Assembly (NCBI RefSeq): GCF_039566955.1 | Contig: NZ_CP154796.1 | Coordinates: 5,580,001-5,644,000, forward strand | Length of the DNA: 64,000 nt | Origin: Micromonospora sp. DSM 45708 | GTDB lineage: Bacteria > Actinomycetota > Actinomycetes > Mycobacteriales > Micromonosporaceae | Direction of reading: 5' to 3' | Shown: positions 1-64,000 of the stretch, in pieces | Layout of the letters: each line of letters opens with the position of its first letter | How positions within the stretch are numbered: the stretch's first letter is position 1 | Made by a program: the position numbers and the translations under genes | Notes under the pieces: generated by a model | Seen by the model: only the letters and a program-made list of their open reading frames with translations | Database searches by the model: none | Told to the model about the DNA's origin: nothing

Positions 1-531
1 CGCCGGCAACCGGGCGAGCAGCGCCGGCACCTCGTCGCGGACCAGTGCGGCGGCGCCGGCGAACTGCCCGACCGCCGTCTCGGCGTGGACCCGCGGCATG
101 TCCCGCAGCGTCGCGCGCGCGGTCGCCAGGGCATCCGGTACGGCGGAGAGGCGCCCCACCAGGTGGGTCAGCCGCTCCTCGACCGGGGCGTACGGACGGG
201 CCAGCAACGCGTGCAGCAGCGGACCCGGATTGTGCCGCAGCGGGTCCCACTCGTGGCTGCGGATCTCGGTGGCCTCGAACAGCCCCCGGTCGACCAGGCT
301 GCTGAGCAGCGCGTGGTCGACGCTCTCGTCGGTGTCGAGCACGTCGGGGTCGATCTCGGAGAGCGCGTCGGCCGCGTCCTTGAGCATCGCCCGGTCGGCG
401 GCGAGCGCGTCGTCGGAGAGGTCGGGCAGGCGGTCGTCGTAGCGGTGGTCCCCGGCGGAGGTGGCCAACCCGGGCCGGCTCTCCAGCAACGCCTCCACGA
501 TCCGCTCCGCGAGCGGCCCAAACGCTTCCAT
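1..531 (-). CDS. DUF885 family protein (partial, C-terminus beyond window)
   Basis: Reading leftwards from an ATG at 531, 177 codons are open to the window edge, so the C-terminal part is missing. The visible N-terminal part (MEAFGPLAERIVEALLES..., then LATSAGDHRYDDRLPDLS) fits the DUF885 family: alpha-helical proteins with a zinc-peptidase-like HExxH further downstream, which lies outside the window. The start is supported by a TAGGGT box at 539-544, seven bases before the ATG, the leaderless arrangement seen repeatedly here. It lies just downstream of mazG but appears to have its own promoter. The biochemical substrate is unknown. Confidence 0.7.
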   Translation of the reverse strand, partial: MEAFGPLAERIVEALLESRPGLATSAGDHRYDDRLPDLSDDALAADRAMLKDAADALSEIDPDVLDTDESVDHALLSSLVDRGLFEATEIRSHEWDPLRHNPGPLLHALLARPYAPVEERLTHLVGRLSAVPDALATARATLRDMPRVHAETAVGQFAGAAALVRDEVPALLARLPA

Positions 532-571
532 TCCCCGAACCCTACCGATCACCCCCGACCCCGCACCCCCA

Positions 572-640
572 CGATCTTGCAGTTGCGGCCCCTCCGATGC
601 CGGATTCAGCCGGTTTGCCGGGGCGGAAAGTGCAAGATCG
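572..640. repeat. Intergenic inverted repeat, GATCTTGCA family
   Basis: CGATCTTGCA at 572-581 is matched by TGCAAGATCG at 631-640, a perfect 10-bp arm pair with further imperfect pairing inside (GCGGCCCC against GGGGCGGA). It lies between the DUF885 gene start and the mazG stop. A related element is at 34638-34706. It could act as a terminator for the mfd-mazG operon or be a dispersed palindromic repeat. Confidence 0.7.
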
Positions 641-649
641 ACGAGGTGG

Positions 650-1621
650 TCACCGGCGTTCGGCGGCGCGGACCGCTTCGGCGTACGCCAGGGTGGCGCG
701 TCGGAGCGCGGCCTCCGGGTCGATGCCGGCCTGCCGGGCGGCGGCGACGGTGGCCAACAGGCTCGCGCCGAGCCGCGCCTCGGCGTCCACCTGGGACTCG
801 GCGAGCGGCGGCGGCACGGCCAGCCCCACCCGGCCGGCGCGGTCCAGGATCTTCGCGGCCAGGGCCAACGCGGGCTGACTCAACGCGATGCCGTCCAGCA
901 CCGAGTCGCGGGTCTTCTCGGCCCGCTTGATCCGCTCCCAGTTCGCCTCGATCTCCTCGATCGAGCCGGCCTGCTCGCCGGAGAACACGTGCGGGTTGCG
1001 CCGCACCATCTTGTCGACCAGGCCGCCGGCCACGTCGTCGACGGTCCAGCCCCGGCCCTCCGGCAGGTCCTCGGCGAGGCGGGCGTGCAGCAGCACCTGG
1101 AGCAGCACGTCGCCCAGCTCCTCGCGCAACGCGTCGGTGTCGCCGTCGCCGATCGCGTCGTACGCCTCGTAGCACTCCTCCAGCAGGAACGGGGCCAGGC
1201 TGCGGTGCGTCTGCGCGCGCTTCCACGGGTCACCGCCCGGGGCGGCCAGCCGGTCCATCACCTCGACCGCGTCGAGCAGCCGGGCGCCGGGCGGGTCCCA
1301 GGAGCCGTACATCAGCTCCAGCTCGGCCAGGCCGGGCTGCCGGGCCAGCCGCAGCCCCAACTCGCGGGCGAGCGCCTCGTCGCCGGCCGGGCCGGCCAGC
1401 CAGACCGCGCCGCCCTCGGTCGCGGCGGCGTCCAGCAGCGCTTGCGTCGCGCCCTCGGACACCACGCGCACCTCGGCGCCGGCCGTCCGGACCGCCCGGG
1501 TCAGCTCGCTCTCCGCGCCGGTGAGGACCGGCGCGGAGCGTACGGCGTCCCAGGCGGCCGACGTCAGCAGACCGGCCGGCAGCCGGGGTGAGGTGACCAG
1601 CAGGACGATGCGCGCGGTCAT
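650..1621 (-). CDS. mazG: MazG nucleoside triphosphate pyrophosphohydrolase
   Basis: Hydrolyses (d)NTPs to monophosphates and PPi as a housecleaning enzyme. The 323-residue protein has a poorly conserved N-terminal part of about 130 residues, then the MazG core with the Mg-binding pattern EECYE followed by EELGDVLLQ, and the family's NPHVF and WERIKRAEK segments. Actinobacterial MazG proteins share this extended N-terminus. The ATG at 1621 overlaps the stop of the upstream lipoprotein gene (ATGA), indicating translational coupling in an mfd-lipoprotein-mazG operon. The start rests on this overlap. Confidence 0.9.
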   Translation of the reverse strand: MTARIVLLVTSPRLPAGLLTSAAWDAVRSAPVLTGAESELTRAVRTAGAEVRVVSEGATQALLDAAATEGGAVWLAGPAGDEALARELGLRLARQPGLAELELMYGSWDPPGARLLDAVEVMDRLAAPGGDPWKRAQTHRSLAPFLLEECYEAYDAIGDGDTDALREELGDVLLQVLLHARLAEDLPEGRGWTVDDVAGGLVDKMVRRNPHVFSGEQAGSIEEIEANWERIKRAEKTRDSVLDGIALSQPALALAAKILDRAGRVGLAVPPPLAESQVDAEARLGASLLATVAAARQAGIDPEAALRRATLAYAEAVRAAERR

Positions 1622-2373
1622 GCGCCGGGCGCCGCCGACGGATCGATCACCGGCACCGACTCACCGGTCTCCGGCTCCGGGGTGGAGACGTCGGTGACCG
1701 ACGAGCCCGGCTCACCCAGCGGCACGGCCACCGCCGGCACGTCGCCCTTGAAGCTGAGCAGCGGGAACGCCAGCGGGCGGTAGCGCGGGTTGACCGAGAC
1801 GTCGTACCCGCCGATCGCGTCGGCGAGCACCTTGCGGGTGGCCAGCGCGGAGCGGAGCTGCTGCCCGTCGAGCTGGCTGGCCGCGTCGGCGTCCTTCACG
1901 TCCGGCGGGATGGCGCCGGCCGCCCGGCCGGCCGCGATCACGGTGGCCAGGTCCTCGGCCGTGGGAGCGGCCGGCTCGCCGGCCGGCAGGCCGGACATGC
2001 AGGTGTAGAACTCGGCCACCTTCTTCGGGTACGTCGCGTCGGCGGGCAGCCCGGTCTGCTGCGCCACCTGCTCCGGCGTCACCTGACCCTGCGGCTGGTA
2101 GCCCTTGTCGGCGGAGAGGGCCCGGCACACGTCCGACAGCACGAGGGTGGCGACCACCTGGTCCCGGGCCGGCAGCAACGCGTCGGCCTGAGCGGCGGTG
2201 GCCGGCTGGCTGGCCAGGCCGTCCCGGACCTCGTCGAGGATCGAGGTGACCCGATCCTCGGTGACGCGGTTGTCGCCGACATAGGCGGCGACCCCGGGCT
2301 CGGTACGGCAACCGGAGAGGGCGACGAGGCCGACCGCCACGCTGGCGACGGCGACAAGACGGCGAGCACGCAT
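1618..2373 (-). CDS. SurA N-terminal-like lipoprotein
   Basis: 251 residues beginning MRARRLVAVASVAVGLVALSGC, a signal peptide with lipobox LSGC, so a membrane-anchored extracytoplasmic lipoprotein. After the lipobox, VAAYVGDNRVTEDRVTSILDEV resembles the N-terminal chaperone segment of SurA/PpiD-type proteins. No parvulin isomerase domain follows, so a chaperone-like role is possible but catalysis is not expected. The gene sits between mfd (47 nt upstream) and mazG (4-nt overlap). Confidence 0.75.
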   Translation of the reverse strand: MRARRLVAVASVAVGLVALSGCRTEPGVAAYVGDNRVTEDRVTSILDEVRDGLASQPATAAQADALLPARDQVVATLVLSDVCRALSADKGYQPQGQVTPEQVAQQTGLPADATYPKKVAEFYTCMSGLPAGEPAAPTAEDLATVIAAGRAAGAIPPDVKDADAASQLDGQQLRSALATRKVLADAIGGYDVSVNPRYRPLAFPLLSFKGDVPAVAVPLGEPGSSVTDVSTPEPETGESVPVIDPSAAPGA

Positions 2374-2420
2374 GACGGTCACTCTCTCACGCCCCGTATC
2401 CGGCTGTGACGCCGCCCACC

Positions 2421-6065
<3,645 letters not shown>

Positions 6066-6335
6066 GAGTGATCACTTCCAGCGGCTTGACGCATGACGAC
6101 GACCCCGCGTCCAGCCGGACGGGGGGCCCACCGTTCGACCCTATCCCCCTCCCGCCCTCCCCACCCCCCACCCCGGGATGCGCCCCGCCCCTCCCTCACC
6201 CCACGCACCGCCCACCCCACGCGCGCCCACCGCACGCGCGCCCCCGCCACGCGCCGCCCCGCCACGCGCCATCCCCGCCACGCCCCACCCCCCGCCACGC
6301 GCCACCCCCGCCACGCGCAGCCCCGCCACGCGCAG
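6066..6335. repeat. C-rich low-complexity tract upstream of mfd
   Basis: Non-coding. The + strand is extremely cytosine-rich and carries many degenerate copies of a CCGCCACGCGC-type motif, densest at about 6230-6335. Open frames across it give only Pro/Arg/His-rich peptides with no family resemblance. The mfd promoter must lie near its left end, but no clear -10 box was found. Confidence 0.6.
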
Positions 6336-6387
6336 ATTCACGGAAAGAGTGGCCTTCGGGTCGCTCATAGGCACTCTTTCCGTGAAT
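6336..6387. repeat. Perfect 16-bp inverted repeat
   Basis: ATTCACGGAAAGAGTG (6336-6351) pairs with CACTCTTTCCGTGAAT (6372-6387), 16 of 16 bases, around a 20-base spacer. It is not near a gene end: mfd starts 270 bases to the left and the cyclase gene about 300 bases to the right. It separates the C-rich tract from the G-rich tandem repeats, so it looks like a dispersed palindrome rather than an ordinary terminator. Confidence 0.85.
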
Positions 6388-6399
6388 TTGCAGCGCCCC

Positions 6400-6660
6400 T
6401 TGAGGGGAGCGCCCCTTGACGGGAGCGCTGCTTGACGAGAGCGCTGCTTGACGGGGGCACTCCTTGACGGGGCACTCCTTGACGGGGCACTCCTTGACGG
6501 GGCACTCCTTGACGGGGCACTCCTTGACGGGGCACTCCTTGACGGGAGCGCTGCTCGACGGGGGCACTCCTTGACGGGAGCGCTGCTCGACGGGGGCACT
6601 CCTTGACGGGAGCGCTGCTTGACGGGGGCACTCCTTGACCGGGGCGCTGCTTGACGGGGG
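6400..6660. repeat. Tandem repeat array, 15-nt unit
   Basis: The unit GGGGCACTCCTTGAC recurs at 15-nt spacing about six times from about 6455 to 6547. It then continues as three longer, about 32-nt units in which GGGAGCGCTGCT(C/T)GAC alternates with the 15-mer, and it is preceded by GAGCGCTGCTTGAC variants. The frames through it (repeats of RQGVP on the - strand) look like a consequence of the repeat, not a gene. The spacing and lack of unique spacers exclude a CRISPR array. Confidence 0.85.
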
Positions 6661-6685
6661 TCGAGGGGGCGTGGTGGCGTGGGGC

Positions 6686-7594
6686 ATGGGTGAGTATCGG
6701 GCGGTCTTCGACGCCGAGGTGGTCTTCGCGAACGGTGGCGGACTGCGCACCGACGGGTTCCGGCTGGACGTGCCCGGCCCCGAGATCACCGACGACGAGC
6801 TGGCCGCGTTGCTGGTCCGGCATCTCGGGCTGCTCATGGTCGGTGAGGTGCGGATCAGCAACCGGACCGTCGTCGAGGAGCCGCACAAGGGCGGGCGCGG
6901 CGTCGAGGCACCGCTCGGCGGCGGGCGGCGGCTGGTCGAGCTGAGTCACGAGATCACCGCCGGTCTGGTCACGTTGCCGGGCTGGCCGGGGCCGCGGATC
7001 ACCGACTGGCTCACCCGGGAGACGTCCCGGGACCGGTACGCGCCGGGCGTCGAGTTCCACGTCGGGCGCATCGACATGATCGCCAACACCGGCACGTACG
7101 TCGACACGCCGTCGCACCGCTTCGCGGATGGTCCCGACCTGGCCGGGGTGCCCCTGGACCGGCTGTCCGACCTGCCCGGCCTGGTGGTACGCGTGCCCGC
7201 CGGGGTCCGCGCGGTGGACCGCCTGCTGCTCGCCCCGTACGAGGTGGCCGGGCGGGCGGTGCTGCTGCACACCGGTTGGGACAGGCACTTCGGCACCGAC
7301 CGGTACGCCGCCGAGGACGCGCCCTACCTGACCGGGGGCGGCGCTTCCTGGCTGGTCGAGGCCGGCGCGGCACTGGTCGGCATCGACTCGATCAACATCG
7401 ACGACATGACGCCGGCGGCGGCCGGCGAGCGCCCGGCGCACAGCGCGCTGCTGGCGGCCGGCATCCCGATCGTGGAACACCTGACCGGCCTCGACGCGCT
7501 GCCGCCCACCGGTTTCCGGTTCACCGCCGCCCCGCCGAGGGTGGCCGGGATGGGCACGTTCCCGGTCCGCGCCTTCGCCACCGTCGACGCCTGA
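6686..7594 (+). CDS. Cyclase family protein with extra N-terminal domain
   Basis: 302 residues. Residues about 75-300 resemble the cyclase / kynurenine-formamidase-like fold: LSHEITAGLVTLPGWPGP, then IANTGTYVDTPSHRFADG, VLLHTGWDRHF, VGIDSINID and HSALLAAGIPIVEHL. The usual HxGTHxDxPxH metal motif reads NTGTYVDTPSH here, so two classical ligand positions are Asn and Tyr. Residues 1-70 (MGEYRAVFDAEVVFANGGGL...) form a separate small domain not part of the standard family. The ATG at 6686 was chosen because the upstream in-frame start lies in the tandem repeat array. The substrate is unknown. Confidence 0.75.
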   Translation: MGEYRAVFDAEVVFANGGGLRTDGFRLDVPGPEITDDELAALLVRHLGLLMVGEVRISNRTVVEEPHKGGRGVEAPLGGGRRLVELSHEITAGLVTLPGWPGPRITDWLTRETSRDRYAPGVEFHVGRIDMIANTGTYVDTPSHRFADGPDLAGVPLDRLSDLPGLVVRVPAGVRAVDRLLLAPYEVAGRAVLLHTGWDRHFGTDRYAAEDAPYLTGGGASWLVEAGAALVGIDSINIDDMTPAAAGERPAHSALLAAGIPIVEHLTGLDALPPTGFRFTAAPPRVAGMGTFPVRAFATVDA

Positions 7595-7738
7595 CCCGCC
7601 CCGCACCGCACCGCACCGCCGATCTTGGCGTAGCGGTGCCAGTACATGTCGGTTCCGTACCGTTATCGCACATGCCCAACGGGACGACCCCTCGCCTCCA
7701 CGCCCCTTCTCCCGCGCTCCCGCCCACTCGTTCGGTGT

Positions 7739-7793
7739 GATCAAGGAGTTTGCGTCGGAGTCGGTCTTCGTGGGCGACGTGGACTCCTTGATC
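7739..7793. repeat. Inverted repeat, GATCAAGGAGT family
   Basis: GATCAAGGAGT (7739-7749) is matched by ACTCCTTGATC (7783-7793), with additional inner pairing of GCGTCG and CGACGT. A second copy with the same arms but another loop is at 36797-36854. It lies between the convergent cyclase gene and LD-carboxypeptidase gene, where it could terminate both. Confidence 0.8.
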
Positions 7794-7809
7794 GCCCGCC
7801 ACCCATGGC

Positions 7810-8850
7810 TCAGTAGCGCACCGCGATGCGGCGGTCGACCGCGTCGACGCGGATCTCCCCGCCGTACGGGATGATCAACTGCGGGTCGGTGTGACCGAGG
7901 TCGACGTCGAAGACCACCACCGGGTCGTCCACGTAGGGCCCGATGGCCCGCAGGATCGCCGCCCGCTGCGCCTCGCCCCAGGCCAGTCGCTCCGCGACGG
8001 ACAGCGGCCGGTCGAAGTCCCACGCCTTGGGGCGGCCGACCACGATCGCCGGGAAGCCGGCCAGCAGGCCGCGCTCGCCCAGGTTCCGCACGATCCGGAA
8101 GACCTCCTCGGCCGGTGGCATCTCCTCCGAGGTCTCCAGGAACAGCACCGAGCCGGCCAGCTCGGCGGCGGTCGGCACCCGGTCGGCCGCCGCCAGCCAG
8201 TGCAGGATCTCCAGGTTGCCGCCCCAGGTGCGGCCCCGCACCACCCGGGCCGGCCCGTGCCAGCGCCAACCCTCGCCGGGCAGCATCGGCGGCTCCTCGG
8301 TCAACGTCGCCGGGTCGCGCCAGTCGAGTGGTTGGTCGCCCCACTCGGTGGCCGCCGTCAGGTCGTACCAGCCGGTGGTGAACAGCGCGGCGCGCAGCGA
8401 GTCGACCGTCAGCGGGTGCGGGCGGCCGGGCCGGCCGAGGTGCACCAGCACCGAGCCGCCGTGATAGGCCACGATCCCCAGCCGGTACAGGTGGTTGAGC
8501 ACGTTGATGTTGTCGGAGTAGCCGAAGTAGGGCTTCGGGTTGGCCCGCAGCACGTCGTCGTCGAGGAACGGGGTGACCGTGAGCAGGTCGTCGCCGCCGA
8601 CGGTGGCGAGCACCGCCGTGATCGTCGGGTCGGCGAACGCGGCGGTCAGGTCGCGGGCCCGGTCACGCGGGTCGGCGCCCATCTGCCGGGTGGTCGGGTA
8701 CTCCACCGGCACCAGGTCCAGTTCCTCGCGGAGCCGGCGCAGGCCCAGCTCGTACACGTGCGGGAAGAGACCCGGCAGGCCGGCGGAGGGTGAGACGACG
8801 GCGACCCGGTCGCCCGGCTGCGGCTTGGTGGGGTGGCGCGGCATCGTCAT
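7810..8850 (-). CDS. S66 family LD-carboxypeptidase
   Basis: 346 residues, MurC-peptide LD-carboxypeptidase family, which cuts the L-Lys/DAP-D-Ala bond in peptidoglycan tetrapeptides or related substrates. Visible: PGDRVAVVSPSAG at the N-terminus, the nucleophile Ser in YFGYSDNINVLNHLY, GGNLEIL with the catalytic Glu, and the His in DLGHTDPQLIIPYGG. No signal peptide, so probably cytoplasmic. The start at 8850 is supported by a TAGCGT box (8858-8863) seven bases upstream. Some members instead cleave microcin C-like antibiotics, which cannot be excluded. Confidence 0.85.
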   Translation of the reverse strand: MTMPRHPTKPQPGDRVAVVSPSAGLPGLFPHVYELGLRRLREELDLVPVEYPTTRQMGADPRDRARDLTAAFADPTITAVLATVGGDDLLTVTPFLDDDVLRANPKPYFGYSDNINVLNHLYRLGIVAYHGGSVLVHLGRPGRPHPLTVDSLRAALFTTGWYDLTAATEWGDQPLDWRDPATLTEEPPMLPGEGWRWHGPARVVRGRTWGGNLEILHWLAAADRVPTAAELAGSVLFLETSEEMPPAEEVFRIVRNLGERGLLAGFPAIVVGRPKAWDFDRPLSVAERLAWGEAQRAAILRAIGPYVDDPVVVFDVDLGHTDPQLIIPYGGEIRVDAVDRRIAVRY

Positions 8851-8935
8851 GATCCGAACGCTATCGGTCCGCACCAGCGATTTCCGCCCAGCAAAACCCC
8901 ACAAGTAGGGCACATGCCGGCAATAGGCTGGGCCC
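8851..8935. promoter_or_regulatory. Divergent leaderless promoters
   Basis: The 85-base gap between two divergent starts contains a TAGCGT box on the - strand (8858-8863, seven bases before the ATG at 8850) and a TAGGCT box on the + strand (8924-8929, six bases before the GTG at 8936). Both put transcription initiation at the start codon. No ribosome binding site is visible before either start. Confidence 0.6.
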
Positions 8936-9970
8936 GTGGACGACGAGCCGGAGCTGCGGACCCGGGACTGGCTGCCCCGCACGGCGGCGCTGGTGCTCGG
9001 CACCCTGGCGCTGGCCAGCGCGTTCATCGCGGCCTACGTCGGCGCGCTGCACAAGCCGGAACCACGCGACCTGCCGGTCGCCGTGGTGACCTCCGACCAG
9101 CAGGCGCAGGCCGTGATGACCGCCGTCCGCGCCCGCACCCACGCCGTCAAACCCGTCGGGTACGACACCCAGGCCCGCGCCGTCGGCGGCCTCAACGACC
9201 GATCGGTGTACGCGGTGCTGAGTTCCGCCCCGGGCGGTCTGACCCTGACCACCGCCAGTGCCGGCGCGCCGGCCGCCACCGAACTCGTCACCGACGTGTT
9301 CACCCAGGCCGCCCAGCAGGCCGGCGTGCCGTTGCAGGTCACCGACGAGGTGCCGGTGTCCGGCGGCGACCCGCGCGGCCTGGTCCCGTTCTACCTGGCG
9401 GTCGGCGTGGTGCTCGGCGGCTACCTGGCCTCCACCGCGCTGGGCATCTCGCTCGGCACCAGCCCGCGCGGGCTGCGCCGGGCCGGGCTGCGGATCGCCA
9501 CGCTCGCGGTGCACTCCATCCTGCTCGGCGTCATCGGGGCGGTGCTGGTCGGGCCGGTGCTGGACGTGTTCGACCACGACGTGGGCACCATCGCGGTGGT
9601 CGGCGCGCTGGCCGCGTTCGCGGCCGGGATGGTGGCGGCGGCCGTGCAGGCGTGGCTCGGGCTGCTCGGCACCGGCCTGGTGATCCTGCTGCTGGTGGTG
9701 CTCGGCAACCCCGGTTCCGGTGGCATCTACGCGCCCGAGTTCCTGCCCGCGTTCCTGCGCGGGATGCACCGCTGGAACGTGCCCGGACTCGCCACCGACC
9801 TGCTCAAGTCGGCCGTCTACTTCGACTGGCGCGGCGGCGGCTGGGCGTTGACCGGGCTGCTGGTCTGGGTGGTCGTCGGCCTGGTCGGGCTGCTCACCGC
9901 CACGGTGTTCCGGGCCCGCCGTCGGGCCGCGCGGACCGGCCCGGGACGGCACGCCGCCGTCGACGGCTGA
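8936..9970 (+). CDS. ABC-2/YhgE-type multipass membrane protein
   Basis: 344 residues with one N-terminal membrane segment ([19 protein letters not shown]), an extracytoplasmic region of about 120 residues, then five hydrophobic segments. This topology is typical of the ABC-2 permease / YhgE-Pip / DUF3533 group. No ATPase gene is adjacent, so it may act alone or with a distant partner. The GTG start is supported by TAGGCT six bases upstream. Function unknown; an export or envelope role is inferred from topology only. Confidence 0.7.
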
Positions 9971-10094
9971 CCGGCCGGCCCGTCCCAGAGTGCAGATCAT
10001 CACGCCGTCCCCCTCCTCCGTCCGGGGCCCGCGCGGATACCATCCAGGGGAGTCGGACAGCGCTGTCCTTCGTCCTCGCGTAAGGAGCGCACCC

Positions 10095-12881
<2,787 letters not shown>

Positions 12882-12893
12882 GCCGGTAGGCAG

Positions 12894-12931
12894 GGGCCCC
12901 CGCCTGACGCGTCACGCACAGGCGGGGGCCC
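12894..12931. terminator. GGGGCCCC-family hairpin after ppc
   Basis: GGGCCCCCGCCTG (12894-12906) pairs perfectly with CAGGCGGGGGCCC (12919-12931) around a 12-base loop, followed by TGTCAACACC. It lies between the convergent ends of ppc and the 12953 gene and belongs to a family also found at 25306, 42025, 57339, 61692 and 63261. Likely a bidirectional terminator without a T-tract. Confidence 0.8.
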
Positions 12932-12952
12932 TGTCAACACCGGCGGCGCGGG

Positions 12953-13768
12953 CTACCAGTCGCCGCCACCGAAGTCGCCGCCACCGAAGTCGCCGCCACC
13001 GAAGTCCCCTCCGAAGTCGCCGCCGCCAGCGAAGTCGCCCTGACCGCCACCGAAGTCGCCCTGACCGCCGACGTCGCCGCCGCCGGGGTCGCCGTAGTCC
13101 TGGCCGTCGCCGAAGCCGTCCTGGAAGCCCTCCTGGTAGCCGGACTCGTAGCCGTAGCCCGGGTCGGCGAACGCGGGCGAGAAGAGCGCGTCCGCGATCA
13201 GCATGCCGCCGATCACGCCGGCGCCCGCGCCCAGCGCGGTCTTCCACCACGGCGTCGAGTACCAACCGGCCGGCACCGGCCGACCCTGCATGTGACCACC
13301 GGGGTAGTAGTAGGGCGTGTGGCTGCCCGGCTGCGGGCCGGCCCGGAACGTCTGGCCCTGCACGTTCACCTCACGCTCCCTGGTGAGCTGGCCGACCCCG
13401 CGGGCGGCGGCCAGCGGCGGCAGCTCCGGACCCGGGTCGATGCCCATCGCCGTCCGCGCCGCCCGGATGTACGCCAGCCCCTCCAGCGCGGTCTCCCGCG
13501 CCAGCGCGAACTGGTGCGGCGTGCGCGCCTGCTCCAGCTGCGAGCCGGCGGCGTTGTAGCGCTCACCGGCGTCGGCGAGCGCCTGGCGGACCGCCGGGGC
13601 GTCGCCGTGCAGGTTCATGAGCTGGCCGCCGAGCCGCTCGTACCAGCGCTGCGCCTCGGCGCGGGCGTCCGCCAGCTCGTTCGCCCGCCGGGACCTGCTC
13701 CCCCACCGCCAGAACACCAGCGCACCTCCGAGCATCAGGATCAGGAACAGCCACAGGGCACCTTCCAT
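12953..13768 (-). CDS. Single-pass membrane protein with Gly/Asp-rich tail
   Basis: 271 residues. An N-terminal membrane segment (WLFLILMLGGALVFWRW) is followed by a helical cytoplasmic part (ADARAEAQRWYERLGGQLMN, ALAYIRAARTAMG-type helices), a second hydrophobic stretch (TALGAGAGVIGGMLIADALF), and a C-terminal tail with GYESGYQEGFQDGFGDGQDYG and perfect tandem GGGDF units ending GGGDW. The tail resembles low-complexity tails of actinobacterial DUF1542-like membrane proteins. The start is at MEGALWLFLIL; upstream residues in the same frame are a shadow of rmuC. Function unknown. Confidence 0.75.
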   Translation of the reverse strand: MEGALWLFLILMLGGALVFWRWGSRSRRANELADARAEAQRWYERLGGQLMNLHGDAPAVRQALADAGERYNAAGSQLEQARTPHQFALARETALEGLAYIRAARTAMGIDPGPELPPLAAARGVGQLTREREVNVQGQTFRAGPQPGSHTPYYYPGGHMQGRPVPAGWYSTPWWKTALGAGAGVIGGMLIADALFSPAFADPGYGYESGYQEGFQDGFGDGQDYGDPGGGDVGGQGDFGGGQGDFAGGGDFGGDFGGGDFGGGDFGGGDW

Positions 13769-13822
13769 GACTCGAACGTACCCAGCGCGCGCACGTCGTA
13801 CCCGTTTGGCAAGCTCTTCGGC

Positions 13823-15001
13823 ATGAGCTTCTCGACGCTGGCCGTGGTGGTGCTCTGCCTCGCCGCGGGCGGCGCGGTGGGCTGGCTGGCGGCCCGGGCC
13901 CGGTCGGCGGCCGACGTGGCCCGGCTGGAGGCGACGCTGGCGGCCACCCGGGAGGGTGAGGGGCGGCTGGAGCAGTCGATGCGCGCGCTCAGCTACGAGG
14001 CGACCGCGCAGTCGCAGGAGGCGGTGGCGCGCGCGGTCGCGCCGCTGCACGACTCGCTGCGCCGCTACGAGCAACGCGTCGCCGAGCTGGAGCACGACCG
14101 GGTCGACGCCTACGCCGAGCTGCGCGAGCAGGTGCGCGCGATGAGCACGGTCTCCGGCGAGCTGCGCACCGAGACCAAGCAGCTCGTCGCCGCGCTGCGC
14201 GCGCCGCAGGTGCGGGGTCGCTGGGGCGAGCACCAGCTCCGGCGGATCGTCGAGGCGGCCGGCATGCTGGAGCACTGCGACTTCAGCGAGCAGGTCACCG
14301 CCGCCACCGACCACCAGGGGGTCCGCCCCGACCTGGTGGTGCGGCTGCACGGCGGGCGCACGGTGGTGGTCGACGCCAAGGCGCCGTTCGACGCCTACCT
14401 GACCGCGATGGAGGCGCGTGACGAGCGCGGGCGGGACACCCAGCTCGACGCGCACGCCCGGCACCTGCGGGCACACGTGGACGGCCTGGCCGCCAAGTCC
14501 TACTGGACCGCGTTCGACCAGACGCCCGACTTCGTGGTGCTGTTCGTGCCGGCCGACCCGTTCCTCGACGTGGCGCTGCAACGCGATCCCGCGCTGTTGG
14601 AGCACGCGTTCGCCCGCAACGTGGTGCTGGCGACACCGGCCACGCTGGTGGCGCTGCTGCGCACGGTGGCCTACTCGTGGCGGCAGGAGGCGCTGGCGCG
14701 CAACGCGGCCACCGTCCACTCCTTGGCGCGTGAGCTGTACGGGCGGCTGTCCACGCTGGGCGACCACGTCGGCAAGCTGGGCAGCTCGCTGAGCGGGGCG
14801 GTGACGGCGTACAACCGCGCGGTCGGTTCGCTGGAGGCCCGGGTGCTGGTCAGCGCGCGCAAGCTGGCCGAGCTGGGCGTCTCGGGTGAGGAGCTGGCCG
14901 CCCCGGCGCAGGTCGAGCTGGCACCCCGGCAGCCGCAGGCGCCGGAGTTGCTGAACGGCCCGTCCACATCGGCCGAACGGTCGGCAGGCATCGACGTCTA
15001 A
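13823..15001 (+). CDS. rmuC: DNA recombination protein RmuC
   Basis: 392 residues: an N-terminal membrane segment (LAVVVLCLAAGGAVGWLAA), a coiled-coil region up to about residue 130, and the RmuC domain with RGRWGEHQLRRIVEAAGM, VVDAKAPFDAYL, and FVVLFVPADPFLDVAL. RmuC proteins limit inversions between short inverted repeats and have a nuclease-like fold. The ATG at 13823 gives the canonical membrane N-terminus. It is divergent from the 12953 gene, whose start is 54 bases away. Confidence 0.92.
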   Translation: MSFSTLAVVVLCLAAGGAVGWLAARARSAADVARLEATLAATREGEGRLEQSMRALSYEATAQSQEAVARAVAPLHDSLRRYEQRVAELEHDRVDAYAELREQVRAMSTVSGELRTETKQLVAALRAPQVRGRWGEHQLRRIVEAAGMLEHCDFSEQVTAATDHQGVRPDLVVRLHGGRTVVVDAKAPFDAYLTAMEARDERGRDTQLDAHARHLRAHVDGLAAKSYWTAFDQTPDFVVLFVPADPFLDVALQRDPALLEHAFARNVVLATPATLVALLRTVAYSWRQEALARNAATVHSLARELYGRLSTLGDHVGKLGSSLSGAVTAYNRAVGSLEARVLVSARKLAELGVSGEELAAPAQVELAPRQPQAPELLNGPSTSAERSAGIDV

Positions 15002-15149
15002 CACGGTCGATGTGACGATGACGGCCGATCCTTGTCACGGAGTGGTCACAAAGCCATCCCTGGTAGTGACACGACTCGACACGCCACGAAGGATCTGCGT
15101 CACACGTGCCCTGCCCCTCGAAGGGCCCTGTTCTCTGGAGGAAGAGAAC
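15002..15149. promoter_or_regulatory. Upstream region of secreted subtilase
   Basis: 148 non-coding bases. Two GTCAC blocks and one GTGAC block occur at 15032-15071, and a GGAGGAA ribosome binding site lies at 15137-15143, seven bases before the GTG at 15150. The long leader contrasts with the many leaderless genes nearby and is consistent with a regulated secreted enzyme. No certain -10 or -35 box was identified. Confidence 0.4.
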
Positions 15150-18100
15150 GTGAGTCAACCCCGCAATCGGAGCCGGCGTCCCTCCGCCGCGCTCTTCGCC
15201 TCGGTCCTCGCGGCCGGGGCCATGACCGTCGGGGGTGGCGCCGCAACCGCGAGCGCGGCCCCCGCCGCCCCCCGACCCTCGCTGCCGACCGCCGCGAAGG
15301 CCCTGGGCGCCCACGACGCCAAGCTGCTCGACGCGGCCGAGGCGAAGCACGCGCCGACCGTCACGATGATCATCGCGGCGAAGAAGGGCTCGGCCAAGAA
15401 GGTCGTCGACGGGCTGACCGGCCTCGGCGCCACCGTCAGCCAGCGCTACGACCAGGTCGGCTACGTGCTGGCCAAGGTCCCCACCGCCAAGGCGCTTAAG
15501 GCCGCCACGCTGCCCGGCGTCGCCGCCGCCGACCTCGACGAGACCATCACGCTCCCCGACCCGACGCCGGAGGCCGCGCCGAACGGCGCCAAGGCCGCCG
15601 AGCAGGGTGAGACGCTGGCCGGCCCCGGCGCGGACACCGGCGCGGTCAACCCGTACATGCCGACCAACGAGACCGGCGCGGAGGCGTTCAAGGCCGCCCA
15701 CCCGGAGTGGGACGGCCGCGGCGTCACCATCGGCATCATGGACTCCGGTGTGGACCTGGACCAGCCGGCGCTCCAGCAGACCACCACCGGCGAGCGCAAG
15801 ATCGTCGACTGGGTCACCGCGACCGACCCGCTCGAGGACGCGTCCTGGCGTCCGATGACCACCGAGGTCACCGGCCCGTCGTTCAGCAACTCGCTGGGCA
15901 CCTGGACGGCACCGGCGGGCACCTACAAGTTCAACGTGTTCCGCGAGAACATCACCGCGGGCAGCGACGCGCGGGGCGACGTCAACCGCGACGGGGACAC
16001 CACCGACGCCTGGGGCATCCTCTACAACCCGGCCAACGGTGACATCCGCGTCGACGTGAACCAGAACAACGACTTCACCGACGACGAGGTGAGGCGGCCG
16101 TACAAGGAGAAGTTCCAGGTCGGCCACTTCGGCACCGACAACGCGGCCACCGCCGTGCGGGAGCAGATCCCGTTCGTGGTCGAGTACCGCCGCAACGTGG
16201 ACACCACCCCGGTCGGCGGCCCCGGCCTGGTCGACTACGTGAACATCGGCATCATCGAGAGCACCCACGGCACGCACGTCGCCGGCATCACCGCCGCCAA
16301 CGACATGCTGGGCAACAGCGCCTTCGACGGCGCGGCCCCGGGTGCCAAGCTGGTCTCCGCCCGGGCCTGCTCCTGGGGTGGCGGCTGCACCGCCGCGGCG
16401 CTCACCACCGGCATGGTCGACCTGGTGGTCAACCGCAAGGTCGACGTGGTGAACATGTCGATCGGCGGCCTGCCGGCGCTGAACGACGGCGCGAACGCCC
16501 GCTCGGTCCTCTACAACGACCTGATCAACACCTACGGTGTGCAGCTGTTCATCTCGGCCGGCAACTCCGGGCCGGGCCTGAACACCGTCGGCGACCCGTC
16601 GGTCGCCACCGACGTGGTCAGCGTCGCCGCGAACGTCAGCAAGGACACCTGGCTGGCGAACTACGGCTCGGTGGTCCGCAAGGACAACTGGCTGTTCAAC
16701 TTCTCCTCCCGGGGCCCGCGTGAGGACGGCGGCTTCAAGCCGAACATCACCGCCCCCGGTTCGGCCATCTCCACCGCGCCGACCTGGCAGGCGGGCAACC
16801 CGGTGCCGGAGGCGGGCTACCCGCTGCCCCCGGGCTACCAGATGCTGAACGGCACCTCGATGGCCTCCCCGCAGGCCACCGGCGCCGCCGCGCTGCTGCT
16901 GTCGGCCGCGAAGGCGACCGGCACCGGCGTCACCCCGGCCGCGCTGCGCCGGGCCGTCTACACCTCGGCCAAGCCGATCGCGGACGTCCCGACGTACGCC
17001 CAGGGCTACGGCATGGTCAACGTGTCCGGCGCGTGGAACCTGCTCGCCCAGGGCGTGCAGACCCGCACCTACACCTCCGAGGCCCCGGTCTGCACCGAGC
17101 TGTCGCCGAACCTGACCCGCTACGACCGGGCCTCCGGCACGTTCGTGCCGAACCCGAACGTCGGCACCGGCGTCTACAACCGCTGCGCCGCCGACCGGGG
17201 CGGGCAGAAGGCCAAGGAGAGCCGCTACTACGAGGTCAAGCTGACCCGCACCAGCGGCCCGAACAAGGGCATCAAGCACCTGGTCGACTTCCGCGGCAAC
17301 GACGGCACCTGGACCGCGCCCAAGGAGGTGTGGCTGCCGCTGAACTCGACCGTCACCGTCAAGGTGAAGGCCAAGCCGATGACCGTCGGCGCGCACGGCG
17401 CGATCATGACCGTCGACGACCCGGCCACCTCGGTGGTCGACTTCGAGGTCGCCACCGTCGTGGTCGCCTCGAACGCGGTGACCGGCCCGGCGTACTCGTA
17501 CTCGGCCAACGGCTCGGTGGAGCGGAACAGCTTCACGTCGTACTTCGTGACGGTGCCGCAGGGCGCCGGCGCGCTCCAGGTCAACCTGTCCGGCATCGCC
17601 ACCGGCTCGCAGACCCGGTTCATCGCGATCAACCCGTACGGCGTTCCGGTCGAGAGCACCGCGAGCACCGCCTGCTACACCAACTTCTCCGACGCCGCCG
17701 CCTGCAAGCCGCAGGAGCGCGACTACCAGAACCCGATCCCGGGCGTCTGGGAGATCGAGGTGGAGGCGCGACGCACCTCGCCGGCGCTGGACAACCCGTT
17801 CACGCTCCAGGCCCGCGTGCAGGGCGTGCAGGTGGAGCCCGCCGTGGTCGAACTGCCGTCGGTGACCGCCGGCACGCCGGCCCCGGTGAGCTGGAGCCTG
17901 ACCAACACGTTCGGCCCGGTCCAGGTGACCGGCGTCGGCGGGCCGCTGTCCAGCGTGCGCGCCGAGCGGCCGACCATCACCGAGGGCGCCACCCAGGAGT
18001 ACACGGTGGACATCCCGGCCGGGACCACCTCGTTCTCCGCCCGGATCGGCAACACCGCCGACCTCGGCGCCGACCTGGACCTGTACATCTTCCGGGGCAC

Positions 18101-18443
18101 CACCGAGGTGGGCCGGTCGGCCGACGGCGACTCGGAGGAGGCCGTCACGCTGACCAACCCGGTGGCTGCCACCTACCGGGTGGTCATCGAGGGCTACGCG
18201 GTCGCCGCGGGCGGCACGGCGTACGACTACCGTGACTCGTTCGCGTCCCCGGCGCTGGGCTCGCTCTCCGCGCCGGCCACGCCGCTGTCCCTGGCCAACG
18301 GCGCCACCGCCACCCTGACCGGTGCGGTGAACGCGCTCGCCACCCCGGCCGCCGGCCGGGAGCTCTTCGGTGACATGGCCGTCACCACCGTCGAGGGCGC
18401 GGTCGTCGGCCGCGGTTCGGTGCAGGTCCACGCGGTCAACTAG
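15150..18443 (+). CDS. Secreted S8 (subtilisin-like) serine protease
   Basis: 1097 residues. Sec signal peptide (SAALFASVLAAGAMTVGGG...ATASA), a propeptide of about 100 residues, then the peptidase domain with Asp in IMDSGVD (about residue 197), His in STHGTHVAG (about 372), oxyanion Asn in ISAGNSGPG and Ser in NGTSMASPQ (about 568). The Asp-His spacing is very large because of an insertion. C-terminal to the protease are two beta-sandwich regions; the last (ADLGADLDLYIFRGTTEVG) fits a bacterial pre-peptidase C-terminal domain. Likely exported for extracellular proteolysis. It resembles tripeptidyl-aminopeptidase-type subtilases of Streptomyces, but the specificity is not deducible. Confidence 0.92.
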   Translation: MSQPRNRSRRPSAALFASVLAAGAMTVGGGAATASAAPAAPRPSLPTAAKALGAHDAKLLDAAEAKHAPTVTMIIAAKKGSAKKVVDGLTGLGATVSQRYDQVGYVLAKVPTAKALKAATLPGVAAADLDETITLPDPTPEAAPNGAKAAEQGETLAGPGADTGAVNPYMPTNETGAEAFKAAHPEWDGRGVTIGIMDSGVDLDQPALQQTTTGERKIVDWVTATDPLEDASWRPMTTEVTGPSFSNSLGTWTAPAGTYKFNVFRENITAGSDARGDVNRDGDTTDAWGILYNPANGDIRVDVNQNNDFTDDEVRRPYKEKFQVGHFGTDNAATAVREQIPFVVEYRRNVDTTPVGGPGLVDYVNIGIIESTHGTHVAGITAANDMLGNSAFDGAAPGAKLVSARACSWGGGCTAAALTTGMVDLVVNRKVDVVNMSIGGLPALNDGANARSVLYNDLINTYGVQLFISAGNSGPGLNTVGDPSVATDVVSVAANVSKDTWLANYGSVVRKDNWLFNFSSRGPREDGGFKPNITAPGSAISTAPTWQAGNPVPEAGYPLPPGYQMLNGTSMASPQATGAAALLLSAAKATGTGVTPAALRRAVYTSAKPIADVPTYAQGYGMVNVSGAWNLLAQGVQTRTYTSEAPVCTELSPNLTRYDRASGTFVPNPNVGTGVYNRCAADRGGQKAKESRYYEVKLTRTSGPNKGIKHLVDFRGNDGTWTAPKEVWLPLNSTVTVKVKAKPMTVGAHGAIMTVDDPATSVVDFEVATVVVASNAVTGPAYSYSANGSVERNSFTSYFVTVPQGAGALQVNLSGIATGSQTRFIAINPYGVPVESTASTACYTNFSDAAACKPQERDYQNPIPGVWEIEVEARRTSPALDNPFTLQARVQGVQVEPAVVELPSVTAGTPAPVSWSLTNTFGPVQVTGVGGPLSSVRAERPTITEGATQEYTVDIPAGTTSFSARIGNTADLGADLDLYIFRGTTEVGRSADGDSEEAVTLTNPVAATYRVVIEGYAVAAGGTAYDYRDSFASPALGSLSAPATPLSLANGATATLTGAVNALATPAAGRELFGDMAVTTVEGAVVGRGSVQVHAVN

Positions 18444-18456
18444 CCGCTGGTACGAC

Positions 18457-18492
18457 GGGAGCCCCGTCCCCCGGTCCGGGGGGCGGGGCTCC
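18457..18492. terminator. Hairpin terminator after subtilase gene
   Basis: GGGAGCCCCGTCCCCC (18457-18472) pairs with GGGGGGCGGGGCTCC (18478-18492) around a five-base loop, 14 bases past the stop codon and just before the convergent lipoprotein gene end. Likely bidirectional. Confidence 0.8.
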
Positions 18493-18507
18493 TGCCGTAC
18501 GCGCGCG

Positions 18508-18918
18508 TCAGGCGGGGCGGGCCGACTCGACCACGAACGGGGTGCCCTGCTGGCAGGTGGTCATCATGCCGGGCTCGGGACGGCCGGTGACCTCCACCTT
18601 GGCGCCGGGCTTGAGCAGGTCGCGCGGGCCGCCGACCAGCAGGTGGTCGTCGAGCAGCAGGCAGTTCGGCTCGACACCGGCGCGGATGGTGCCACTGAGC
18701 GTGGTGCCGCCGACGCCCGGCGGCGTCGACGGGCCGCCCTTCCAGGTGGGGTCGGGGCGGCTCGGGCCCGTGCTGGGGGCGGGGTCGGGCTGGCTGCTCA
18801 CCGGGGCGGCTCCCGTCGGACTCGGGCTGGGGCTGGCGGGCTCGTCGCCCGGGCCGGCGCAGGCGGTCAGCGCGGCACCGGCGATCAGGGCTACGAGCAC
18901 CGTCCGAGGAGTCTTCAT
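18508..18918 (-). CDS. Small lipoprotein, Pro/Ser-rich linker
   Basis: 136 residues: signal peptide with lipobox LTAC ([20 protein letters not shown]), a Pro/Ser/Thr-rich linker of about 50 residues, then a compact C-terminal domain of about 75 residues with [17 protein letters not shown] and [21 protein letters not shown]. Two Cys in the domain could form a disulfide. The beta-rich pattern suggests a small OB- or beta-barrel fold, an inference only. It lies 38 bases downstream of ispH, in the same direction. Confidence 0.7.
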
Positions 18919-18956
18919 GGTCGGTTGGACGCGTCGGGCGCCGGATCCGTTCCCGG

Positions 18957-19943
18957 TCAGCCGCGCGCCGCGGCGGCCTTCATGTCGCGCTTCAGCTCCT
19001 GCGGCAGCGAGAACGTCAGCCGCTCGTCGGCGGTGGTGATCTCCTCGACGTCGGCGAAGCCGCGCTCGGCCAGGTACGCGAGCACGTCCTGGACCAGGTC
19101 GTCCGGCACGCTCGCGCCGGAGGTCAGCCCCACGGTGCGCGCGCCGGCCAGCCAGGCGTCGTCGATCTCGTGGGCGAAGTCGACCAGGTGGCCGGCGCGG
19201 GCGCCGGCGTCCAGCGCCACCTCGACCAGGCGGACCGAGTTCGAGGAGTTGCGCGAGCCGACCACGATCACCACGTCGCACTCGGGGGCGATCTCCTTGA
19301 CCACGTGCTGGCGGTTGGAGGTGGCGTAGCAGATGTCGTCGCTGGGCGGCGACTGGAGCAGCGGCAGACGCTGCTTGAGCCGGGCCACGGTCTCCAGCGT
19401 CTCGTCGACCGAGAGCGTGGTCTGGGAGAGCCAGACCACCTTCTCCGGGTCACGCACGGTGACCTGGTCGACGCTGTCCGGCCCGTCGACGAGCTGGATG
19501 TGGGCGGGGGCCTCACCGGCGGTGCCGATGACCTCCTCGTGCCCCTCGTGGCCGATGAGCAGGATGTCGTAGTCCTGCTGGGCGAACCGCCGGGCCTCGT
19601 GGTGCACCTTGGTGACCAGCGGGCAGGTGGCGTCGATCGCCTTCAGCGAGCGTTCCTTCGCCTGCGCGTAGACCTCGGGGGCCACGCCGTGGGCGGAGAA
19701 GATGACGGTGGCGCCCTCCGGCACCTCCTCGTTCTCCTCCACGAAGATCGCGCCCTTGGCCTCCAGCGTGCGCACCACGTGCTTGTTGTGCACGATCTGC
19801 TTGCGGACGTAGATCGGCGCGCCGTAGAGCTTCAACGCCTCCTCGACGGTCTGCACCGCCCGGTCGACGCCCGCGCAGTAGCCGCGGGGCTTGGCCAGGA
19901 GCACGCGCTTGCCGGTCCGGGGAGTCGTCTCAGCGTCAGTCAC
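18957..19943 (-). CDS. ispH: 4-hydroxy-3-methylbut-2-enyl diphosphate reductase
   Basis: Last step of the MEP isoprenoid pathway, converting HMBPP to IPP and DMAPP with a [4Fe-4S] cluster. 328 residues. The three cluster cysteines lie in [24 protein letters not shown] and [11 protein letters not shown]. Also present are IFSAHGV and [10 protein letters not shown]. The GTG start at 19943 is supported by a TACGAT box (19950-19955) six bases upstream. It is divergent from xseA, an arrangement common in actinomycetes. The product feeds the cis-prenyltransferase at 34.7 kb and the GGR-type flavoprotein. Confidence 0.96.
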
Positions 19944-20012
19944 CCGACCATCGTACGTGCGCCGGACGCGCCCTCGCCCGGCCTGTCGGCCCCGGGCCGT
20001 AGGGTGGGCGGG
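19944..20012. promoter_or_regulatory. Divergent ispH / xseA leaderless promoters
   Basis: The 69-base gap carries TACGAT on the - strand (19950-19955) and TAGGGT on the + strand (20000-20005). They lie six and seven bases before the GTG starts of ispH and xseA. Neither start has a ribosome binding site, so both transcripts are probably leaderless. Confidence 0.6.
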
Positions 20013-21233
20013 GTGAGCGCGGGTGAGGTGGACCGGAGCACGTCCGAGGAGCCGTGGCCGGTCCGGGTGGTCAGCCAGAAGGTCGGCGCCTGGATCGCCC
20101 GGCTCGGCTGGGTCTGGGTCGACGGCCAGGTGGCGCAGATCAGCCGCCGGCCCGGTGCCGCCACCGTGTTCCTCACCCTGCGTGACCCGTCGGCCGATCT
20201 CAGCCTGGCCGTCACCACCAACCGCGACGTGCTCGACGCGGGCGCGCCGGAGCTGCGCGAGGGCGCCCGGGTGGTGCTGCACGCCAAGCCCGAGTTCTAC
20301 GCCGCGCGGGGCACGCTGAGTCTGCGCGCCGACGAGATCCGCCAGGTCGGCCTCGGCGAGTTGCTCGCCCGGCTGGAGAAGCTCAAGAAGCTGCTCGCCG
20401 CCGAGGGGCTTTTCGACAGGTCCCGCAAGCGGCGGCTGCCGTTCCTGCCGGCCCGGGTGGGCCTGATCACCGGGCGGGCCTCGGCGGCCGAGCGCGACGT
20501 GTTGACCAACGCCCGGCGCCGCTGGCCGGCGGTGGAGTTCCGCACGATCAACGTGGCGGTGCAGGGGCCGAGCGCGGTGCCCGACATCGTGGGCGCGCTC
20601 AAGGTGCTCGACGCCGACCCGGCGGTCGACGTGATCGTCATCGCCCGTGGCGGTGGCGGCCTGGAGGATCTGCTGCCCTTCTCCGACGAGGCGCTGTGCC
20701 GGGCGGTCTTCGCGTGCCGCACGCCGGTGGTCAGCGCGATCGGCCACGAGACCGACGCGCCGCTGCTCGACTACGTGGCCGACGTCCGCGCCTCCACGCC
20801 CACCGACGCGGCGAAACGGGTCGTGCCCGACCTGACCGAGGAGGTCCGCCTCATCGGTCAGGCCCGGTCCCGGCTGGAGCGGGCCGTGCGTCATCTCGTC
20901 GACCGCGAGCAGCACCGGGTCGACCTGCTCCGTTCCCGCCCGGTGCTGGCCCGGCCGCAGGTGATGGTCGACCAGCGCGCCGTCGAGGTCACCGCGTTGC
21001 GTGACCGCGCCGGTCGGTGTCTGGAGCACCGGCTGGGCGCCGCCGACGACGACCTGCGGCACACGTTGGCCCGGCTGCGTGCGCTCTCCCCGGCGGCCAC
21101 GCTCGACCGTGGCTACGCCATCGTCCAGCGCGCCGACGGCCACGTGGTCCGCGCGGCGTCCGAGGTCACCAAGGGCGATCCACTGCGGGTACGCCTCGCC
21201 GAGGGCGAGCTGACCGCCACCGTCGACGGCTGA
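20013..21233 (+). CDS. xseA: Exodeoxyribonuclease VII large subunit
   Basis: 406 residues. N-terminal OB-fold ([23 protein letters not shown]...), then the catalytic core with [67 protein letters not shown], and a coiled-coil plus C-terminal segment [14 protein letters not shown]. Degrades single-stranded DNA with XseB in both polarities. The GTG at 20013 matches a leaderless start. xseB follows after four bases. Confidence 0.96.
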
Positions 21234-21237
21234 TGAG

Positions 21238-21459
21238 ATGGGACCGATGACTGAATCGACCAGGACCGAGCAGCTCAGCTACGAGCAGGCGCGCGCCGAG
21301 CTGGCCTCGGTGGTGGAGCGGCTGGAGGCGGGCGGCACCTCGCTGGAGGAGTCGCTGGCCCTGTGGGAGCGCGGCGAGCAGCTCGCCGGTGTCTGCCAGC
21401 GCTGGCTGGACGGCGCCCGGGCCCGCATCGACGCCGCCCGGCAGCGCGCCGAGGAGTAG
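21238..21459 (+). CDS. xseB: Exodeoxyribonuclease VII small subunit
   Basis: 73 residues, a helical small subunit with the family pattern [35 protein letters not shown]. Translated with xseA (four bases between stop and first possible start). An alternative ATG at 21247 (MTESTRTEQ) would remove three residues and is equally plausible, with GGGA just upstream. Confidence 0.93.
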
Positions 21460-21543
21460 CCGCGATCGGCGTCCGAGCGGCTCCGGCCGGCTGCGGGCCG
21501 GGCCGGCTGAGCGCGGCTGGGGACGCAACCCTGTCACCGGAAG

Positions 21544-21587
21544 GCGGTATACCTCAGCGGCATAAAAATGCCGCTGAGGTATACCGC
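21544..21587. terminator. Perfect 20-bp stem, bidirectional terminator
   Basis: GCGGTATACCTCAGCGGCAT (21544-21563) and its exact complement (21568-21587) flank a four-base AAAA loop, followed by GAAAAA. It sits between the convergent ends of xseB and the LprG-like gene. It is much more AT-rich than its surroundings and the cleanest terminator in the window. Confidence 0.85.
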
Positions 21588-21620
21588 GAAAAAGTGTTGG
21601 GTGCGCCGGACGACCTCCGG

Positions 21621-22463
21621 TCAGTTGAACAGGTTGTAGAGCTCCGGCGGCGCCTCGACGACCTGGTCGGCCGGCGGCTTCTGGGCCGCGGCGGCAGCGC
21701 CGTAGTCGCTGTAGGTGATCTTCACGTCCTGCGCGGCGCTCTGGCCGGCGGCCGGGATCTTGAGCACCAGCTCGCTGAGCCGGCCCTGCGGGTCGACCTT
21801 GGCGGTGAACGGCACCGACTGGGCCTGCGCACCGAGTGCGGTGATCACGGCCGGGTCGAGCGAACCCGCCTCGGCGGCCTTCGACACGTCGACGGTGCCT
21901 TCGTACGCGCCGTCGCCGGTCTGCCGGACGTCGGTGACGCCCTGGGTGAGCACCGCGCTGCCGGCCGGGTCGACCTTCTCGAAGTCGAAGCCCAGCGCCC
22001 GGTTGCCCTTGATCCGGCTCTGGTCGAGGTGCTGGTACTTGCCGGTGTTGAGGTTCTTGACGCCGGGGATCTGGGTGGCGGCGGTGCCGCCCAGCTCCAG
22101 CTTGACCCAGCTGTCCGGCTTGGCGTGGATGAGATCCAGCTTCATCATCAGGTCCGACGACGGGTCACCGATCGTCATCCGCATCTCCGCGCTCTGGCTG
22201 GGCTCGTGCACCTGCCCCTCGGCGGTGGAGCCGGCGCCTGTCATGGAGAACCGGAAGTTGCCCTCCCGGATCGCGTTCGTGGAGTCGAGCAATGCCTGCT
22301 TGGCCGCGCTGCCGGACGCCGTGGCGCTGGGGGCGACGCTGCCGGAGGCGCCGGCGCTCGGGGTCGCGGAGGCGTCGGAGGTCCCGTTGCCGTTGCAGGC
22401 CGCCAGGCCGGGAATGAGCAGCGCCGCGGCGAACGCGGTGGCGCTGAAGCGTCGTATCTTCAC
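21621..22463 (-). CDS. LppX/LprAFG-family lipoprotein
   Basis: 280 residues with signal peptide and lipobox LAAC (MKIRRFSATAFAAALLIPGLAAC) and the LppX/LprAFG fold region: AMRMTIGDPSSDLMMKLDLIH-type strands, VKLELGGTAATQIPG and a C-terminal ITYSDYG strand. In mycobacteria LprG and LppX carry lipids across the envelope; here a similar lipid-binding role is inferred. The GTG at 22463 follows a GGAGAGG site. The C-terminus (KPPADQVVEAPPELYNLFN) is typical of family members in related actinomycetes. Confidence 0.85.
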   Translation of the reverse strand: MKIRRFSATAFAAALLIPGLAACNGNGTSDASATPSAGASGSVAPSATASGSAAKQALLDSTNAIREGNFRFSMTGAGSTAEGQVHEPSQSAEMRMTIGDPSSDLMMKLDLIHAKPDSWVKLELGGTAATQIPGVKNLNTGKYQHLDQSRIKGNRALGFDFEKVDPAGSAVLTQGVTDVRQTGDGAYEGTVDVSKAAEAGSLDPAVITALGAQAQSVPFTAKVDPQGRLSELVLKIPAAGQSAAQDVKITYSDYGAAAAAQKPPADQVVEAPPELYNLFN

Positions 22464-22552
22464 GTCAACCTCTCCAGGTGGGTCGTCCGGGATCGTGTCC
22501 CTTCTGTTCCCTGAAGCGGCGTTCCGCAATCCCGGTCACCCGACCGGGACCG

Positions 22553-23167
22553 TCAGCGCAGCGAGGTGGCGAGCCGGCGCAGTTCCGTCTCCCCCGCGTC
22601 GCCGACCACGATCACCGTGCGATTCGGCTCCAGCAGGACGAGCGCCTGCTCGTTGCCGCGGGCGGTGTACCGCTGCCAGCTCAGCCCGTCCGGCAGGTCG
22701 GCCGGGCCCTGCGGCTGGCCGTCGCTCAGCTCGGCCGGCAGCAGCTTCTCCGCCGGGACGTTGCTCTCCACGAGCTGCGCGCCCCGGCCCTCCGGGGTCA
22801 CGTACCCGATCCGCAGCGTCGCGCCGTCCGTCTCGGTCCGGAAGCGGGCGTTGACCGTACGCCAGTCGTCGCCCAGCCCGGACGGCGTGGCGACCGGGAA
22901 GGCGTTGGCCGCGCGGGCCTGATCCAGCGCGGGCGCCGGGTCGACGGTGACCGGCGAGTCGCCGCCGAGGAAGCCCCGGTAGAACGCGATCAGCAGCGCG
23001 ATCGGGACCAGCAGGATCAGCAGCGACAGCACCATGTCCTTCGGTGACCGCTCGGAGCGGGCCTTCTCCTTGCCCGCGGGCGGGGCGGCGTCGGGCCGCA
23101 CCGGCGGCTGGCCGTCGGGCGGCGTGGCGTCGGACGGTACGCGGTCGGCAGGCTGTGCGGGTTCCAC
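22553..23167 (-). CDS. DUF4245 membrane-anchored protein
   Basis: 204 residues: Pro-rich cytoplasmic N-terminus, one membrane segment (MVLSLLILLVPIALLIAFYRGF), then an extracytoplasmic domain with GDDWRTVNARF, IGYVTPEGRGAQLVESN and WQRYTARGNEQALVL, matching DUF4245. Members typically lie divergent to glpX in actinobacteria, as here (147 bases apart). Function unknown. Start GTG at 23167. Confidence 0.85.
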   Translation of the reverse strand: MEPAQPADRVPSDATPPDGQPPVRPDAAPPAGKEKARSERSPKDMVLSLLILLVPIALLIAFYRGFLGGDSPVTVDPAPALDQARAANAFPVATPSGLGDDWRTVNARFRTETDGATLRIGYVTPEGRGAQLVESNVPAEKLLPAELSDGQPQGPADLPDGLSWQRYTARGNEQALVLLEPNRTVIVVGDAGETELRRLATSLR

Positions 23168-23314
23168 CCGGCCATTGTCGCAGCCCGACGGGGAAGGTGA
23201 TCCTGGCCTCCTCCGCCCCGCCGGGGCGACGAACCTGAGATCGTGTGAGGATCAGCGACAAAACCGGCGGCATCCCGCCGGTCCACCCCGCAACGTCGCG
23301 AGGAGGAGGCCGCC
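23168..23314. promoter_or_regulatory. Divergent DUF4245 / glpX promoter region
   Basis: 147 bases. A GACAAT box precedes the DUF4245 GTG by six bases on the - strand. On the + strand a GAGGAGGAGG ribosome binding site (about 23299-23308) precedes the glpX ATG, so glpX has a conventional leader. No operator-like palindrome stands out. Confidence 0.4.
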
Positions 23315-24346
23315 ATGACAACCACCGGTACGCGGACGCCCCAGGATCTCGACCGCAATCTCGCCCTCGATCTGGTCCGGGTCACCGAGGCCGCAGCCAT
23401 GGCTGCCGGCCGCTGGGTCGGCCGGGGCGACAAGGAGGGCGGTGACGGCGCCGCCGTCGACGCCATGCGCAAGCTGATCAACTCGATCCCGATGCGCGGC
23501 GTCGTGGTGATCGGCGAGGGCGAGAAGGACAACGCCCCGATGCTCTTCAACGGCGAGGAGGTCGGCGACGGGACCGGTCCCGAGGTGGACGTGGCGGTCG
23601 ACCCGATCGACGGCACCACGCTGATGAGCAAGGGCATGCCGAACGCGCTCGCCGTGCTGGCGGTGGCCGAACGCGGCGCGATGTTCGACCCGAGCGCGGT
23701 CTTCTACATGGAGAAACTGGCGGTCGGCCCGATGTACGCCGACGTGGTCGACATCAACGCCGGGGTCGCCGAGAACATCCGCCGGATCGCGAAGGTGAAG
23801 GGCACCGACACCAGTGAGGTGACGGTCTGCGTGCTGGACCGGTCGCGCCACGACGAGCTGGTGAAGCAGATCCGGCGCACCGGCGCCGGCATCCGGCTCA
23901 TCTCCGACGGCGACATCGCCGGCGCCATCGCGGCGGCCCGCGGCGAGTCGGACGTCGACGTGCTGATGGGCATCGGCGGCACCCCCGAGGGCATCACCGC
24001 GGCCTGCGCGCTGAAGTGCATGGGCGGCATGATGCAGGCGAAGCTCTGGCCGAAGGACGCGCCCGAGCGGGAGAAGGCGCTGGCCGCCGGGCACGACCTG
24101 GACCGGGTGCTCTTCACCGACGACCTGGTCACCGGCGACAACTGTTTCTTCGTGGCCACCGGCGTCACCTCCGGCGACCTGCTGCGCGGCGTGCGGTACC
24201 GGGCCGGCGGGGCGTACACCCAGTCGATCGTGATGCGCTCCAAGAGCGGCACGATCCGGGTCATCGACTCGTACCACCGGCTGGAGAAGCTCGCCCTCTA
24301 CTCGGCGGTCGACTTCGACGGACGCCCGTTGGCCGAGCAGGAGTGA
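23315..24346 (+). CDS. glpX: Class II fructose-1,6-bisphosphatase GlpX
   Basis: 343 residues. Gluconeogenic phosphatase converting fructose 1,6-bisphosphate to fructose 6-phosphate. Metal-binding motifs are clear: [28 protein letters not shown], and [21 protein letters not shown]. The ATG at 23315 follows a strong ribosome binding site. Actinobacteria often use GlpX as their main FBPase, so it probably works with pckG in this window for growth on non-sugar carbon. A DMT exporter gene overlaps its stop. Confidence 0.97.
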
Positions 24347-25350
24347 CCGCCGCGACCGGGACGGCGGGGCCGACGCTGTCGACCGGCCGGCGGATCGCCG
24401 GCGTCGGGCTGGCCACCGCCTCCGGCGTCCTGGTGGCGCTCCAGTCCCGGATCAACGGCGAGCTGGGCGTACGACTGGCCGACGGGATCGCCGCCGCGGT
24501 GGTCTCGTTCGGCCTCGGTCTGGTGATCCTGCTGGTGCTGGTCCCCGCCACCGCCGCTGGCCGGCGGGGGCTGGCCGCCCTGCGCGGCGCGCTGCGCACC
24601 GGCACGCTGCGGCCGTGGCAGTGCCTGGGCGGTGTGTGCGGCGCGTTCCTGGTGGCGACGCAGGGGCTGACCATCGGCGTGCTCGGCGTGGCTGTCTTCA
24701 CCGTCGCGGTGGTGGCCGGGCAGTCCGGCAGCAGCCTGCTGGTCGACCGGGCCGGCATCGGCCCGACCGGCCGCCAGCCGGTCACCCCGACCCGGCTGAT
24801 CGGCGCGGTGCTCACCGTGCTGGCCGTGCTGCTGGCGGTGGGCGACCGGCTCGGCGACCCGGGCGCGTTGGCGCTGGCCCTGCTGCCGCTGGCCGCCGGG
24901 GTGGGCATCGCCTGGCAGCAGGCGGTGAACGGCCGGGTCCGGGCCGCGGCGGACAGCGCGATGACCGCCACGCTCGTCAACTTCGCGGTCGGTACGGCGG
25001 CGCTGCTCGCCACGTTCGCGGTGGAGGTGGCGGTGCGGGGTCGGCCGGCCGGCGGCTTCCCGAGCGAGCCGTGGCTCTACGTCGGCGGCCCGATCGGCAT
25101 CGTGTTCATCGCGTTGGCCGCCGCGCTGGTCCGGTTCACCGGGGTGCTGCTGCTCGCGCTGGCCACCATCGCCGGGCAGATCGTCGGCGCGGTGCTGCTG
25201 GACGTGGTGCTGCCGACCGCCGCCTCACACCCCGGCCTCAACACCCTCCTGGGCGCCGCCCTGACCCTGGTGGCCGTCCTCATCGCCGCCGCCGGGGGTG
25301 GGGCGGGGCCCCCTGTCAACGCCTCCAGTAGAGGCGGGGCACCCGCTTGA
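24343..25350 (+). CDS. DMT-family (DUF606/YdcZ-type) membrane transporter
   Basis: 335 residues with about ten hydrophobic segments in two halves, each starting with a motif like [11 protein letters not shown] and [13 protein letters not shown], the pattern of the DUF606 transporter family. Substrate unknown. GTG at 24343 overlaps the glpX stop (GTGA), so translation is coupled. The last 15 or so residues ([14 protein letters not shown]) and the stop codon are encoded by the GGGGCCCC-family repeat element, so the C-terminus looks acquired from the repeat. Confidence 0.8.
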
Positions 25351-25372
25351 CCAGCGCGTTGACAGGGGGCCC
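25306..25372. repeat. GGGGCCCC-family hairpin overlapping two gene ends
   Basis: GGGCCCCCTGTCAACGC (25306-25322) and its exact complement GCGTTGACAGGGGGCCC (25356-25372) form a 17-bp stem; the loop holds a second small stem (CCTC CAGTA GAGG). The + strand gene before it stops inside the element (TGA 25348-25350), and the - strand epimerase gene stops (TAG 25376-25378) four bases beyond it. Likely a bidirectional terminator of the dispersed family. Confidence 0.85.
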
Positions 25373-25375
25373 GGC

Positions 25376-26305
25376 CTAACGCAGAGCCGGGGCGCGCAGG
25401 CCGGCGACCATCTCGTCGACGATCCGGTCCAGCGGGGTCGGCTCGACGCCGAGCGTGGCGGTGGCCGCGGACGAGTCCAGCACGAACGGGCCGGCGAACT
25501 GGTGTGCCGTCTCGCGCAGTTCCCGGGCGAACGGGTTGGCCACGCCGGCCGCCCAGAGCACCGGGTACGGCATCCGGGTCAGCCTCGGTGCCGGCGCGCC
25601 GGCCCGGGTCGCCGCCCGCTCGGCCAGCTCCCGCATGGAGACCGCCGGCGGGCTGGGCACGTGCCAGGCCCGGCCCCAGGCCCGCGCGTCGGTCGCGGCG
25701 GCGACGAGGGTACGGGCGACGTCCGGGACGTACGTCCAGGTGTGCGGCGCGTCCCAGTGGACCGGCAGGAACACCCGCTGTCCGGCGAGCACCCGGGGCA
25801 GCACCATCATGGCGAGCGAGGTGCCGCCGACGCCGATGTAGTCGGAGCCGCGTACCTCGGTGACCCGGGCCCGACCGGCGCGGTGCGCGGCCAGGGCGTC
25901 GGCCCACATCCGGTTACGGATCCGGCCCTTGGTGCCGGTGGCGGCCGGCGGCGTCGCCTCGGTCATCGGCGCGTCGACCGGGCCGTAGCCGTAGAGGTTG
26001 CCGACGGTGGCGAGCACGGCGCCGCTGCGCTCGGCGGCGGTGAGCAGCGCGGTGGCCAGCGGCGGCCAGTCGGTGGCCCAGCGGTGGTAGGCCGGGTTGG
26101 CGCAGTTGTGCAGCGCCAGCGCGCCCTCGGTGAGCGCGGTGAGCCGGTCGGCGTCACCGGCGTCGGCGGCGATCCGCTCGATCGCCGGGTGCTGCGGGCC
26201 GGTGCCGCGCCGGGTCACCACGCGTACCCGTTCGCCGCGCTCGGCGAGGAGTCGGGCGGTGGCGGTGCCGACGGGTCCGGCGCCGACGATCACGTGCAGG
26301 GCCAT
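25376..26305 (-). CDS. NAD-dependent epimerase/dehydratase-like (SDR) protein
   Basis: 309 residues with an N-terminal dinucleotide-binding motif (MALHVIVGAGPVGTATARLLAERG), an atypical/extended short-chain dehydrogenase. NLYGYGPVDAPM lies where the Tyr of the active site would be, but no classical YxxxK is clear, so activity is uncertain. Related proteins act on sugar nucleotides or as NADPH sensors. The ATG at 26305 follows an AAGGTGG-type site. Divergent from the TetR gene at 26445 with operators between, so it is probably the TetR target. Confidence 0.8.
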   Translation of the reverse strand: MALHVIVGAGPVGTATARLLAERGERVRVVTRRGTGPQHPAIERIAADAGDADRLTALTEGALALHNCANPAYHRWATDWPPLATALLTAAERSGAVLATVGNLYGYGPVDAPMTEATPPAATGTKGRIRNRMWADALAAHRAGRARVTEVRGSDYIGVGGTSLAMMVLPRVLAGQRVFLPVHWDAPHTWTYVPDVARTLVAAATDARAWGRAWHVPSPPAVSMRELAERAATRAGAPAPRLTRMPYPVLWAAGVANPFARELRETAHQFAGPFVLDSSAATATLGVEPTPLDRIVDEMVAGLRAPALR

Positions 26306-26340
26306 GGTGGTCCACCTTCTCTGAAGCAGTAGTCCGAATG

Positions 26341-26405
26341 GAGAGCACCGCTCTCGAAAAAGAGCATGACTCAGGACGCGACGAAAAGTCAAGAGCAGTG
26401 CTCTC
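26341..26405. promoter_or_regulatory. Pair of TetR operator palindromes
   Basis: GAGAGCACCGCTCTC (26341-26355) and AAGAGCAGTGCTCTC (26391-26405) share the pattern RAGAGCANNGCTCTC, 15 bases each, with centres 50 bases apart. Between them AGAGC half sites recur (26360s and 26390s), and another half site TGCCGCTCTC lies at 26415-26424. They occupy the gap between the divergent SDR gene and TetR gene, as expected for an autoregulating repressor of both. Confidence 0.75.
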
Positions 26406-26444
26406 GGTTTTGATTGCCGCTCTCATCCGTGGCACAGTGGGCGC

Positions 26445-27137
26445 ATGGTCGCTCCCTCGCTCCGCGCCCGGGTCCGCGCCGGCATGATCGAAGAGATCAA
26501 GACGGTCGCCCGCCGCCACCTGGCCACCGACGGCGCGGACCTCTCGCTACGGGCCGTCGCCCGGGACCTCGGCATGGCCTCCTCCGCGATCTACCGCTAC
26601 TTCCCCAGCCGCGACGAGCTGCTCACCGCGCTGATCCTGGAGGCGTACCACGCGCTCGGCGACGCGGTGGAGACGGCCGACGCCGAAGCCGACCAGGACG
26701 ACCTGCGCGGACGCTGGCTCGCCGCCTGCCGCGCGGCGCGCGCCTGGGCGCTCGCCCACCCCGCCGAGTACGCGCTGCTCTACGGCAGCCCGGTGCCCGG
26801 CTACGCGGCCCCGGACGACACGGTCGCGCCGGCCCAACGGCCCCCGATGACGCTGCTCGGCATCCTGCGCGACGGGGTGGTCGCCGGCCGGCTCGACCGG
26901 CCGGCCGAGGAGCCGCCCGAGCCGCTGCGCGGCGACCTGGCCGAACTGACCACGCTGACCGGGGTGCCGCTGCCACCGGCGCTGATGGCCCGGGCCATGG
27001 CCGGCTGGACGCAGCTCTTCGGGCTGATCAGCTTCGAGCTGTTCGGCCGGATCAACCGCGCGCTGCCGCACCGCGACGAGTACTTCGACCACCAGATCAC
27101 CCTGATGGCCGATCTGGTCGGCCTGCCCGGCGACTGA
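26445..27137 (+). CDS. TetR-family transcriptional regulator
   Basis: 230 residues. The N-terminal helix-turn-helix region reads LSLRAVARDLGMASSAIYRYFPSRDELLTALI, the classic TetR DNA-binding pattern, with a C-terminal ligand-binding half (TetR C-terminal domain type with WTQLFGLISFELFGRINRAL). Probably represses itself and the divergent SDR gene through the two palindromes at 26341-26405. The ATG is 40 bases after the second operator. The inducer is unknown. The gene ends two bases from the convergent reductase gene stop. Confidence 0.93.
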   Translation: MVAPSLRARVRAGMIEEIKTVARRHLATDGADLSLRAVARDLGMASSAIYRYFPSRDELLTALILEAYHALGDAVETADAEADQDDLRGRWLAACRAARAWALAHPAEYALLYGSPVPGYAAPDDTVAPAQRPPMTLLGILRDGVVAGRLDRPAEEPPEPLRGDLAELTTLTGVPLPPALMARAMAGWTQLFGLISFELFGRINRALPHRDEYFDHQITLMADLVGLPGD

Positions 27138-27139
27138 CC

Positions 27140-28108
27140 TCAGGTGCCGTCGGAGGAGTGCCCCGGGAACAGGTGCGCGGTCGGGTCGATGGCGACCGCC
27201 GCGTTGTTGACGGCGGTCGCCGCCTCGCCGAAGCCGGTGGCGATCAGCCGGACCTTGCCCGGGTACTCGGTGATGTCCCCGGCCGCGTACACCCGGGGCA
27301 GGTTGGTGGCCATGGCGCTGTCCACCAGGATGTGCCGCCGGTCCAGCGCCAGCCCCCACTCGGTCAACGGACCCAGGTCGGCGGTGAAGCCGAGCGCGGC
27401 CACCACCGTGTCCACCGGCAGGGTCTCCACCGCGCCGCCGCGTACGGTCAGCTCGGCGCCGGTGACATGCTCCTCGCCGTACAGCCGGCTCACCTCGGCG
27501 TTCACCACGACCCGCACCGGCAGCGCGCGGACCCGCTCGACGCTGGCGGCGTGCGCGCGGAAGCGGTCCCGCCGGTGCGCCAGCGTCACCGACCGGGCCA
27601 GCGGCGCGAGCGTGACCGCCCAGTCGAACGCCGAGTCGCCGCCGCCCACGATGAGCACGTGCCGGTCGGTCAACTCGACCGGCTGGGGCACGAAGTAGAC
27701 GATCCCGCCGCCGGTGAAGCTCTCCGCGACCGGCAGCGGCCGGGGCGTGAAGCTGCCCAGCCCGCCGGTCACCACCACCGCGCCGCAGCGGAGCTGCTCA
27801 CCGCCGGCCAGCCCGAGCACCGGCCGGTCGTCGAGGTAGGACAGCTTCTCCGCGCGTACGCCGAGCAGGTAGTCGGGGTGGTACGGCGCGGCCTGGGCGA
27901 CCAGGTTCGCGACCAGCTCCCGGCCCTTGACGGCGGGGAAGCCGGCGACGTCGAGGATCAGCTTCTCCGGGTACATCGCGGTGACCTGCCCACCCGGCTC
28001 GGGCAACGCGTCGATCACAGCCACGGAGAGCCCACGGAACCCGGCGTAGTAGGCGGCGAAGAGCCCGGCCGGGCCGGCCCCGATCACGGCGACATCGACC
28101 TCGCGCAT
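27140..28108 (-). CDS. Ferredoxin-NADP reductase, thioredoxin-reductase type
   Basis: 322 residues, FAD/NAD(P) flavoprotein of the bacterial TrxR-like FNR group. FAD motif VAVIGAGPAGLFAAYYAGFRG, PGGQVTAMYPEK, second dinucleotide motif VLIVGGGDSAFDWA, and C-terminal VYAAGDITEYPGKVRLIATG. No CxxC active-site pair is present, which separates it from thioredoxin reductase. Transfers electrons between NADPH and ferredoxin. The ATG at 28108 begins MREVDVAVIGAG. No operon partner is visible. Confidence 0.88.
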   Translation of the reverse strand: MREVDVAVIGAGPAGLFAAYYAGFRGLSVAVIDALPEPGGQVTAMYPEKLILDVAGFPAVKGRELVANLVAQAAPYHPDYLLGVRAEKLSYLDDRPVLGLAGGEQLRCGAVVVTGGLGSFTPRPLPVAESFTGGGIVYFVPQPVELTDRHVLIVGGGDSAFDWAVTLAPLARSVTLAHRRDRFRAHAASVERVRALPVRVVVNAEVSRLYGEEHVTGAELTVRGGAVETLPVDTVVAALGFTADLGPLTEWGLALDRRHILVDSAMATNLPRVYAAGDITEYPGKVRLIATGFGEAATAVNNAAVAIDPTAHLFPGHSSDGT

Positions 28109-28208
28109 GGCGTACCGTCACTTTCGGCCAGGGATCAACCCGTGCTGCCGACGGTAGGCGGGCGGGTGGCCGGGGGCAAGCACGTCCCGCCGATCGATCA
28201 ACGCGTCG

Positions 28209-28868
28209 TCAGGGCAGCCGCACCGGCGGCGACCCGAGCGGGTCCGGCGTGCCGCTGTCCGCGCGCCGGCGGAACAGGATCGCGGCGACCACGCCGCCGA
28301 GCAGCCCGAACAGATGGCCCTGCCAGGAGATCAACTCGTCGGTGGGGAGGATGCCCAGCAGCTGCCAGCCGTAGAGCAGGCCGACCAGCAGCACCACCGC
28401 GAAGTTCCACCAGCTCCGCTCCACCACGCCCCGGGTGAGCAGGATGCCGAGGTAGCCGAAGATCACCCCGCTCGCGCCGACCACCACCGAGCTGGGGGAG
28501 CCGGTGAACCACACACCCAGACCGCTGACCAGGATGATGACCGCGGTGGACCAGAGGAACCGGCGGGTGCCGGCGGCCAGCACGAACGTGCCGAGCAGGA
28601 TCAGCGGGATGCTGTTGCTGTAGAGGTGGTTCCAGCCGGCGTGCAGGAACGGCGAGAAGAAGACGCCGTCCAGGCCCTGGATGCGGTGCGGGATGATGCC
28701 GGCGGTGACGTCGAGGTTGAGCCGCAACCCGACGTCGAGCGCCTCGATGAGGAACAGCACCGGCACGATCGCGCACATGGCGACGAACGCCCGGCCGAGC
28801 GACGCGTAGAACGCGTCGGTGCCGAACCGGTGGGGGTCTCCGCCGCGCGGGCTGTCCTGCCAGGTCAC
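28209..28868 (-). CDS. Rhomboid-family intramembrane serine protease
   Basis: 219 residues and about six membrane segments. Catalytic dyad: Ser in GASGVIFGYLG near residue 133 and His in WQGHLFGLLGG near 181. The oxyanion-loop motif HAGWNHLYSNSIPL is typical of actinobacterial rhomboids. Starts at the GTG at 28868 (VTWQDSPRGG). The substrate is unknown; rhomboids cleave single-pass membrane proteins within the bilayer. Confidence 0.9.
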   Translation of the reverse strand: MTWQDSPRGGDPHRFGTDAFYASLGRAFVAMCAIVPVLFLIEALDVGLRLNLDVTAGIIPHRIQGLDGVFFSPFLHAGWNHLYSNSIPLILLGTFVLAAGTRRFLWSTAVIILVSGLGVWFTGSPSSVVVGASGVIFGYLGILLTRGVVERSWWNFAVVLLVGLLYGWQLLGILPTDELISWQGHLFGLLGGVVAAILFRRRADSGTPDPLGSPPVRLP

Positions 28869-28971
28869 CTGTCAACAGCTATCAGCAAATGAGGCGGACC
28901 GCCACTCGGGCGGGAAGACGACGGCGGCGGGACACCCGGATCACCGTGCCTCCCGCCGCCGTTCGGTGCGA

Positions 28972-29673
28972 TCAGTACCAGCCCTCGCTCTGCGACTGCT
29001 GCCAGGCGCCGCACGGGGTGTCGTACCGGCCCTTGATGTAGCCCAGGCCCCAGGTGATCTGGGTGGCCGGGTTGGTCCGCCAGTCGTCGGCCACCGAGCT
29101 CATCTTGCTGCCGGGCACCGCCTGCGGGATCCCGTACGCGCCGGAGCTGCTGTTGGACGCCTTCGGGTTCCAGCCGCTCTCCTTCGTCCAGAGCTTGTCC
29201 AGACAGGGGAACTGGTCGATGCCGAAGCCCTTGTCCAGCATGACCGCGCAGCCGACCTTCCGGTTGCCGCTGTACTCCGCGCAGGACGCCGGGATCGGGC
29301 CGTCGTACGGCTTGGTCTTCGCGTCGGCCTCGGCCTTCGCCTTGGCCTCCGCCTCGGCGCGCTCCTTCTTGCGGTTCGCGGCGGCGCGCTCGGCGGCCCT
29401 GGCCCGCTCGGCGGCCTCCTTCGCCGCCGCCTTGGCCCGCAGCTTGGCCTGGTACTCGGCGGCGCGCTGGCGGGACGACTGCAGGCGGTGATCGGCCTGC
29501 CGTTCGCGCTGGTACATGTATTCGGTCCGGTCGACCTCGCGGCCGACCTGCGCGGTCAGGCCCTGCTGCTGGGTCTGACGATCTTCGCCCAGGTAGAAAC
29601 CACTGGCGACGCCCACGGAGAGCAGCGCGACAGCGGCCGTACGGGCGCCGAACCGGCTCCACAGCCGACTCAC
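28972..29673 (-). CDS. Secreted lytic-transglycosylase-like protein with coiled coil
   Basis: 233 residues. Start GTG at 29673 gives VSRLWSRFGARTAAVALLSVGVASGF, an uncleaved signal/anchor. A charged Ala/Glu/Lys-rich coiled coil of about 90 residues (AKEAAERARAAERAAANRKK) follows, then an SLT-type domain: LWTKESGWNPKASNSSSGAYGIPQAVPGS, with the catalytic Glu in KESGW, ending IKGRYDTPCGAWQ. Expected to cleave the peptidoglycan glycan strand. A long structured leader lies upstream, a common feature of cell-wall lytic genes in actinobacteria. Confidence 0.87.
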   Translation of the reverse strand: MSRLWSRFGARTAAVALLSVGVASGFYLGEDRQTQQQGLTAQVGREVDRTEYMYQRERQADHRLQSSRQRAAEYQAKLRAKAAAKEAAERARAAERAAANRKKERAEAEAKAKAEADAKTKPYDGPIPASCAEYSGNRKVGCAVMLDKGFGIDQFPCLDKLWTKESGWNPKASNSSSGAYGIPQAVPGSKMSSVADDWRTNPATQITWGLGYIKGRYDTPCGAWQQSQSEGWY

Positions 29674-29900
29674 GAAGTTTCCCTTCGTCGGAGGCAGGGA
29701 CACGGCACCACGCGTGGCCTGACGGCCGCGCCCGGGTGCCGCGAGCGCCCCGACCCACCGGTCTCCGCCGGTGCACCGGCCCCCGTGGCTCCCGCCGTCG
29801 TGGCGGAGAATGCTCGACGAGGTGCCGGGTGCGAATGGGACTCCAGGCACTGGAGTTGTCGGTGACGCTCGATGGACACCATCGCGCACGGTGAGGCGGG
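29674..29900 (-). promoter_or_regulatory. Candidate cyclic di-AMP (ydaO-type) riboswitch leader
   Basis: The roughly 225-base leader of the transglycosylase gene (read leftwards) is unusually long for this genome and full of paired G/C blocks: GGCGGGAGCCACGGGGGCC, then CCGGTGGGTCGGGGCG, then GTCAGGCCACGCGTGG, ending in GAAGGGAAAC before the GTG. ydaO riboswitches commonly precede Rpf and SLT-type genes in actinobacteria (known family association). The GGGAGCCA block fits, but I could not match every conserved block by eye. Confidence 0.4.
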
Positions 29901-29972
29901 TGGGAAACCGCAGGAGCCAAAAGTGATCTGCGCCACACTGAAAATAGGGACAGAGTGGGGCAAAAAGTCAAG

Positions 29973-31388
29973 TCAGCCGGGGATGTCCTCCAGCAGGTCC
30001 GTGACCATCGCGGCGATCGGCGAACGCTCCGACCGGCTGAGGGTGACATGGGCGAAGAGGGGATGGCCCTTCAGCGCCTCGATCACCGCGGTGACGCCGT
30101 CGTGCCGGCCCACCCGGAGGTTGTCCCGCTGCGCCACGTCGTGGGTCAGCACCACCCGGGACCCCTGACCGATCCGGGACAGCACGGTGAGCAGGACGCC
30201 CCGCTCCAGCGACTGGGCCTCGTCGACGATGACGAACGCGTCGTGCAGGCTCCGGCCCCGGATGTGGGTGAGCGGCAACACCTCCAGCAGGCCCCGCGAG
30301 GTGACCTCCTCCAGCACGTTCTCGTGCACCACCGCGCCCAGCGTGTCGAAGACGGCCTGCGCCCAGGGCGACATCTTCTCCGACTCCGAGCCGGGCAGGT
30401 AGCCCAGCTCCTGGCCGCCGACCGCGTACAACGGGCGGAAGACGATCACCTTCTTGTGCCGGCGGCGCTCCATCACCGCCTCCAGGCCGGCGCAGAGCGC
30501 CAGCGCCGACTTGCCGGTGCCGGCCCGGCCGCCCATCGACACGATGCCGATCGACTCGTCCAGCAGCAGGTCGAGCGCGATCCGCTGCTCCGCCGAGCGC
30601 CCGTGCAGACCGAACGCCTCCCGGTCACCGCGGACCAGCCGAACCGTCTTGTCGGGCAGCACCCGGCCCAGCGCCGAGCCCCGCGACGAGTGCAGCACCA
30701 GGCCGGTGTGACAGGGCAGGCCCGCGGCGGCGTCGACGTCGAGCGCCTCGCCCGCGTACAGCCGGCCGATCTCGTCGTCGGGAAGCTCCAGCTCGGCCAT
30801 CCCGGTCCAGGTCGGGTCGCTGGCCTGACCGTGCCGGTACTCGTCCGCGCGCAGGCCGACCGAGGCCGCCTTCACCCGCAGCGGCATGTCCTTGCTGACC
30901 AGGGTCACGTCCCGGCCCTCGGCGGCCAGGTTGAGCGCCACCGAGAGGATCCGGGCGTCGTTCGACTCGTTGCGGAAGCCGGGCGGCAGCACGCCGTCGT
31001 CGGTGTGGTTCAGCTCCACCCGCAGCGTGCCGCCGGAGTCGTTGGCGGGCACCGGACGGTCCAGCCGGCCGTGCCGCACCCGCAACTCGTCCAGCATGCG
31101 CAGCGACTGGCGGGCGAACCAGCCCAGCTCGGGGTGGTGCCGCTTGCCCTCCAGCTCCGAAATGACCACCAGCGGCAGCACCACCTCGTGCTCGGCGAAG
31201 CGGTGGAACGCCGCGGGGTCGGAGAGGAGGACCGAGGTGTCCAGGACGAAGGCCGGGCCGGATGGTCGGGGCTCCTCGGTGCCGGCGGTGGCGGCAGCGG
31301 CGCTCCGCCGGCTGCGCGTGGTCCGGCGGGTCGTGGCGGTCGCGGCCGGGGTCTGCTCGGCTCCGGCGGGGGTACGGCGAGTGGTCAC
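29973..31388 (-). CDS. PhoH-family protein with PIN domain (YlaK type)
   Basis: 471 residues. A Ser/Thr/Arg-rich N-terminus precedes a PIN domain ([39 protein letters not shown]), and then the PhoH ATPase with Walker [14 protein letters not shown] near residue 291, Walker B-like [11 protein letters not shown] and a sensor region [14 protein letters not shown]. Such PIN-PhoH proteins are RNA helicase/ribonucleases; in mycobacteria the fused PhoH2 has ATP-dependent RNA-unwinding and cleavage activity. Starts with GTG at 31388 after a GGAGCAGG site. Confidence 0.92.
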
Positions 31389-31700
31389 AGGCCTGCTCCG
31401 CGGATGGGCACCCGGCCACCCGAGTTCCGCCTCATCCGGTGCCCGGCGGACACGGGGTCGGATGCGGGCCCCGTGCGCGAGGTCGCAGGTCCGGGCTGTC
31501 CGGCTGGCCCGGGAAAACCCCGCGCCATGCCTAGACGCTAATCGCCGTGGGCCCGCTCGGCTAGAGGCCCGGATGGATCACCGGTGAACACGCCGGAACC
31601 GGCCGGGATGCATGCCCCCTGCGCGCATCCCGGCCGGACCGGAGCCGCCGGCACCGCTCCGCCGTGGCGGCGGGTGTGCACGGCGCGTACCGGATGGGCC
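31389..31700. other. Non-coding gap with 13-bp hairpin
   Basis: 312 bases without a convincing gene. CCGGCCGGGATGC (31599-31611) pairs perfectly with GCATCCCGGCCGG (31625-31637) around a 13-base loop, 63 bases past the stop of the leftward 31701 gene and therefore likely its terminator. The rest carries the phoH promoter region; nothing else is recognised. Confidence 0.65.
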
Positions 31701-32141
31701 TCAGCCCTGTCGCCTCACCAACGTCCCGGCCCTCGGGCCGGCGGCGGTCGCGCCGAACGAGGACCCGGTGTACGTGGTGCCGGCGCGCGCGGCCCCACCG
31801 CCGAGCTGGGCGGTCGCGGTGACCCGGACGGCCGGCGACCGTACGCCCGGCCCGTCCGAGCGGGCGGTGACCGCGGCGGGCACGGCGGTGCCGGCGAACG
31901 GCGTGCCCGACCGACCGACCGAGGTCACCACCGTCGGGGCGGGACCGGCCAGCGCCGAGGCGATGACGGCCCGCGCCTCCCGACGCCGGCGGTTCCAGGC
32001 GCCCCGGTCGCCGTCGAAGTAGCCCTGCCGGTAGCCGAACCGGTAGCCGATCCGGTAGCTGAGCTGGCCGTGCAGGCGGCCGGCCGCGTAGCAGGTGGAA
32101 CCGAGGACCAGGACGAGGACGACGGCGAGAAAAGGGCTCAC
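31701..32141 (-). CDS. Small membrane protein, unknown
   Basis: 146 residues from the GTG at 32141 (VSPFLAVVLVLVLGSTCYAAGRLHGQ), with one N-terminal membrane segment, a basic juxtamembrane region (GYRFGYRQGYFDGDRGAWNRRRRE) and a low-complexity Ala/Thr/Gly tail. The repeated GYRxGY pattern is notable. 22 bases downstream of the 32164 gene, same direction, so probably cotranscribed. No family recognised. Confidence 0.6.
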   Translation of the reverse strand: MSPFLAVVLVLVLGSTCYAAGRLHGQLSYRIGYRFGYRQGYFDGDRGAWNRRRREARAVIASALAGPAPTVVTSVGRSGTPFAGTAVPAAVTARSDGPGVRSPAVRVTATAQLGGGAARAGTTYTGSSFGATAAGPRAGTLVRRQG

Positions 32142-32163
32142 CGGGCCACCTCCGCCGCCCGGC

Positions 32164-32505
32164 TCATCGCTCGTCCGTCCCGGGCAGCGGGTCGACCACC
32201 AGCAACCGCTCCAGATCGGCGGTGCTGACCTCCTCGACCAGCTCGACACTGATCCGGCAGCCGTCGAGGATCACCTCGGCCACCGAGGCCCGGCGGATCT
32301 CACCGCCGGAGTCGTAGACCCGCACGCTCAACTCTGGGCAGCCGAGATGGGTGCGCCAGGCGTCCCACTCCTCCCGGTCGCCGACGCTGAGCGAGAGGTA
32401 GCGGCAACCCCGGGCGAGGTAGACGCGCCACGGCGCGCTCAGCCCGGCGGAGACGCCGTCCGCGATCAGACCGAAGGCCTGGGCGCGGGTCGCGAGTTCG
32501 GTCAC
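32164..32505 (-). CDS. Hypothetical protein, 113 residues
   Basis: A soluble acidic protein (MTELATRAQAFGLIADGVSAG, then RYLSLSVGDREEWDAWRTHLG, ISVELVEEVSTADLERLLV) without membrane segments. The GTG at 32505 follows a GGAGGGGG site. It lies divergent to an XRE regulator gene 264 bases away. No family recognised; the alternating strand/helix pattern suggests a small alpha/beta fold. Confidence 0.65.
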   Translation of the reverse strand: MTELATRAQAFGLIADGVSAGLSAPWRVYLARGCRYLSLSVGDREEWDAWRTHLGCPELSVRVYDSGGEIRRASVAEVILDGCRISVELVEEVSTADLERLLVVDPLPGTDER

Positions 32506-32769
32506 GACACCCCCTCCGCAACTGCGGAGTGACGCATGTGAGCACTCGTCGTCTCAAGCACGTGACACACCGTAAGTTGTCTCATGGGCGTGACAGTATC
32601 AGCTTTTCGTCTGCTTGCCGCCGTACTCGTGTCTCTCTATCCTGCCCGGGTGGCACCCCTCAAGAGCAGTTCTGGATCGTTGATCGGGACGCATCTGTCG
32701 GCGTCACGTCGGCGTGACACCAGCGCGCCGAGCGAGCCCGGCGCGAGCGACTGGCCGTACCGTCACGGG
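32506..32769. promoter_or_regulatory. Divergent region with GTCAC/GTGAC inverted repeats
   Basis: 264 bases between the 32164 gene and the XRE gene. Two inverted repeats end in the same arms: GTCAC-6-GTGAC (32703-32718) and GTCAC-3-GTGAC (32762-32774, the second arm overlapping the start of the XRE gene). Further GTGAC copies lie near 32561 and 32586. A TACCGT box (32758-32763) precedes the XRE GTG by six bases. The arrangement suggests autoregulation. Confidence 0.5.
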
Positions 32770-33210
32770 GTGACCGAGACGGCCAATGCACGGAAGATCG
32801 CCTTTGCCACCTTCGTCCGCCGCGCGCTGGACGACGCCCGGGCCATGCGCGCGTGGAGTGGCACCGAGGTCTCCCGGCGCACCGGCGTCTCCCGCCAGAC
32901 CATCAACCGCTGGGTACGCGGCGACTGGGCGAGCGACCCCGAGGCCGAGCGGGTGGTCGCGTTCTGCGAGGGGCTCGGGCTCGACCCGGCCACCGCGTTC
33001 ACCGCGCTCGGCTGGGACCGGACGACCGGCCCCCGCACCGCCCCCGCCCCGCCCCCGATGGACCCGGACGTCGAGGCGCTGCTGCGCCGACTGGTCGACC
33101 CGAACGTCTCCGACGCGGAGAAGTTCCACATTCGAGAAACCATTAGATACCTCGCATATCGCCCGACACTGCCGGCAAATGTCCGAAATAGGGGCAAGCA
33201 GGCCGGCTAG
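32770..33210 (+). CDS. XRE-family helix-turn-helix regulator
   Basis: 146 residues. The N-terminal HTH reads WSGTEVSRRTGVSRQTINRWVRGDW, followed by AERVVAFCEGLGLDPATAFTALGWDR, then a Pro-rich linker and a short C-terminal helix region (VEALLRRLVDPNVSDAEKF). Starts at GTG 32770, supported by a leaderless box. Probably acts on the divergent genes and on itself. Target unknown. Confidence 0.82.
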   Translation: MTETANARKIAFATFVRRALDDARAMRAWSGTEVSRRTGVSRQTINRWVRGDWASDPEAERVVAFCEGLGLDPATAFTALGWDRTTGPRTAPAPPPMDPDVEALLRRLVDPNVSDAEKFHIRETIRYLAYRPTLPANVRNRGKQAG

Positions 33211-33372
33211 TTCTCAGATGGCGAAAGAACGGAAAGGCAGTCCCGATCGTTTCGCCTCGGGGACGGATCGGACCGGCTAGCGTCCACGTTTGTACTGCTA
33301 GGGGCTCGTCGTCGGCGGGGGGACGGGACACAGCCGAACCCAGCCCTGCGGGACAGAAGGAGGGGTCTGTCC

Positions 33373-33726
33373 ATGACCCTGAAATGGTTGGCAGTCGTGG
33401 TCGCGGTGGTGTCGGTGACATCGTGCGTGACCGGCAACGTGGTGGTCGGCGTGCTGGACGGCGGGCAGCTTCCCGTGGTCGTCAATCTCCTCGCGCTCAC
33501 CACGGCCGGCACGGCGGTGATCCTCGCCGTCGTGGCCGAGTTGCACGACCGGCTCAACGACCGGGTCAGCGCGCTCACCGAGTTCCTGGTGGCGCGACTC
33601 AACGAGATCGAGGCGCACACCGGCGACCGGAACACCGGCTTCGTGGAGGGCTACCTGCTCAACCACGGGCAGGAAGCGGCCGTGGTGCCGTTCGGGCGCC
33701 GGGGACGAGGAGCCGCCGAACGCTGA
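33373..33726 (+). CDS. Small two-helix membrane protein, unknown
   Basis: 117 residues. Two membrane segments (LAVVVAVVSVTSCVTGNVVVGV and LLALTTAGTAVILAVVAEL), then a helical hydrophilic part (HDRLNDRVSALTEFLVARLNEIEAH). A GAAGGAGG site precedes the ATG. Upstream 33211-33372 is non-coding with a TAGCGT box. No family recognised. Confidence 0.6.
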   Translation: MTLKWLAVVVAVVSVTSCVTGNVVVGVLDGGQLPVVVNLLALTTAGTAVILAVVAELHDRLNDRVSALTEFLVARLNEIEAHTGDRNTGFVEGYLLNHGQEAAVVPFGRRGRGAAER

Positions 33727-33796
33727 CCTCCCGCGTCGTCCCGACGTCACATCTCGGCCACGAATACGCCGCCCGGCGCGGGGTACGCTGTCGCGC

Positions 33797-34624
33797 GTGC
33801 CGCCGTTGAATTTGGGCAACCAGCAGCCGAGAACCCCGTTGGACGCCGAGCACGCCTGGCGGACCACCGCCGCGCGTGCGGGTGACGTGGTGCTCTTCTT
33901 CGACTTCGACGGCACACTGGCGCCGGTCGACGACGATCCCACCGCGGTCCGCCCCGCGCCGAAGGTGCTCGCCGCGTTGGAGGCGCTCGCCCCGCGCGTA
34001 CGCCGGATCGCGATCGTCTCCGCGCGCCCGGTGGAGTTCCTCCGCGACCATCTCGGCGGCCTCACCGGCATCGACCTCTACGGGCTCTACGGCCTGGAGC
34101 ACAGCCACTCCGGCGGTGAGACGGTCACCGAGCCGGCCGCGCTGCCCTGGGTGCCGACCATGGCCGAGCTGGCCGAGCAGGCCCAGGCCGAGCTGCCGCC
34201 CGGCGCGCTCGTCGAGTTCAAGCGCCTCTCCGTCGCGCTGCACTGGCGCACCGCCCCGCACCTCGGCGACCTGGTGCAGGAGTGGGGCCGGGCCCGGGCC
34301 GAGCGGCTGGGCCTGCGCTGTCAGGCCGGCCGCATGGTGCTGGAGCTGAAGCCCCCCGTCGACCGGGACAAGGGCATGGTCATCGGCGAGACGGTCCGCG
34401 ACGCCGGCGGGGCGTGGTATTTCGGCGACGACGTCTCCGACATCAAGGCGTTCGCCGCGCTGCGCGCCCGCGCCGCCACCGATCCCGACTTCCTCGGCGT
34501 GTGCGTGGCGGTCGCCAACCCGGAGACCGGGCACGAGGTCGCCGACGCCGCCGACCTGACGCTCGACTCCCCCGCCGCCCTCGGCGACTTCCTCACCGCC
34601 GCCCTGCCCCACCTGGACGCCTGA
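33797..34624 (+). CDS. otsB: Trehalose-6-phosphate phosphatase
   Basis: 275 residues, HAD superfamily. Removes phosphate from trehalose 6-phosphate. Motif I FFDFDGTLAPVDDDP, motif II-like IVSARPVEFLRDHLGG, Lys in ELKPPVDRDKGM and motif IV WYFGDDVSDIKAFAAL. The GTG at 33797 follows a TACGCT box seven bases upstream, a leaderless start. No OtsA synthase is in the window. Confidence 0.93.
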   Translation: MPPLNLGNQQPRTPLDAEHAWRTTAARAGDVVLFFDFDGTLAPVDDDPTAVRPAPKVLAALEALAPRVRRIAIVSARPVEFLRDHLGGLTGIDLYGLYGLEHSHSGGETVTEPAALPWVPTMAELAEQAQAELPPGALVEFKRLSVALHWRTAPHLGDLVQEWGRARAERLGLRCQAGRMVLELKPPVDRDKGMVIGETVRDAGGAWYFGDDVSDIKAFAALRARAATDPDFLGVCVAVANPETGHEVADAADLTLDSPAALGDFLTAALPHLDA

Positions 34625-34637
34625 CCCACCCCCTCGT

Positions 34638-34706
34638 CGATCTTGCACGTGCCGCCTCGGCAAAGGGGACAAAAGCCCCGCACGAGGTGCCGGATGTGCA
34701 CGATCG
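34638..34706. repeat. Intergenic inverted repeat, GATCTTGCA family (second copy)
   Basis: CGATCTTGCAC (34638-34648) pairs with GTGCACGATCG with one mismatch near the right end (34696-34706). GCCTCGGC and GCACGAGGTGC pair imperfectly inside, around GGGGACAAAAGCCCC. It sits between the convergent otsB and the prenyltransferase gene ends. Related to 572-640. Confidence 0.65.
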
Positions 34707-34722
34707 GCGGCGAGGGGCGGCG

Positions 34723-35493
34723 TCAGACGCCGTAGCGGCGTTGGCGGGTCGCGTAGGAACGCAGCGCGCGGAGGAAGTCGACCTTGCGGAAGTCGGGCCA
34801 GTTCAGCTCGCAGAAGTAGAACTCCGAGTGTGCGCTCTGCCACAGCATGAAGCCGGAGAGCCGCTGCTCGCCACTGGTCCGGATGATCAGATCCGGGTCC
34901 GGCAGGCCCTTGGTGTAGAGGTGCTCGGAGATGTGGTCGACGTCGAGCGTGGTGGCCAGCTCCTCGATCGTGCCGCCCTGCGCCGCGTGCTCCAGCAGCA
35001 GCGAGCGGACCGCGTCGGCGATCTCCCGCCGGCCGCCGTAGCCGACGGCGATGTTGACCTGGGCGCCGCCGTCGCGGTCCCGGGTGCGCTCCTCGGCGGC
35101 CTTCAACGCGGCTGCGTGCTGCGCCGGCAGCACGTCGAGCGCCCCCACCATGCGCAGCCGCCAGGGGTTGCCCTCCTCGGCCAGCTCGGTGGTGAGGTCC
35201 TCGATGATCTGGAGCAGCGGGTCCAGCTCGGTGGCCGGCCGGGAGAGGTTGTCGGTGGAGAGCAGCCAGAGCGTGACGTGCCCCACGCCGGCCGCGTCGC
35301 ACCAGCGGAGCAGCTCCTTGATCCGCTCGGCGCCCATCCGGTGGCCGTCGTTCGGATCGACGAAGCCCATCTCCCGGGCCCACCTGCGGTTGCCGTCGCA
35401 CATCACGCCGACGTGTGCGGGCACGGGCCTGCCCGCGAGCTTCGCCGTCAGCCGGCGCTCGTACACGGAGTAGAGGAGTTTCCGCAGAGTCAT
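34723..35493 (-). CDS. Cis-prenyltransferase (short-chain, Z-FPP-synthase type)
   Basis: 256 residues, polyprenyl diphosphate synthase fold. Catalytic Asp and basic residues in VGVMCDGNRRWAREMGFVD, SDR-type segment LWLLSTDNLSRPATELD, and the C-terminal LPDPDLIIRTSGEQRLSGFMLWQSAHSEFYF. Compared with UppS the helix-3 region is typical of actinobacterial short-chain enzymes such as Rv1086 (known to make Z,E-FPP); exact chain length is inferred. The ATG at 35493 is seven bases after a TACCCT box, so the overlapping GTG at 35496 is less likely. Confidence 0.9.
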   Translation of the reverse strand: MTLRKLLYSVYERRLTAKLAGRPVPAHVGVMCDGNRRWAREMGFVDPNDGHRMGAERIKELLRWCDAAGVGHVTLWLLSTDNLSRPATELDPLLQIIEDLTTELAEEGNPWRLRMVGALDVLPAQHAAALKAAEERTRDRDGGAQVNIAVGYGGRREIADAVRSLLLEHAAQGGTIEELATTLDVDHISEHLYTKGLPDPDLIIRTSGEQRLSGFMLWQSAHSEFYFCELNWPDFRKVDFLRALRSYATRQRRYGV

Positions 35494-35588
35494 CACTTGC
35501 AGGGTAGCGACCCGCGGGAAAGATCAGTGCCGCGGTGGCGCATCGCGGGACGGCGCGTCTCCCCCCGGCCCGACGCGGACGCGGCGCG

Positions 35589-36737
35589 TCACCCCCCGGC
35601 CCGGCGCGGACGCGGCACCGCGGCGGCGATCGCGGCCAGCGTGCGGGCGTCGAGGCGGCCGTCGCCGAGCCCCAGTTCCACCACCGTCCGGTAGACCCGC
35701 TCGTCCCGGCCGGCCGCGCCGACCGCCGCGTCGACCACCCGACGCCGCCGGGCCAGCCAGGCCGCCGCCGAGCTGTGCCGCAGGTGGGTGCCGAGCCGGT
35801 CGCGCAGCGCCGTCGCGTACCGCCGGGCCGCCTCGGCGGGCGTGTCGGCCGCCGCCGCCCCGGCCAGCGCGCCGGAGCGCAACGCGTAGAAGATGCCCTC
35901 GCCGGTGAACGGGTTGATCAACGACAGCGCGTCGCCGGCCAGCACCACCCGCCCCCGGCCCGACGCCGGCCGGTGGGTGGAGAGCGGCAGGTGGTGCGCC
36001 CGCAGGTCGGTCACCGTGGCCGGGTCCGTGCCGGGCAGCAGCGCGGCCATCCGGTCCAGCAGGTGCGCGCGGGTCAGCGGCTCGCCGCGCAGCACCTCCC
36101 CGTACCCGACGTTCGCCCGCCCGTCGCCGATCGGAAACGCCCACGCGTACGCGGGCCAGCGCGCCGCCGAGGTGACGATGAGCTGCTCGGGCGGCCCGGG
36201 TGGCGCGGGCGCGTAGCCGCGGATGGCAAGCGCGAGGTGCCGGTCCGGGTTCACCGGATGCCCGAGTGCCCGGCGCAGCACCGAGCCGGCACCGTCCGCC
36301 CCGACCACCGCCCGGGCGGCCAACTCCCCGTCGAGCACCACCCGGTCGACGCCCACCTCCACCCGGCGTACGGTGTGCCGCCGCAGCTCCGCCCCCGCCT
36401 CGACGGCCGCCCGGACCAGACGGGCGTCGAACACCCGCCTCGGCACCGTGTACGCGGGCCGGGGCAGCGCCCGGGCCACCGTGCCGCCGCCGGGCGCGAC
36501 CAGGCGCAGCGCCGGCAGCGGCGGGTATCCGTCGACCGCGCCGGTCACCCCCAGCTCGGCGAGCACGTCCAGCGCGTGCGCGGCGATCCCGTCCCCGCAT
36601 GCCTTGTCGCGCGGAAAGTCGTGCCGGTCGAGCAGCAGCACGCGCGCCGCCCCGGCCCGCCGCGCCGCGAGCGCCGCCGCCGCCCCGGCCGGCCCGGCCC
36701 CCACCACGACGACGTCCCACACCACGTCACCACCCAC
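35589..36737 (-). CDS. Geranylgeranyl-reductase-family FAD flavoprotein
   Basis: About 382 residues. FAD motif VVVVGAGPAGAAAALAARRAG, ACGDGI, RRVFDARLVRAA, DG motif AVVGADGAGSVLRRAL and VVLAGDALSLINPFTGEGIFYALRSG. The family reduces isoprenoid double bonds (menaquinone side chain, lipid, or carotenoid). Neighbouring cis-prenyltransferase supports an isoprenoid substrate. The start is uncertain: GTG at 36737 has a GGGAGG site; a GTG at 36767 would add ten residues. Confidence 0.87.
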   Translation of the reverse strand: MGGDVVWDVVVVGAGPAGAAAALAARRAGAARVLLLDRHDFPRDKACGDGIAAHALDVLAELGVTGAVDGYPPLPALRLVAPGGGTVARALPRPAYTVPRRVFDARLVRAAVEAGAELRRHTVRRVEVGVDRVVLDGELAARAVVGADGAGSVLRRALGHPVNPDRHLALAIRGYAPAPPGPPEQLIVTSAARWPAYAWAFPIGDGRANVGYGEVLRGEPLTRAHLLDRMAALLPGTDPATVTDLRAHHLPLSTHRPASGRGRVVLAGDALSLINPFTGEGIFYALRSGALAGAAAADTPAEAARRYATALRDRLGTHLRHSSAAAWLARRRRVVDAAVGAAGRDERVYRTVVELGLGDGRLDARTLAAIAAAVPRPRRAGG

Positions 36738-36796
36738 CCCCACATCCTCCCCCGCCCGCACCGCCACCGGTGGTCGACGGGCCCGCCCCGGACCCG

Positions 36797-36854
36797 GTGA
36801 TCAAGGAGTTCGCGTCACCGTGCGGCTCGACGTCGACGCGGACTCCTTGATCAC
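36797..36854. repeat. Inverted repeat, GATCAAGGAGT family (second copy)
   Basis: GTGATCAAGGAGT (36797-36809) and ACTCCTTGATCAC (36842-36854) pair perfectly over 13 bp, and GCGTC pairs with GACGC inside. The arms match those at 7739-7793 while the loops differ. It lies in the gap between two leftward genes (GGR upstream end and the 36876 gene end). Confidence 0.85.
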
Positions 36855-36875
36855 CGAGAAGCGGGGGTGGGTGGG

Positions 36876-37715
36876 TCAGGGGGTGGCGCGGTGGAGGGAG
36901 TAGAGGGTGAGGGCGGCGGCGGTCAGGAGGGGGGCGCCGTCGCGGATCAGGCCGTCGGGGCCGAGCAGCCACCAGCAGAGCGGCAGGTCGAGCGCGAGCA
37001 CGCCGAGCGTCACCACGACCAACGCCCGGCGTGCCCACTGTCGGCCGCGCATCAGGAACGCGGTGCAGAACAGCACCGCGTAGCTGGCCGCGATGCCGGC
37101 ACCGATCCAGAACAGCACCGCGGGTACGGCGGCGATCCCGCCGTCCAGCAGCGACCCGGTCGCCACCAGCGCCGGCACCAGCATCAGCGGGCTGTAGGTG
37201 AACGCGGCGACCCGGGCGGTGAGCAGCCACCCGTTCGCCTGCGGGCGCTTCGGCGTCACCTCACGCCAGGAGATCGTCCCGCCCTCGACGACCAGGCCCT
37301 TCCGGTGCCGGACCAGGTGCGCCCGGACCGCGTCGGAGCGGTAGAGCAGCACCACCACGGCGACGCAGAGCGCGGTGAGCGCCGCGAAGCCGAGCAGGCC
37401 GGGCAGCGCCGGCACCCCCTGCCGGGGCACGATCAGGCGGCCCACCGCGAAGACCGTGGTCACGGCCAGGATCAACCCGAACGGCCGGGCCGCCACCCGT
37501 CCCCGGTTGACGTGCCCGATCAGGATCAGGAAACCCAGCGAGCGGAGCATCGCCCAACCCGTGCGTACCGCGAGGCCGAACTCCTGCTCCGGGGCGTACC
37601 AGTAGTTGAGCAGCTCGACCACGACGGTGGCGCCCGCGGTCACGGCGAGCAGGGTGGTCAGCGCCCGGACGGCGGACGGCCGCCGGACCTCGACAGGTTC
37701 GACGGCCGTCCTCAT
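36876..37715 (-). CDS. Multipass membrane protein, unknown
   Basis: 279 residues and about seven hydrophobic segments (for example ALTTLLAVTAGATVVVELLNY, FGLILAVTTVFAVGRLIV, GLLGFAALTALCVAVVVLLY, VLFWIGAGIAASYAVLF). One long cytoplasmic loop holds RHRKGLVVEGGTISWREV. No transporter or enzyme motif recognised. The ATG at 37715 is chosen from an initial MRTAVEPVEVRRPSAVR. Downstream of pckG and separate from it. Confidence 0.65.
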   Translation of the reverse strand: MRTAVEPVEVRRPSAVRALTTLLAVTAGATVVVELLNYWYAPEQEFGLAVRTGWAMLRSLGFLILIGHVNRGRVAARPFGLILAVTTVFAVGRLIVPRQGVPALPGLLGFAALTALCVAVVVLLYRSDAVRAHLVRHRKGLVVEGGTISWREVTPKRPQANGWLLTARVAAFTYSPLMLVPALVATGSLLDGGIAAVPAVLFWIGAGIAASYAVLFCTAFLMRGRQWARRALVVVTLGVLALDLPLCWWLLGPDGLIRDGAPLLTAAALTLYSLHRATP

Positions 37716-37755
37716 GGCATCCGATGTTGCCCGGCACGGGCAACCGGCACACCTG

Positions 37756-39597
37756 TTACTTCTGCGGCTCCACGTCCAGCCGGGCGCGCAGCGCGTCCAG
37801 CTCGGCCCAGAGCACGCCGGGGAGCTTGTCCCCGAACTTCTCGAACCACTCGGTGACCAGGGGCAGCTCCTTGCGCCACTCCTCCGGGTCGACCTTCAGC
37901 GCGATCCGGACGTCCTCCGGGGTCATGTCGAGGCCCTCGACGTCCAGCGCGTCCTGCGCCGGGACCATGCCGATCGGGGTCTCCACGGCCTCCGCCCGAC
38001 CCTCCAGCCGCTCGATGACCCACTTCAGCACGCGGGAGTTCTCGCCGAAGCCGGGCCAGAGGAAGTTGCCCTCGGGGTCCTTGCGGAACCAGTTCACGTA
38101 GTAGATCTTGGGCAGCTTGGCCTCGTCGCCGTCGGTGCCCTTGCCCATCTCGATCCAGTGCCGGAAGTAGTCACCGGCGTGGTAGCCGATGAACGGCAGC
38201 ATGGCCATCGGGTCGCGGCGCACCACGCCGACCGCGCCGGAGGCGGCGGCGGTGGTCTCCGAGGAGAGCGTGGCGCCCATGTAGACACCGTGCACCCAGT
38301 CCCGCGCCTCGGTGATCAGCGGGACGGTGTCCCGCCGCCGACCGCCGAACAGGATCGCGTCGATCGGCACGCCGTTCGGGTCGTAGTAGTCGTCGGCCAG
38401 GATCGGGCACTGCGTGATCGGGGTGCAGAACCGGCTGTTCGCGTGCGAGGAGAGGTTCTCGCTGTCCGGCGTCCAGTCGTTGCCCTTCCAGTCGATCAGG
38501 TGCGCCGGCGGCTCGCCCATGCCCTCCCACCAGATGTCGCCGTCGTCGGTGAGCGCGACGTTGGTGAAGACGGAGTTGCCGCGGTCCAGCGTCCGCATGG
38601 CGTTGGCGTTGGTCTTCCAGTCGGTGCCGGGTGCGACGCCGAACAGGCCGTACTCCGGGTTGACCGCGTAGAGGCGGCCGTCCGGGCCGAAGCGCATCCA
38701 GGCGATGTCGTCGCCGATGGTCTCGACCTTCCAGCCCGGGATGGTCGGCTCCAGCATGGCCAGGTTGGTCTTGCCGCAGGCGGACGGGAAGGCGCCGGCG
38801 ATGTGGTAGACCTTGCCCTCCGGCGAGGTGATCTTGAGGATCAGCATGTGCTCGGCCAGCCAGCCCTCGTCGCGCCCCATGACGCTGGCGATCCGCAGCG
38901 AGTAGCACTTCTTGCCGAGCAGCGAGTTGCCGCCGTAGCCGGAACCGAAGGACCAGATCTCCCGGGTCTCCGGGAAGTGCGAGATGTACTTGGTCTCGTT
39001 GCACGGCCACGCCACGTCCTGCTGGCCGGGCGCCAGCGGCGCGCCGATCGAGTGCAGCGCGTGCACGAAGTCGGCGTCGTCGCCCATCGCCTCCAGGACC
39101 GACGACCCCATCCGGGTCATGATCCGCATCGAGGCGACCACGTACGGGCTGTCGGTGATCTCGACGCCGAACATGGGGTTCTCGGCCTCGACCGGGCCCA
39201 TGCAGAACGGGATGACGTACATGGTGCGACCGCGCATGCTGCCGCGGTAGAGCTCCGCCATCGTCCGCTTCATCTCGGCCGGCGCCATCCAGTTGTTGGT
39301 GGGGCCGGCGTCCGCCTCGTCGACGGAGCAGATGAAGGTGCGCTCCTCGACCCGGGCGACGTCCGTCGGGTCCGTCCGCGCGTAGAACGAGTTGGGCTTC
39401 TTCTCGGGGTTCAGTCGGATCAGGGTGCCGTTGGAGACGAGTTCGTCGGTGAGGCGACGCCACTCCTCGTCGGACCCGTCCACCCAGACCACCCGATCCG
39501 GGGTGGTCAGTTCCGCGACCTCACGAACCCAGGCGAGCAGTTTGGGGTGGGATGTCGGGGCCTGATCGATACCCCGAACAACAGCCGGAGCAACCAT
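37756..39597 (-). CDS. pckG: Phosphoenolpyruvate carboxykinase (GTP)
   Basis: 613 residues. Interconverts oxaloacetate and PEP with GTP/GDP. The kinase-1 loop [12 protein letters not shown] is near residue 272, with TERRCDM-upstream residues excluded; [44 protein letters not shown] are also diagnostic. The ATG at 39597 follows AAGGAGATGTGAC. It opposes ppc at the PEP node, so regulation of the two matters; a long upstream region with a palindrome precedes it. Confidence 0.96.
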
Positions 39598-40026
39598 GTC
39601 ACATCTCCTTGTGGTCGACGCTGACCGATCTATGGGATGCACGAGTTCTGGCGGGCGAGGCGCCGCCGTCGTGGAAACCTGGGATTGGGCTCAGCGTAAA
39701 CCGGGCTGCCTCCCCCGTCAGTGGGACTGGTTGTGAAGAACTGCACAAGGTACGGTCACGCTGCGGCAACACGATCTGATACCCGCTTTCGCGCGCAGTT
39801 TCACGCAAATCCTTCGGTGAACCTTCAGCGATCCGGTCCGCGGAAGCGTGATTGCGTGATGCACTCCACGCATTCGTACGGTCGGTTACGCTCTGCTCAC
39901 GGGACATTCGAACGGACGGCCGGACCCGCCACGCGGCGGCCGGCCGCGGTGACCGATGGGGAAGTTGTCACGGCCGACTCGCCGTTGCGGGCGGCCCCTC
40001 TTCCGTCCACCCGGTACTCTCGGCGG
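39598..40026. promoter_or_regulatory. pckG / GtrA divergent control region
   Basis: 429 non-coding bases. TTGTG (39731-39735) and CACAA (39744-39748) form a palindrome with an 8-base centre (TTGTGAAGAACTGCACAA), reminiscent of CRP-type sites, at about 135-150 bases before the pckG start. Further up, GCGTGAAA and GCGCGAAA repeat near 39785-39800 on the - strand. A TACTCT box (40015-40020) precedes the GtrA GTG at 40027 by six bases. No small gene is credible here. Confidence 0.5.
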
Positions 40027-40575
40027 GTGGCCGCGACGATGACCGGGGACCAACCGGGGGCTCCGCCGACCCGTCGGGGTCCGGTCGGTGCACTGCTCCA
40101 CCGTTTCGGTCACCTCGTCCACGAGCTGAGCAAGTTCGCCACCGTCGGCGGTGTGGCCTTCCTCGTCGACTTCGCGCTCTTCAACTACCTGGCGAGCGGG
40201 CGCGGCATGCCGCCGCTGGCGGCGAAGACCATCTCCACCGTGATCGCCGCGACGGTCGCCTTCCTCGGCAACCGGTTCTGGACCTGGCGGCACCGCCAAC
40301 GCTCCCACCCCGCCCGGGAGTACGCGCTGTTCTTCTTCTTCAACGGCGTGGGTCTCGGCATCGCGGTGGCCTGCCTGGCGATCAGCCGCTACGGCCTGGG
40401 CGCGATCTGGCCGGCGGTGTTCCAGACGCCGCTGGCCGACAACATCGCCAGCTTCATCGTCGGCACCGGCCTCGGGACGCTGTTCCGTTTCTGGTCGTAC
40501 CGACGATTCGTCTTCGTCGAGGCGGGAACTCCCCCCGTTCCGGCACCGAGCCGAGATCGAGAGTCCGGGGCGTGA
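40027..40575 (+). CDS. GtrA-family membrane protein, copy 1
   Basis: 182 residues with four membrane segments. GtrA motifs: ELSKFATVGGVAFLVDFALFNYL, LGNRFWTWRHRQRSH, REYALFFFFNGVGLGIA and LFRFWSYRRFVF. GtrA-like proteins flip polyprenyl-linked sugars across the membrane or assist in cell-wall glycan modification. The GTG at 40027 is chosen from the TACTCT box six bases upstream; an ATG at 40039 is possible. Followed by a paralogue 63 bases further on. Confidence 0.85.
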   Translation: MAATMTGDQPGAPPTRRGPVGALLHRFGHLVHELSKFATVGGVAFLVDFALFNYLASGRGMPPLAAKTISTVIAATVAFLGNRFWTWRHRQRSHPAREYALFFFFNGVGLGIAVACLAISRYGLGAIWPAVFQTPLADNIASFIVGTGLGTLFRFWSYRRFVFVEAGTPPVPAPSRDRESGA

Positions 40576-40638
40576 CGCACCGCCCATCCCGACCCGCCGG
40601 GCCCAGCCGGGCCGGCCCACTGCCCTAAGGTGTTCCGC

Positions 40639-41331
40639 ATGCCTGGAGTCCGTCTGCTGCCCGAGCGCTGGCAGAAGTTCATCCGCGAGGCGGCCAAGTT
40701 CGGCATCGTCGGCGGCATCAACACCGTCATCAATTACGCGGTGTTCAATGCGCTGGCGCTCACCATCTTCCGGGACGGTCAACTCAAGGCGACCGTGATC
40801 GCGACCATTGTCGCCATGATCACGTCGTATCTGATGAATCGGCACTGGACGTACCGGGATCGCCCGAAATCGGCCCTCAGGCGCGAATACGTCCTGTTCT
40901 TCCTTTTCAACGGCGCCGGTCTCGTCATCGAACTCGGCGTCCTGGCGCTGGCGAAGTACGGCCTCGGCGTGAACGGCCTGCTGGCGTTGAACGTGGCGAA
41001 GACGGTCGGCGTCCTGCTGGCCACCCTGTTCCGCTTCTGGTCCTACCGCACGTTCGTGTTCCAGCCGGTGCCCAAGCACGCCGAGGAGACCTGGCACGCC
41101 GTGCCGCGCGACGAGTGGGACAACGTCGCCGAGATGGACCCGGTCGCCGAGCTGGCCGAATCGGTCAGCGAGCTGGAAGAGGAGGAGCCGCCCCCCGGTG
41201 CGAGCCGCCCGAGGAGCGACTACACGCCGCCCCAGGGGCGTACGGCGCCGGTCGACGCCGCGCTGGGCGGGGCCCTCGGCGCCGACGCCGAACTGGCCGC
41301 CGAGTTCCCCTCCCGCCGCGCCCGCCGCTGA
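40639..41331 (+). CDS. GtrA-family membrane protein, copy 2
   Basis: 230 residues. Four membrane segments and the same motif set as copy 1 (REAAKFGIVGGINTVINYAVFN, MNRHWTYRDRPKSALRREY, FFLFNGAGLVIE, LFRFWSYRTFVF) with an added acidic, Pro-rich C-terminal tail of about 85 residues. The ATG at 40639 is seven bases after a TAAGGT box, a leaderless arrangement; the ATG rather than the GTG at 40630 fits this. A tandem duplication with diverged tails. Confidence 0.85.
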   Translation: MPGVRLLPERWQKFIREAAKFGIVGGINTVINYAVFNALALTIFRDGQLKATVIATIVAMITSYLMNRHWTYRDRPKSALRREYVLFFLFNGAGLVIELGVLALAKYGLGVNGLLALNVAKTVGVLLATLFRFWSYRTFVFQPVPKHAEETWHAVPRDEWDNVAEMDPVAELAESVSELEEEEPPPGASRPRSDYTPPQGRTAPVDAALGGALGADAELAAEFPSRRARR

Positions 41332-41359
41332 GCGTGGGCGCCGGCCACTGCGGCACCGG

Positions 41360-41929
41360 TCAGGAGGGGTCGCGGAGCGGCTTCCCCTCGGTCATGTCGG
41401 CCAGCATCTCCCGCATCTCGCCGTCACCCAGGCTGTGCTTGTCGTGGTGGGCCTCGACCAGCTCGTAGAGCTTCGTCTGCACCCGGTCCACGTGCGGCAC
41501 GTCGTGCAGCACCGACTGGCCCCGCTCACCGGCCGACTCGATGGTCAACGTGCCGCAGCCGAGCATGCGCTCCACGAAACGCTGGTGCATGGCGTGGTCG
41601 TTGATCCGGGTCAGCGGCAGGTCCCGCCGGTTGCGGGAGAGCACGCCCTCCTGGAGCAGCACCCGCTCGTTGGTGAAGAGGTAGTGCGTGGTGCGCCAGA
41701 CCAGGAACGGCCACAGGCCCAGCCACAGCGCCAGCACCAGGCCCAGCCCGGCGAGCACGGAGAGCGCGATGGTGCCGCCGTCGCCCTCGGGCAGCAGGAT
41801 CCAGCCGGCGACCACCGCCGCGACGGTGAGCGCCAGCACCAGGATCGGCCGGATCAGGGCCTTCCAGTGCGGGTGCAGGTGCAGCACGACGTGCTCGTCC
41901 TCGGTGAGCACGTCTTCGGGGAACGCCAC
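41360..41929 (-). CDS. PH domain (bPH2/YdbS-like) membrane protein
   Basis: 189 residues. Two membrane segments (LIRPILVLALTVAAVVAGWILL and VLAGLGLVLALWLGLWPFL), then the bacterial PH-2 domain: HYLFTNERVLLQEGVLSRNRRDLPLTRINDH, GTLTIESAGERG and VDRVQTKLYEL. The GTG at 41929 follows a GGAGG site. A longer reading to 42034 would begin within Pro-rich residues and lacks support. Known relatives sit in the membrane; function unclear. Confidence 0.85.
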   Translation of the reverse strand: MAFPEDVLTEDEHVVLHLHPHWKALIRPILVLALTVAAVVAGWILLPEGDGGTIALSVLAGLGLVLALWLGLWPFLVWRTTHYLFTNERVLLQEGVLSRNRRDLPLTRINDHAMHQRFVERMLGCGTLTIESAGERGQSVLHDVPHVDRVQTKLYELVEAHHDKHSLGDGEMREMLADMTEGKPLRDPS

Positions 41930-42024
41930 TTCGAACCTCCTCGCGAAACCGGACGCGCTGACCGTAACCGGTCGGCGCACCCCGGCGGCATCGGCCGCGC
42001 GGGCGGGAGGCGGGTGGGGTGAGA

Positions 42025-42069
42025 GGGGCCCCACCTATACCGGAGGCGTCAAGCAGGGGCCCCGCCTTT
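42025..42069. repeat. GGGGCCCC-family element at birA stop
   Basis: GGGGCCCC (42025-42032), TATACCGGAGGCGTCAAGCA in the loop, GGGGCCCC (42056-42063), then GCCTTTCA. On the - strand TGAAAGGC reads out of the stop codon of birA (tca at 42069-42071). Same family as 12894, 25306, 57339, 61692 and 63261. Confidence 0.8.
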
Positions 42070-42944
42070 CACCGCAGGTGGAGCACGTCGCCGGCGGCCA
42101 GGCGGAGCGTCTCGCCGGCGGCCTCCACCAGGAGCTGCCCGTCCGGGTCGACGCCGGTCGCGGTGCCGTGCACCTCGCGCCCGTCCGGCAGCAGCACCCG
42201 CACCCGGCGGCCGATCGTGGCGCACCCGGCCAGGTACGCGTCGCGCAACCCGCTGGCCACCGCGTCACCCCCGGCGTCGCGCCAGCGCGCGTACCAGTCG
42301 GCGAGCGAACGCAGCAGCGCCCGCAGCAGCGGATCCCGGTCGGTGGCGGTGGCGCCGGCGAGCTGGAGCGAGGTGGCCGGCAGTCCGGTCGGGTTCTCCG
42401 GCAGCTCGCCGGCGCGCAACGTCACGTTCAGGCCGACGCCGACCACGATCGCCGGCGGCTGGGCGGCAGCGTCGCCCGGCACCGCCTCGGCCAGCACCCC
42501 GGCGCACTTCGCGCCGTCCACCAGCAGGTCGTTGGGCCACTTCAGCCGGGCGTCCAGCTCGGCCAGCAGGCGGACCGCCTCGGCCACCGCGACGCCGGCC
42601 AGCAGCGGCAGCCAGCCGTACCCGGTGGTCGGCACCGGCGACCAACCACGCTCGGGGACCGCCTCCCCGGGCCGGAGCAGGACGCTGGCCGCGATGCCGG
42701 CGCGCGGCGGCGACTGCCAGACCCGGCCGCGCCGCCCCCGGCCGGCGGTCTGCCGCTCGGCGACCACCACCAGGCCCTCCGGTTCGCCGGCCCGCGCGGC
42801 GGCCACCACGTCGGCGTTCGTCGAGCCGGTCTCCGCCAGCAGCTCCAACCGCCGCCAGGGCCCGTGCGGCGCGACCAGCGCGCGCCGCAGCCGGGCCGCC
42901 GACAGCGGCGGGCGGTCCAGATCGGTGTACGGCGAGCCGGGCAT
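42069..42944 (-). CDS. birA: Biotin-[acetyl-CoA-carboxylase] ligase
   Basis: 291 residues. Attaches biotin to the Lys of the carboxyl-carrier protein. The ligase core starts at LETGSTNADVVAAARAGEPEG, biotin/ATP loop ERQTAGRGRRGRVWQSPP, LKWPNDLLVDGAKCAGVLAE and VVGVGLNV, with a C-terminal beta domain. No N-terminal DNA-binding domain, so it is not the regulatory type. Divergent from the carboxylase beta gene; likely target: the BCCP in the 59937 gene. Start ATG supported by a TAGGCT box (42951-42956). Confidence 0.93.
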   Translation of the reverse strand: MPGSPYTDLDRPPLSAARLRRALVAPHGPWRRLELLAETGSTNADVVAAARAGEPEGLVVVAERQTAGRGRRGRVWQSPPRAGIAASVLLRPGEAVPERGWSPVPTTGYGWLPLLAGVAVAEAVRLLAELDARLKWPNDLLVDGAKCAGVLAEAVPGDAAAQPPAIVVGVGLNVTLRAGELPENPTGLPATSLQLAGATATDRDPLLRALLRSLADWYARWRDAGGDAVASGLRDAYLAGCATIGRRVRVLLPDGREVHGTATGVDPDGQLLVEAAGETLRLAAGDVLHLR

Positions 42945-43016
42945 CCCGCCAGCCTACGGCCCGGGTGAGGCGCACTGCACAACCTCACGCACCTGAACCA
43001 TCGTTATATTCCACGG
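42945..43016. promoter_or_regulatory. Divergent birA / carboxylase beta leaderless promoters
   Basis: The 72-base gap holds TAGGCT on the - strand (42951-42956, six bases before the birA ATG) and TATATT on the + strand (43005-43010, six bases before the GTG at 43017). No ribosome binding site before either start. A shared compact region joins the ligase to its pathway partner. Confidence 0.6.
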
Positions 43017-44600
43017 GTGACTACCGAGACCGGGATCAACATCCACACGACCGCCGGCAAGCTGGCGGACCTGGAGCGACGGCTCGACGAGGCGGTGCAC
43101 GCCGGGTCGACGCGTGCGATCGAGAAGCAGCACGCGCGGGGCAAGAAGACCGCGCGGGAACGGATCGAGCTGCTCCTCGACGAGGGTTCCTTCGTCGAGC
43201 TGGACGAGTTCGCCCGGCACCGCTCGACGAACTTCGGGCTGGAGAGGACCCGCCCGTACGGCGACGGCGTGGTGACCGGCTACGGCACCGTGGACGGCCG
43301 TCAGGTCTGCGTGTTCGCGCAGGACTTCACCGTCTTCGGCGGCTCCCTCGGCGAGGTCTTCGGCGAGAAGATCGTCAAGCTGATGGACCTGGCCATGAAG
43401 ATCGGCTGCCCGGTCGTCGGCATCAACGACTCCGGTGGCGCGCGGATCCAGGAGGGCGTCGCCTCGCTCGGCCTCTACGGCGAGATCTTCTTCCGCAACG
43501 TGCGGGCCAGCGGCGTCATCCCGCAGATCTCCCTGATCATGGGCCCGTGCGCGGGTGGCGCGGTCTACTCCCCGGCGGTCACCGACTTCACCGTGATGGT
43601 CGACCAGACCTCGCACATGTTCATCACCGGCCCCGACGTGATCAAGACGGTCACCGGCGAGGACGTCGGCATGGAGGAGCTGGGCGGCGCCCGCACCCAC
43701 AACGCCCGCAGCGGCAACGCGCACTACCTCGGCACCGACGAGTCCGACGCGATCGACTACGTGAAGGCGCTGCTGTCGTACCTGCCGTCGAACAACCTGG
43801 ACGAGCCGGTGGTGTTCGACGCCCCGGCCGAGCTGGCGATCACCGACTCCGACCGGGAACTGGACACGCTGATCCCCGACTCGGCCAACCAGCCGTACGA
43901 CATGCACCGGGTCATCGAGCACGTGCTCGACGACGGCGAGTTCCTGGAGGTGCAGCCGCTCTACGCGCAGAACATGGTGGTCGGCTTCGGCCGGGTCGAG
44001 GGTCGCCCGGTGGGCGTGGTGGCGAACCAGCCGATGCAGTTCGCCGGCACGCTGGACATCGCCGCCTCGGAGAAGGCGGCCCGCTTCGTGCGCACCTGCG
44101 ACGCGTTCAACGTGCCGGTGCTGACGTTCGTGGACGTGCCCGGCTTCCTGCCCGGCACCGGGCAGGAGTGGGACGGCATCATCCGGCGCGGCGCGAAGCT
44201 CATCTACGCGTACGCCGAGGCCACCGTCCCGAAGGTCACCGTGATCACCCGCAAGGCGTACGGCGGCGCGTACGACGTGATGGGCTCCAAGCACCTCGGC
44301 GCGGACCTCAACTTCGCCTGGCCGACCGCGCAGATCGCGGTGATGGGCGCGCAGGGCGCGGTGAACATCCTCTACCGGGCCGAGCTGGCGAACGCCGAGG
44401 ACCCGGCCGCCGTGCGGGCGGAGAAGATCGCCGAGTACGAGGACACGCTGGCCAACCCGTACATCGCCGCCGAACGCGGCTACGTCGACGGGGTGATCCC
44501 GCCGCACGAGACGCGAACCCAGATCGTGCGGGCGCTGCGGGTGCTGCGCACCAAGCGCGAGACGCTGCCGCCGAAGAAGCACGGCAACATCCCGCTGTAG
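43017..44600 (+). CDS. pccB: Acyl-CoA (propionyl/acetyl) carboxylase beta subunit
   Basis: 527 residues, carboxyltransferase subunit. Two crotonase-like halves: [49 protein letters not shown], then [32 protein letters not shown] and [17 protein letters not shown] with the C-terminal KKHGNIPL. Carboxylates acyl-CoA with CO2 delivered from BCCP. Leaderless GTG at 43017. Partners: the biotin carboxylase-BCCP gene at 59937 and epsilon gene at 51414. Specificity (acetyl, propionyl) depends on a single active-site residue I could not assign confidently. Confidence 0.93.
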
Positions 44601-44610
44601 GCGTGGATCC

Positions 44611-44648
44611 GGTGCTCCCCGCAGCGAGGTCGGTCGGCGGGGGGCACC
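44611..44648. terminator. Hairpin between convergent carboxylase and membrane gene
   Basis: GGTGCTCCCCGC (44611-44622) pairs with GCGGGGGGCACC (44637-44648), with one G-T pair, around a 14-base loop. Lies between the pccB stop and the 44653 gene stop, so may terminate both. Confidence 0.65.
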
Positions 44649-44652
44649 GCGG

Positions 44653-45522
44653 TCAGCAGCCGGGGTCGGCGGCCCGGCACATCCGCTCGGCCGCGAGGCG
44701 GGCCAGCTCCCGCAGCCGCACCTCGTCGCCGTCCGGCCCGGTCTGGAGGACGGTGACGAGATCCCCCACCCGGACCACCGCCCGGTCGCCCGTCACGGGC
44801 GCGTCACCGAGCAACGCGCCGGTGTCCAGGCGCCGCCCCTGGCTGACCGTGTGCCGCACGAGCACCGACTCGTCGCCGGCGAAGTCGTGATCGACCTCCT
44901 GCCACGAGTGGACCACCTCCGCGTCGACCGTCTTGCCGCGCCATTCCGCCGGACCGGTGTACCGCCACTTCCCGCACGGTGCGAGCAGCGCGGACAGCCC
45001 GTCGAAGAGCCGGTCGGCCCGGTCCGGCGCGATCCGGTAGAGATCCTGCATGGCCAGGACCTGGCCCTCCCGCTGATCGCGACCGCCCGTACGCTCCCGG
45101 ACCATGGTCACCGAACGCGAGTAGCGCGACTGCTCCCACGTCGTCCGCAGACCCTGTTGCTGCCGGCAGTACTCCAGCATCCGGTCCAGCCGGACCTCCT
45201 CGCCGAGACCGGCCTCGGTCCAGGGTTTCGTGAGGGCCGGCCGCAGGTCGGACGGTTGCAGCAGCGCCTCGGCGGGCACCTCGGCGGCGGCCCAGACGGA
45301 CACCGACGGGCGGGCCGCGGCCGGCGTCGGCGGGGTGGTGCCTCCGCGCGTCACGAGCGCGGCGCCGGAGGTGAGGGTCAGCACCGCCACCGCCACCGCC
45401 GCCCCCGCCGTGCGCCTGCTGCGTCGACGCGCGCGGGCCCGCAGCTCGGCGGCCTCCGCCCAGCGGACGGTACGCAGCTCGCGCTGCATCACTTCGATGA
45501 ACGTCAGGTCGTCGTCACGCAT
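44653..45522 (-). CDS. Sigma-factor-linked membrane protein (possible anti-sigma/sensor)
   Basis: 289 residues: a basic cytoplasmic N-terminus (MRDDDLTFIEVMQRELRTVRWAEAAELRARARRR), one membrane segment (TAGAAVAVAVLTLTSGAALV), and an extracytoplasmic domain of about 220 residues with paired Cys (LEYCRQQQG, LLAPCGKWR, ERMCRAADPGC). The ATG overlaps the end of the sigma gene by eight bases. This gene order and topology suggest an anti-sigma or sensor, but no zinc-binding HxxxCxxC motif is visible, so the role is inferred. Confidence 0.7.
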   Translation of the reverse strand: MRDDDLTFIEVMQRELRTVRWAEAAELRARARRRSRRTAGAAVAVAVLTLTSGAALVTRGGTTPPTPAAARPSVSVWAAAEVPAEALLQPSDLRPALTKPWTEAGLGEEVRLDRMLEYCRQQQGLRTTWEQSRYSRSVTMVRERTGGRDQREGQVLAMQDLYRIAPDRADRLFDGLSALLAPCGKWRYTGPAEWRGKTVDAEVVHSWQEVDHDFAGDESVLVRHTVSQGRRLDTGALLGDAPVTGDRAVVRVGDLVTVLQTGPDGDEVRLRELARLAAERMCRAADPGC

Positions 45523-46015
45523 CGGCGGGCTCCTCCAGATCCACGACCGCGAGCAGTTCGGCCAGGGCGGCGCGGCCCCGGGACAGCCGCGCCTTGACCG
45601 TGCCGACCGGAGCCGCGGTCTCCCGGGCCACCTCGGCGACCGGCATGCCGACCAGGTAGTAGAGCGCGAGGGCGACGCGTTGCTCCTCGGGCAGCCGGCG
45701 CAACGCGGCGACCACCTCGACCGTGTCGGTGCTCGGTGCCGGGATGTGGTCGTCGGCCCCGTGCCGGAGGTAGGCCCGGGCCCGGCTGCGCAGGCTGCGC
45801 CACCGGCTCACCGCGATCCGGCTGGCCACCACCCGCAGCCATGCCTCCGGATCGTCGTACCCGCGCACCGTCGGCCATCGCTGCCAGGCCCGGATGTACG
45901 CCTCCTGAACCGCGTCCTGGGCCTCGGCCAGGTTGCCGGTGAGCGCGTAGACGAAGCCGAGCACCCGTTGCCGGCTGCCCCGGTAGAACTCGTCGAACCC
46001 GTCGACGTCCGGCAC
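45515..46015 (-). CDS. SigE-family ECF sigma factor
   Basis: 166 residues. Region 2 (FYRGSRQRVLGFVYALTGNLAEAQDAVQEAYIRAWQRW) and region 4 (LRRLPEEQRVALALYYLVGMPVAEVARET then GTVKARLSRGR) fit the actinobacterial SigE subfamily of ECF factors. GTG at 46015 follows GGGAGG. It is the first gene of a two-gene operon with the overlapping membrane protein. Its promoter targets are not predictable here. Confidence 0.9.
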   Translation of the reverse strand: MPDVDGFDEFYRGSRQRVLGFVYALTGNLAEAQDAVQEAYIRAWQRWPTVRGYDDPEAWLRVVASRIAVSRWRSLRSRARAYLRHGADDHIPAPSTDTVEVVAALRRLPEEQRVALALYYLVGMPVAEVARETAAPVGTVKARLSRGRAALAELLAVVDLEEPADA

Positions 46016-46078
46016 CCTGTCACCTCCCCCGTGTCGGTCGCAGGGGAGACGCCTGGCGCACCGGGTGCGGTTGCCCGG

Positions 46079-47062
46079 TCAGCCGATCAATTTCGCCAGT
46101 TCGCCGGGTGGGAATTCGCCGGCCGGGATCCGTTCGCGGACCGCACGCCGGACGGCGACCTGGACCGCCGCGTTGGCCGGGGTGGGCACCCCGTGCAGGC
46201 GGCCGAGCAGCACGATCTCGCCGTTGAGGTGGTCGGCCTCGGCGGAGCCGGCGCCCCGGGCCAGGCTCTGCCAGGTGGAGCCACCGGAGCGGGCCTCGCC
46301 GTCGACCGGCCGGTGCGACACCCGGTCGCCGCGTGCGGCGGCCTCCTCCTCGCGGGTGGTGTGCGGGATGCCGGCGGCGGCCAGCGCCGCCTCGCCCTCG
46401 GCGCGGACCCGGGCCGACAGCGACTCGGGCACGTCGCGGCCGAGCAGCGCCTGGAGGCCGTTGCCGAGGTTGGCCAGGAGCTTGCCGTACTTCCAGCGCA
46501 TCACGTCGTCGCGGACCGGGGCGACGAACCCGGCGGTGGTCAGGTCGGCGGCGACCGCCCGGCCGGTGTCGTCGACGCCGGTCGGGTAGCGCCCGAGGTG
46601 CAGCATGCCCGGATGCGGGTGCCCGTTGGCGACCACCACGCCCGGCGCCAGATGGGTGGCGGGCAGCCACACGCAGACCGGGTGCACGCGGGCGAAGAGA
46701 CGTAGCGCGGCCGGCTCGTTCGCGACCCCGTTCTGGGCCAGCACGACCGGCAGCCGCTCGCCCGCCGTCCCGCCGCCCTCCACCGGCACGTCCACCCAGG
46801 CGGCCAGCGCGGCGACGGTGTCCTGCGACTTCACGGTGAGGACCAGCACGGTGTCCGCCGGCAGCGGCGGGCCTTCCGGACCGGCCACCGCCGGCAGCCG
46901 GCCGGTCACCGTGCCGCGCGGCGTCCGCAGCGTCAACCCCCGCTCGCGCAGCGCGTCCAGGTGGGCGCCGCGGGCCACCAACGTCACGTCGCGGCCGGCG
47001 TCGGCCAGGAGTACGCCGATGGTGCCGCCGACCGCGCCGGCTCCGATGATCACGTATCGCAC
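46079..47062 (-). CDS. Ketopantoate reductase-like (ApbA/PanE family) protein
   Basis: 327 residues. N-terminal NADPH motif YVIIGAGAVGGTIGVLLADAG, VVLAQNGVANEP, central K in MRWKYGKLLANLGN and C-terminal helical domain with AEADHLNGEIVLLGRLHGVPTPANAA, the usual Glu/Asn region of the family. The start GTG at 47062 gives VRYVIIGAGAVGG. Several members of the family are not true pantoate enzymes, so the substrate is uncertain. Confidence 0.85.
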   Translation of the reverse strand: MRYVIIGAGAVGGTIGVLLADAGRDVTLVARGAHLDALRERGLTLRTPRGTVTGRLPAVAGPEGPPLPADTVLVLTVKSQDTVAALAAWVDVPVEGGGTAGERLPVVLAQNGVANEPAALRLFARVHPVCVWLPATHLAPGVVVANGHPHPGMLHLGRYPTGVDDTGRAVAADLTTAGFVAPVRDDVMRWKYGKLLANLGNGLQALLGRDVPESLSARVRAEGEAALAAAGIPHTTREEEAAARGDRVSHRPVDGEARSGGSTWQSLARGAGSAEADHLNGEIVLLGRLHGVPTPANAAVQVAVRRAVRERIPAGEFPPGELAKLIG

Positions 47063-47171
47063 CGGTCCGATTCTGCCTCGTCGGGCCGGGTGCCGCCCGG
47101 GACCGCGGCGTGTCCCGGTGGACGGGCGCGGCGCAGCATGCCGGAGCGGCCGGGGTCGAAGCGCCGAAAGG

Positions 47172-47915
47172 TCAGCCGGTGAGGCCGGCGTCGGCGAGGA
47201 TCGGGCCGGCCAGCAGCAGCGCGCCGGCGACCAACGCACCGACGCTGACCAGCAGGAACACGCCCACCCAGAACAGCGGCGGGAACGGCGTGAGCCGAGC
47301 GAGCTGGTCGGCGTCCGACTCGGGCATCCGCCCCCGGCTGCGTTGGCGGCGCAGCTCGAACACCGGGCGTACGCCGCCGAACAGCAGGAACCAGACCGAG
47401 GTCCAGGCGAACGCGGCCTGGACCTGGGGCGAGGTGTACCAGGAGACGGCGAGCACCAGCCCGCCGGTGACCAGCAGTGACAGCGCGCCGAACAGGTTGC
47501 GGATCAGCACCAGCATGGCCAGCAGCAGCGCCACCGCGACCCAGAGCAGCAGCGTGATCCGGTTTCCGGCCAGCAGCCACGCGCCGGCCAGGCCGAGCAG
47601 CGAGGGGGCGACGTAGCCGGCGAGCAGCGTGAGGATCATGCCCGGTCCGGAGGGCCGGCCGGCGGAGAGCGTCAGCCCGGACGTGTCCGAGTGCAGCCGG
47701 ATGCCGTGCAGCCGCCGGCCGGTGAGCAGCGCCACCAGCGCGTGGCCGCCCTCGTGGGCGATGGTCACCGCGTTGCGGGCGATCCGCCACGGCAGCCGGG
47801 TGGCGACCACCGCGAGCGCGACCACCGCGGTGAGCACCACCAGCAGCGGGGGCGGGTCCGGCTGGGCGCTCAGCAGCGTGTCCCGGAGCGTGGTGAGACC
47901 GTCGATCAGGGGCAT
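47172..47915 (-). CDS. M50-type metalloprotease (membrane)
   Basis: 247 residues with about six membrane segments. The zinc-binding motif HEGGHALVALLTG lies near residue 51 within VTIAHEGGH, a variant HExxH. The second conserved metal ligand region (NPDG-type) is not obvious. Related M50B proteases lack soluble domains and have unknown substrates. The ATG at 47915 is preceded by TAGGCT eight bases upstream. Confidence 0.8.
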   Translation of the reverse strand: MPLIDGLTTLRDTLLSAQPDPPPLLVVLTAVVALAVVATRLPWRIARNAVTIAHEGGHALVALLTGRRLHGIRLHSDTSGLTLSAGRPSGPGMILTLLAGYVAPSLLGLAGAWLLAGNRITLLLWVAVALLLAMLVLIRNLFGALSLLVTGGLVLAVSWYTSPQVQAAFAWTSVWFLLFGGVRPVFELRRQRSRGRMPESDADQLARLTPFPPLFWVGVFLLVSVGALVAGALLLAGPILADAGLTG

Positions 47916-48205
47916 GGGCGGGGAGCCTACCGGCCGGAGTCGCGTCGATCGACCGGCCCGGCCTCGTGGAGTGTGAGACTGATCGGACGAGGCACCGGAA
48001 CGGCGGTGAGGTCGGCGAGACACTGACGGTGACCGGGCCGTTCCGCTGGGCGATGGACCCGGGCCGCGCTCCACTGACCCCGAAATCGCGCGCCACCAGG
48101 GACGACGACATTCGTCAATGAAAATTTCCTTGCTTCCTATTGCGATGCAGGGCAGTTATCTCCAAAGATGGGCGTCAATCAGTTGACGTCCTCTGGAGGC
48201 AAACC
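47916..48205. promoter_or_regulatory. Divergent M50 / GH25 upstream region
   Basis: 290 bases with no gene. A GGAGG site lies at 48195-48199 before the GH25 ATG. CGTCAA (48173-48178) and TTGACG (48183-48188) form a short stem beside that site, so it could affect translation or bind a regulator. The AT-rich stretch 48119-48140 may carry the promoter. Otherwise nothing is recognised. Confidence 0.4.
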
Positions 48206-48958
48206 ATGGCCCGTACCAGACTCTCCGTACGCCGGCTGCTCGCCGCCGGCCTGGCCGTCGCCGCCACCGCGGCCGCGGCCCTCGTGGCGACCGCCGGACC
48301 GGCCGCCGCCGCGACCACGCCCGGCATCGACGTCTCCAACTACCAGGGCACCATCAACTGGACCAGCGTCCGCAACTCGGGCATCCAGTTCGCCTTCATC
48401 AAGGCCACCGAGGGCACCAGCTACAAGGACCCGAGCTTCAACGCGAACTACGTCAACGCCTACAACGCCGGCGTGATCCGCGGGGCGTACCACTTCGCCC
48501 GGCCGAACATCTCCGCCGGCTCCACCCAGGCCGGCTACCTGGCCAGCAACGGCGGCGCCTGGTCCGCCGACAGCCGGACGCTGCCCGCCGCGCTGGACAT
48601 CGAGGCCAACCCGTACAGCGGCGGCTACTGCTACGGCCTGAGCACCACCGGCATGCGCAACTGGATCCAGGACTTCCTCAACACCTACCGCTCCCGCACC
48701 GGCCGGTACGCGGTCATCTACACCACCACGAGCTGGTGGAACCAGTGCACCGGCAGCTGGACCGGCCCGTGGGCCAACCACCCGCTGTGGCTCGCCCGCT
48801 GGGCCAGCTCCGCCGGCACGCTGCCGGCCGGCGCCCCGGTCTGGAGCTTCTGGCAGTACACCAGCACCGGCAGCGTCTCCGGCATCAGCGGCAACGTCGA
48901 CCGCAACTACTGGAACGGCGACCGCACCCGGCTGATCGCGCTGGCCAACAACACCTGA
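48206..48958 (+). CDS. Secreted GH25 lysozyme
   Basis: 250 residues. Signal peptide (RRLLAAGLAVAATAAAALVATAGPAAA), then a GH25 muramidase: GIDVSNYQGTINW (catalytic Asp region), FAFIKATEGTSYKDPSF, RGAYHFARPN, LPAALDIEANPY with the general acid Glu near residue 134, and PVWSFWQYTSTGSVSGISGNVDRN. Cleaves the glycan chain of peptidoglycan outside the cell. Good ribosome binding site, followed by a very strong terminator. Confidence 0.95.
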   Translation: MARTRLSVRRLLAAGLAVAATAAAALVATAGPAAAATTPGIDVSNYQGTINWTSVRNSGIQFAFIKATEGTSYKDPSFNANYVNAYNAGVIRGAYHFARPNISAGSTQAGYLASNGGAWSADSRTLPAALDIEANPYSGGYCYGLSTTGMRNWIQDFLNTYRSRTGRYAVIYTTTSWWNQCTGSWTGPWANHPLWLARWASSAGTLPAGAPVWSFWQYTSTGSVSGISGNVDRNYWNGDRTRLIALANNT

Positions 48959-48968
48959 CGGACGTGCA

Positions 48969-49009
48969 CGACAGCGGGACCGCCCCGAACCGGGGCGGTC
49001 CCGCTGTCG
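48969..49009. terminator. 19-bp perfect terminator after lysozyme gene
   Basis: CGACAGCGGGACCGCCCCG (48969-48987) and CGGGGCGGTCCCGCTGTCG (48991-49009) pair fully around a 3-base loop (AAC), 10 bases past the stop. It also lies 20 bases before the convergent 49030 gene end, so may serve both. Confidence 0.88.
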
Positions 49010-49029
49010 TCGTACCGTCTGATCGAAGC

Positions 49030-49245
49030 TCAGGCCCGGCGGCGCGCGGCGACCGGCACGGGCACCGCGGCGGGCCGACGGGTCCAGCGCCACGCCGCCA
49101 CCCCGGCGACGGTCAGGGTGAGCACCCCGAGGACCGCGACCGGCGCGGACAGGCCGGCGGTGATCAGGAGCAGGACGGCGTCGCCGAGCGCGACCAGCAT
49201 CCACAGTGCCAGCCGGGGGCCGGTGTCCCTACGTCGGTAACCCAT
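49030..49245 (-). CDS. Small two-segment membrane protein
   Basis: 71 residues, MGYRRRDTGPRLALWMLVALGD then two hydrophobic segments (WMLVALGDAVLLLITAGL and VAVLGVLTLTVAGVAAW) and a basic tail. The ATG at 49245 follows an AGGAGG site. No family recognised. Confidence 0.55.
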   Translation of the reverse strand: MGYRRRDTGPRLALWMLVALGDAVLLLITAGLSAPVAVLGVLTLTVAGVAAWRWTRRPAAVPVPVAARRRA

Positions 49246-49333
49246 GTCGCACCTCCTTCGTCGTCGGAGGTATTCATACCCCCGACTACGGAAAGTCATG
49301 CGAACGAGTTTCGCGACGGCGGGAATCGCCGGG

Positions 49334-51322
49334 TCAGTTCTTCCGGTCCGGCACGAAACCCTTGGTGATGACGTCGAACGCGGCCAGGTTGGCCTGCCAG
49401 TCCTTCGCCGGCACCTCCCAGCGCAGCGCGTAGCCCCGGTTGCTGGCCGTGGCCACGCCCCGGTTCCGCACATGGAAGCGGGTGCCGTTGTTGCGCGTCT
49501 CCAGCCAGTCCCAGTCGGCGCACGTGCGGTAGTAGCCCTTGCACGGCGTGATGTCGACCAGCTCGTAGTTGCTGACCCGCGAGCGCCGGTACGGCTCCTG
49601 CTCCCGCCAGTCGGCGAGCGCGTCCTTCTCCGGCCGGTCCGTCCACTGCATGAACAGCACCCGGCGGGCGCCGCCGACCTCGTAGAGCACGACCTGGTTG
49701 TTGCCGGGCCGGGCCTGCCAGCCGTTCGGGATCGGCACCTTGAAGCCGTTCGAGCCGGTGTAGTAGCGCCAGCCGGCCGGCAGCACGAACCCCGACGGGG
49801 ACGGGCTGGCCGACGGGCTCGGGCTGGTGGACGGGCTGGCCGACGCGCTCGCGCTCGGTGAGACGCTGGCGCTCGGCGCGGGCGGGACCGCCGACGCCAC
49901 CGAGGAACCGGTGGTCGGTCGGCCGCCGTCGCCCCCGTCGTCGTCGCCGTTGTTCAGCAGCGGCACGGCCACCGCCAAGCCGACCAGCAGCACCAGGACC
50001 AGCGCGCCGAGCAGCAGGTTACGCCGGTTCGGCGGCGCCTTGACGCCCGGCAGCACGGTCGCCCGGCCGGTCGACGACACCGCGCCGCCGGGCGCCGGGC
50101 TCACCGGCGCGGCACCGGCCGGAGCCGGGCTCACCGGCGTGCGCGGCGCGGGGGCGGCGGCCACCGGCTCACCGTCGAGCCGGGTCTCGTCGAGCGCCGG
50201 GTCGACGTCGTCCACCCGCGTCTCGTCAACCGGCGGATCGGCGTCGAGCCTGGTGGTCGGATCGGCGACCGGCGGGGTCACCGTCGCTGTCGCGCCGGCG
50301 TCTGAGGTGGGCGCCGGCACCTTCGCGGTCGGATCGGCGACCGCCCCGCTCGCCGCGGCGGCCACCCCGGACGCCGAGGTGGACGCGCGTTCGACCTGGT
50401 CGTCGGCCGGGCGCGGCGCGGGCACCAGTGGCGGTCGCGGCGCCCGTGGACCGTTCGGCCCCGGCCGGCGTACGCCGTCCAGCAGCGAGATGCCCTTGAC
50501 CCGCCGGCCACCGACCTTGCGCAGCATCCGCTCCGCCACCTCGGCGGTGATCCGCTCGTCCGGGTCCTTGCGCAGCAGGCCCTGGAGCACCGGCTTGAGC
50601 GGCCCGGCGTTGCGCGGCGGCGGCATCGGCTCGGTGGCGAGCGCGGCCAGCGTGGCGATCGCCGACGGGCGAGCGTACGGCGACTTGCCCTCGACGGCGG
50701 CGTAGAGCGTGGCGCCCAGCGACCACAGGTCGGCCTCCGGACCGGCGGTGCCGTCCCGGGCCCGCTCCGGCGAGATGTACGCCGGCGAGCCGAGCACCAT
50801 GCCGGTGCGGGTCACGTTCGGGTCGCCCGGGATCGTGGCCAGGCCGAAGTCGGTGAGCACCACCCGACCGTCCTCACCGAGCAACACGTTGCCCGGCTTG
50901 ACGTCGCGGTGCATGATGCCGGCCTTGTGCGCGGCCTTCAACGCGCCCAGCACGCCGAGACCGATCTCGACGGCCTTGGCCACCGTCACCGGGCCGTCCT
51001 CGGCGATCGTGTCCTGCAACGACTTCGACGCGACGTACTCCATGACGATCCACGGGTCGCCGTCGGTGCGCAGCACGTCGAAGATGCGGACCACGTTGAC
51101 GTTGTTGAGCCGGGCGATCGCGCGCGCCTCGCGCAGCGAGCGTTCCCGCATCTCACGGCGCTCGTCGGGGGTGAGACCGGGCGGCGGGACCAGCTCCTTG
51201 ATGGCGACGTCGCGGTGCAGCACCTCGTCCCGCGCCTTCCAGACGCGGCCCATGCCGCCCTGACCGAGCGGCGTGATAAGCCGGTATCGGTCAGCGACGA
51301 GTTGGGGAAGCGCGTTCGACAT
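49334..51322 (-). CDS. PknB-type Ser/Thr protein kinase with extracytoplasmic domain
   Basis: 662 residues. Kinase domain about 12-275 with Gly loop LGQGGMGRVWKA, Lys in VAIKELV, catalytic HRDVKPGNVLL near 139, DFGLAT near 158 and SPAYISPERARDG. A Pro/Ala/Asp-rich juxtamembrane linker of about 150 residues follows, then a membrane segment (LLLGALVLVLLVGLAVAVPLL, about 437-457), a Ser/Pro-rich linker and a folded extracytoplasmic domain (about 530-662, two Cys in ITPCKGYYRTCADW). It lacks PASTA repeats. The start at 51322 is seven bases after a TACCGT box. Confidence 0.92.
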   Translation of the reverse strand: MSNALPQLVADRYRLITPLGQGGMGRVWKARDEVLHRDVAIKELVPPPGLTPDERREMRERSLREARAIARLNNVNVVRIFDVLRTDGDPWIVMEYVASKSLQDTIAEDGPVTVAKAVEIGLGVLGALKAAHKAGIMHRDVKPGNVLLGEDGRVVLTDFGLATIPGDPNVTRTGMVLGSPAYISPERARDGTAGPEADLWSLGATLYAAVEGKSPYARPSAIATLAALATEPMPPPRNAGPLKPVLQGLLRKDPDERITAEVAERMLRKVGGRRVKGISLLDGVRRPGPNGPRAPRPPLVPAPRPADDQVERASTSASGVAAAASGAVADPTAKVPAPTSDAGATATVTPPVADPTTRLDADPPVDETRVDDVDPALDETRLDGEPVAAAPAPRTPVSPAPAGAAPVSPAPGGAVSSTGRATVLPGVKAPPNRRNLLLGALVLVLLVGLAVAVPLLNNGDDDGGDGGRPTTGSSVASAVPPAPSASVSPSASASASPSTSPSPSASPSPSGFVLPAGWRYYTGSNGFKVPIPNGWQARPGNNQVVLYEVGGARRVLFMQWTDRPEKDALADWREQEPYRRSRVSNYELVDITPCKGYYRTCADWDWLETRNNGTRFHVRNRGVATASNRGYALRWEVPAKDWQANLAAFDVITKGFVPDRKN

Positions 51323-51413
51323 CGCAGAAACGGTACCCGGCCGGTCCGACGCGTACACCGCCGGCACGCCACTCTACGACGAAGGTCGAGTTCTCGACGC
51401 GTACCCTTGGGTC
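51323..51413. promoter_or_regulatory. Divergent kinase / accE leaderless promoters
   Basis: The 91-base gap holds TACCGT on the - strand (51330-51335) and TACCCT on the + strand (51402-51407), seven and six bases before the ATG starts at 51322 and 51414. Both transcripts look leaderless. Confidence 0.6.
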
Positions 51414-51626
51414 ATGTCTGCCGAAGAGCCGATGTTCCGGGTCGTCCGTGGCGTGCCCACCGCCGAGGAACTGGCCGCCCTGGTCGGCGCGATCATGGTG
51501 CGCACCCGGCCGGTCACGGCCGCCGCGCCGGCCGCCGTGTCGCACTGGACGCGCAGCGCCCGCCCGGCCGGCGCCACGCCGGTCGCCGGCCCCGGCGCGT
51601 GGCGCACCTCCGGCCTTCCCCGCTGA
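51414..51626 (+). CDS. Acyl-CoA carboxylase epsilon subunit
   Basis: 70 residues. FRVVRGVPTAEELAALVGAIMVR is the epsilon signature of actinobacterial acyl-CoA carboxylases, with a variable Ala/Pro linker and a C-terminal WRTSGLPR tail. It stabilises or stimulates the alpha-beta complex. In most relatives this gene follows the beta gene directly; here the two are separated by about 6.8 kb of unrelated genes. Maf, a common neighbour of epsilon, is found further on (54667). Confidence 0.82.
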   Translation: MSAEEPMFRVVRGVPTAEELAALVGAIMVRTRPVTAAAPAAVSHWTRSARPAGATPVAGPGAWRTSGLPR

Positions 51627-51727
51627 AACCTTCCCCGCGTACGCGAGTCGTGCCGGGGCTGCCAGGATCGGCGTGGAGCCATTAACCTCACTCTGAGAGA
51701 TCGTGCGGTGACGGGCAGGGAGGTCCG

Positions 51728-52180
51728 ATGATCCCGGAGGACAATCGGCCAGCCGGCTGGCTGCGCGACTACGGCGGCATCGAGGCCGACATCCGACAGA
51801 TGAGAGAGTTCGCCGACCGGCTACAGGACGAGGTCACGCGCAACTACTCGCCCCACCTGTCCTACATCGCCGACGACATGAAGGCCCCGGTGCCCAACCC
51901 CGCCGACGCCTTCATCGAGCTGGTCCAGTTCCTCCAGGCCCACCACGAGACGCAGAAGGCAGCGGTCAGCGCCGTGTGGGACCTGGCACCCGCCACCGGC
52001 CGGCTCGCCGAGGCCGCCGGCCGGATCGCCGCCCGCTACGACGACTCCGACGCCTTCTCCTCCGCCCGGGTCGGCGACGTCGAACGGGCACTCGCCGGCC
52101 CCACCGCCGCCGTCGCGCGCCCGACTCCACCACTCGCCGACCCCACCGGCCCCGATCAGGGGCGGGTGGTCCTGCCGTGA
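51728..52180 (+). CDS. Small helical type VII secretion-like protein (WXG100-like)
   Basis: 150 residues, mostly helical (GGIEADIRQMREFADRLQDEVTR, then VQFLQAHHETQKAAVSAVWD, LAEAAGRIAARYDDSDAF). There is no strict WXG, but the two-helix shape fits the WXG100/EspC-like superfamily, and the end of the second helix has YDDSD, which matches the Yxxx[D/E] type VII export signal. Ribosome binding site before the ATG is GGGAGG. The following gene overlaps its stop by four bases. Substrate of an unlinked ESX system, inferred. Confidence 0.65.
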   Translation: MIPEDNRPAGWLRDYGGIEADIRQMREFADRLQDEVTRNYSPHLSYIADDMKAPVPNPADAFIELVQFLQAHHETQKAAVSAVWDLAPATGRLAEAAGRIAARYDDSDAFSSARVGDVERALAGPTAAVARPTPPLADPTGPDQGRVVLP

Positions 52181-53541
52181 TCGAACGGGGCGGCGGACGC
52201 ACCTCCGGGCTCACCGACTGGCGGCTGATGGACGTGCTCAGCATGTGGGCGTGCCTCCAGGACCAGGACACCACCGGCCAGTGGAAGCAGGTCGCCGGCT
52301 GGCGCAAGGTGTGCGACCTGGCGCTGGCCCACCTCAGCCGACTGCGGGAGTACCGGCGCGGGCTCGCCGAGGCGTGGCCGCCCGAAACCAACGCCGCCGC
52401 GCGGGCGTACGTCGGCGAACTCGACCAGCTCATCGACCGGGTGCAGCGCACCCACGACGCCGCCGCCGCGAACTACGACGCGCTGGCCGCCGCCGCCCGC
52501 GCCATCGGCAGCGCCCGCAGCGAACTTCAACCGCTGTACGACGAGTACGCGACCAAACTGCGGCAGAAGCAGGCGTACGAGACGACGGTCGCCGATCCGA
52601 AGGCGGTGGCCGGAAGCCGACTTCCGGAGCGGCCCCCGGTGACGGACGACGACCTGGAGCAGTTGAACGTACGGGCGCGCGGGTTGATGACGGGGTTGAG
52701 CGGAGAACTCCAACAGGCCCAGGTCATGCTGCGCCAGCCTCCACCGAAGGCAAAACTGCCAAGGCAGGTCGAAGACCCAGATGCATACGGTAACTCTATG
52801 CCGATAATCCCGCCTATTGCGCCGGTGCCCACCGCCAGCCCTGTTAACGTCCGACATCGCCTAGATTCAAGGCCGGGCATATCAGCGGGCTCACCACATG
52901 CAAGCGCGGGACCCGTATTAGGCGCCGCAGGAAGTGGGCTTGCCTCGCCACCTCCACCCGTACAGTCGCCGTCAAATCCGATCCCAGGCACGACGGCGGG
53001 CGGAGCAACAAGTTTTCCAATTCCGCCGATAACGGGCCCCGGAACGAAACCGCAAATCCCGGCTACTCCTGGAGTAAACCAGCCAATTCGACCTCTGGGC
53101 GGTGGCACAGCACCCACTCCTTCACCTCGGTCAATACCGACGGGAGGGCTAATCGGCGGAAACTTGCCTGCGGGGATGTCAACTTCAGACGGAGGCGTAT
53201 CACCTCGCCGGGTGAACCCGGTGGGCGGCGTGATTGGCGGAGGCGGGGCGGGGACAGCGCCCACCGGGGGTGCTGGCTCACGACCCGGCAGCGGTAAGCT
53301 CATCTCACCTAATGGGTCCCACGGATTATCACCCTTAGGTGGAAGTCCCGGCTCAGCGCCAATGAGAGCAGGCTATCCCAATGGGGACACCATGCACTTG
53401 AGGAAGAGCAACGGAACTGATGAGCAGCGCCGATGGGATCCCGACAACCCTTGGCAGGTCGACAAAGGAGTAGAGCCGGTCATGCGACCGCCTGACGAGA
53501 CTGACCCCTCCGATCCAGGTCCGGCAATCGGCCTCGACTGA
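52177..53541 (+). CDS. PPE/WXG-like secreted protein with Pro/Gly-rich domain
   Basis: 454 residues; GTG overlaps the previous stop (GTGA). Residues about 1-195 are helical and resemble PPE/WXG-type proteins: QWKQVAGWRKVCDLALAHLS, LAEAWPPETNAAARAYVGEL (a WXG-like turn), long helices QLIDRVQRTHDAAAAN. The rest is Pro/Gly/Ser-rich with PIIPPIAPVPT and IPPITGPGTKPQIP, and the last 30 residues have DPDNPW and DPGPAIGLD. From about 52740 the base composition drops sharply while the frame continues. Type VII secreted substrate or cell-surface protein, inferred. Confidence 0.68.
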   Translation: MIERGGGRTSGLTDWRLMDVLSMWACLQDQDTTGQWKQVAGWRKVCDLALAHLSRLREYRRGLAEAWPPETNAAARAYVGELDQLIDRVQRTHDAAAANYDALAAAARAIGSARSELQPLYDEYATKLRQKQAYETTVADPKAVAGSRLPERPPVTDDDLEQLNVRARGLMTGLSGELQQAQVMLRQPPPKAKLPRQVEDPDAYGNSMPIIPPIAPVPTASPVNVRHRLDSRPGISAGSPHASAGPVLGAAGSGLASPPPPVQSPSNPIPGTTAGGATSFPIPPITGPGTKPQIPATPGVNQPIRPLGGGTAPTPSPRSIPTGGLIGGNLPAGMSTSDGGVSPRRVNPVGGVIGGGGAGTAPTGGAGSRPGSGKLISPNGSHGLSPLGGSPGSAPMRAGYPNGDTMHLRKSNGTDEQRRWDPDNPWQVDKGVEPVMRPPDETDPSDPGPAIGLD

Positions 53542-53543
53542 CA

Positions 53544-54656
53544 ATGACCTTCCGCCTCACAGTCGGGCTAGTCCTTTCAGTTCTCGCTGGTTCTACAATT
53601 GCGCTTCCGGTGGAACCGCCTTCAGTCGAGGTACGCAAAGATCAATGGCATCTCAAGTCACTAAAGGTGCTTGACGCACAGCAAATCAGTCAAGGCGAAG
53701 GCGTCACAGTCGCAGTTCCAGACACCGGCATCGACCTTCACCCAGACTTGGCAGGAAATGTCCTCCCTGGAACTGATGAAAGTGGTACAGGTGATGGCCG
53801 CAAAGATACTAATGGACACGGAACTTCCATGGCCGGCTTAATCGCCGCCCACGGAAGAAGCGACAATATCGGAGCACTCGGAGTAGCCCCTAAAGCCAAG
53901 CTGCTGCCTATACGATCCGAGCTTTTTGCAGGAAGAGGAGACACGAACGATCTCGCTGCGAGCATAGAATGGGCAACCGCCCATCACGCGGATATAGTCA
54001 GCATTTCGGCAGTCGCTGGCGCCAGCGCTCGTCTTCAGCAGGCGATTCAGTCAGCACTCGACGCGGACATTGTAGTAGTCGCATCCGCCGGAAATCGGCC
54101 CGAAGATGCAACCGTGGGCTACCCTGCCTCTGAGCCGGGCGTGATCGCAGTGGGCGGAATCGATCGAAACGGGCTGCATGCGGCAATTTCTGTCAGTGGA
54201 CCAGAGGTGGACGTTGTAGCTCCTGCTGTCGATATCTACAGCACCAGCTTTGGCGGCAAATACTCGAAGGGCACAGGCACGTCCAGCGCCACCGCGATCG
54301 TTGCGGGGGCCGCTGCTCTGATTCGCTCCAAATATCCCCATCTCCCCGCCGAAGAAGTCGCGCACCGGCTCACCGCGACCGCTGTGGACAAGGGGCCGCC
54401 CGGTCGCGACGACCAGTACGGGTACGGGGTCATCGACCTGGTCGCCGCGCTCACCGCCGACGTCCCCCCGATCGGCTTCGAGTCCACGGGGGTGACGGCC
54501 CCGGCCTCGACGGCAGCCGGGCCCGGGACCGGCGGTGACGACGGCACGGTCCGGGGTCTCGCGACCCTCGGAGTGCTGCTGGCCGCCGGCGGTGGCTATC
54601 TGGTCTGGCGGCGGCGACGGCGTGCCGCCGACCCGCCGCCGCGAGAGAGTCGGTAG
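53544..54656 (+). CDS. mycP: Mycosin (type VII secretion-associated subtilase)
   Basis: 370 residues. Signal peptide (MTFRLTVGLVLSVLAGSTIA), S8 peptidase with Asp in VAVPDTGIDLHPDL, His in NGHGTSMAGLIAAHG, Asn region VVASAGNRPED and Ser in GTGTSSATAIVAGAAA, then a C-terminal membrane segment (RGLATLGVLLAAGGGYLVW) and basic tail. This is the mycosin architecture (MycP), which cleaves ESX substrates at the cell surface. No EccB/C/D/E gene is near. The first 800 bases are AT-richer than the rest of the window, the last 300 are normal. A TAG stop doubles as part of the maf promoter box. Confidence 0.85.
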   Translation: MTFRLTVGLVLSVLAGSTIALPVEPPSVEVRKDQWHLKSLKVLDAQQISQGEGVTVAVPDTGIDLHPDLAGNVLPGTDESGTGDGRKDTNGHGTSMAGLIAAHGRSDNIGALGVAPKAKLLPIRSELFAGRGDTNDLAASIEWATAHHADIVSISAVAGASARLQQAIQSALDADIVVVASAGNRPEDATVGYPASEPGVIAVGGIDRNGLHAAISVSGPEVDVVAPAVDIYSTSFGGKYSKGTGTSSATAIVAGAAALIRSKYPHLPAEEVAHRLTATAVDKGPPGRDDQYGYGVIDLVAALTADVPPIGFESTGVTAPASTAAGPGTGGDDGTVRGLATLGVLLAAGGGYLVWRRRRRAADPPPRESR

Positions 54657-54666
54657 CGTCGGCGGG

Positions 54667-55323
54667 GTGTCGAACTCCGTGCCGCTGCGCCTCGTACTCG
54701 CCTCGCAGAGTCCCGCCCGCCGCAAGCTGCTCCAGGCCGCCGGGATCGAGCCTGACGTGTTGGTCAGCGGCGTCGACGAGTCGCAGGTGGTCAGTGACCG
54801 GGCCGAGGAGTTGTGCCTCGAACTGGCCCGGTTGAAGGCGCAGGCCGTGCTCGGCCGGCTGCGTTCCGTCCCGGGCGAGCGCACGCTGGTGCTCGGCTGT
54901 GACTCGGTGCTCGCGTTCGACGGCGAGATCCTCGGCAAGCCGGCGGACGCGGCCGACGCCACCCGGCGGTGGCAGCGGATGCGCGGGCGCAGTGGTGTGC
55001 TGCACACCGGGCACTGCCTGATCGACGTGGCACCCGGGGCTCGCGCGGAGGCGGTCGCCTCGACCACGGTGCACTTCGCCGACATCAGCGACGAGGAGAT
55101 CGCCGCGTACGTGGCGACGGGCGAGCCGCTGGCGGTGGCCGGGGCGTTCACCATCGACGGGCTGGGCGGCGCGTTCCTGACCGGCATCGAGGGCGATCCG
55201 GGCACGGTGGTGGGGCTGTCCCTGCCGCTGTTGCGTCGGCTCCTCGGCGAGTGGGGGTTGAGCGTCGTGGACCTGTGGACGAAGGTCGCGCCAGGGGGCC
55301 AGGAGATCGAACATCTCGGCTAA
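54667..55323 (+). CDS. Maf-like nucleotide pyrophosphatase
   Basis: 218 residues. MAF motif at the N-terminus LRLVLASQSPARRKLL, GVDESQVV, CDSVLAFDGEILGKP with the catalytic Asp, and VAGAFTIDGLGGAFLTGIEGDPGTVVGLSLP. Hydrolyses modified or canonical NTPs, or septum-related substrates; actinobacterial Maf also links to acyl-CoA carboxylase loci. The GTG at 54667 is seven bases after TAGCGT (54654-54659), which overlaps the mycosin stop. Confidence 0.9.
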   Translation: MSNSVPLRLVLASQSPARRKLLQAAGIEPDVLVSGVDESQVVSDRAEELCLELARLKAQAVLGRLRSVPGERTLVLGCDSVLAFDGEILGKPADAADATRRWQRMRGRSGVLHTGHCLIDVAPGARAEAVASTTVHFADISDEEIAAYVATGEPLAVAGAFTIDGLGGAFLTGIEGDPGTVVGLSLPLLRRLLGEWGLSVVDLWTKVAPGGQEIEHLG

Positions 55324-55332
55324 CGTCCGGAC

Positions 55333-55986
55333 ATGAGCACGAAGCCGTTGCCGCTGACCACGGAGCTGCACGCGTACCTGGTGGCCCACGGGTCCGCCCC
55401 CGACGAGATCGTCCGGGAGTTGGCCGAGGAGACCCGGGCGGTCCTGCCGGCCGAGGCGGGCATGCGGGTCGCGCCGGAGCAGGCGGCGTTCCTGACGTTC
55501 CTGACCCGGCTGGTCGGCGTGCGGCAGGCCGTGGAGGTGGGCACGTCCACCGGGCTACTCTCGCTGGCGATCGCCCGTGGGTTGGTCGACGGCGGCCGGT
55601 TGACCTGCTTCGACGTCTCCGGGGAGCACGCCGGGGTGGCCCGCCGCTACTGGGGCCGGGCTGGCGTCGCGGACCGGATCGACCTGCGCGTCGGGCCGGT
55701 GGCGGACGCGCTGCGCGAGCTGCCCGGGGAGCGGTACCTCGACTTCGCGTTCCTGGACGGGGACCAGGTGGGTTACCCGGTCTACTGGGACGAGTTGGTG
55801 CCCCGGATGCGTTCCGGCGCGGTGATCGCGGTCGGCGGCACGCTCCGCGCGGGCCGGGTACTCGCCCCGCGCGACGCCGACGATCGGGCGATCGCCGCCT
55901 TCAACGACGAGGTCGTCGCGGACGCCCGCGTCGAGGCGGTCATGCTGCCGGTCGCCGACGGGGTCACCCTCGCCCGGGTGCGCTGA
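55333..55986 (+). CDS. Class I O-methyltransferase
   Basis: 217 residues. SAM-binding motif AVEVGTSTGLLSLAIARGL, acidic post-motif TCFDVSGEHAG, DFAFLDGDQVGYPVYWDEL and C-terminal VADGVTLARVR, all typical of caffeoyl-CoA O-methyltransferase-type enzymes (O-methyltransferase family 3). Substrate unknown. The ATG is six bases after a TAACGT box that includes the maf stop codon. The last 23 bases overlap the convergent MFS gene end. Confidence 0.88.
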   Translation: MSTKPLPLTTELHAYLVAHGSAPDEIVRELAEETRAVLPAEAGMRVAPEQAAFLTFLTRLVGVRQAVEVGTSTGLLSLAIARGLVDGGRLTCFDVSGEHAGVARRYWGRAGVADRIDLRVGPVADALRELPGERYLDFAFLDGDQVGYPVYWDELVPRMRSGAVIAVGGTLRAGRVLAPRDADDRAIAAFNDEVVADARVEAVMLPVADGVTLARVR

Positions 55987-57268
55987 ACGGGGGCAGGGCG
56001 CGGCCCAGGCGGACGGTCAGCAACACGGCCACCGCGATGAAGCCGGGCAGCATCAGGAACGCCGGATGCGGTCCGACGCCGTCGGCCACCCGGCCGAGCA
56101 CGACCGGCGCGATGCCGAAACCCACCGCCATCGAGTACGACGACCAGCCCGCCGCCCGGTCGGTGGCGGTGCCGGCCACGGCCAGCGCGATGGAGATCGC
56201 CAGCGGGTAGTGCAGGGCGTTGCCCAGGCCGAGCACGACCAGACCGGTGACCGCCAGCCAGCCGATCGGGCTGGCCCAGAACAGCGCGAACCCGGCGAGC
56301 GACACGGTGAGCGCGCCGAGCAGCAGCGGCACCGGTGGCCAGCGCAGCGCCGCGCGTCCTCCGGCGACCCGACCGGCGAACATGCCGCAGACGATCGCCG
56401 CGACGGCCGCCGACGCGCCGCCGGCACTCAGCCCGGCGTGGGTCCGCAGCACGTCGGCGGTCCAGAGGGACAGACAGACCTCGATCGAGCCGGTGACCGA
56501 CATCAGCACCCAGGCGATCCAGTACGCCCGCGGCAACCGCCCCGACCCGATCCGCCCGCCGGGCCCGGGGTGCCGGACAGGTGCCGGTCGCGCGGTGCGG
56601 TGCCGGTCCGGCAGTCCGCGCGACCCGACCACTGCCGCCGTCGCGGCGGGGACGAGCGGCGGGGTCTCGCCGAGGGGCCCGGTAGCCGCGGCAGCGGGGG
56701 CGGCTTGCGGTGTGCGTACCCGGAAGGTCAGGGCGGCGAGCGCGACCAGCGTGATGAGCCCGACCTCGACGGCCATCACGGGCCGCCAGCCGAGGCCGGC
56801 GTCCACGGTGGCGCCGATGGTCAGCGGCGCCAGGATGCCCATGCCGGCGCAGGCGGCGTTGGCCTCGGTGAGCGCGGCGGGCGCGGCGGGGCCGTGCCGG
56901 GCGGTGAGCACCACGTTGACGCCGCTGATCACCATCATGCCGAACGTGGCGACGACCGCGACGGCGGCGATGGTGGCGGGCAGCGGGCGGAGCACGCCGA
57001 GCGCGGTGACGCCGGCGGCCACGCCGGCGAGGCCGAGCCAGACGGCCGGGCCGCGGCCGAAGCGGCGGGCGACCGGGGCGAAGAGCGCGCCGCCGGCCAG
57101 CGCGCCGACCGCGATGCCGGTGCTGTGCAGGCCGGCCACCGCGGCGCTGGTGCCCTGTTCGTCGCGGAGCAGCGGTACGACGGGGCCGAACCCGTAGAGG
57201 AAGAAGCCCCACAGGCCGAGCTGCGCGTAGGTCAGCCAGGTCGTCCGGTCACGGGTGAGGCGGGGCAC
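55964..57268 (-). CDS. MFS transporter
   Basis: 434 residues and twelve membrane segments, with a long central loop (Pro/Ala-rich, residues about 190-245). N-terminal half contains GPVVPLLRDEQGTSAAVAGLHSTG, GALAGGALFAPVARRFGRGPA; C-terminal half includes SIALAVAGTATDRAAGWSS and PHPAFLMLP. Possible efflux or uptake protein; the substrate is unclear. GTG at 57268 after a TACCGT box seven bases upstream. Confidence 0.87.
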   Translation of the reverse strand: MPRLTRDRTTWLTYAQLGLWGFFLYGFGPVVPLLRDEQGTSAAVAGLHSTGIAVGALAGGALFAPVARRFGRGPAVWLGLAGVAAGVTALGVLRPLPATIAAVAVVATFGMMVISGVNVVLTARHGPAAPAALTEANAACAGMGILAPLTIGATVDAGLGWRPVMAVEVGLITLVALAALTFRVRTPQAAPAAAATGPLGETPPLVPAATAAVVGSRGLPDRHRTARPAPVRHPGPGGRIGSGRLPRAYWIAWVLMSVTGSIEVCLSLWTADVLRTHAGLSAGGASAAVAAIVCGMFAGRVAGGRAALRWPPVPLLLGALTVSLAGFALFWASPIGWLAVTGLVVLGLGNALHYPLAISIALAVAGTATDRAAGWSSYSMAVGFGIAPVVLGRVADGVGPHPAFLMLPGFIAVAVLLTVRLGRALPPFSAPGRG

Positions 57269-57338
57269 CGGCCCGACGGTACGTCCGCCGGCCGGTGCCC
57301 CGCCCCCCGGTGAGAGGCAGCTCTCGTGGGCGTTGGGC

Positions 57339-57385
57339 GGGGCCCCTTCCGCTACCGGATGCGTTAACCGGGGGGCTCGCCTTTC
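57339..57385. repeat. GGGGCCCC-family element at ABC permease stop
   Basis: GGGGCCCC (57339-57346), CTACCGGATGCGTTAACC in the middle, then GGGGGGCTCGCCTTTCA; the final TTTCA includes the stop codon of the leftward permease (tca, 57384-57386). Same layout as the copy at the birA stop (42025-42069), so the element supplies or abuts the stop. Confidence 0.75.
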
Positions 57386-58139
57386 AGCGCACGCTGCGGG
57401 CGAACTGGCGGGCGGCCCAGACGACGCCGGCGACGGCGAGCACGGCGATGATGCCGAGCCCCTGCCAGACCTTCTCGTTGCCGAGGTCGCCGCCGAACAG
57501 CGCGCGGGTGCCGTCGACCGCCCAGGAGAACGGGTTCCACTTGGCCACGCCCTGCAACCAGCCGGGGGCGAAGGTGAGCGGCAGCAGGATGCCGGAGAGC
57601 AGCAGCACCGGCTGCGCGACCGTGTTCATCAGCGGGGCGAGGGCGTCCTCGCTTTTGACCTTGAGCGCGACGCCGTAGGAGACGGCCGAGGTCATCAGCG
57701 CGATGAGGGCGAGCATCAGGTACGCCAGGAGCAGGTAGCCGATGAAGACCCGCAGGTCGAACAGGACCGCCAGCAGCGTGATGATGACGGCCTGCGCGAT
57801 CAGCGAGACCACGTCGCGCAGCGAGCGGCCGAGCAGCAGGGCGAGCCGGCTGACCGGCGTGACCCGGGAGCGTTCGATCACTCCGGCGCGCAGCTCGGCG
57901 ATCAGGCCGAAGCCCTGGAACAGGCCGCCGAAGATGGCCAGCAGGACCAGCAGGCCGGGCACGAAGATCTTGTAGGCCTCGGCCTGGGTGGGCGCGTTCA
58001 GGGCCGGCTTGAGCAGGGGGGCGAAGAGCAGCAGGTACATCACCGGCTGGAAGACGCCGACGAAGAGCCAGACCGGGTTGCGCAGCAGCAGTTGCGCCTG
58101 GCGCTGAAAGATCAGCCAGGTGTCGCGGGCGAGTTTCAT
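57384..58139 (-). CDS. ABC-2 type drug-exporter permease
   Basis: 251 residues and six membrane segments. DrrB-like pattern: RNPVWLFVGVFQPVMYLLLFAPLL, RAGVIERSRVTPVSRLALLLGR, and a central conserved DVVSLIAQAVIITLLAVLF. Pairs with the ATPase 17 bases upstream. The ATG at 58139 begins MKLARDTWLIFQRQ. Part of the padR-ATPase-permease operon. Confidence 0.9.
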   Translation of the reverse strand: MKLARDTWLIFQRQAQLLLRNPVWLFVGVFQPVMYLLLFAPLLKPALNAPTQAEAYKIFVPGLLVLLAIFGGLFQGFGLIAELRAGVIERSRVTPVSRLALLLGRSLRDVVSLIAQAVIITLLAVLFDLRVFIGYLLLAYLMLALIALMTSAVSYGVALKVKSEDALAPLMNTVAQPVLLLSGILLPLTFAPGWLQGVAKWNPFSWAVDGTRALFGGDLGNEKVWQGLGIIAVLAVAGVVWAARQFARSVR

Positions 58140-58156
58140 GACAGCTTCTCCGGGGG

Positions 58157-59116
<960 letters not shown>

Positions 59117-59183
59117 TTCTGCTCCTGGTCGTCCGGGCCGGGGGCGCCCGGCCACCGGTCAGCGGTTCACGTTGAGGCTAACG

Positions 59184-59218
59184 CGATATAACTCTTATGG
59201 TCAACGTTGATTATATCG
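59184..59218. promoter_or_regulatory. PadR operator candidate (CGATATAA palindrome)
   Basis: CGATATAA (59184-59191) and TTATATCG (59211-59218) form an 8-bp palindrome with a 19-base centre. The right arm lies inside the last codons of padR, the left in the gap before the ATPase gene. On the - strand it also supplies TATAAT. AT-rich palindromes of this type bind PadR-family regulators, so it is a candidate internal operator and promoter of the exporter genes. Confidence 0.65.
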
Positions 59219-59818
59219 TGTCACCCTCCGTCCAGCCGGACCAGCCCTCGGCCCGCTCCATCCGGCCGGCAGGTACGACACCCCGGACTCGATCCGCTCC
59301 GCGATCCGCGTGCACCAGGTCATCTCCGCCTCCGCCCGGGCCAGCCACAGCTCGAACATCCAGCCGACGTGCACCGGCTTGCGGGTCCGTACCCAGTCCG
59401 AATCCAGCGAGGCCCGCATCGACTCGACACCGGCACGCAGCAGGTTGGCCCGGTTGCGCAGCGCCGCCGCCGCCTCCTCGCGCGGCAACGCCGGCAGGAA
59501 CGAGAACGCCACCGCGAACGGGTCCGGCGACTCGTGGAGCTGCCACCACTGCGCCCGCAGCAACGTCTCGAACTCGTCCTCGCCCTTCTCGGTCACCTCG
59601 TACGTGGTGCGGGCCGGACGGGCGCCCACCTGCTCGACCGAGACGGTCCGCAGCAGCCCCTCGTCGGTGAGCTTGCGCAACGCGTGGTAGATCGAACCGG
59701 GCTGCACGTTGGCCCACTTGTCCGCACTCCAACTGAGCAGTTCGCGGCGCACGTCGTAGCCGTGCACCGGCTGCATCCACCTGACCAGTCCCAGGATCAT
59801 CATCCGCGTCGCCGACAC
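59201..59818 (-). CDS. PadR-family transcriptional regulator
   Basis: 205 residues. N-terminal winged helix: MMILGLVRWMQPVHGYDVRREL, NVQPGSIYHALRKLTDEGLL and VGARPARTTYEVTEKG; a helical C-terminal dimer domain with a Trp/His pair (WVRTRKPVHVGWMF). Start GTG 59818 follows a TACGCT box six bases upstream. It lies upstream of the exporter genes and probably represses them, with de-repression when a drug binds. Confidence 0.92.
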   Translation of the reverse strand: MSATRMMILGLVRWMQPVHGYDVRRELLSWSADKWANVQPGSIYHALRKLTDEGLLRTVSVEQVGARPARTTYEVTEKGEDEFETLLRAQWWQLHESPDPFAVAFSFLPALPREEAAAALRNRANLLRAGVESMRASLDSDWVRTRKPVHVGWMFELWLARAEAEMTWCTRIAERIESGVSYLPAGWSGPRAGPAGRRVTRYNQR

Positions 59819-59936
59819 CGGACAAGCGTAATAACCAAGTTTGACTACAGTGCGGCATCCCACACTGAGCGATCGTTAGGGTCAGCAGCTCGGCCGATAC
59901 ACTCCCGGCATCGACCTCCCGGGAGGAGCCCCCAAG

Positions 59937-61691
59937 GTGCGCAAGGTTCTCATCGCCAACCGCGGCGAGATCGCCGTCCGCGTCATTCGCGCCTGCCGCG
60001 ACGCCGGGCTCGCCAGCGTCGCCGTCTACGCGGACTCCGACCGGGACGCCCTGCACGCCACGCTCGCCGACGAAGCGTACGCCCTCGGTGGCGACACCGC
60101 CGCGGACAGCTACCTGCGCATCGACAAGCTCGTCGACGTGGCCGCCCGGGCCGGCGTGGACGCGGTGCACCCCGGCTACGGCTTCCTCTCCGAGAACGCC
60201 GACTTCGCCCAGGCCGTCATCGACGCCGGCCTGACCTGGATCGGCCCCACCCCGCAGGCGATCCGCGACCTGGGCGACAAGGTGACCGCCCGGCACATCG
60301 CGCAGCGTGCCGGCGCGCCGCTGGTGCCCGGTACGCCGGACCCGGTGGCCGGCGCCGACGAGGTGACCGCGTTCGCCACCGAGCACGGCCTGCCGGTCGC
60401 GATCAAGGCGGCGTTCGGCGGTGGCGGCCGGGGCCTCAAGGTGGCCCGCACGCTGGAAGAGATCCCGCACCTGTTCGAGTCCGCCACCCGCGAGGCGGTC
60501 GCCGCGTTCGGCCGGGGCGAGTGCTTCGTCGAGCGCTACCTGGACCAGCCCCGCCACGTCGAGGCGCAGGTGCTGGCCGACCAGCACGGCAACGTGATCG
60601 TCGTCGGCACCCGCGACTGCTCGCTCCAGCGCCGGCACCAGAAGCTGGTCGAGGAGGCACCCGCGCCGTTCCTCACCGACGCCCAGCGCGCCCAGATCCA
60701 CGACAGCGCCAAGGCGATCTGCCGGGAGGCCGGCTACCACGGCGCCGGCACGGTGGAGTACCTGGTCGGCGCGGACGGCACCATCTCCTTCCTGGAGGTC
60801 AACACCCGGCTCCAGGTCGAGCACCCGGTGACCGAGGAGACCGCCGGCATCGACCTGGTCCGCGAGCAGTTCCGCATCGCCGACGGCGAGAAGCTGCGCC
60901 TCACCGAGGACCCCACCCCGCGCGGGCACGCCATCGAGTTCCGCATCAACGGCGAGGACCCGGGCCGCAACTTCCTGCCCGCCCCGGGCACCGTCACCGC
61001 GCTGCGGCTGCCCAGCGGTCCCGGCGTCCGGGTGGACACCGGCATCTCGGCCGGCGACGTGATCGGCGGCAACTTCGACTCGCTGCTGGCCAAGGTGATC
61101 ATCGTCGGCGAGACGCGTACCGAGGCGCTGGAACGGGCCCGCCGGGCGCTCGACGAGATGGTGGTCGAGGGTATGGCCACCGCGCTGCCGTTCCACCGCC
61201 TGGTGGTCCGCGACGAGGCGTTCACCGCCGAGCCGTTCACCGTGCACACCCGGTGGATCGAGACCGGGTGGGACAACACCGTCCCGGCGTTCACCGCCGT
61301 CGCCGGCGCCGCCGAGGCCCCCGCCGAGCGCGAGACCGTCGTGGTCGAGGTGGGCGGCAAGCGGCTGGAGGTGGTCCTCCCCGCCGGCCTCGGCGCGGGT
61401 ACGGCGACCGCCGCGCCCGCCGCCCGGAAGCCGGCCCGACGTGGTGGCGGCGGCAAGGCGGGCGCCGCGGTCAGCGGGGACACGCTCGCCTCCCCGATGC
61501 AGGGCACCATCGTCAAGATCGCCGTGGCCGACGGCGACACGGTCGCCGAGGGCGACCTGGTCGTGGTGCTGGAGGCGATGAAGATGGAGCAGCCGCTGCA
61601 CGCGCACAAGGCCGGCACGGTGAGCGGGCTCGCCGCCGAGGTGGGCGCCGTGATCACCGCCGGTGCCCCGATCTGCGCCATCGAGGGGTGA
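59937..61691 (+). CDS. Biotin carboxylase-BCCP fusion (acyl-CoA carboxylase alpha)
   Basis: 584 residues. N-terminal biotin carboxylase ([67 protein letters not shown]), then a linker and biotinyl domain with LEAMKMEQ, whose Lys near residue 548 is biotinylated by BirA. Supplies carboxybiotin to the beta subunit at 43017 and the epsilon subunit at 51414. GTG at 59937 with a GGGAGGAG site. The stop TGA is followed directly by the GGGGCCCC element. Confidence 0.95.
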
Positions 61692-63248
<1,557 letters not shown>

Positions 63249-63260
63249 TCCGGAGTTGTT

Positions 63261-63310
63261 AGGCGGGGCCCCCTCCTATGCGGAGTGCGTCAAGCGGGGG
63301 CCCCTCCTCA
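63261..63310. repeat. GGGGCCCC-family element after guaB1
   Basis: GGGGCCCC (63265-63272), CTCCTATGCGGAGTGCGTCAAGC in the middle, then GGGGGCCCCTCCTCA; the final TCA is the stop codon of the leftward MFS remnant (63308-63310). Lies 13 bases past the guaB1 stop. Same architecture as 42025 and 57339. Confidence 0.78.
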
Positions 63311-63541
63311 CACCCGGGCGGGTTCGGCGGTGGCGGGCGGGGCGTCGGCGCTCTCCTTGACGGCGGTCACCACCTGGTCCCGGCCGGCCGGGTCGAGACC
63401 GGGCTGGTCGGCCAGCCGGTCGCCGAGCAGCCCGCCCAGGCCGGCGAAGAGCACGGTGCCGAGCACCGCGATGCCGAGCGCGGAGCCGACCTGCCGGGCG
63501 GTGCTCTGCAACCCGGAGCCCTGCCCGCTGGCGTGGACCGG
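63308..63541 (-). pseudogene. MFS (DHA2-type) C-terminal remnant
   Basis: About 78 codons. SGQGSGLQSTARQVGSALGIAVLGTVLF is the start of the last part of DHA2 multidrug transporters, followed by a soluble tail to the stop at 63308. The other eleven or so membrane segments are missing: at about 63541 the sequence runs into a MarR-like fragment on the opposite strand. No start codon of its own is credible. Remnant left by a deletion. Confidence 0.7.
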
Positions 63542-63682
63542 GCGGTCGCCCGGCTCACCCCGGAGCAGGCCGAGGCCACCGCGGCGTTCCTGCGCGAGGT
63601 CGCGGACGTGATGCGTGAGTACGTGGCCACCGCGCCGGACGGGCCGGGGCCGGCCCGGCCGCCCCGTGACGAACGCGACTGA
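63533..63682 (+). pseudogene. MarR-family C-terminal remnant
   Basis: About 49 codons: VARLTPEQAEATAAFLREVADVMREYV is the last helix pair of MarR-type regulators, then a short tail and TGA at 63680-63682. The N-terminal winged helix is missing. It begins within a few bases of the place where the leftward MFS remnant breaks off, so one deletion joins the two. Confidence 0.6.
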
Positions 63683-63738
63683 GGCGATTCTCAGTAATTA
63701 GTTTGGGGCCTGATGATTCGGGCGCTAATCTGACGGCC
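63683..63738. promoter_or_regulatory. Upstream region of MarR gene
   Basis: ATTAG (63697-63701) and CTAAT (63725-63729) are inverted, with a 23-base centre, and TAATCT (63726-63731) is a likely -10 box seven bases before the GTG at 63739. The palindrome overlaps the box, fitting autoregulation by the MarR product. Confidence 0.5.
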
Positions 63739-64000
63739 GTGAACATGGGACCGCTCGTCCGCTTCCCCGACGCGTTGCAGCACGCGCCGCTCGGCCGGCT
63801 CATCTCCATCGCCGGCCACGTCGTCGAGCAGCACTGGGGGCGCTACCTGGCCGAGCACCACGGCCTCACCTCCGCCGGCATGCGGGTGCTGATGATCCTG
63901 CTGCGCTCCGGCGAGGCCACCCACCGGGAGATGGCCGAGCTGTGCTTCGTCCGACCGGCGACGCTCACCGGCATCGTGGACACGCTGGAGCGGGACGGCT
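63739..64000 (+). CDS. MarR-family transcriptional regulator (partial, 3' end beyond window)
   Basis: 87 complete codons are visible to the window edge, starting at the GTG at 63739 (VNMGPLVRFPDALQH) or the ATG at 63745. SAGMRVLMILLRSGEATHREMAELCFVRPATLTGIVDTLERDG contains the winged HTH. Leaderless start after a TAATCT box. The product is cut by the window edge; nothing can be said of its ligand-binding C-terminus. Confidence 0.8.
   Translation, partial: MNMGPLVRFPDALQHAPLGRLISIAGHVVEQHWGRYLAEHHGLTSAGMRVLMILLRSGEATHREMAELCFVRPATLTGIVDTLERDG

Follow-up and report, generated by a model that had tools for sequence, protein, structure and literature searches.

A low-GC tract spanning a type VII-like protein gene and the adjoining mycosin gene of Micromonospora is probably one allele of a highly polymorphic cassette

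Gene organization and conservation of the locus

The analyzed window, i.e., the whole stretch of 64,000 nt under study, originates from Micromonospora sp. DSM 45708 (assembly GCF_039566955.1, contig NZ_CP154796.1, positions 5,580,001-5,644,000 of the forward strand), and all coordinates below refer to it. The genes considered here are named by their start positions where no other name applies, and the following features were assigned:

51728..52180, plus strand: gene for a putative PE/Esx-like protein of 150 aa, an open reading frame whose 3' end overlaps the start of the 52177 gene
52177..52731, plus strand: conserved helical domain, probably of PPE-like fold, with high GC3, codons 1-185 of the 454-aa 52177 protein, 5' anchor
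52699..52746, plus strand: 5' junction, codons 175-190, comprising the end of the final helix, conserved DNA marked by unusual GAA/CAA codons and the onset of variability
52702..54357, plus strand: low-GC3 tract, maximum-likelihood limits
52732..54290, plus strand: allelic cassette of hypervariable content, from about codon 186 to codon 454 of the 52177 gene and over codons 1-249 of the mycosin gene
52747..53538, plus strand: variable Pro/Gly-rich tail of the 52177 protein, predicted to be disordered (pLDDT, allele comparison)
53203..53289, plus strand: conserved tail island, region of RRVNPxGGVIGGGGAGTAPTGGAGSRPG (alignment of 39 sequences, codon profile)
53434..53532, plus strand: C-terminal tail islands WDPDxPW and DPGPAIG (alignment of 39 sequences), present in three Paractinoplanes loci
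53544..54656, plus strand: mycosin (TIGR03921) with catalytic D60, H92 and S247, oxyanion N184 and membrane helix 335-361
54291..54653, plus strand: conserved 3' part of the mycosin gene (end of the protease fold, linker, membrane helix), 3' anchor
54685..55323, plus strand: presumably a maf-like gene, start not fixed, a conserved flank used as marker

The mycosin scored 282.1 bits against the TIGR03921 cut-off of 278.75, placing it in the curated mycosin family. Its model displays a subtilisin fold followed by the C-terminal membrane helix, and the residues D60, H92, N184 and S247 are all retained in 144 of 145 orthologues. Subtilisins were the best structural matches in the PDB, with MycP1 (4m1z) appearing at rank 48 (TM 0.78 by target length). 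EccC and EccD exceeded their cut-offs at two loci each of the same genome (6.01-6.02 and 6.91-6.92 Mb) and not at 5.63 Mb; being located apart from them, the protease is referred to as an orphan mycosin.

For the 52177 protein, the AF2 model contains confident helices from residue 20 to 186, and the six best rows of a second structural search were PPE proteins. On the level of sequence profiles, searching 39 members at E values up to 1 gave 19 families, none of them the Pfam PPE domain, and WXG100 matched a single one of these members (E 0.16). The pLDDT of the tail is mostly below 50 from residue 206 onward and reaches at best 64 in blocks after residue 210. The 51728 protein gave no Pfam match at E 0.01 and no NCBIfam match at E 1. 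It carries the sequence YDDSD, a YxxxD motif, and 116 of 120 orthologues have YxxxD/E downstream of residue 80. YxxxD/E is an export motif of type VII secretion systems (T7SS); motif, length and position together suggest a PE/Esx-like product.

Applying a mycosin match of E 1e-75 or better as ortholog criterion, 152 of 160 genomes of the genus passed, and 147 of these 152 loci were fetched. All 147 matched the 52177 protein as well as the mycosin, and the five genes from 51728 through a methyltransferase gene were contiguous in 105 of the 122 loci having all five. The long mycosin-maf spacers of some loci hold assorted frames only. Within the eight genomes devoid of a strong mycosin orthologue, the match to the 52177 protein was partial in six and absent in two; six of the eight measure 5.1-5.4 Mb. 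Querying named genomes independently with the 52177 protein returned 37 loci, whose titles read Micromonospora in 33 cases, Micromonosporaceae in one and Paractinoplanes in three. Quantitative comparisons were performed on 139 genomes, after leaving out two loci with a short 52177 gene, one with a mycosin gene broken by a stop, one from which the mycosin was not extracted and four that had no full maf gene. Most of these data represent one genome per species, and genomes recur among pairs, so that the pairwise counts given below are non-independent.

A sharp GC step within two open reading frames

The original prediction described an abrupt low-GC tract at about 52740-54345 with both edges inside continuing frames, and both statements held. 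GC content over this interval is 0.595, compared with 0.661 for the lowest non-overlapping stretch of 1606 bases elsewhere in the window (50-base steps), and the predicted count of 28 G/C among the 60 bases of 53641-53700 is exact. Maximum-likelihood segmentation of synonymous third positions placed the limits at 52702 (range 52684-52741) and 54357 (range 54342-54384), with a GC3 of 0.530 inside versus 0.925 outside and a log-likelihood gain of 145.5. The edges thereby fall near codon 176 of the 52177 gene and codon 272 of the mycosin gene, both of which remain open. In bins of 25 codons, GC3 of the 52177 gene is 0.80-1.00 up to codon 175 and 0.36-0.80 thereafter, while that of the mycosin gene is 0.32-0.72 up to codon 275 and 0.76-0.96 beyond. 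The low-GC tract is thus real, and its edges are sharp in the window.

The step is a property of the genus rather than of this strain. Across the 139 genomes, mean GC3 amounts to 0.906 in the flank and 0.585 in the tract (tract sd 0.041); the tract lies below the flank by at least 0.15 in 138 genomes and by at least 0.25 in 130, with the tract of the window itself ranking sixth lowest. A codon-by-codon map of the first 47 genomes (46 for the mycosin) located drop and rise at the same homologous codons. Bins of 20 codons in the N-domain of the 52177 gene gave genus-wide values of 0.89-0.97 up to codon 160 and 0.79 at codons 161-180. The predicted abruptness of both transitions applies to the window, whereas the 3' rise averaged over the genus is a slope across mycosin codons ~217-280. 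The three Paractinoplanes loci contain the same genes, with the GC3 drop of the 52177 homologue at the same place and a low-GC3 mycosin gene. Low GC as a general mycosin trait is contradicted by all five genes examined out of the nine other subtilase matches in the strain's own genome: these five mycosin-like genes have a mean GC3 of 0.93-0.96, and their lowest 25-codon bin, at the start of one of them, is 0.64.

Substitutions at fourfold sites of the tract were counted in 12 triplets of genomes. With 181 AT-to-GC changes versus 224 in the opposite direction, tract composition is not ameliorating. Calculated per site, GC-to-AT changes occur about 2.5 times as often in the tract (0.217) as in the flank (0.085), while AT-to-GC change is similar (0.323 and 0.357, respectively). 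These rates imply an equilibrium of 0.60 in the tract and of 0.81 in the flank; since the latter is lower than the actual flank value of 0.93, only the contrast between tract and flank is usable.

Tract content is decoupled from the flanks

For divergence estimates, the flank was defined as 52177 codons 1-165, mycosin codons 266-320 and maf, and the tract as 52177 codons 181-454 and mycosin codons 31-240. Even where flanks are almost the same, the tracts of two genomes usually differ strongly: tract divergence was at least 0.35 (35-50%) in 60 of the 68 pairs with a flank divergence below 0.06, less than 0.20 in seven and intermediate in one. The corresponding numbers for the 81 pairs at a flank divergence of 0.06-0.08 were 64, nine and eight. 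Among close pairs, tract divergence hence takes two states, ~0.1 or ~0.43, at equal flank distance, and it does not grow with flank divergence. As a control, another mycosin was compared in 43 close pairs from 17 genomes, where the median divergence was 4.8% (1.9-6.7%) versus a tract median of 43%.

Clustering resolved the 139 genomes into 117 allele families at 25% tract divergence and 105 flank clusters at 6%. Rank correlation of pairwise distances was 0.73 between N-domain and maf, 0.53 between N-domain and mycosin end and 0.23 between N-domain and tail; whole flank versus whole tract gave 0.35. The nearest relative was the same by flank as by tract in 28 genomes only. Out of 72 genomes having a flank relative at less than 0.065, 55 differ in allele from the nearest one, and 53 of the 139 share a tract lineage with a genome more distant than their closest flank relative. 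Maximum-likelihood trees of 30 genomes from tight groups were mutually incompatible, the tract data rejecting the flank tree (delta lnL 2601.9, p-AU 4.6e-65) and the flank data rejecting the tract tree (delta lnL 3843.6, p-AU 9e-4). Tract-tree lineages contain a mixture of genomes belonging to three clades of the flank tree, the pattern expected under trans-species sharing, and allele lineages evidently cut across the flank phylogeny.

Within species, proteins were compared using the best 120 of 628 database hits, of which 119 were used, with species names taken as labeled in the source database. In 13 pairs from six named species (M. aurantiaca, M. chalcea, M. marina, M. tulbaghiae, M. echinaurantiaca, and M. 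purpureochromogenes), N-domains were 96-100% identical, while the tails shared 37-55% identity in 12 pairs and 78% in one. Proteins with identical N-domains, irrespective of species name, had tails of 37-47% identity in nine of nine pairs among the best 120 of 628 hits. Several alleles thus occur inside named species next to a conserved flank, as a polymorphic cassette should display, again among these best 120 of 628. Altogether, the comparisons indicate that a block of ~1.6 kb, comprising the 52177 tail, presumably secreted, and the greater part of the partner protease, exists in these soil bacteria in many very different versions, which are swapped among close relatives with the flanks almost unchanged.

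Cassette edges, co-inheritance and selection

Allelic divergence begins and ends slightly inside the low-GC3 limits, at 52177 codons 185-194 and most often at mycosin codon 249. Breakpoints were mapped in 70 close pairs whose alleles differ: on the 5' side all 70 break at 52177 codons 185-194, and on the 3' side 43 break at mycosin codons 242-263 and the other 27 at codons 191-231. The last confident helix ends at residue 186, which matches the 5' edge, this edge being situated in every pair examined within a few codons of the predicted end of the folded N-domain, and the commonest 3' edge coincides with the catalytic S247. To keep the tested region out of the selection of pairs, 59 were picked by outer genes alone (maf, methyltransferase, and 51728 codons 1-120), and the allele differed in 52. 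In these 52, median divergence was 5.3% at 52177 codons 161-185 (genus-wide 24.0%) and 5.6% at mycosin codons 252-275 (genus-wide 23.6%), and it reached 49% in the tail and 41% in mycosin codons 1-240, which is about the genus-wide values. Sub-segments of the N-domain differed by medians of 2.5-6.8% between close genomes with different alleles. Outside the tract, rapid change also marks two short stretches in close pairs carrying different alleles, namely mycosin codons 313-350 (12% at the median) and codons 121-150 of 51728 (6.7%, and more than 12% in a third of the pairs). As same-allele pairs show equal or greater variation at mycosin codons 321-340, such fast stretches are read as linkers and not as parts of the swap.

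Tail and protease domain evidently travel together as one haplotype in nearly every allele-sharing pair. When the tract was divided into six segments, 18 pairs were alike (<0.25) in all six, and the 21 pairs alike in the first tail segment were also alike in the three mycosin segments in 19, 21, and 21 cases, respectively. The last mycosin segment was alike in 100 pairs altogether, in keeping with a leaky 3' exchange and stronger constraint. Within allele lineages, the proteins are under purifying selection: in the 18 same-allele pairs, dN/dS was 0.26 for the tail, 0.12 for the mycosin core and 0.46 for mycosin codons 1-30, with 0.11-0.13 for N-domain and maf. Accordingly, the alleles look old and constrained instead of hypermutating. 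Variability of the mycosin was not significantly enriched in the substrate pocket (p = 0.35), the contact positions of which we take to be those of subtilisin BPN'. Its most variable stretch, picked post hoc, is located at positions equivalent to 94-101.

Competing explanations

The original prediction proposed that homologous recombination had imported the internal part of the cassette from a lower-GC donor. An in-frame exchange through conserved flanks agrees with the data, and the sharp composition edges within two open frames speak for a single recent import. The donor, however, did not stand: a low tract in 138 of 139 genomes refutes a recent low-GC donor as general account, the three Paractinoplanes loci share the feature, the fourfold sites lack an excess of AT-to-GC changes, the window is only sixth lowest of 139 in tract GC3, and no record of the plasmid collection matched the 52177 protein at E 1e-5. 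The searches made, although not aimed at this question, pointed to no lower-GC genus as home of the closest relative of the window's allele. Hence, such an import is barely credible. The mycosin matched 35 phage records, 10 of them among the matches listed, and all were less than 60% identical. A genus-wide presence of the same low-GC block had been named as evidence against the prediction; the block is indeed present throughout, but its content is reshuffled among relatives and not simply inherited vertically. Very fast diversification in place by local hypermutation, without any exchange, would agree with divergence setting in at an almost constant codon in all 70 pairs and with fourfold sites inside the tract being close to saturation (diversity mostly 0.65-0.75). 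It does not account for two states of tract divergence at the same flank distance, for allele lineages common to different flank clades or for purifying selection inside alleles. A second copy able to act as template was not detected in the strain's own genome at E values up to 0.01, where 1521 tract bases matched only themselves; a short, much-changed template of a diversity-generating retroelement could escape this check. We regard hypermutation as very improbable, and a tail simply free of constraint, diverging fast under relaxed codon selection, as hardly tenable: the tail is predicted to be disordered, yet the folded and catalytically intact protease domain behaves alike, within-allele dN/dS is low, and the pattern is two-state and not gradual.

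The remaining two alternatives accept that alleles are replaced. A site-specific recombinase swapping the cassette at fixed junctions would match the confinement of the 5' breakpoint to 10 codons and the conserved DNA immediately ahead of it, but the 3' breakpoint is spread across mycosin codons 191-263 and the cassette consists of parts of two genes, neither of which is a known recombinase. As the junction lies at the end of the last helix, constancy of the 5' breakpoint can be explained without such an enzyme, and its involvement is highly improbable. The other alternative keeps the exchange and considers low GC itself to be selected, e.g., for binding of a putative Lsr2-like silencer of AT-rich DNA or for slow translation. 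The narrow range of tract GC3 around 0.585 in 139 genomes, A-ending codons conserved at the 5' junction (GAA at 52177 codon 177 in 97% of the 143 genomes encoding Glu there) and TTA codons in 115 of 139 tracts versus 11 of 139 flanks argue in its favor. Against it, past junction codons 177-182 not one tail codon, and in the mycosin part only codon 193, is fixed for a single A- or T-ending codon in more than 60% of the genomes, and fourfold diversity is near its maximum. We consider selection for AT-rich DNA unlikely to be the explanation; the low GC is best explained by absent recombination between alleles.

A proposed mechanism

We conclude that the tract is probably one allele of a very polymorphic specificity cassette, covering parts of a T7SS-like, probably secreted protein and of its cognate protease, exchanged in frame among close relatives and apparently under balancing selection. 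In this respect, the original prediction was right in that a type VII-like protein and a protease are affected, and the pattern suggests diversification of specificity. The most economical cause would be a long-term advantage of rare alleles acting on a surface-exposed or secreted pair. The 51728 and 52177 products may form a PE/PPE-like heterodimer, whose export would rely on one of two ESX-type machineries with genes at other sites of the chromosome. Outside the membrane, the membrane-anchored mycosin would process or handle its cognate disordered tail, and the tail or its processed product could be recognized by a phage, a competitor or the strain's own kin. Such recognition would favor rare alleles, so that many are kept for a long time, and ordinary homologous recombination in the conserved flanks would spread them among close relatives.

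The same model offers a putative reason for the GC step. Alleles too different to recombine with each other would let the tract escape a recombination-linked, GC-favoring process, leaving it near mutational equilibrium (GC3 about 0.6) while the flanks in the same frames stay at about 0.9. As the step occurs inside single reading frames, neither replication timing nor the expression level of a whole gene can account for it. A more far-reaching version, which we put forward tentatively and hold to be less likely to be right than wrong, would be a system resembling MHC or self-incompatibility, in which an allele-specific tail of a PPE-like protein exported by type VII secretion, matured by no other mycosin than its own, marks kin or evades phages and rivals, an advantage of rare alleles keeps very many of them across species, and high GC content depends on recombination, with codons of a single gene losing ~0.3 of GC3 at the very point where recombination among alleles ceases.

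Relation to known systems and significance

In Bacillus ComQXP and staphylococcal agr, the edges of the divergent block lie inside comP, agrB and agrC. The locus described here resembles both in being a polymorphic locus at a fixed site with co-inherited partners, with specificity assigned by analogy, but here a T7SS-like protein is paired with a mycosin, and no receptor kinase is found among the five genes compared. Few bacterial loci with a comparable number of old, co-inherited alleles at a single conserved chromosomal site are known to us. ComQXPA is described as a locus at a fixed place, highly polymorphic within species, with specificity groups of co-inherited partners (PMC4008528); compared with the four pherotype groups named there for B. 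subtilis, alleles are far more numerous here. TraA of Myxococcus has a variable domain with 90 alleles and more than 60 predicted recognition groups across the order, for which domain exchange was inferred (PMC6372800). Both cases share a variable, exchanged region within an otherwise conserved protein; TraA, though, is a cell-surface receptor with TraB as partner, whereas the actinomycete locus combines a predicted disordered tail with a protease domain. Processing of EspB by MycP1 (PMC5156307) is the mycobacterial counterpart in terms of architecture: as with EspB/PPE proteins and MycP1, a membrane mycosin adjoins a protein with a helical domain, here probably PPE-like, and a tail predicted to be disordered. 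Differences are the position of the present mycosin apart from EccC/EccD and the hypervariability of tail and protease domain. Finally, Lassalle et al. (2015) reported higher GC3 in recombining than in non-recombining genes, predicting lower GC3 where recombination is lacking (PMC4450053); their comparison is between genes, while here GC3 falls by ~0.3 inside single frames.

Among the titles and abstract openings listed by searches of the open-access literature, none dealt with this locus or with such a polymorphism of tail and protease. Many divergent versions in stable surroundings are otherwise reminiscent of immune or mating-type genes of higher organisms. A low-GC mosaic within a gene need not imply a foreign donor. 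The varying tail and mycosin suggest a testable role in recognition or evasion for type VII secretion outside mycobacteria. Moreover, the within-gene step allows the cause of high GC in GC-rich bacteria to be tested directly: both sides of it have gene function, expression and replication timing in common, and the recombinability of alleles is what differs. If the MHC-like reading were true, the locus would represent a natural experiment in which high genomic GC depends on recombination.

Codon usage at the 5' junction

Immediately upstream of the variable tract, which comprises the tail of the 52177 gene and most of the mycosin protease domain, genus-wide codon usage showed the following feature:

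52699-52746, + strand: stretch of unusual codons at the 5' junction, codons 175-190 of the 52177 gene

Comparison across the genus showed codon 177 to be GAA in 97% of the genomes having that residue, and codons 179, 180, and 182 to be CAA in 74-78% of those with the respective residue. A-ending codons are kept here across the genus against the preference of the flanks for G- or C-ending ones. They do not form such a run in the three Paractinoplanes loci. Codons 175-190 possibly represent a DNA-level signal or a favored crossover zone.

Exceptional loci and locus distribution

Locus L009 (genome G014) combines the highest tract GC3 (0.79) with the smallest GC3 step among the 139 genomes, and its mycosin frame continues into maf with no stop between; either amelioration of the allele has gone part of the way, or the assembly may be wrong at this point. 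L066 (genome G135) carries an in-frame TGA in mycosin, the 52177 frame being open, which may mean that the protease has been lost or that the sequence contains an error. The mycosin-maf spacer, short as a rule, hosts additional frames in some genomes, among them a PIN-domain-like candidate (L155 and L156) and a nucleotidyltransferase-like candidate (L128), both named by eye.

Within loci L213-L220 (genomes G057, G068, G090, G095, G015, and G167), the 52177 protein was matched only in part. These six genus members, five of them with genomes of 5.2-5.4 Mb, have no strong mycosin orthologue, and the locus may be lost or altered in them.

TTA codons

Considering positions 52747-54278 of the window and the orthologous regions, TTA codons were found in 115 of 139 tracts; among flanks of comparable length, 11 of 139 contain them. 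The tract of the window itself has four. In Streptomyces, the TTA codon is tRNA-limited. If the same applies here, the pair of 52177 protein and mycosin would be developmentally gated.
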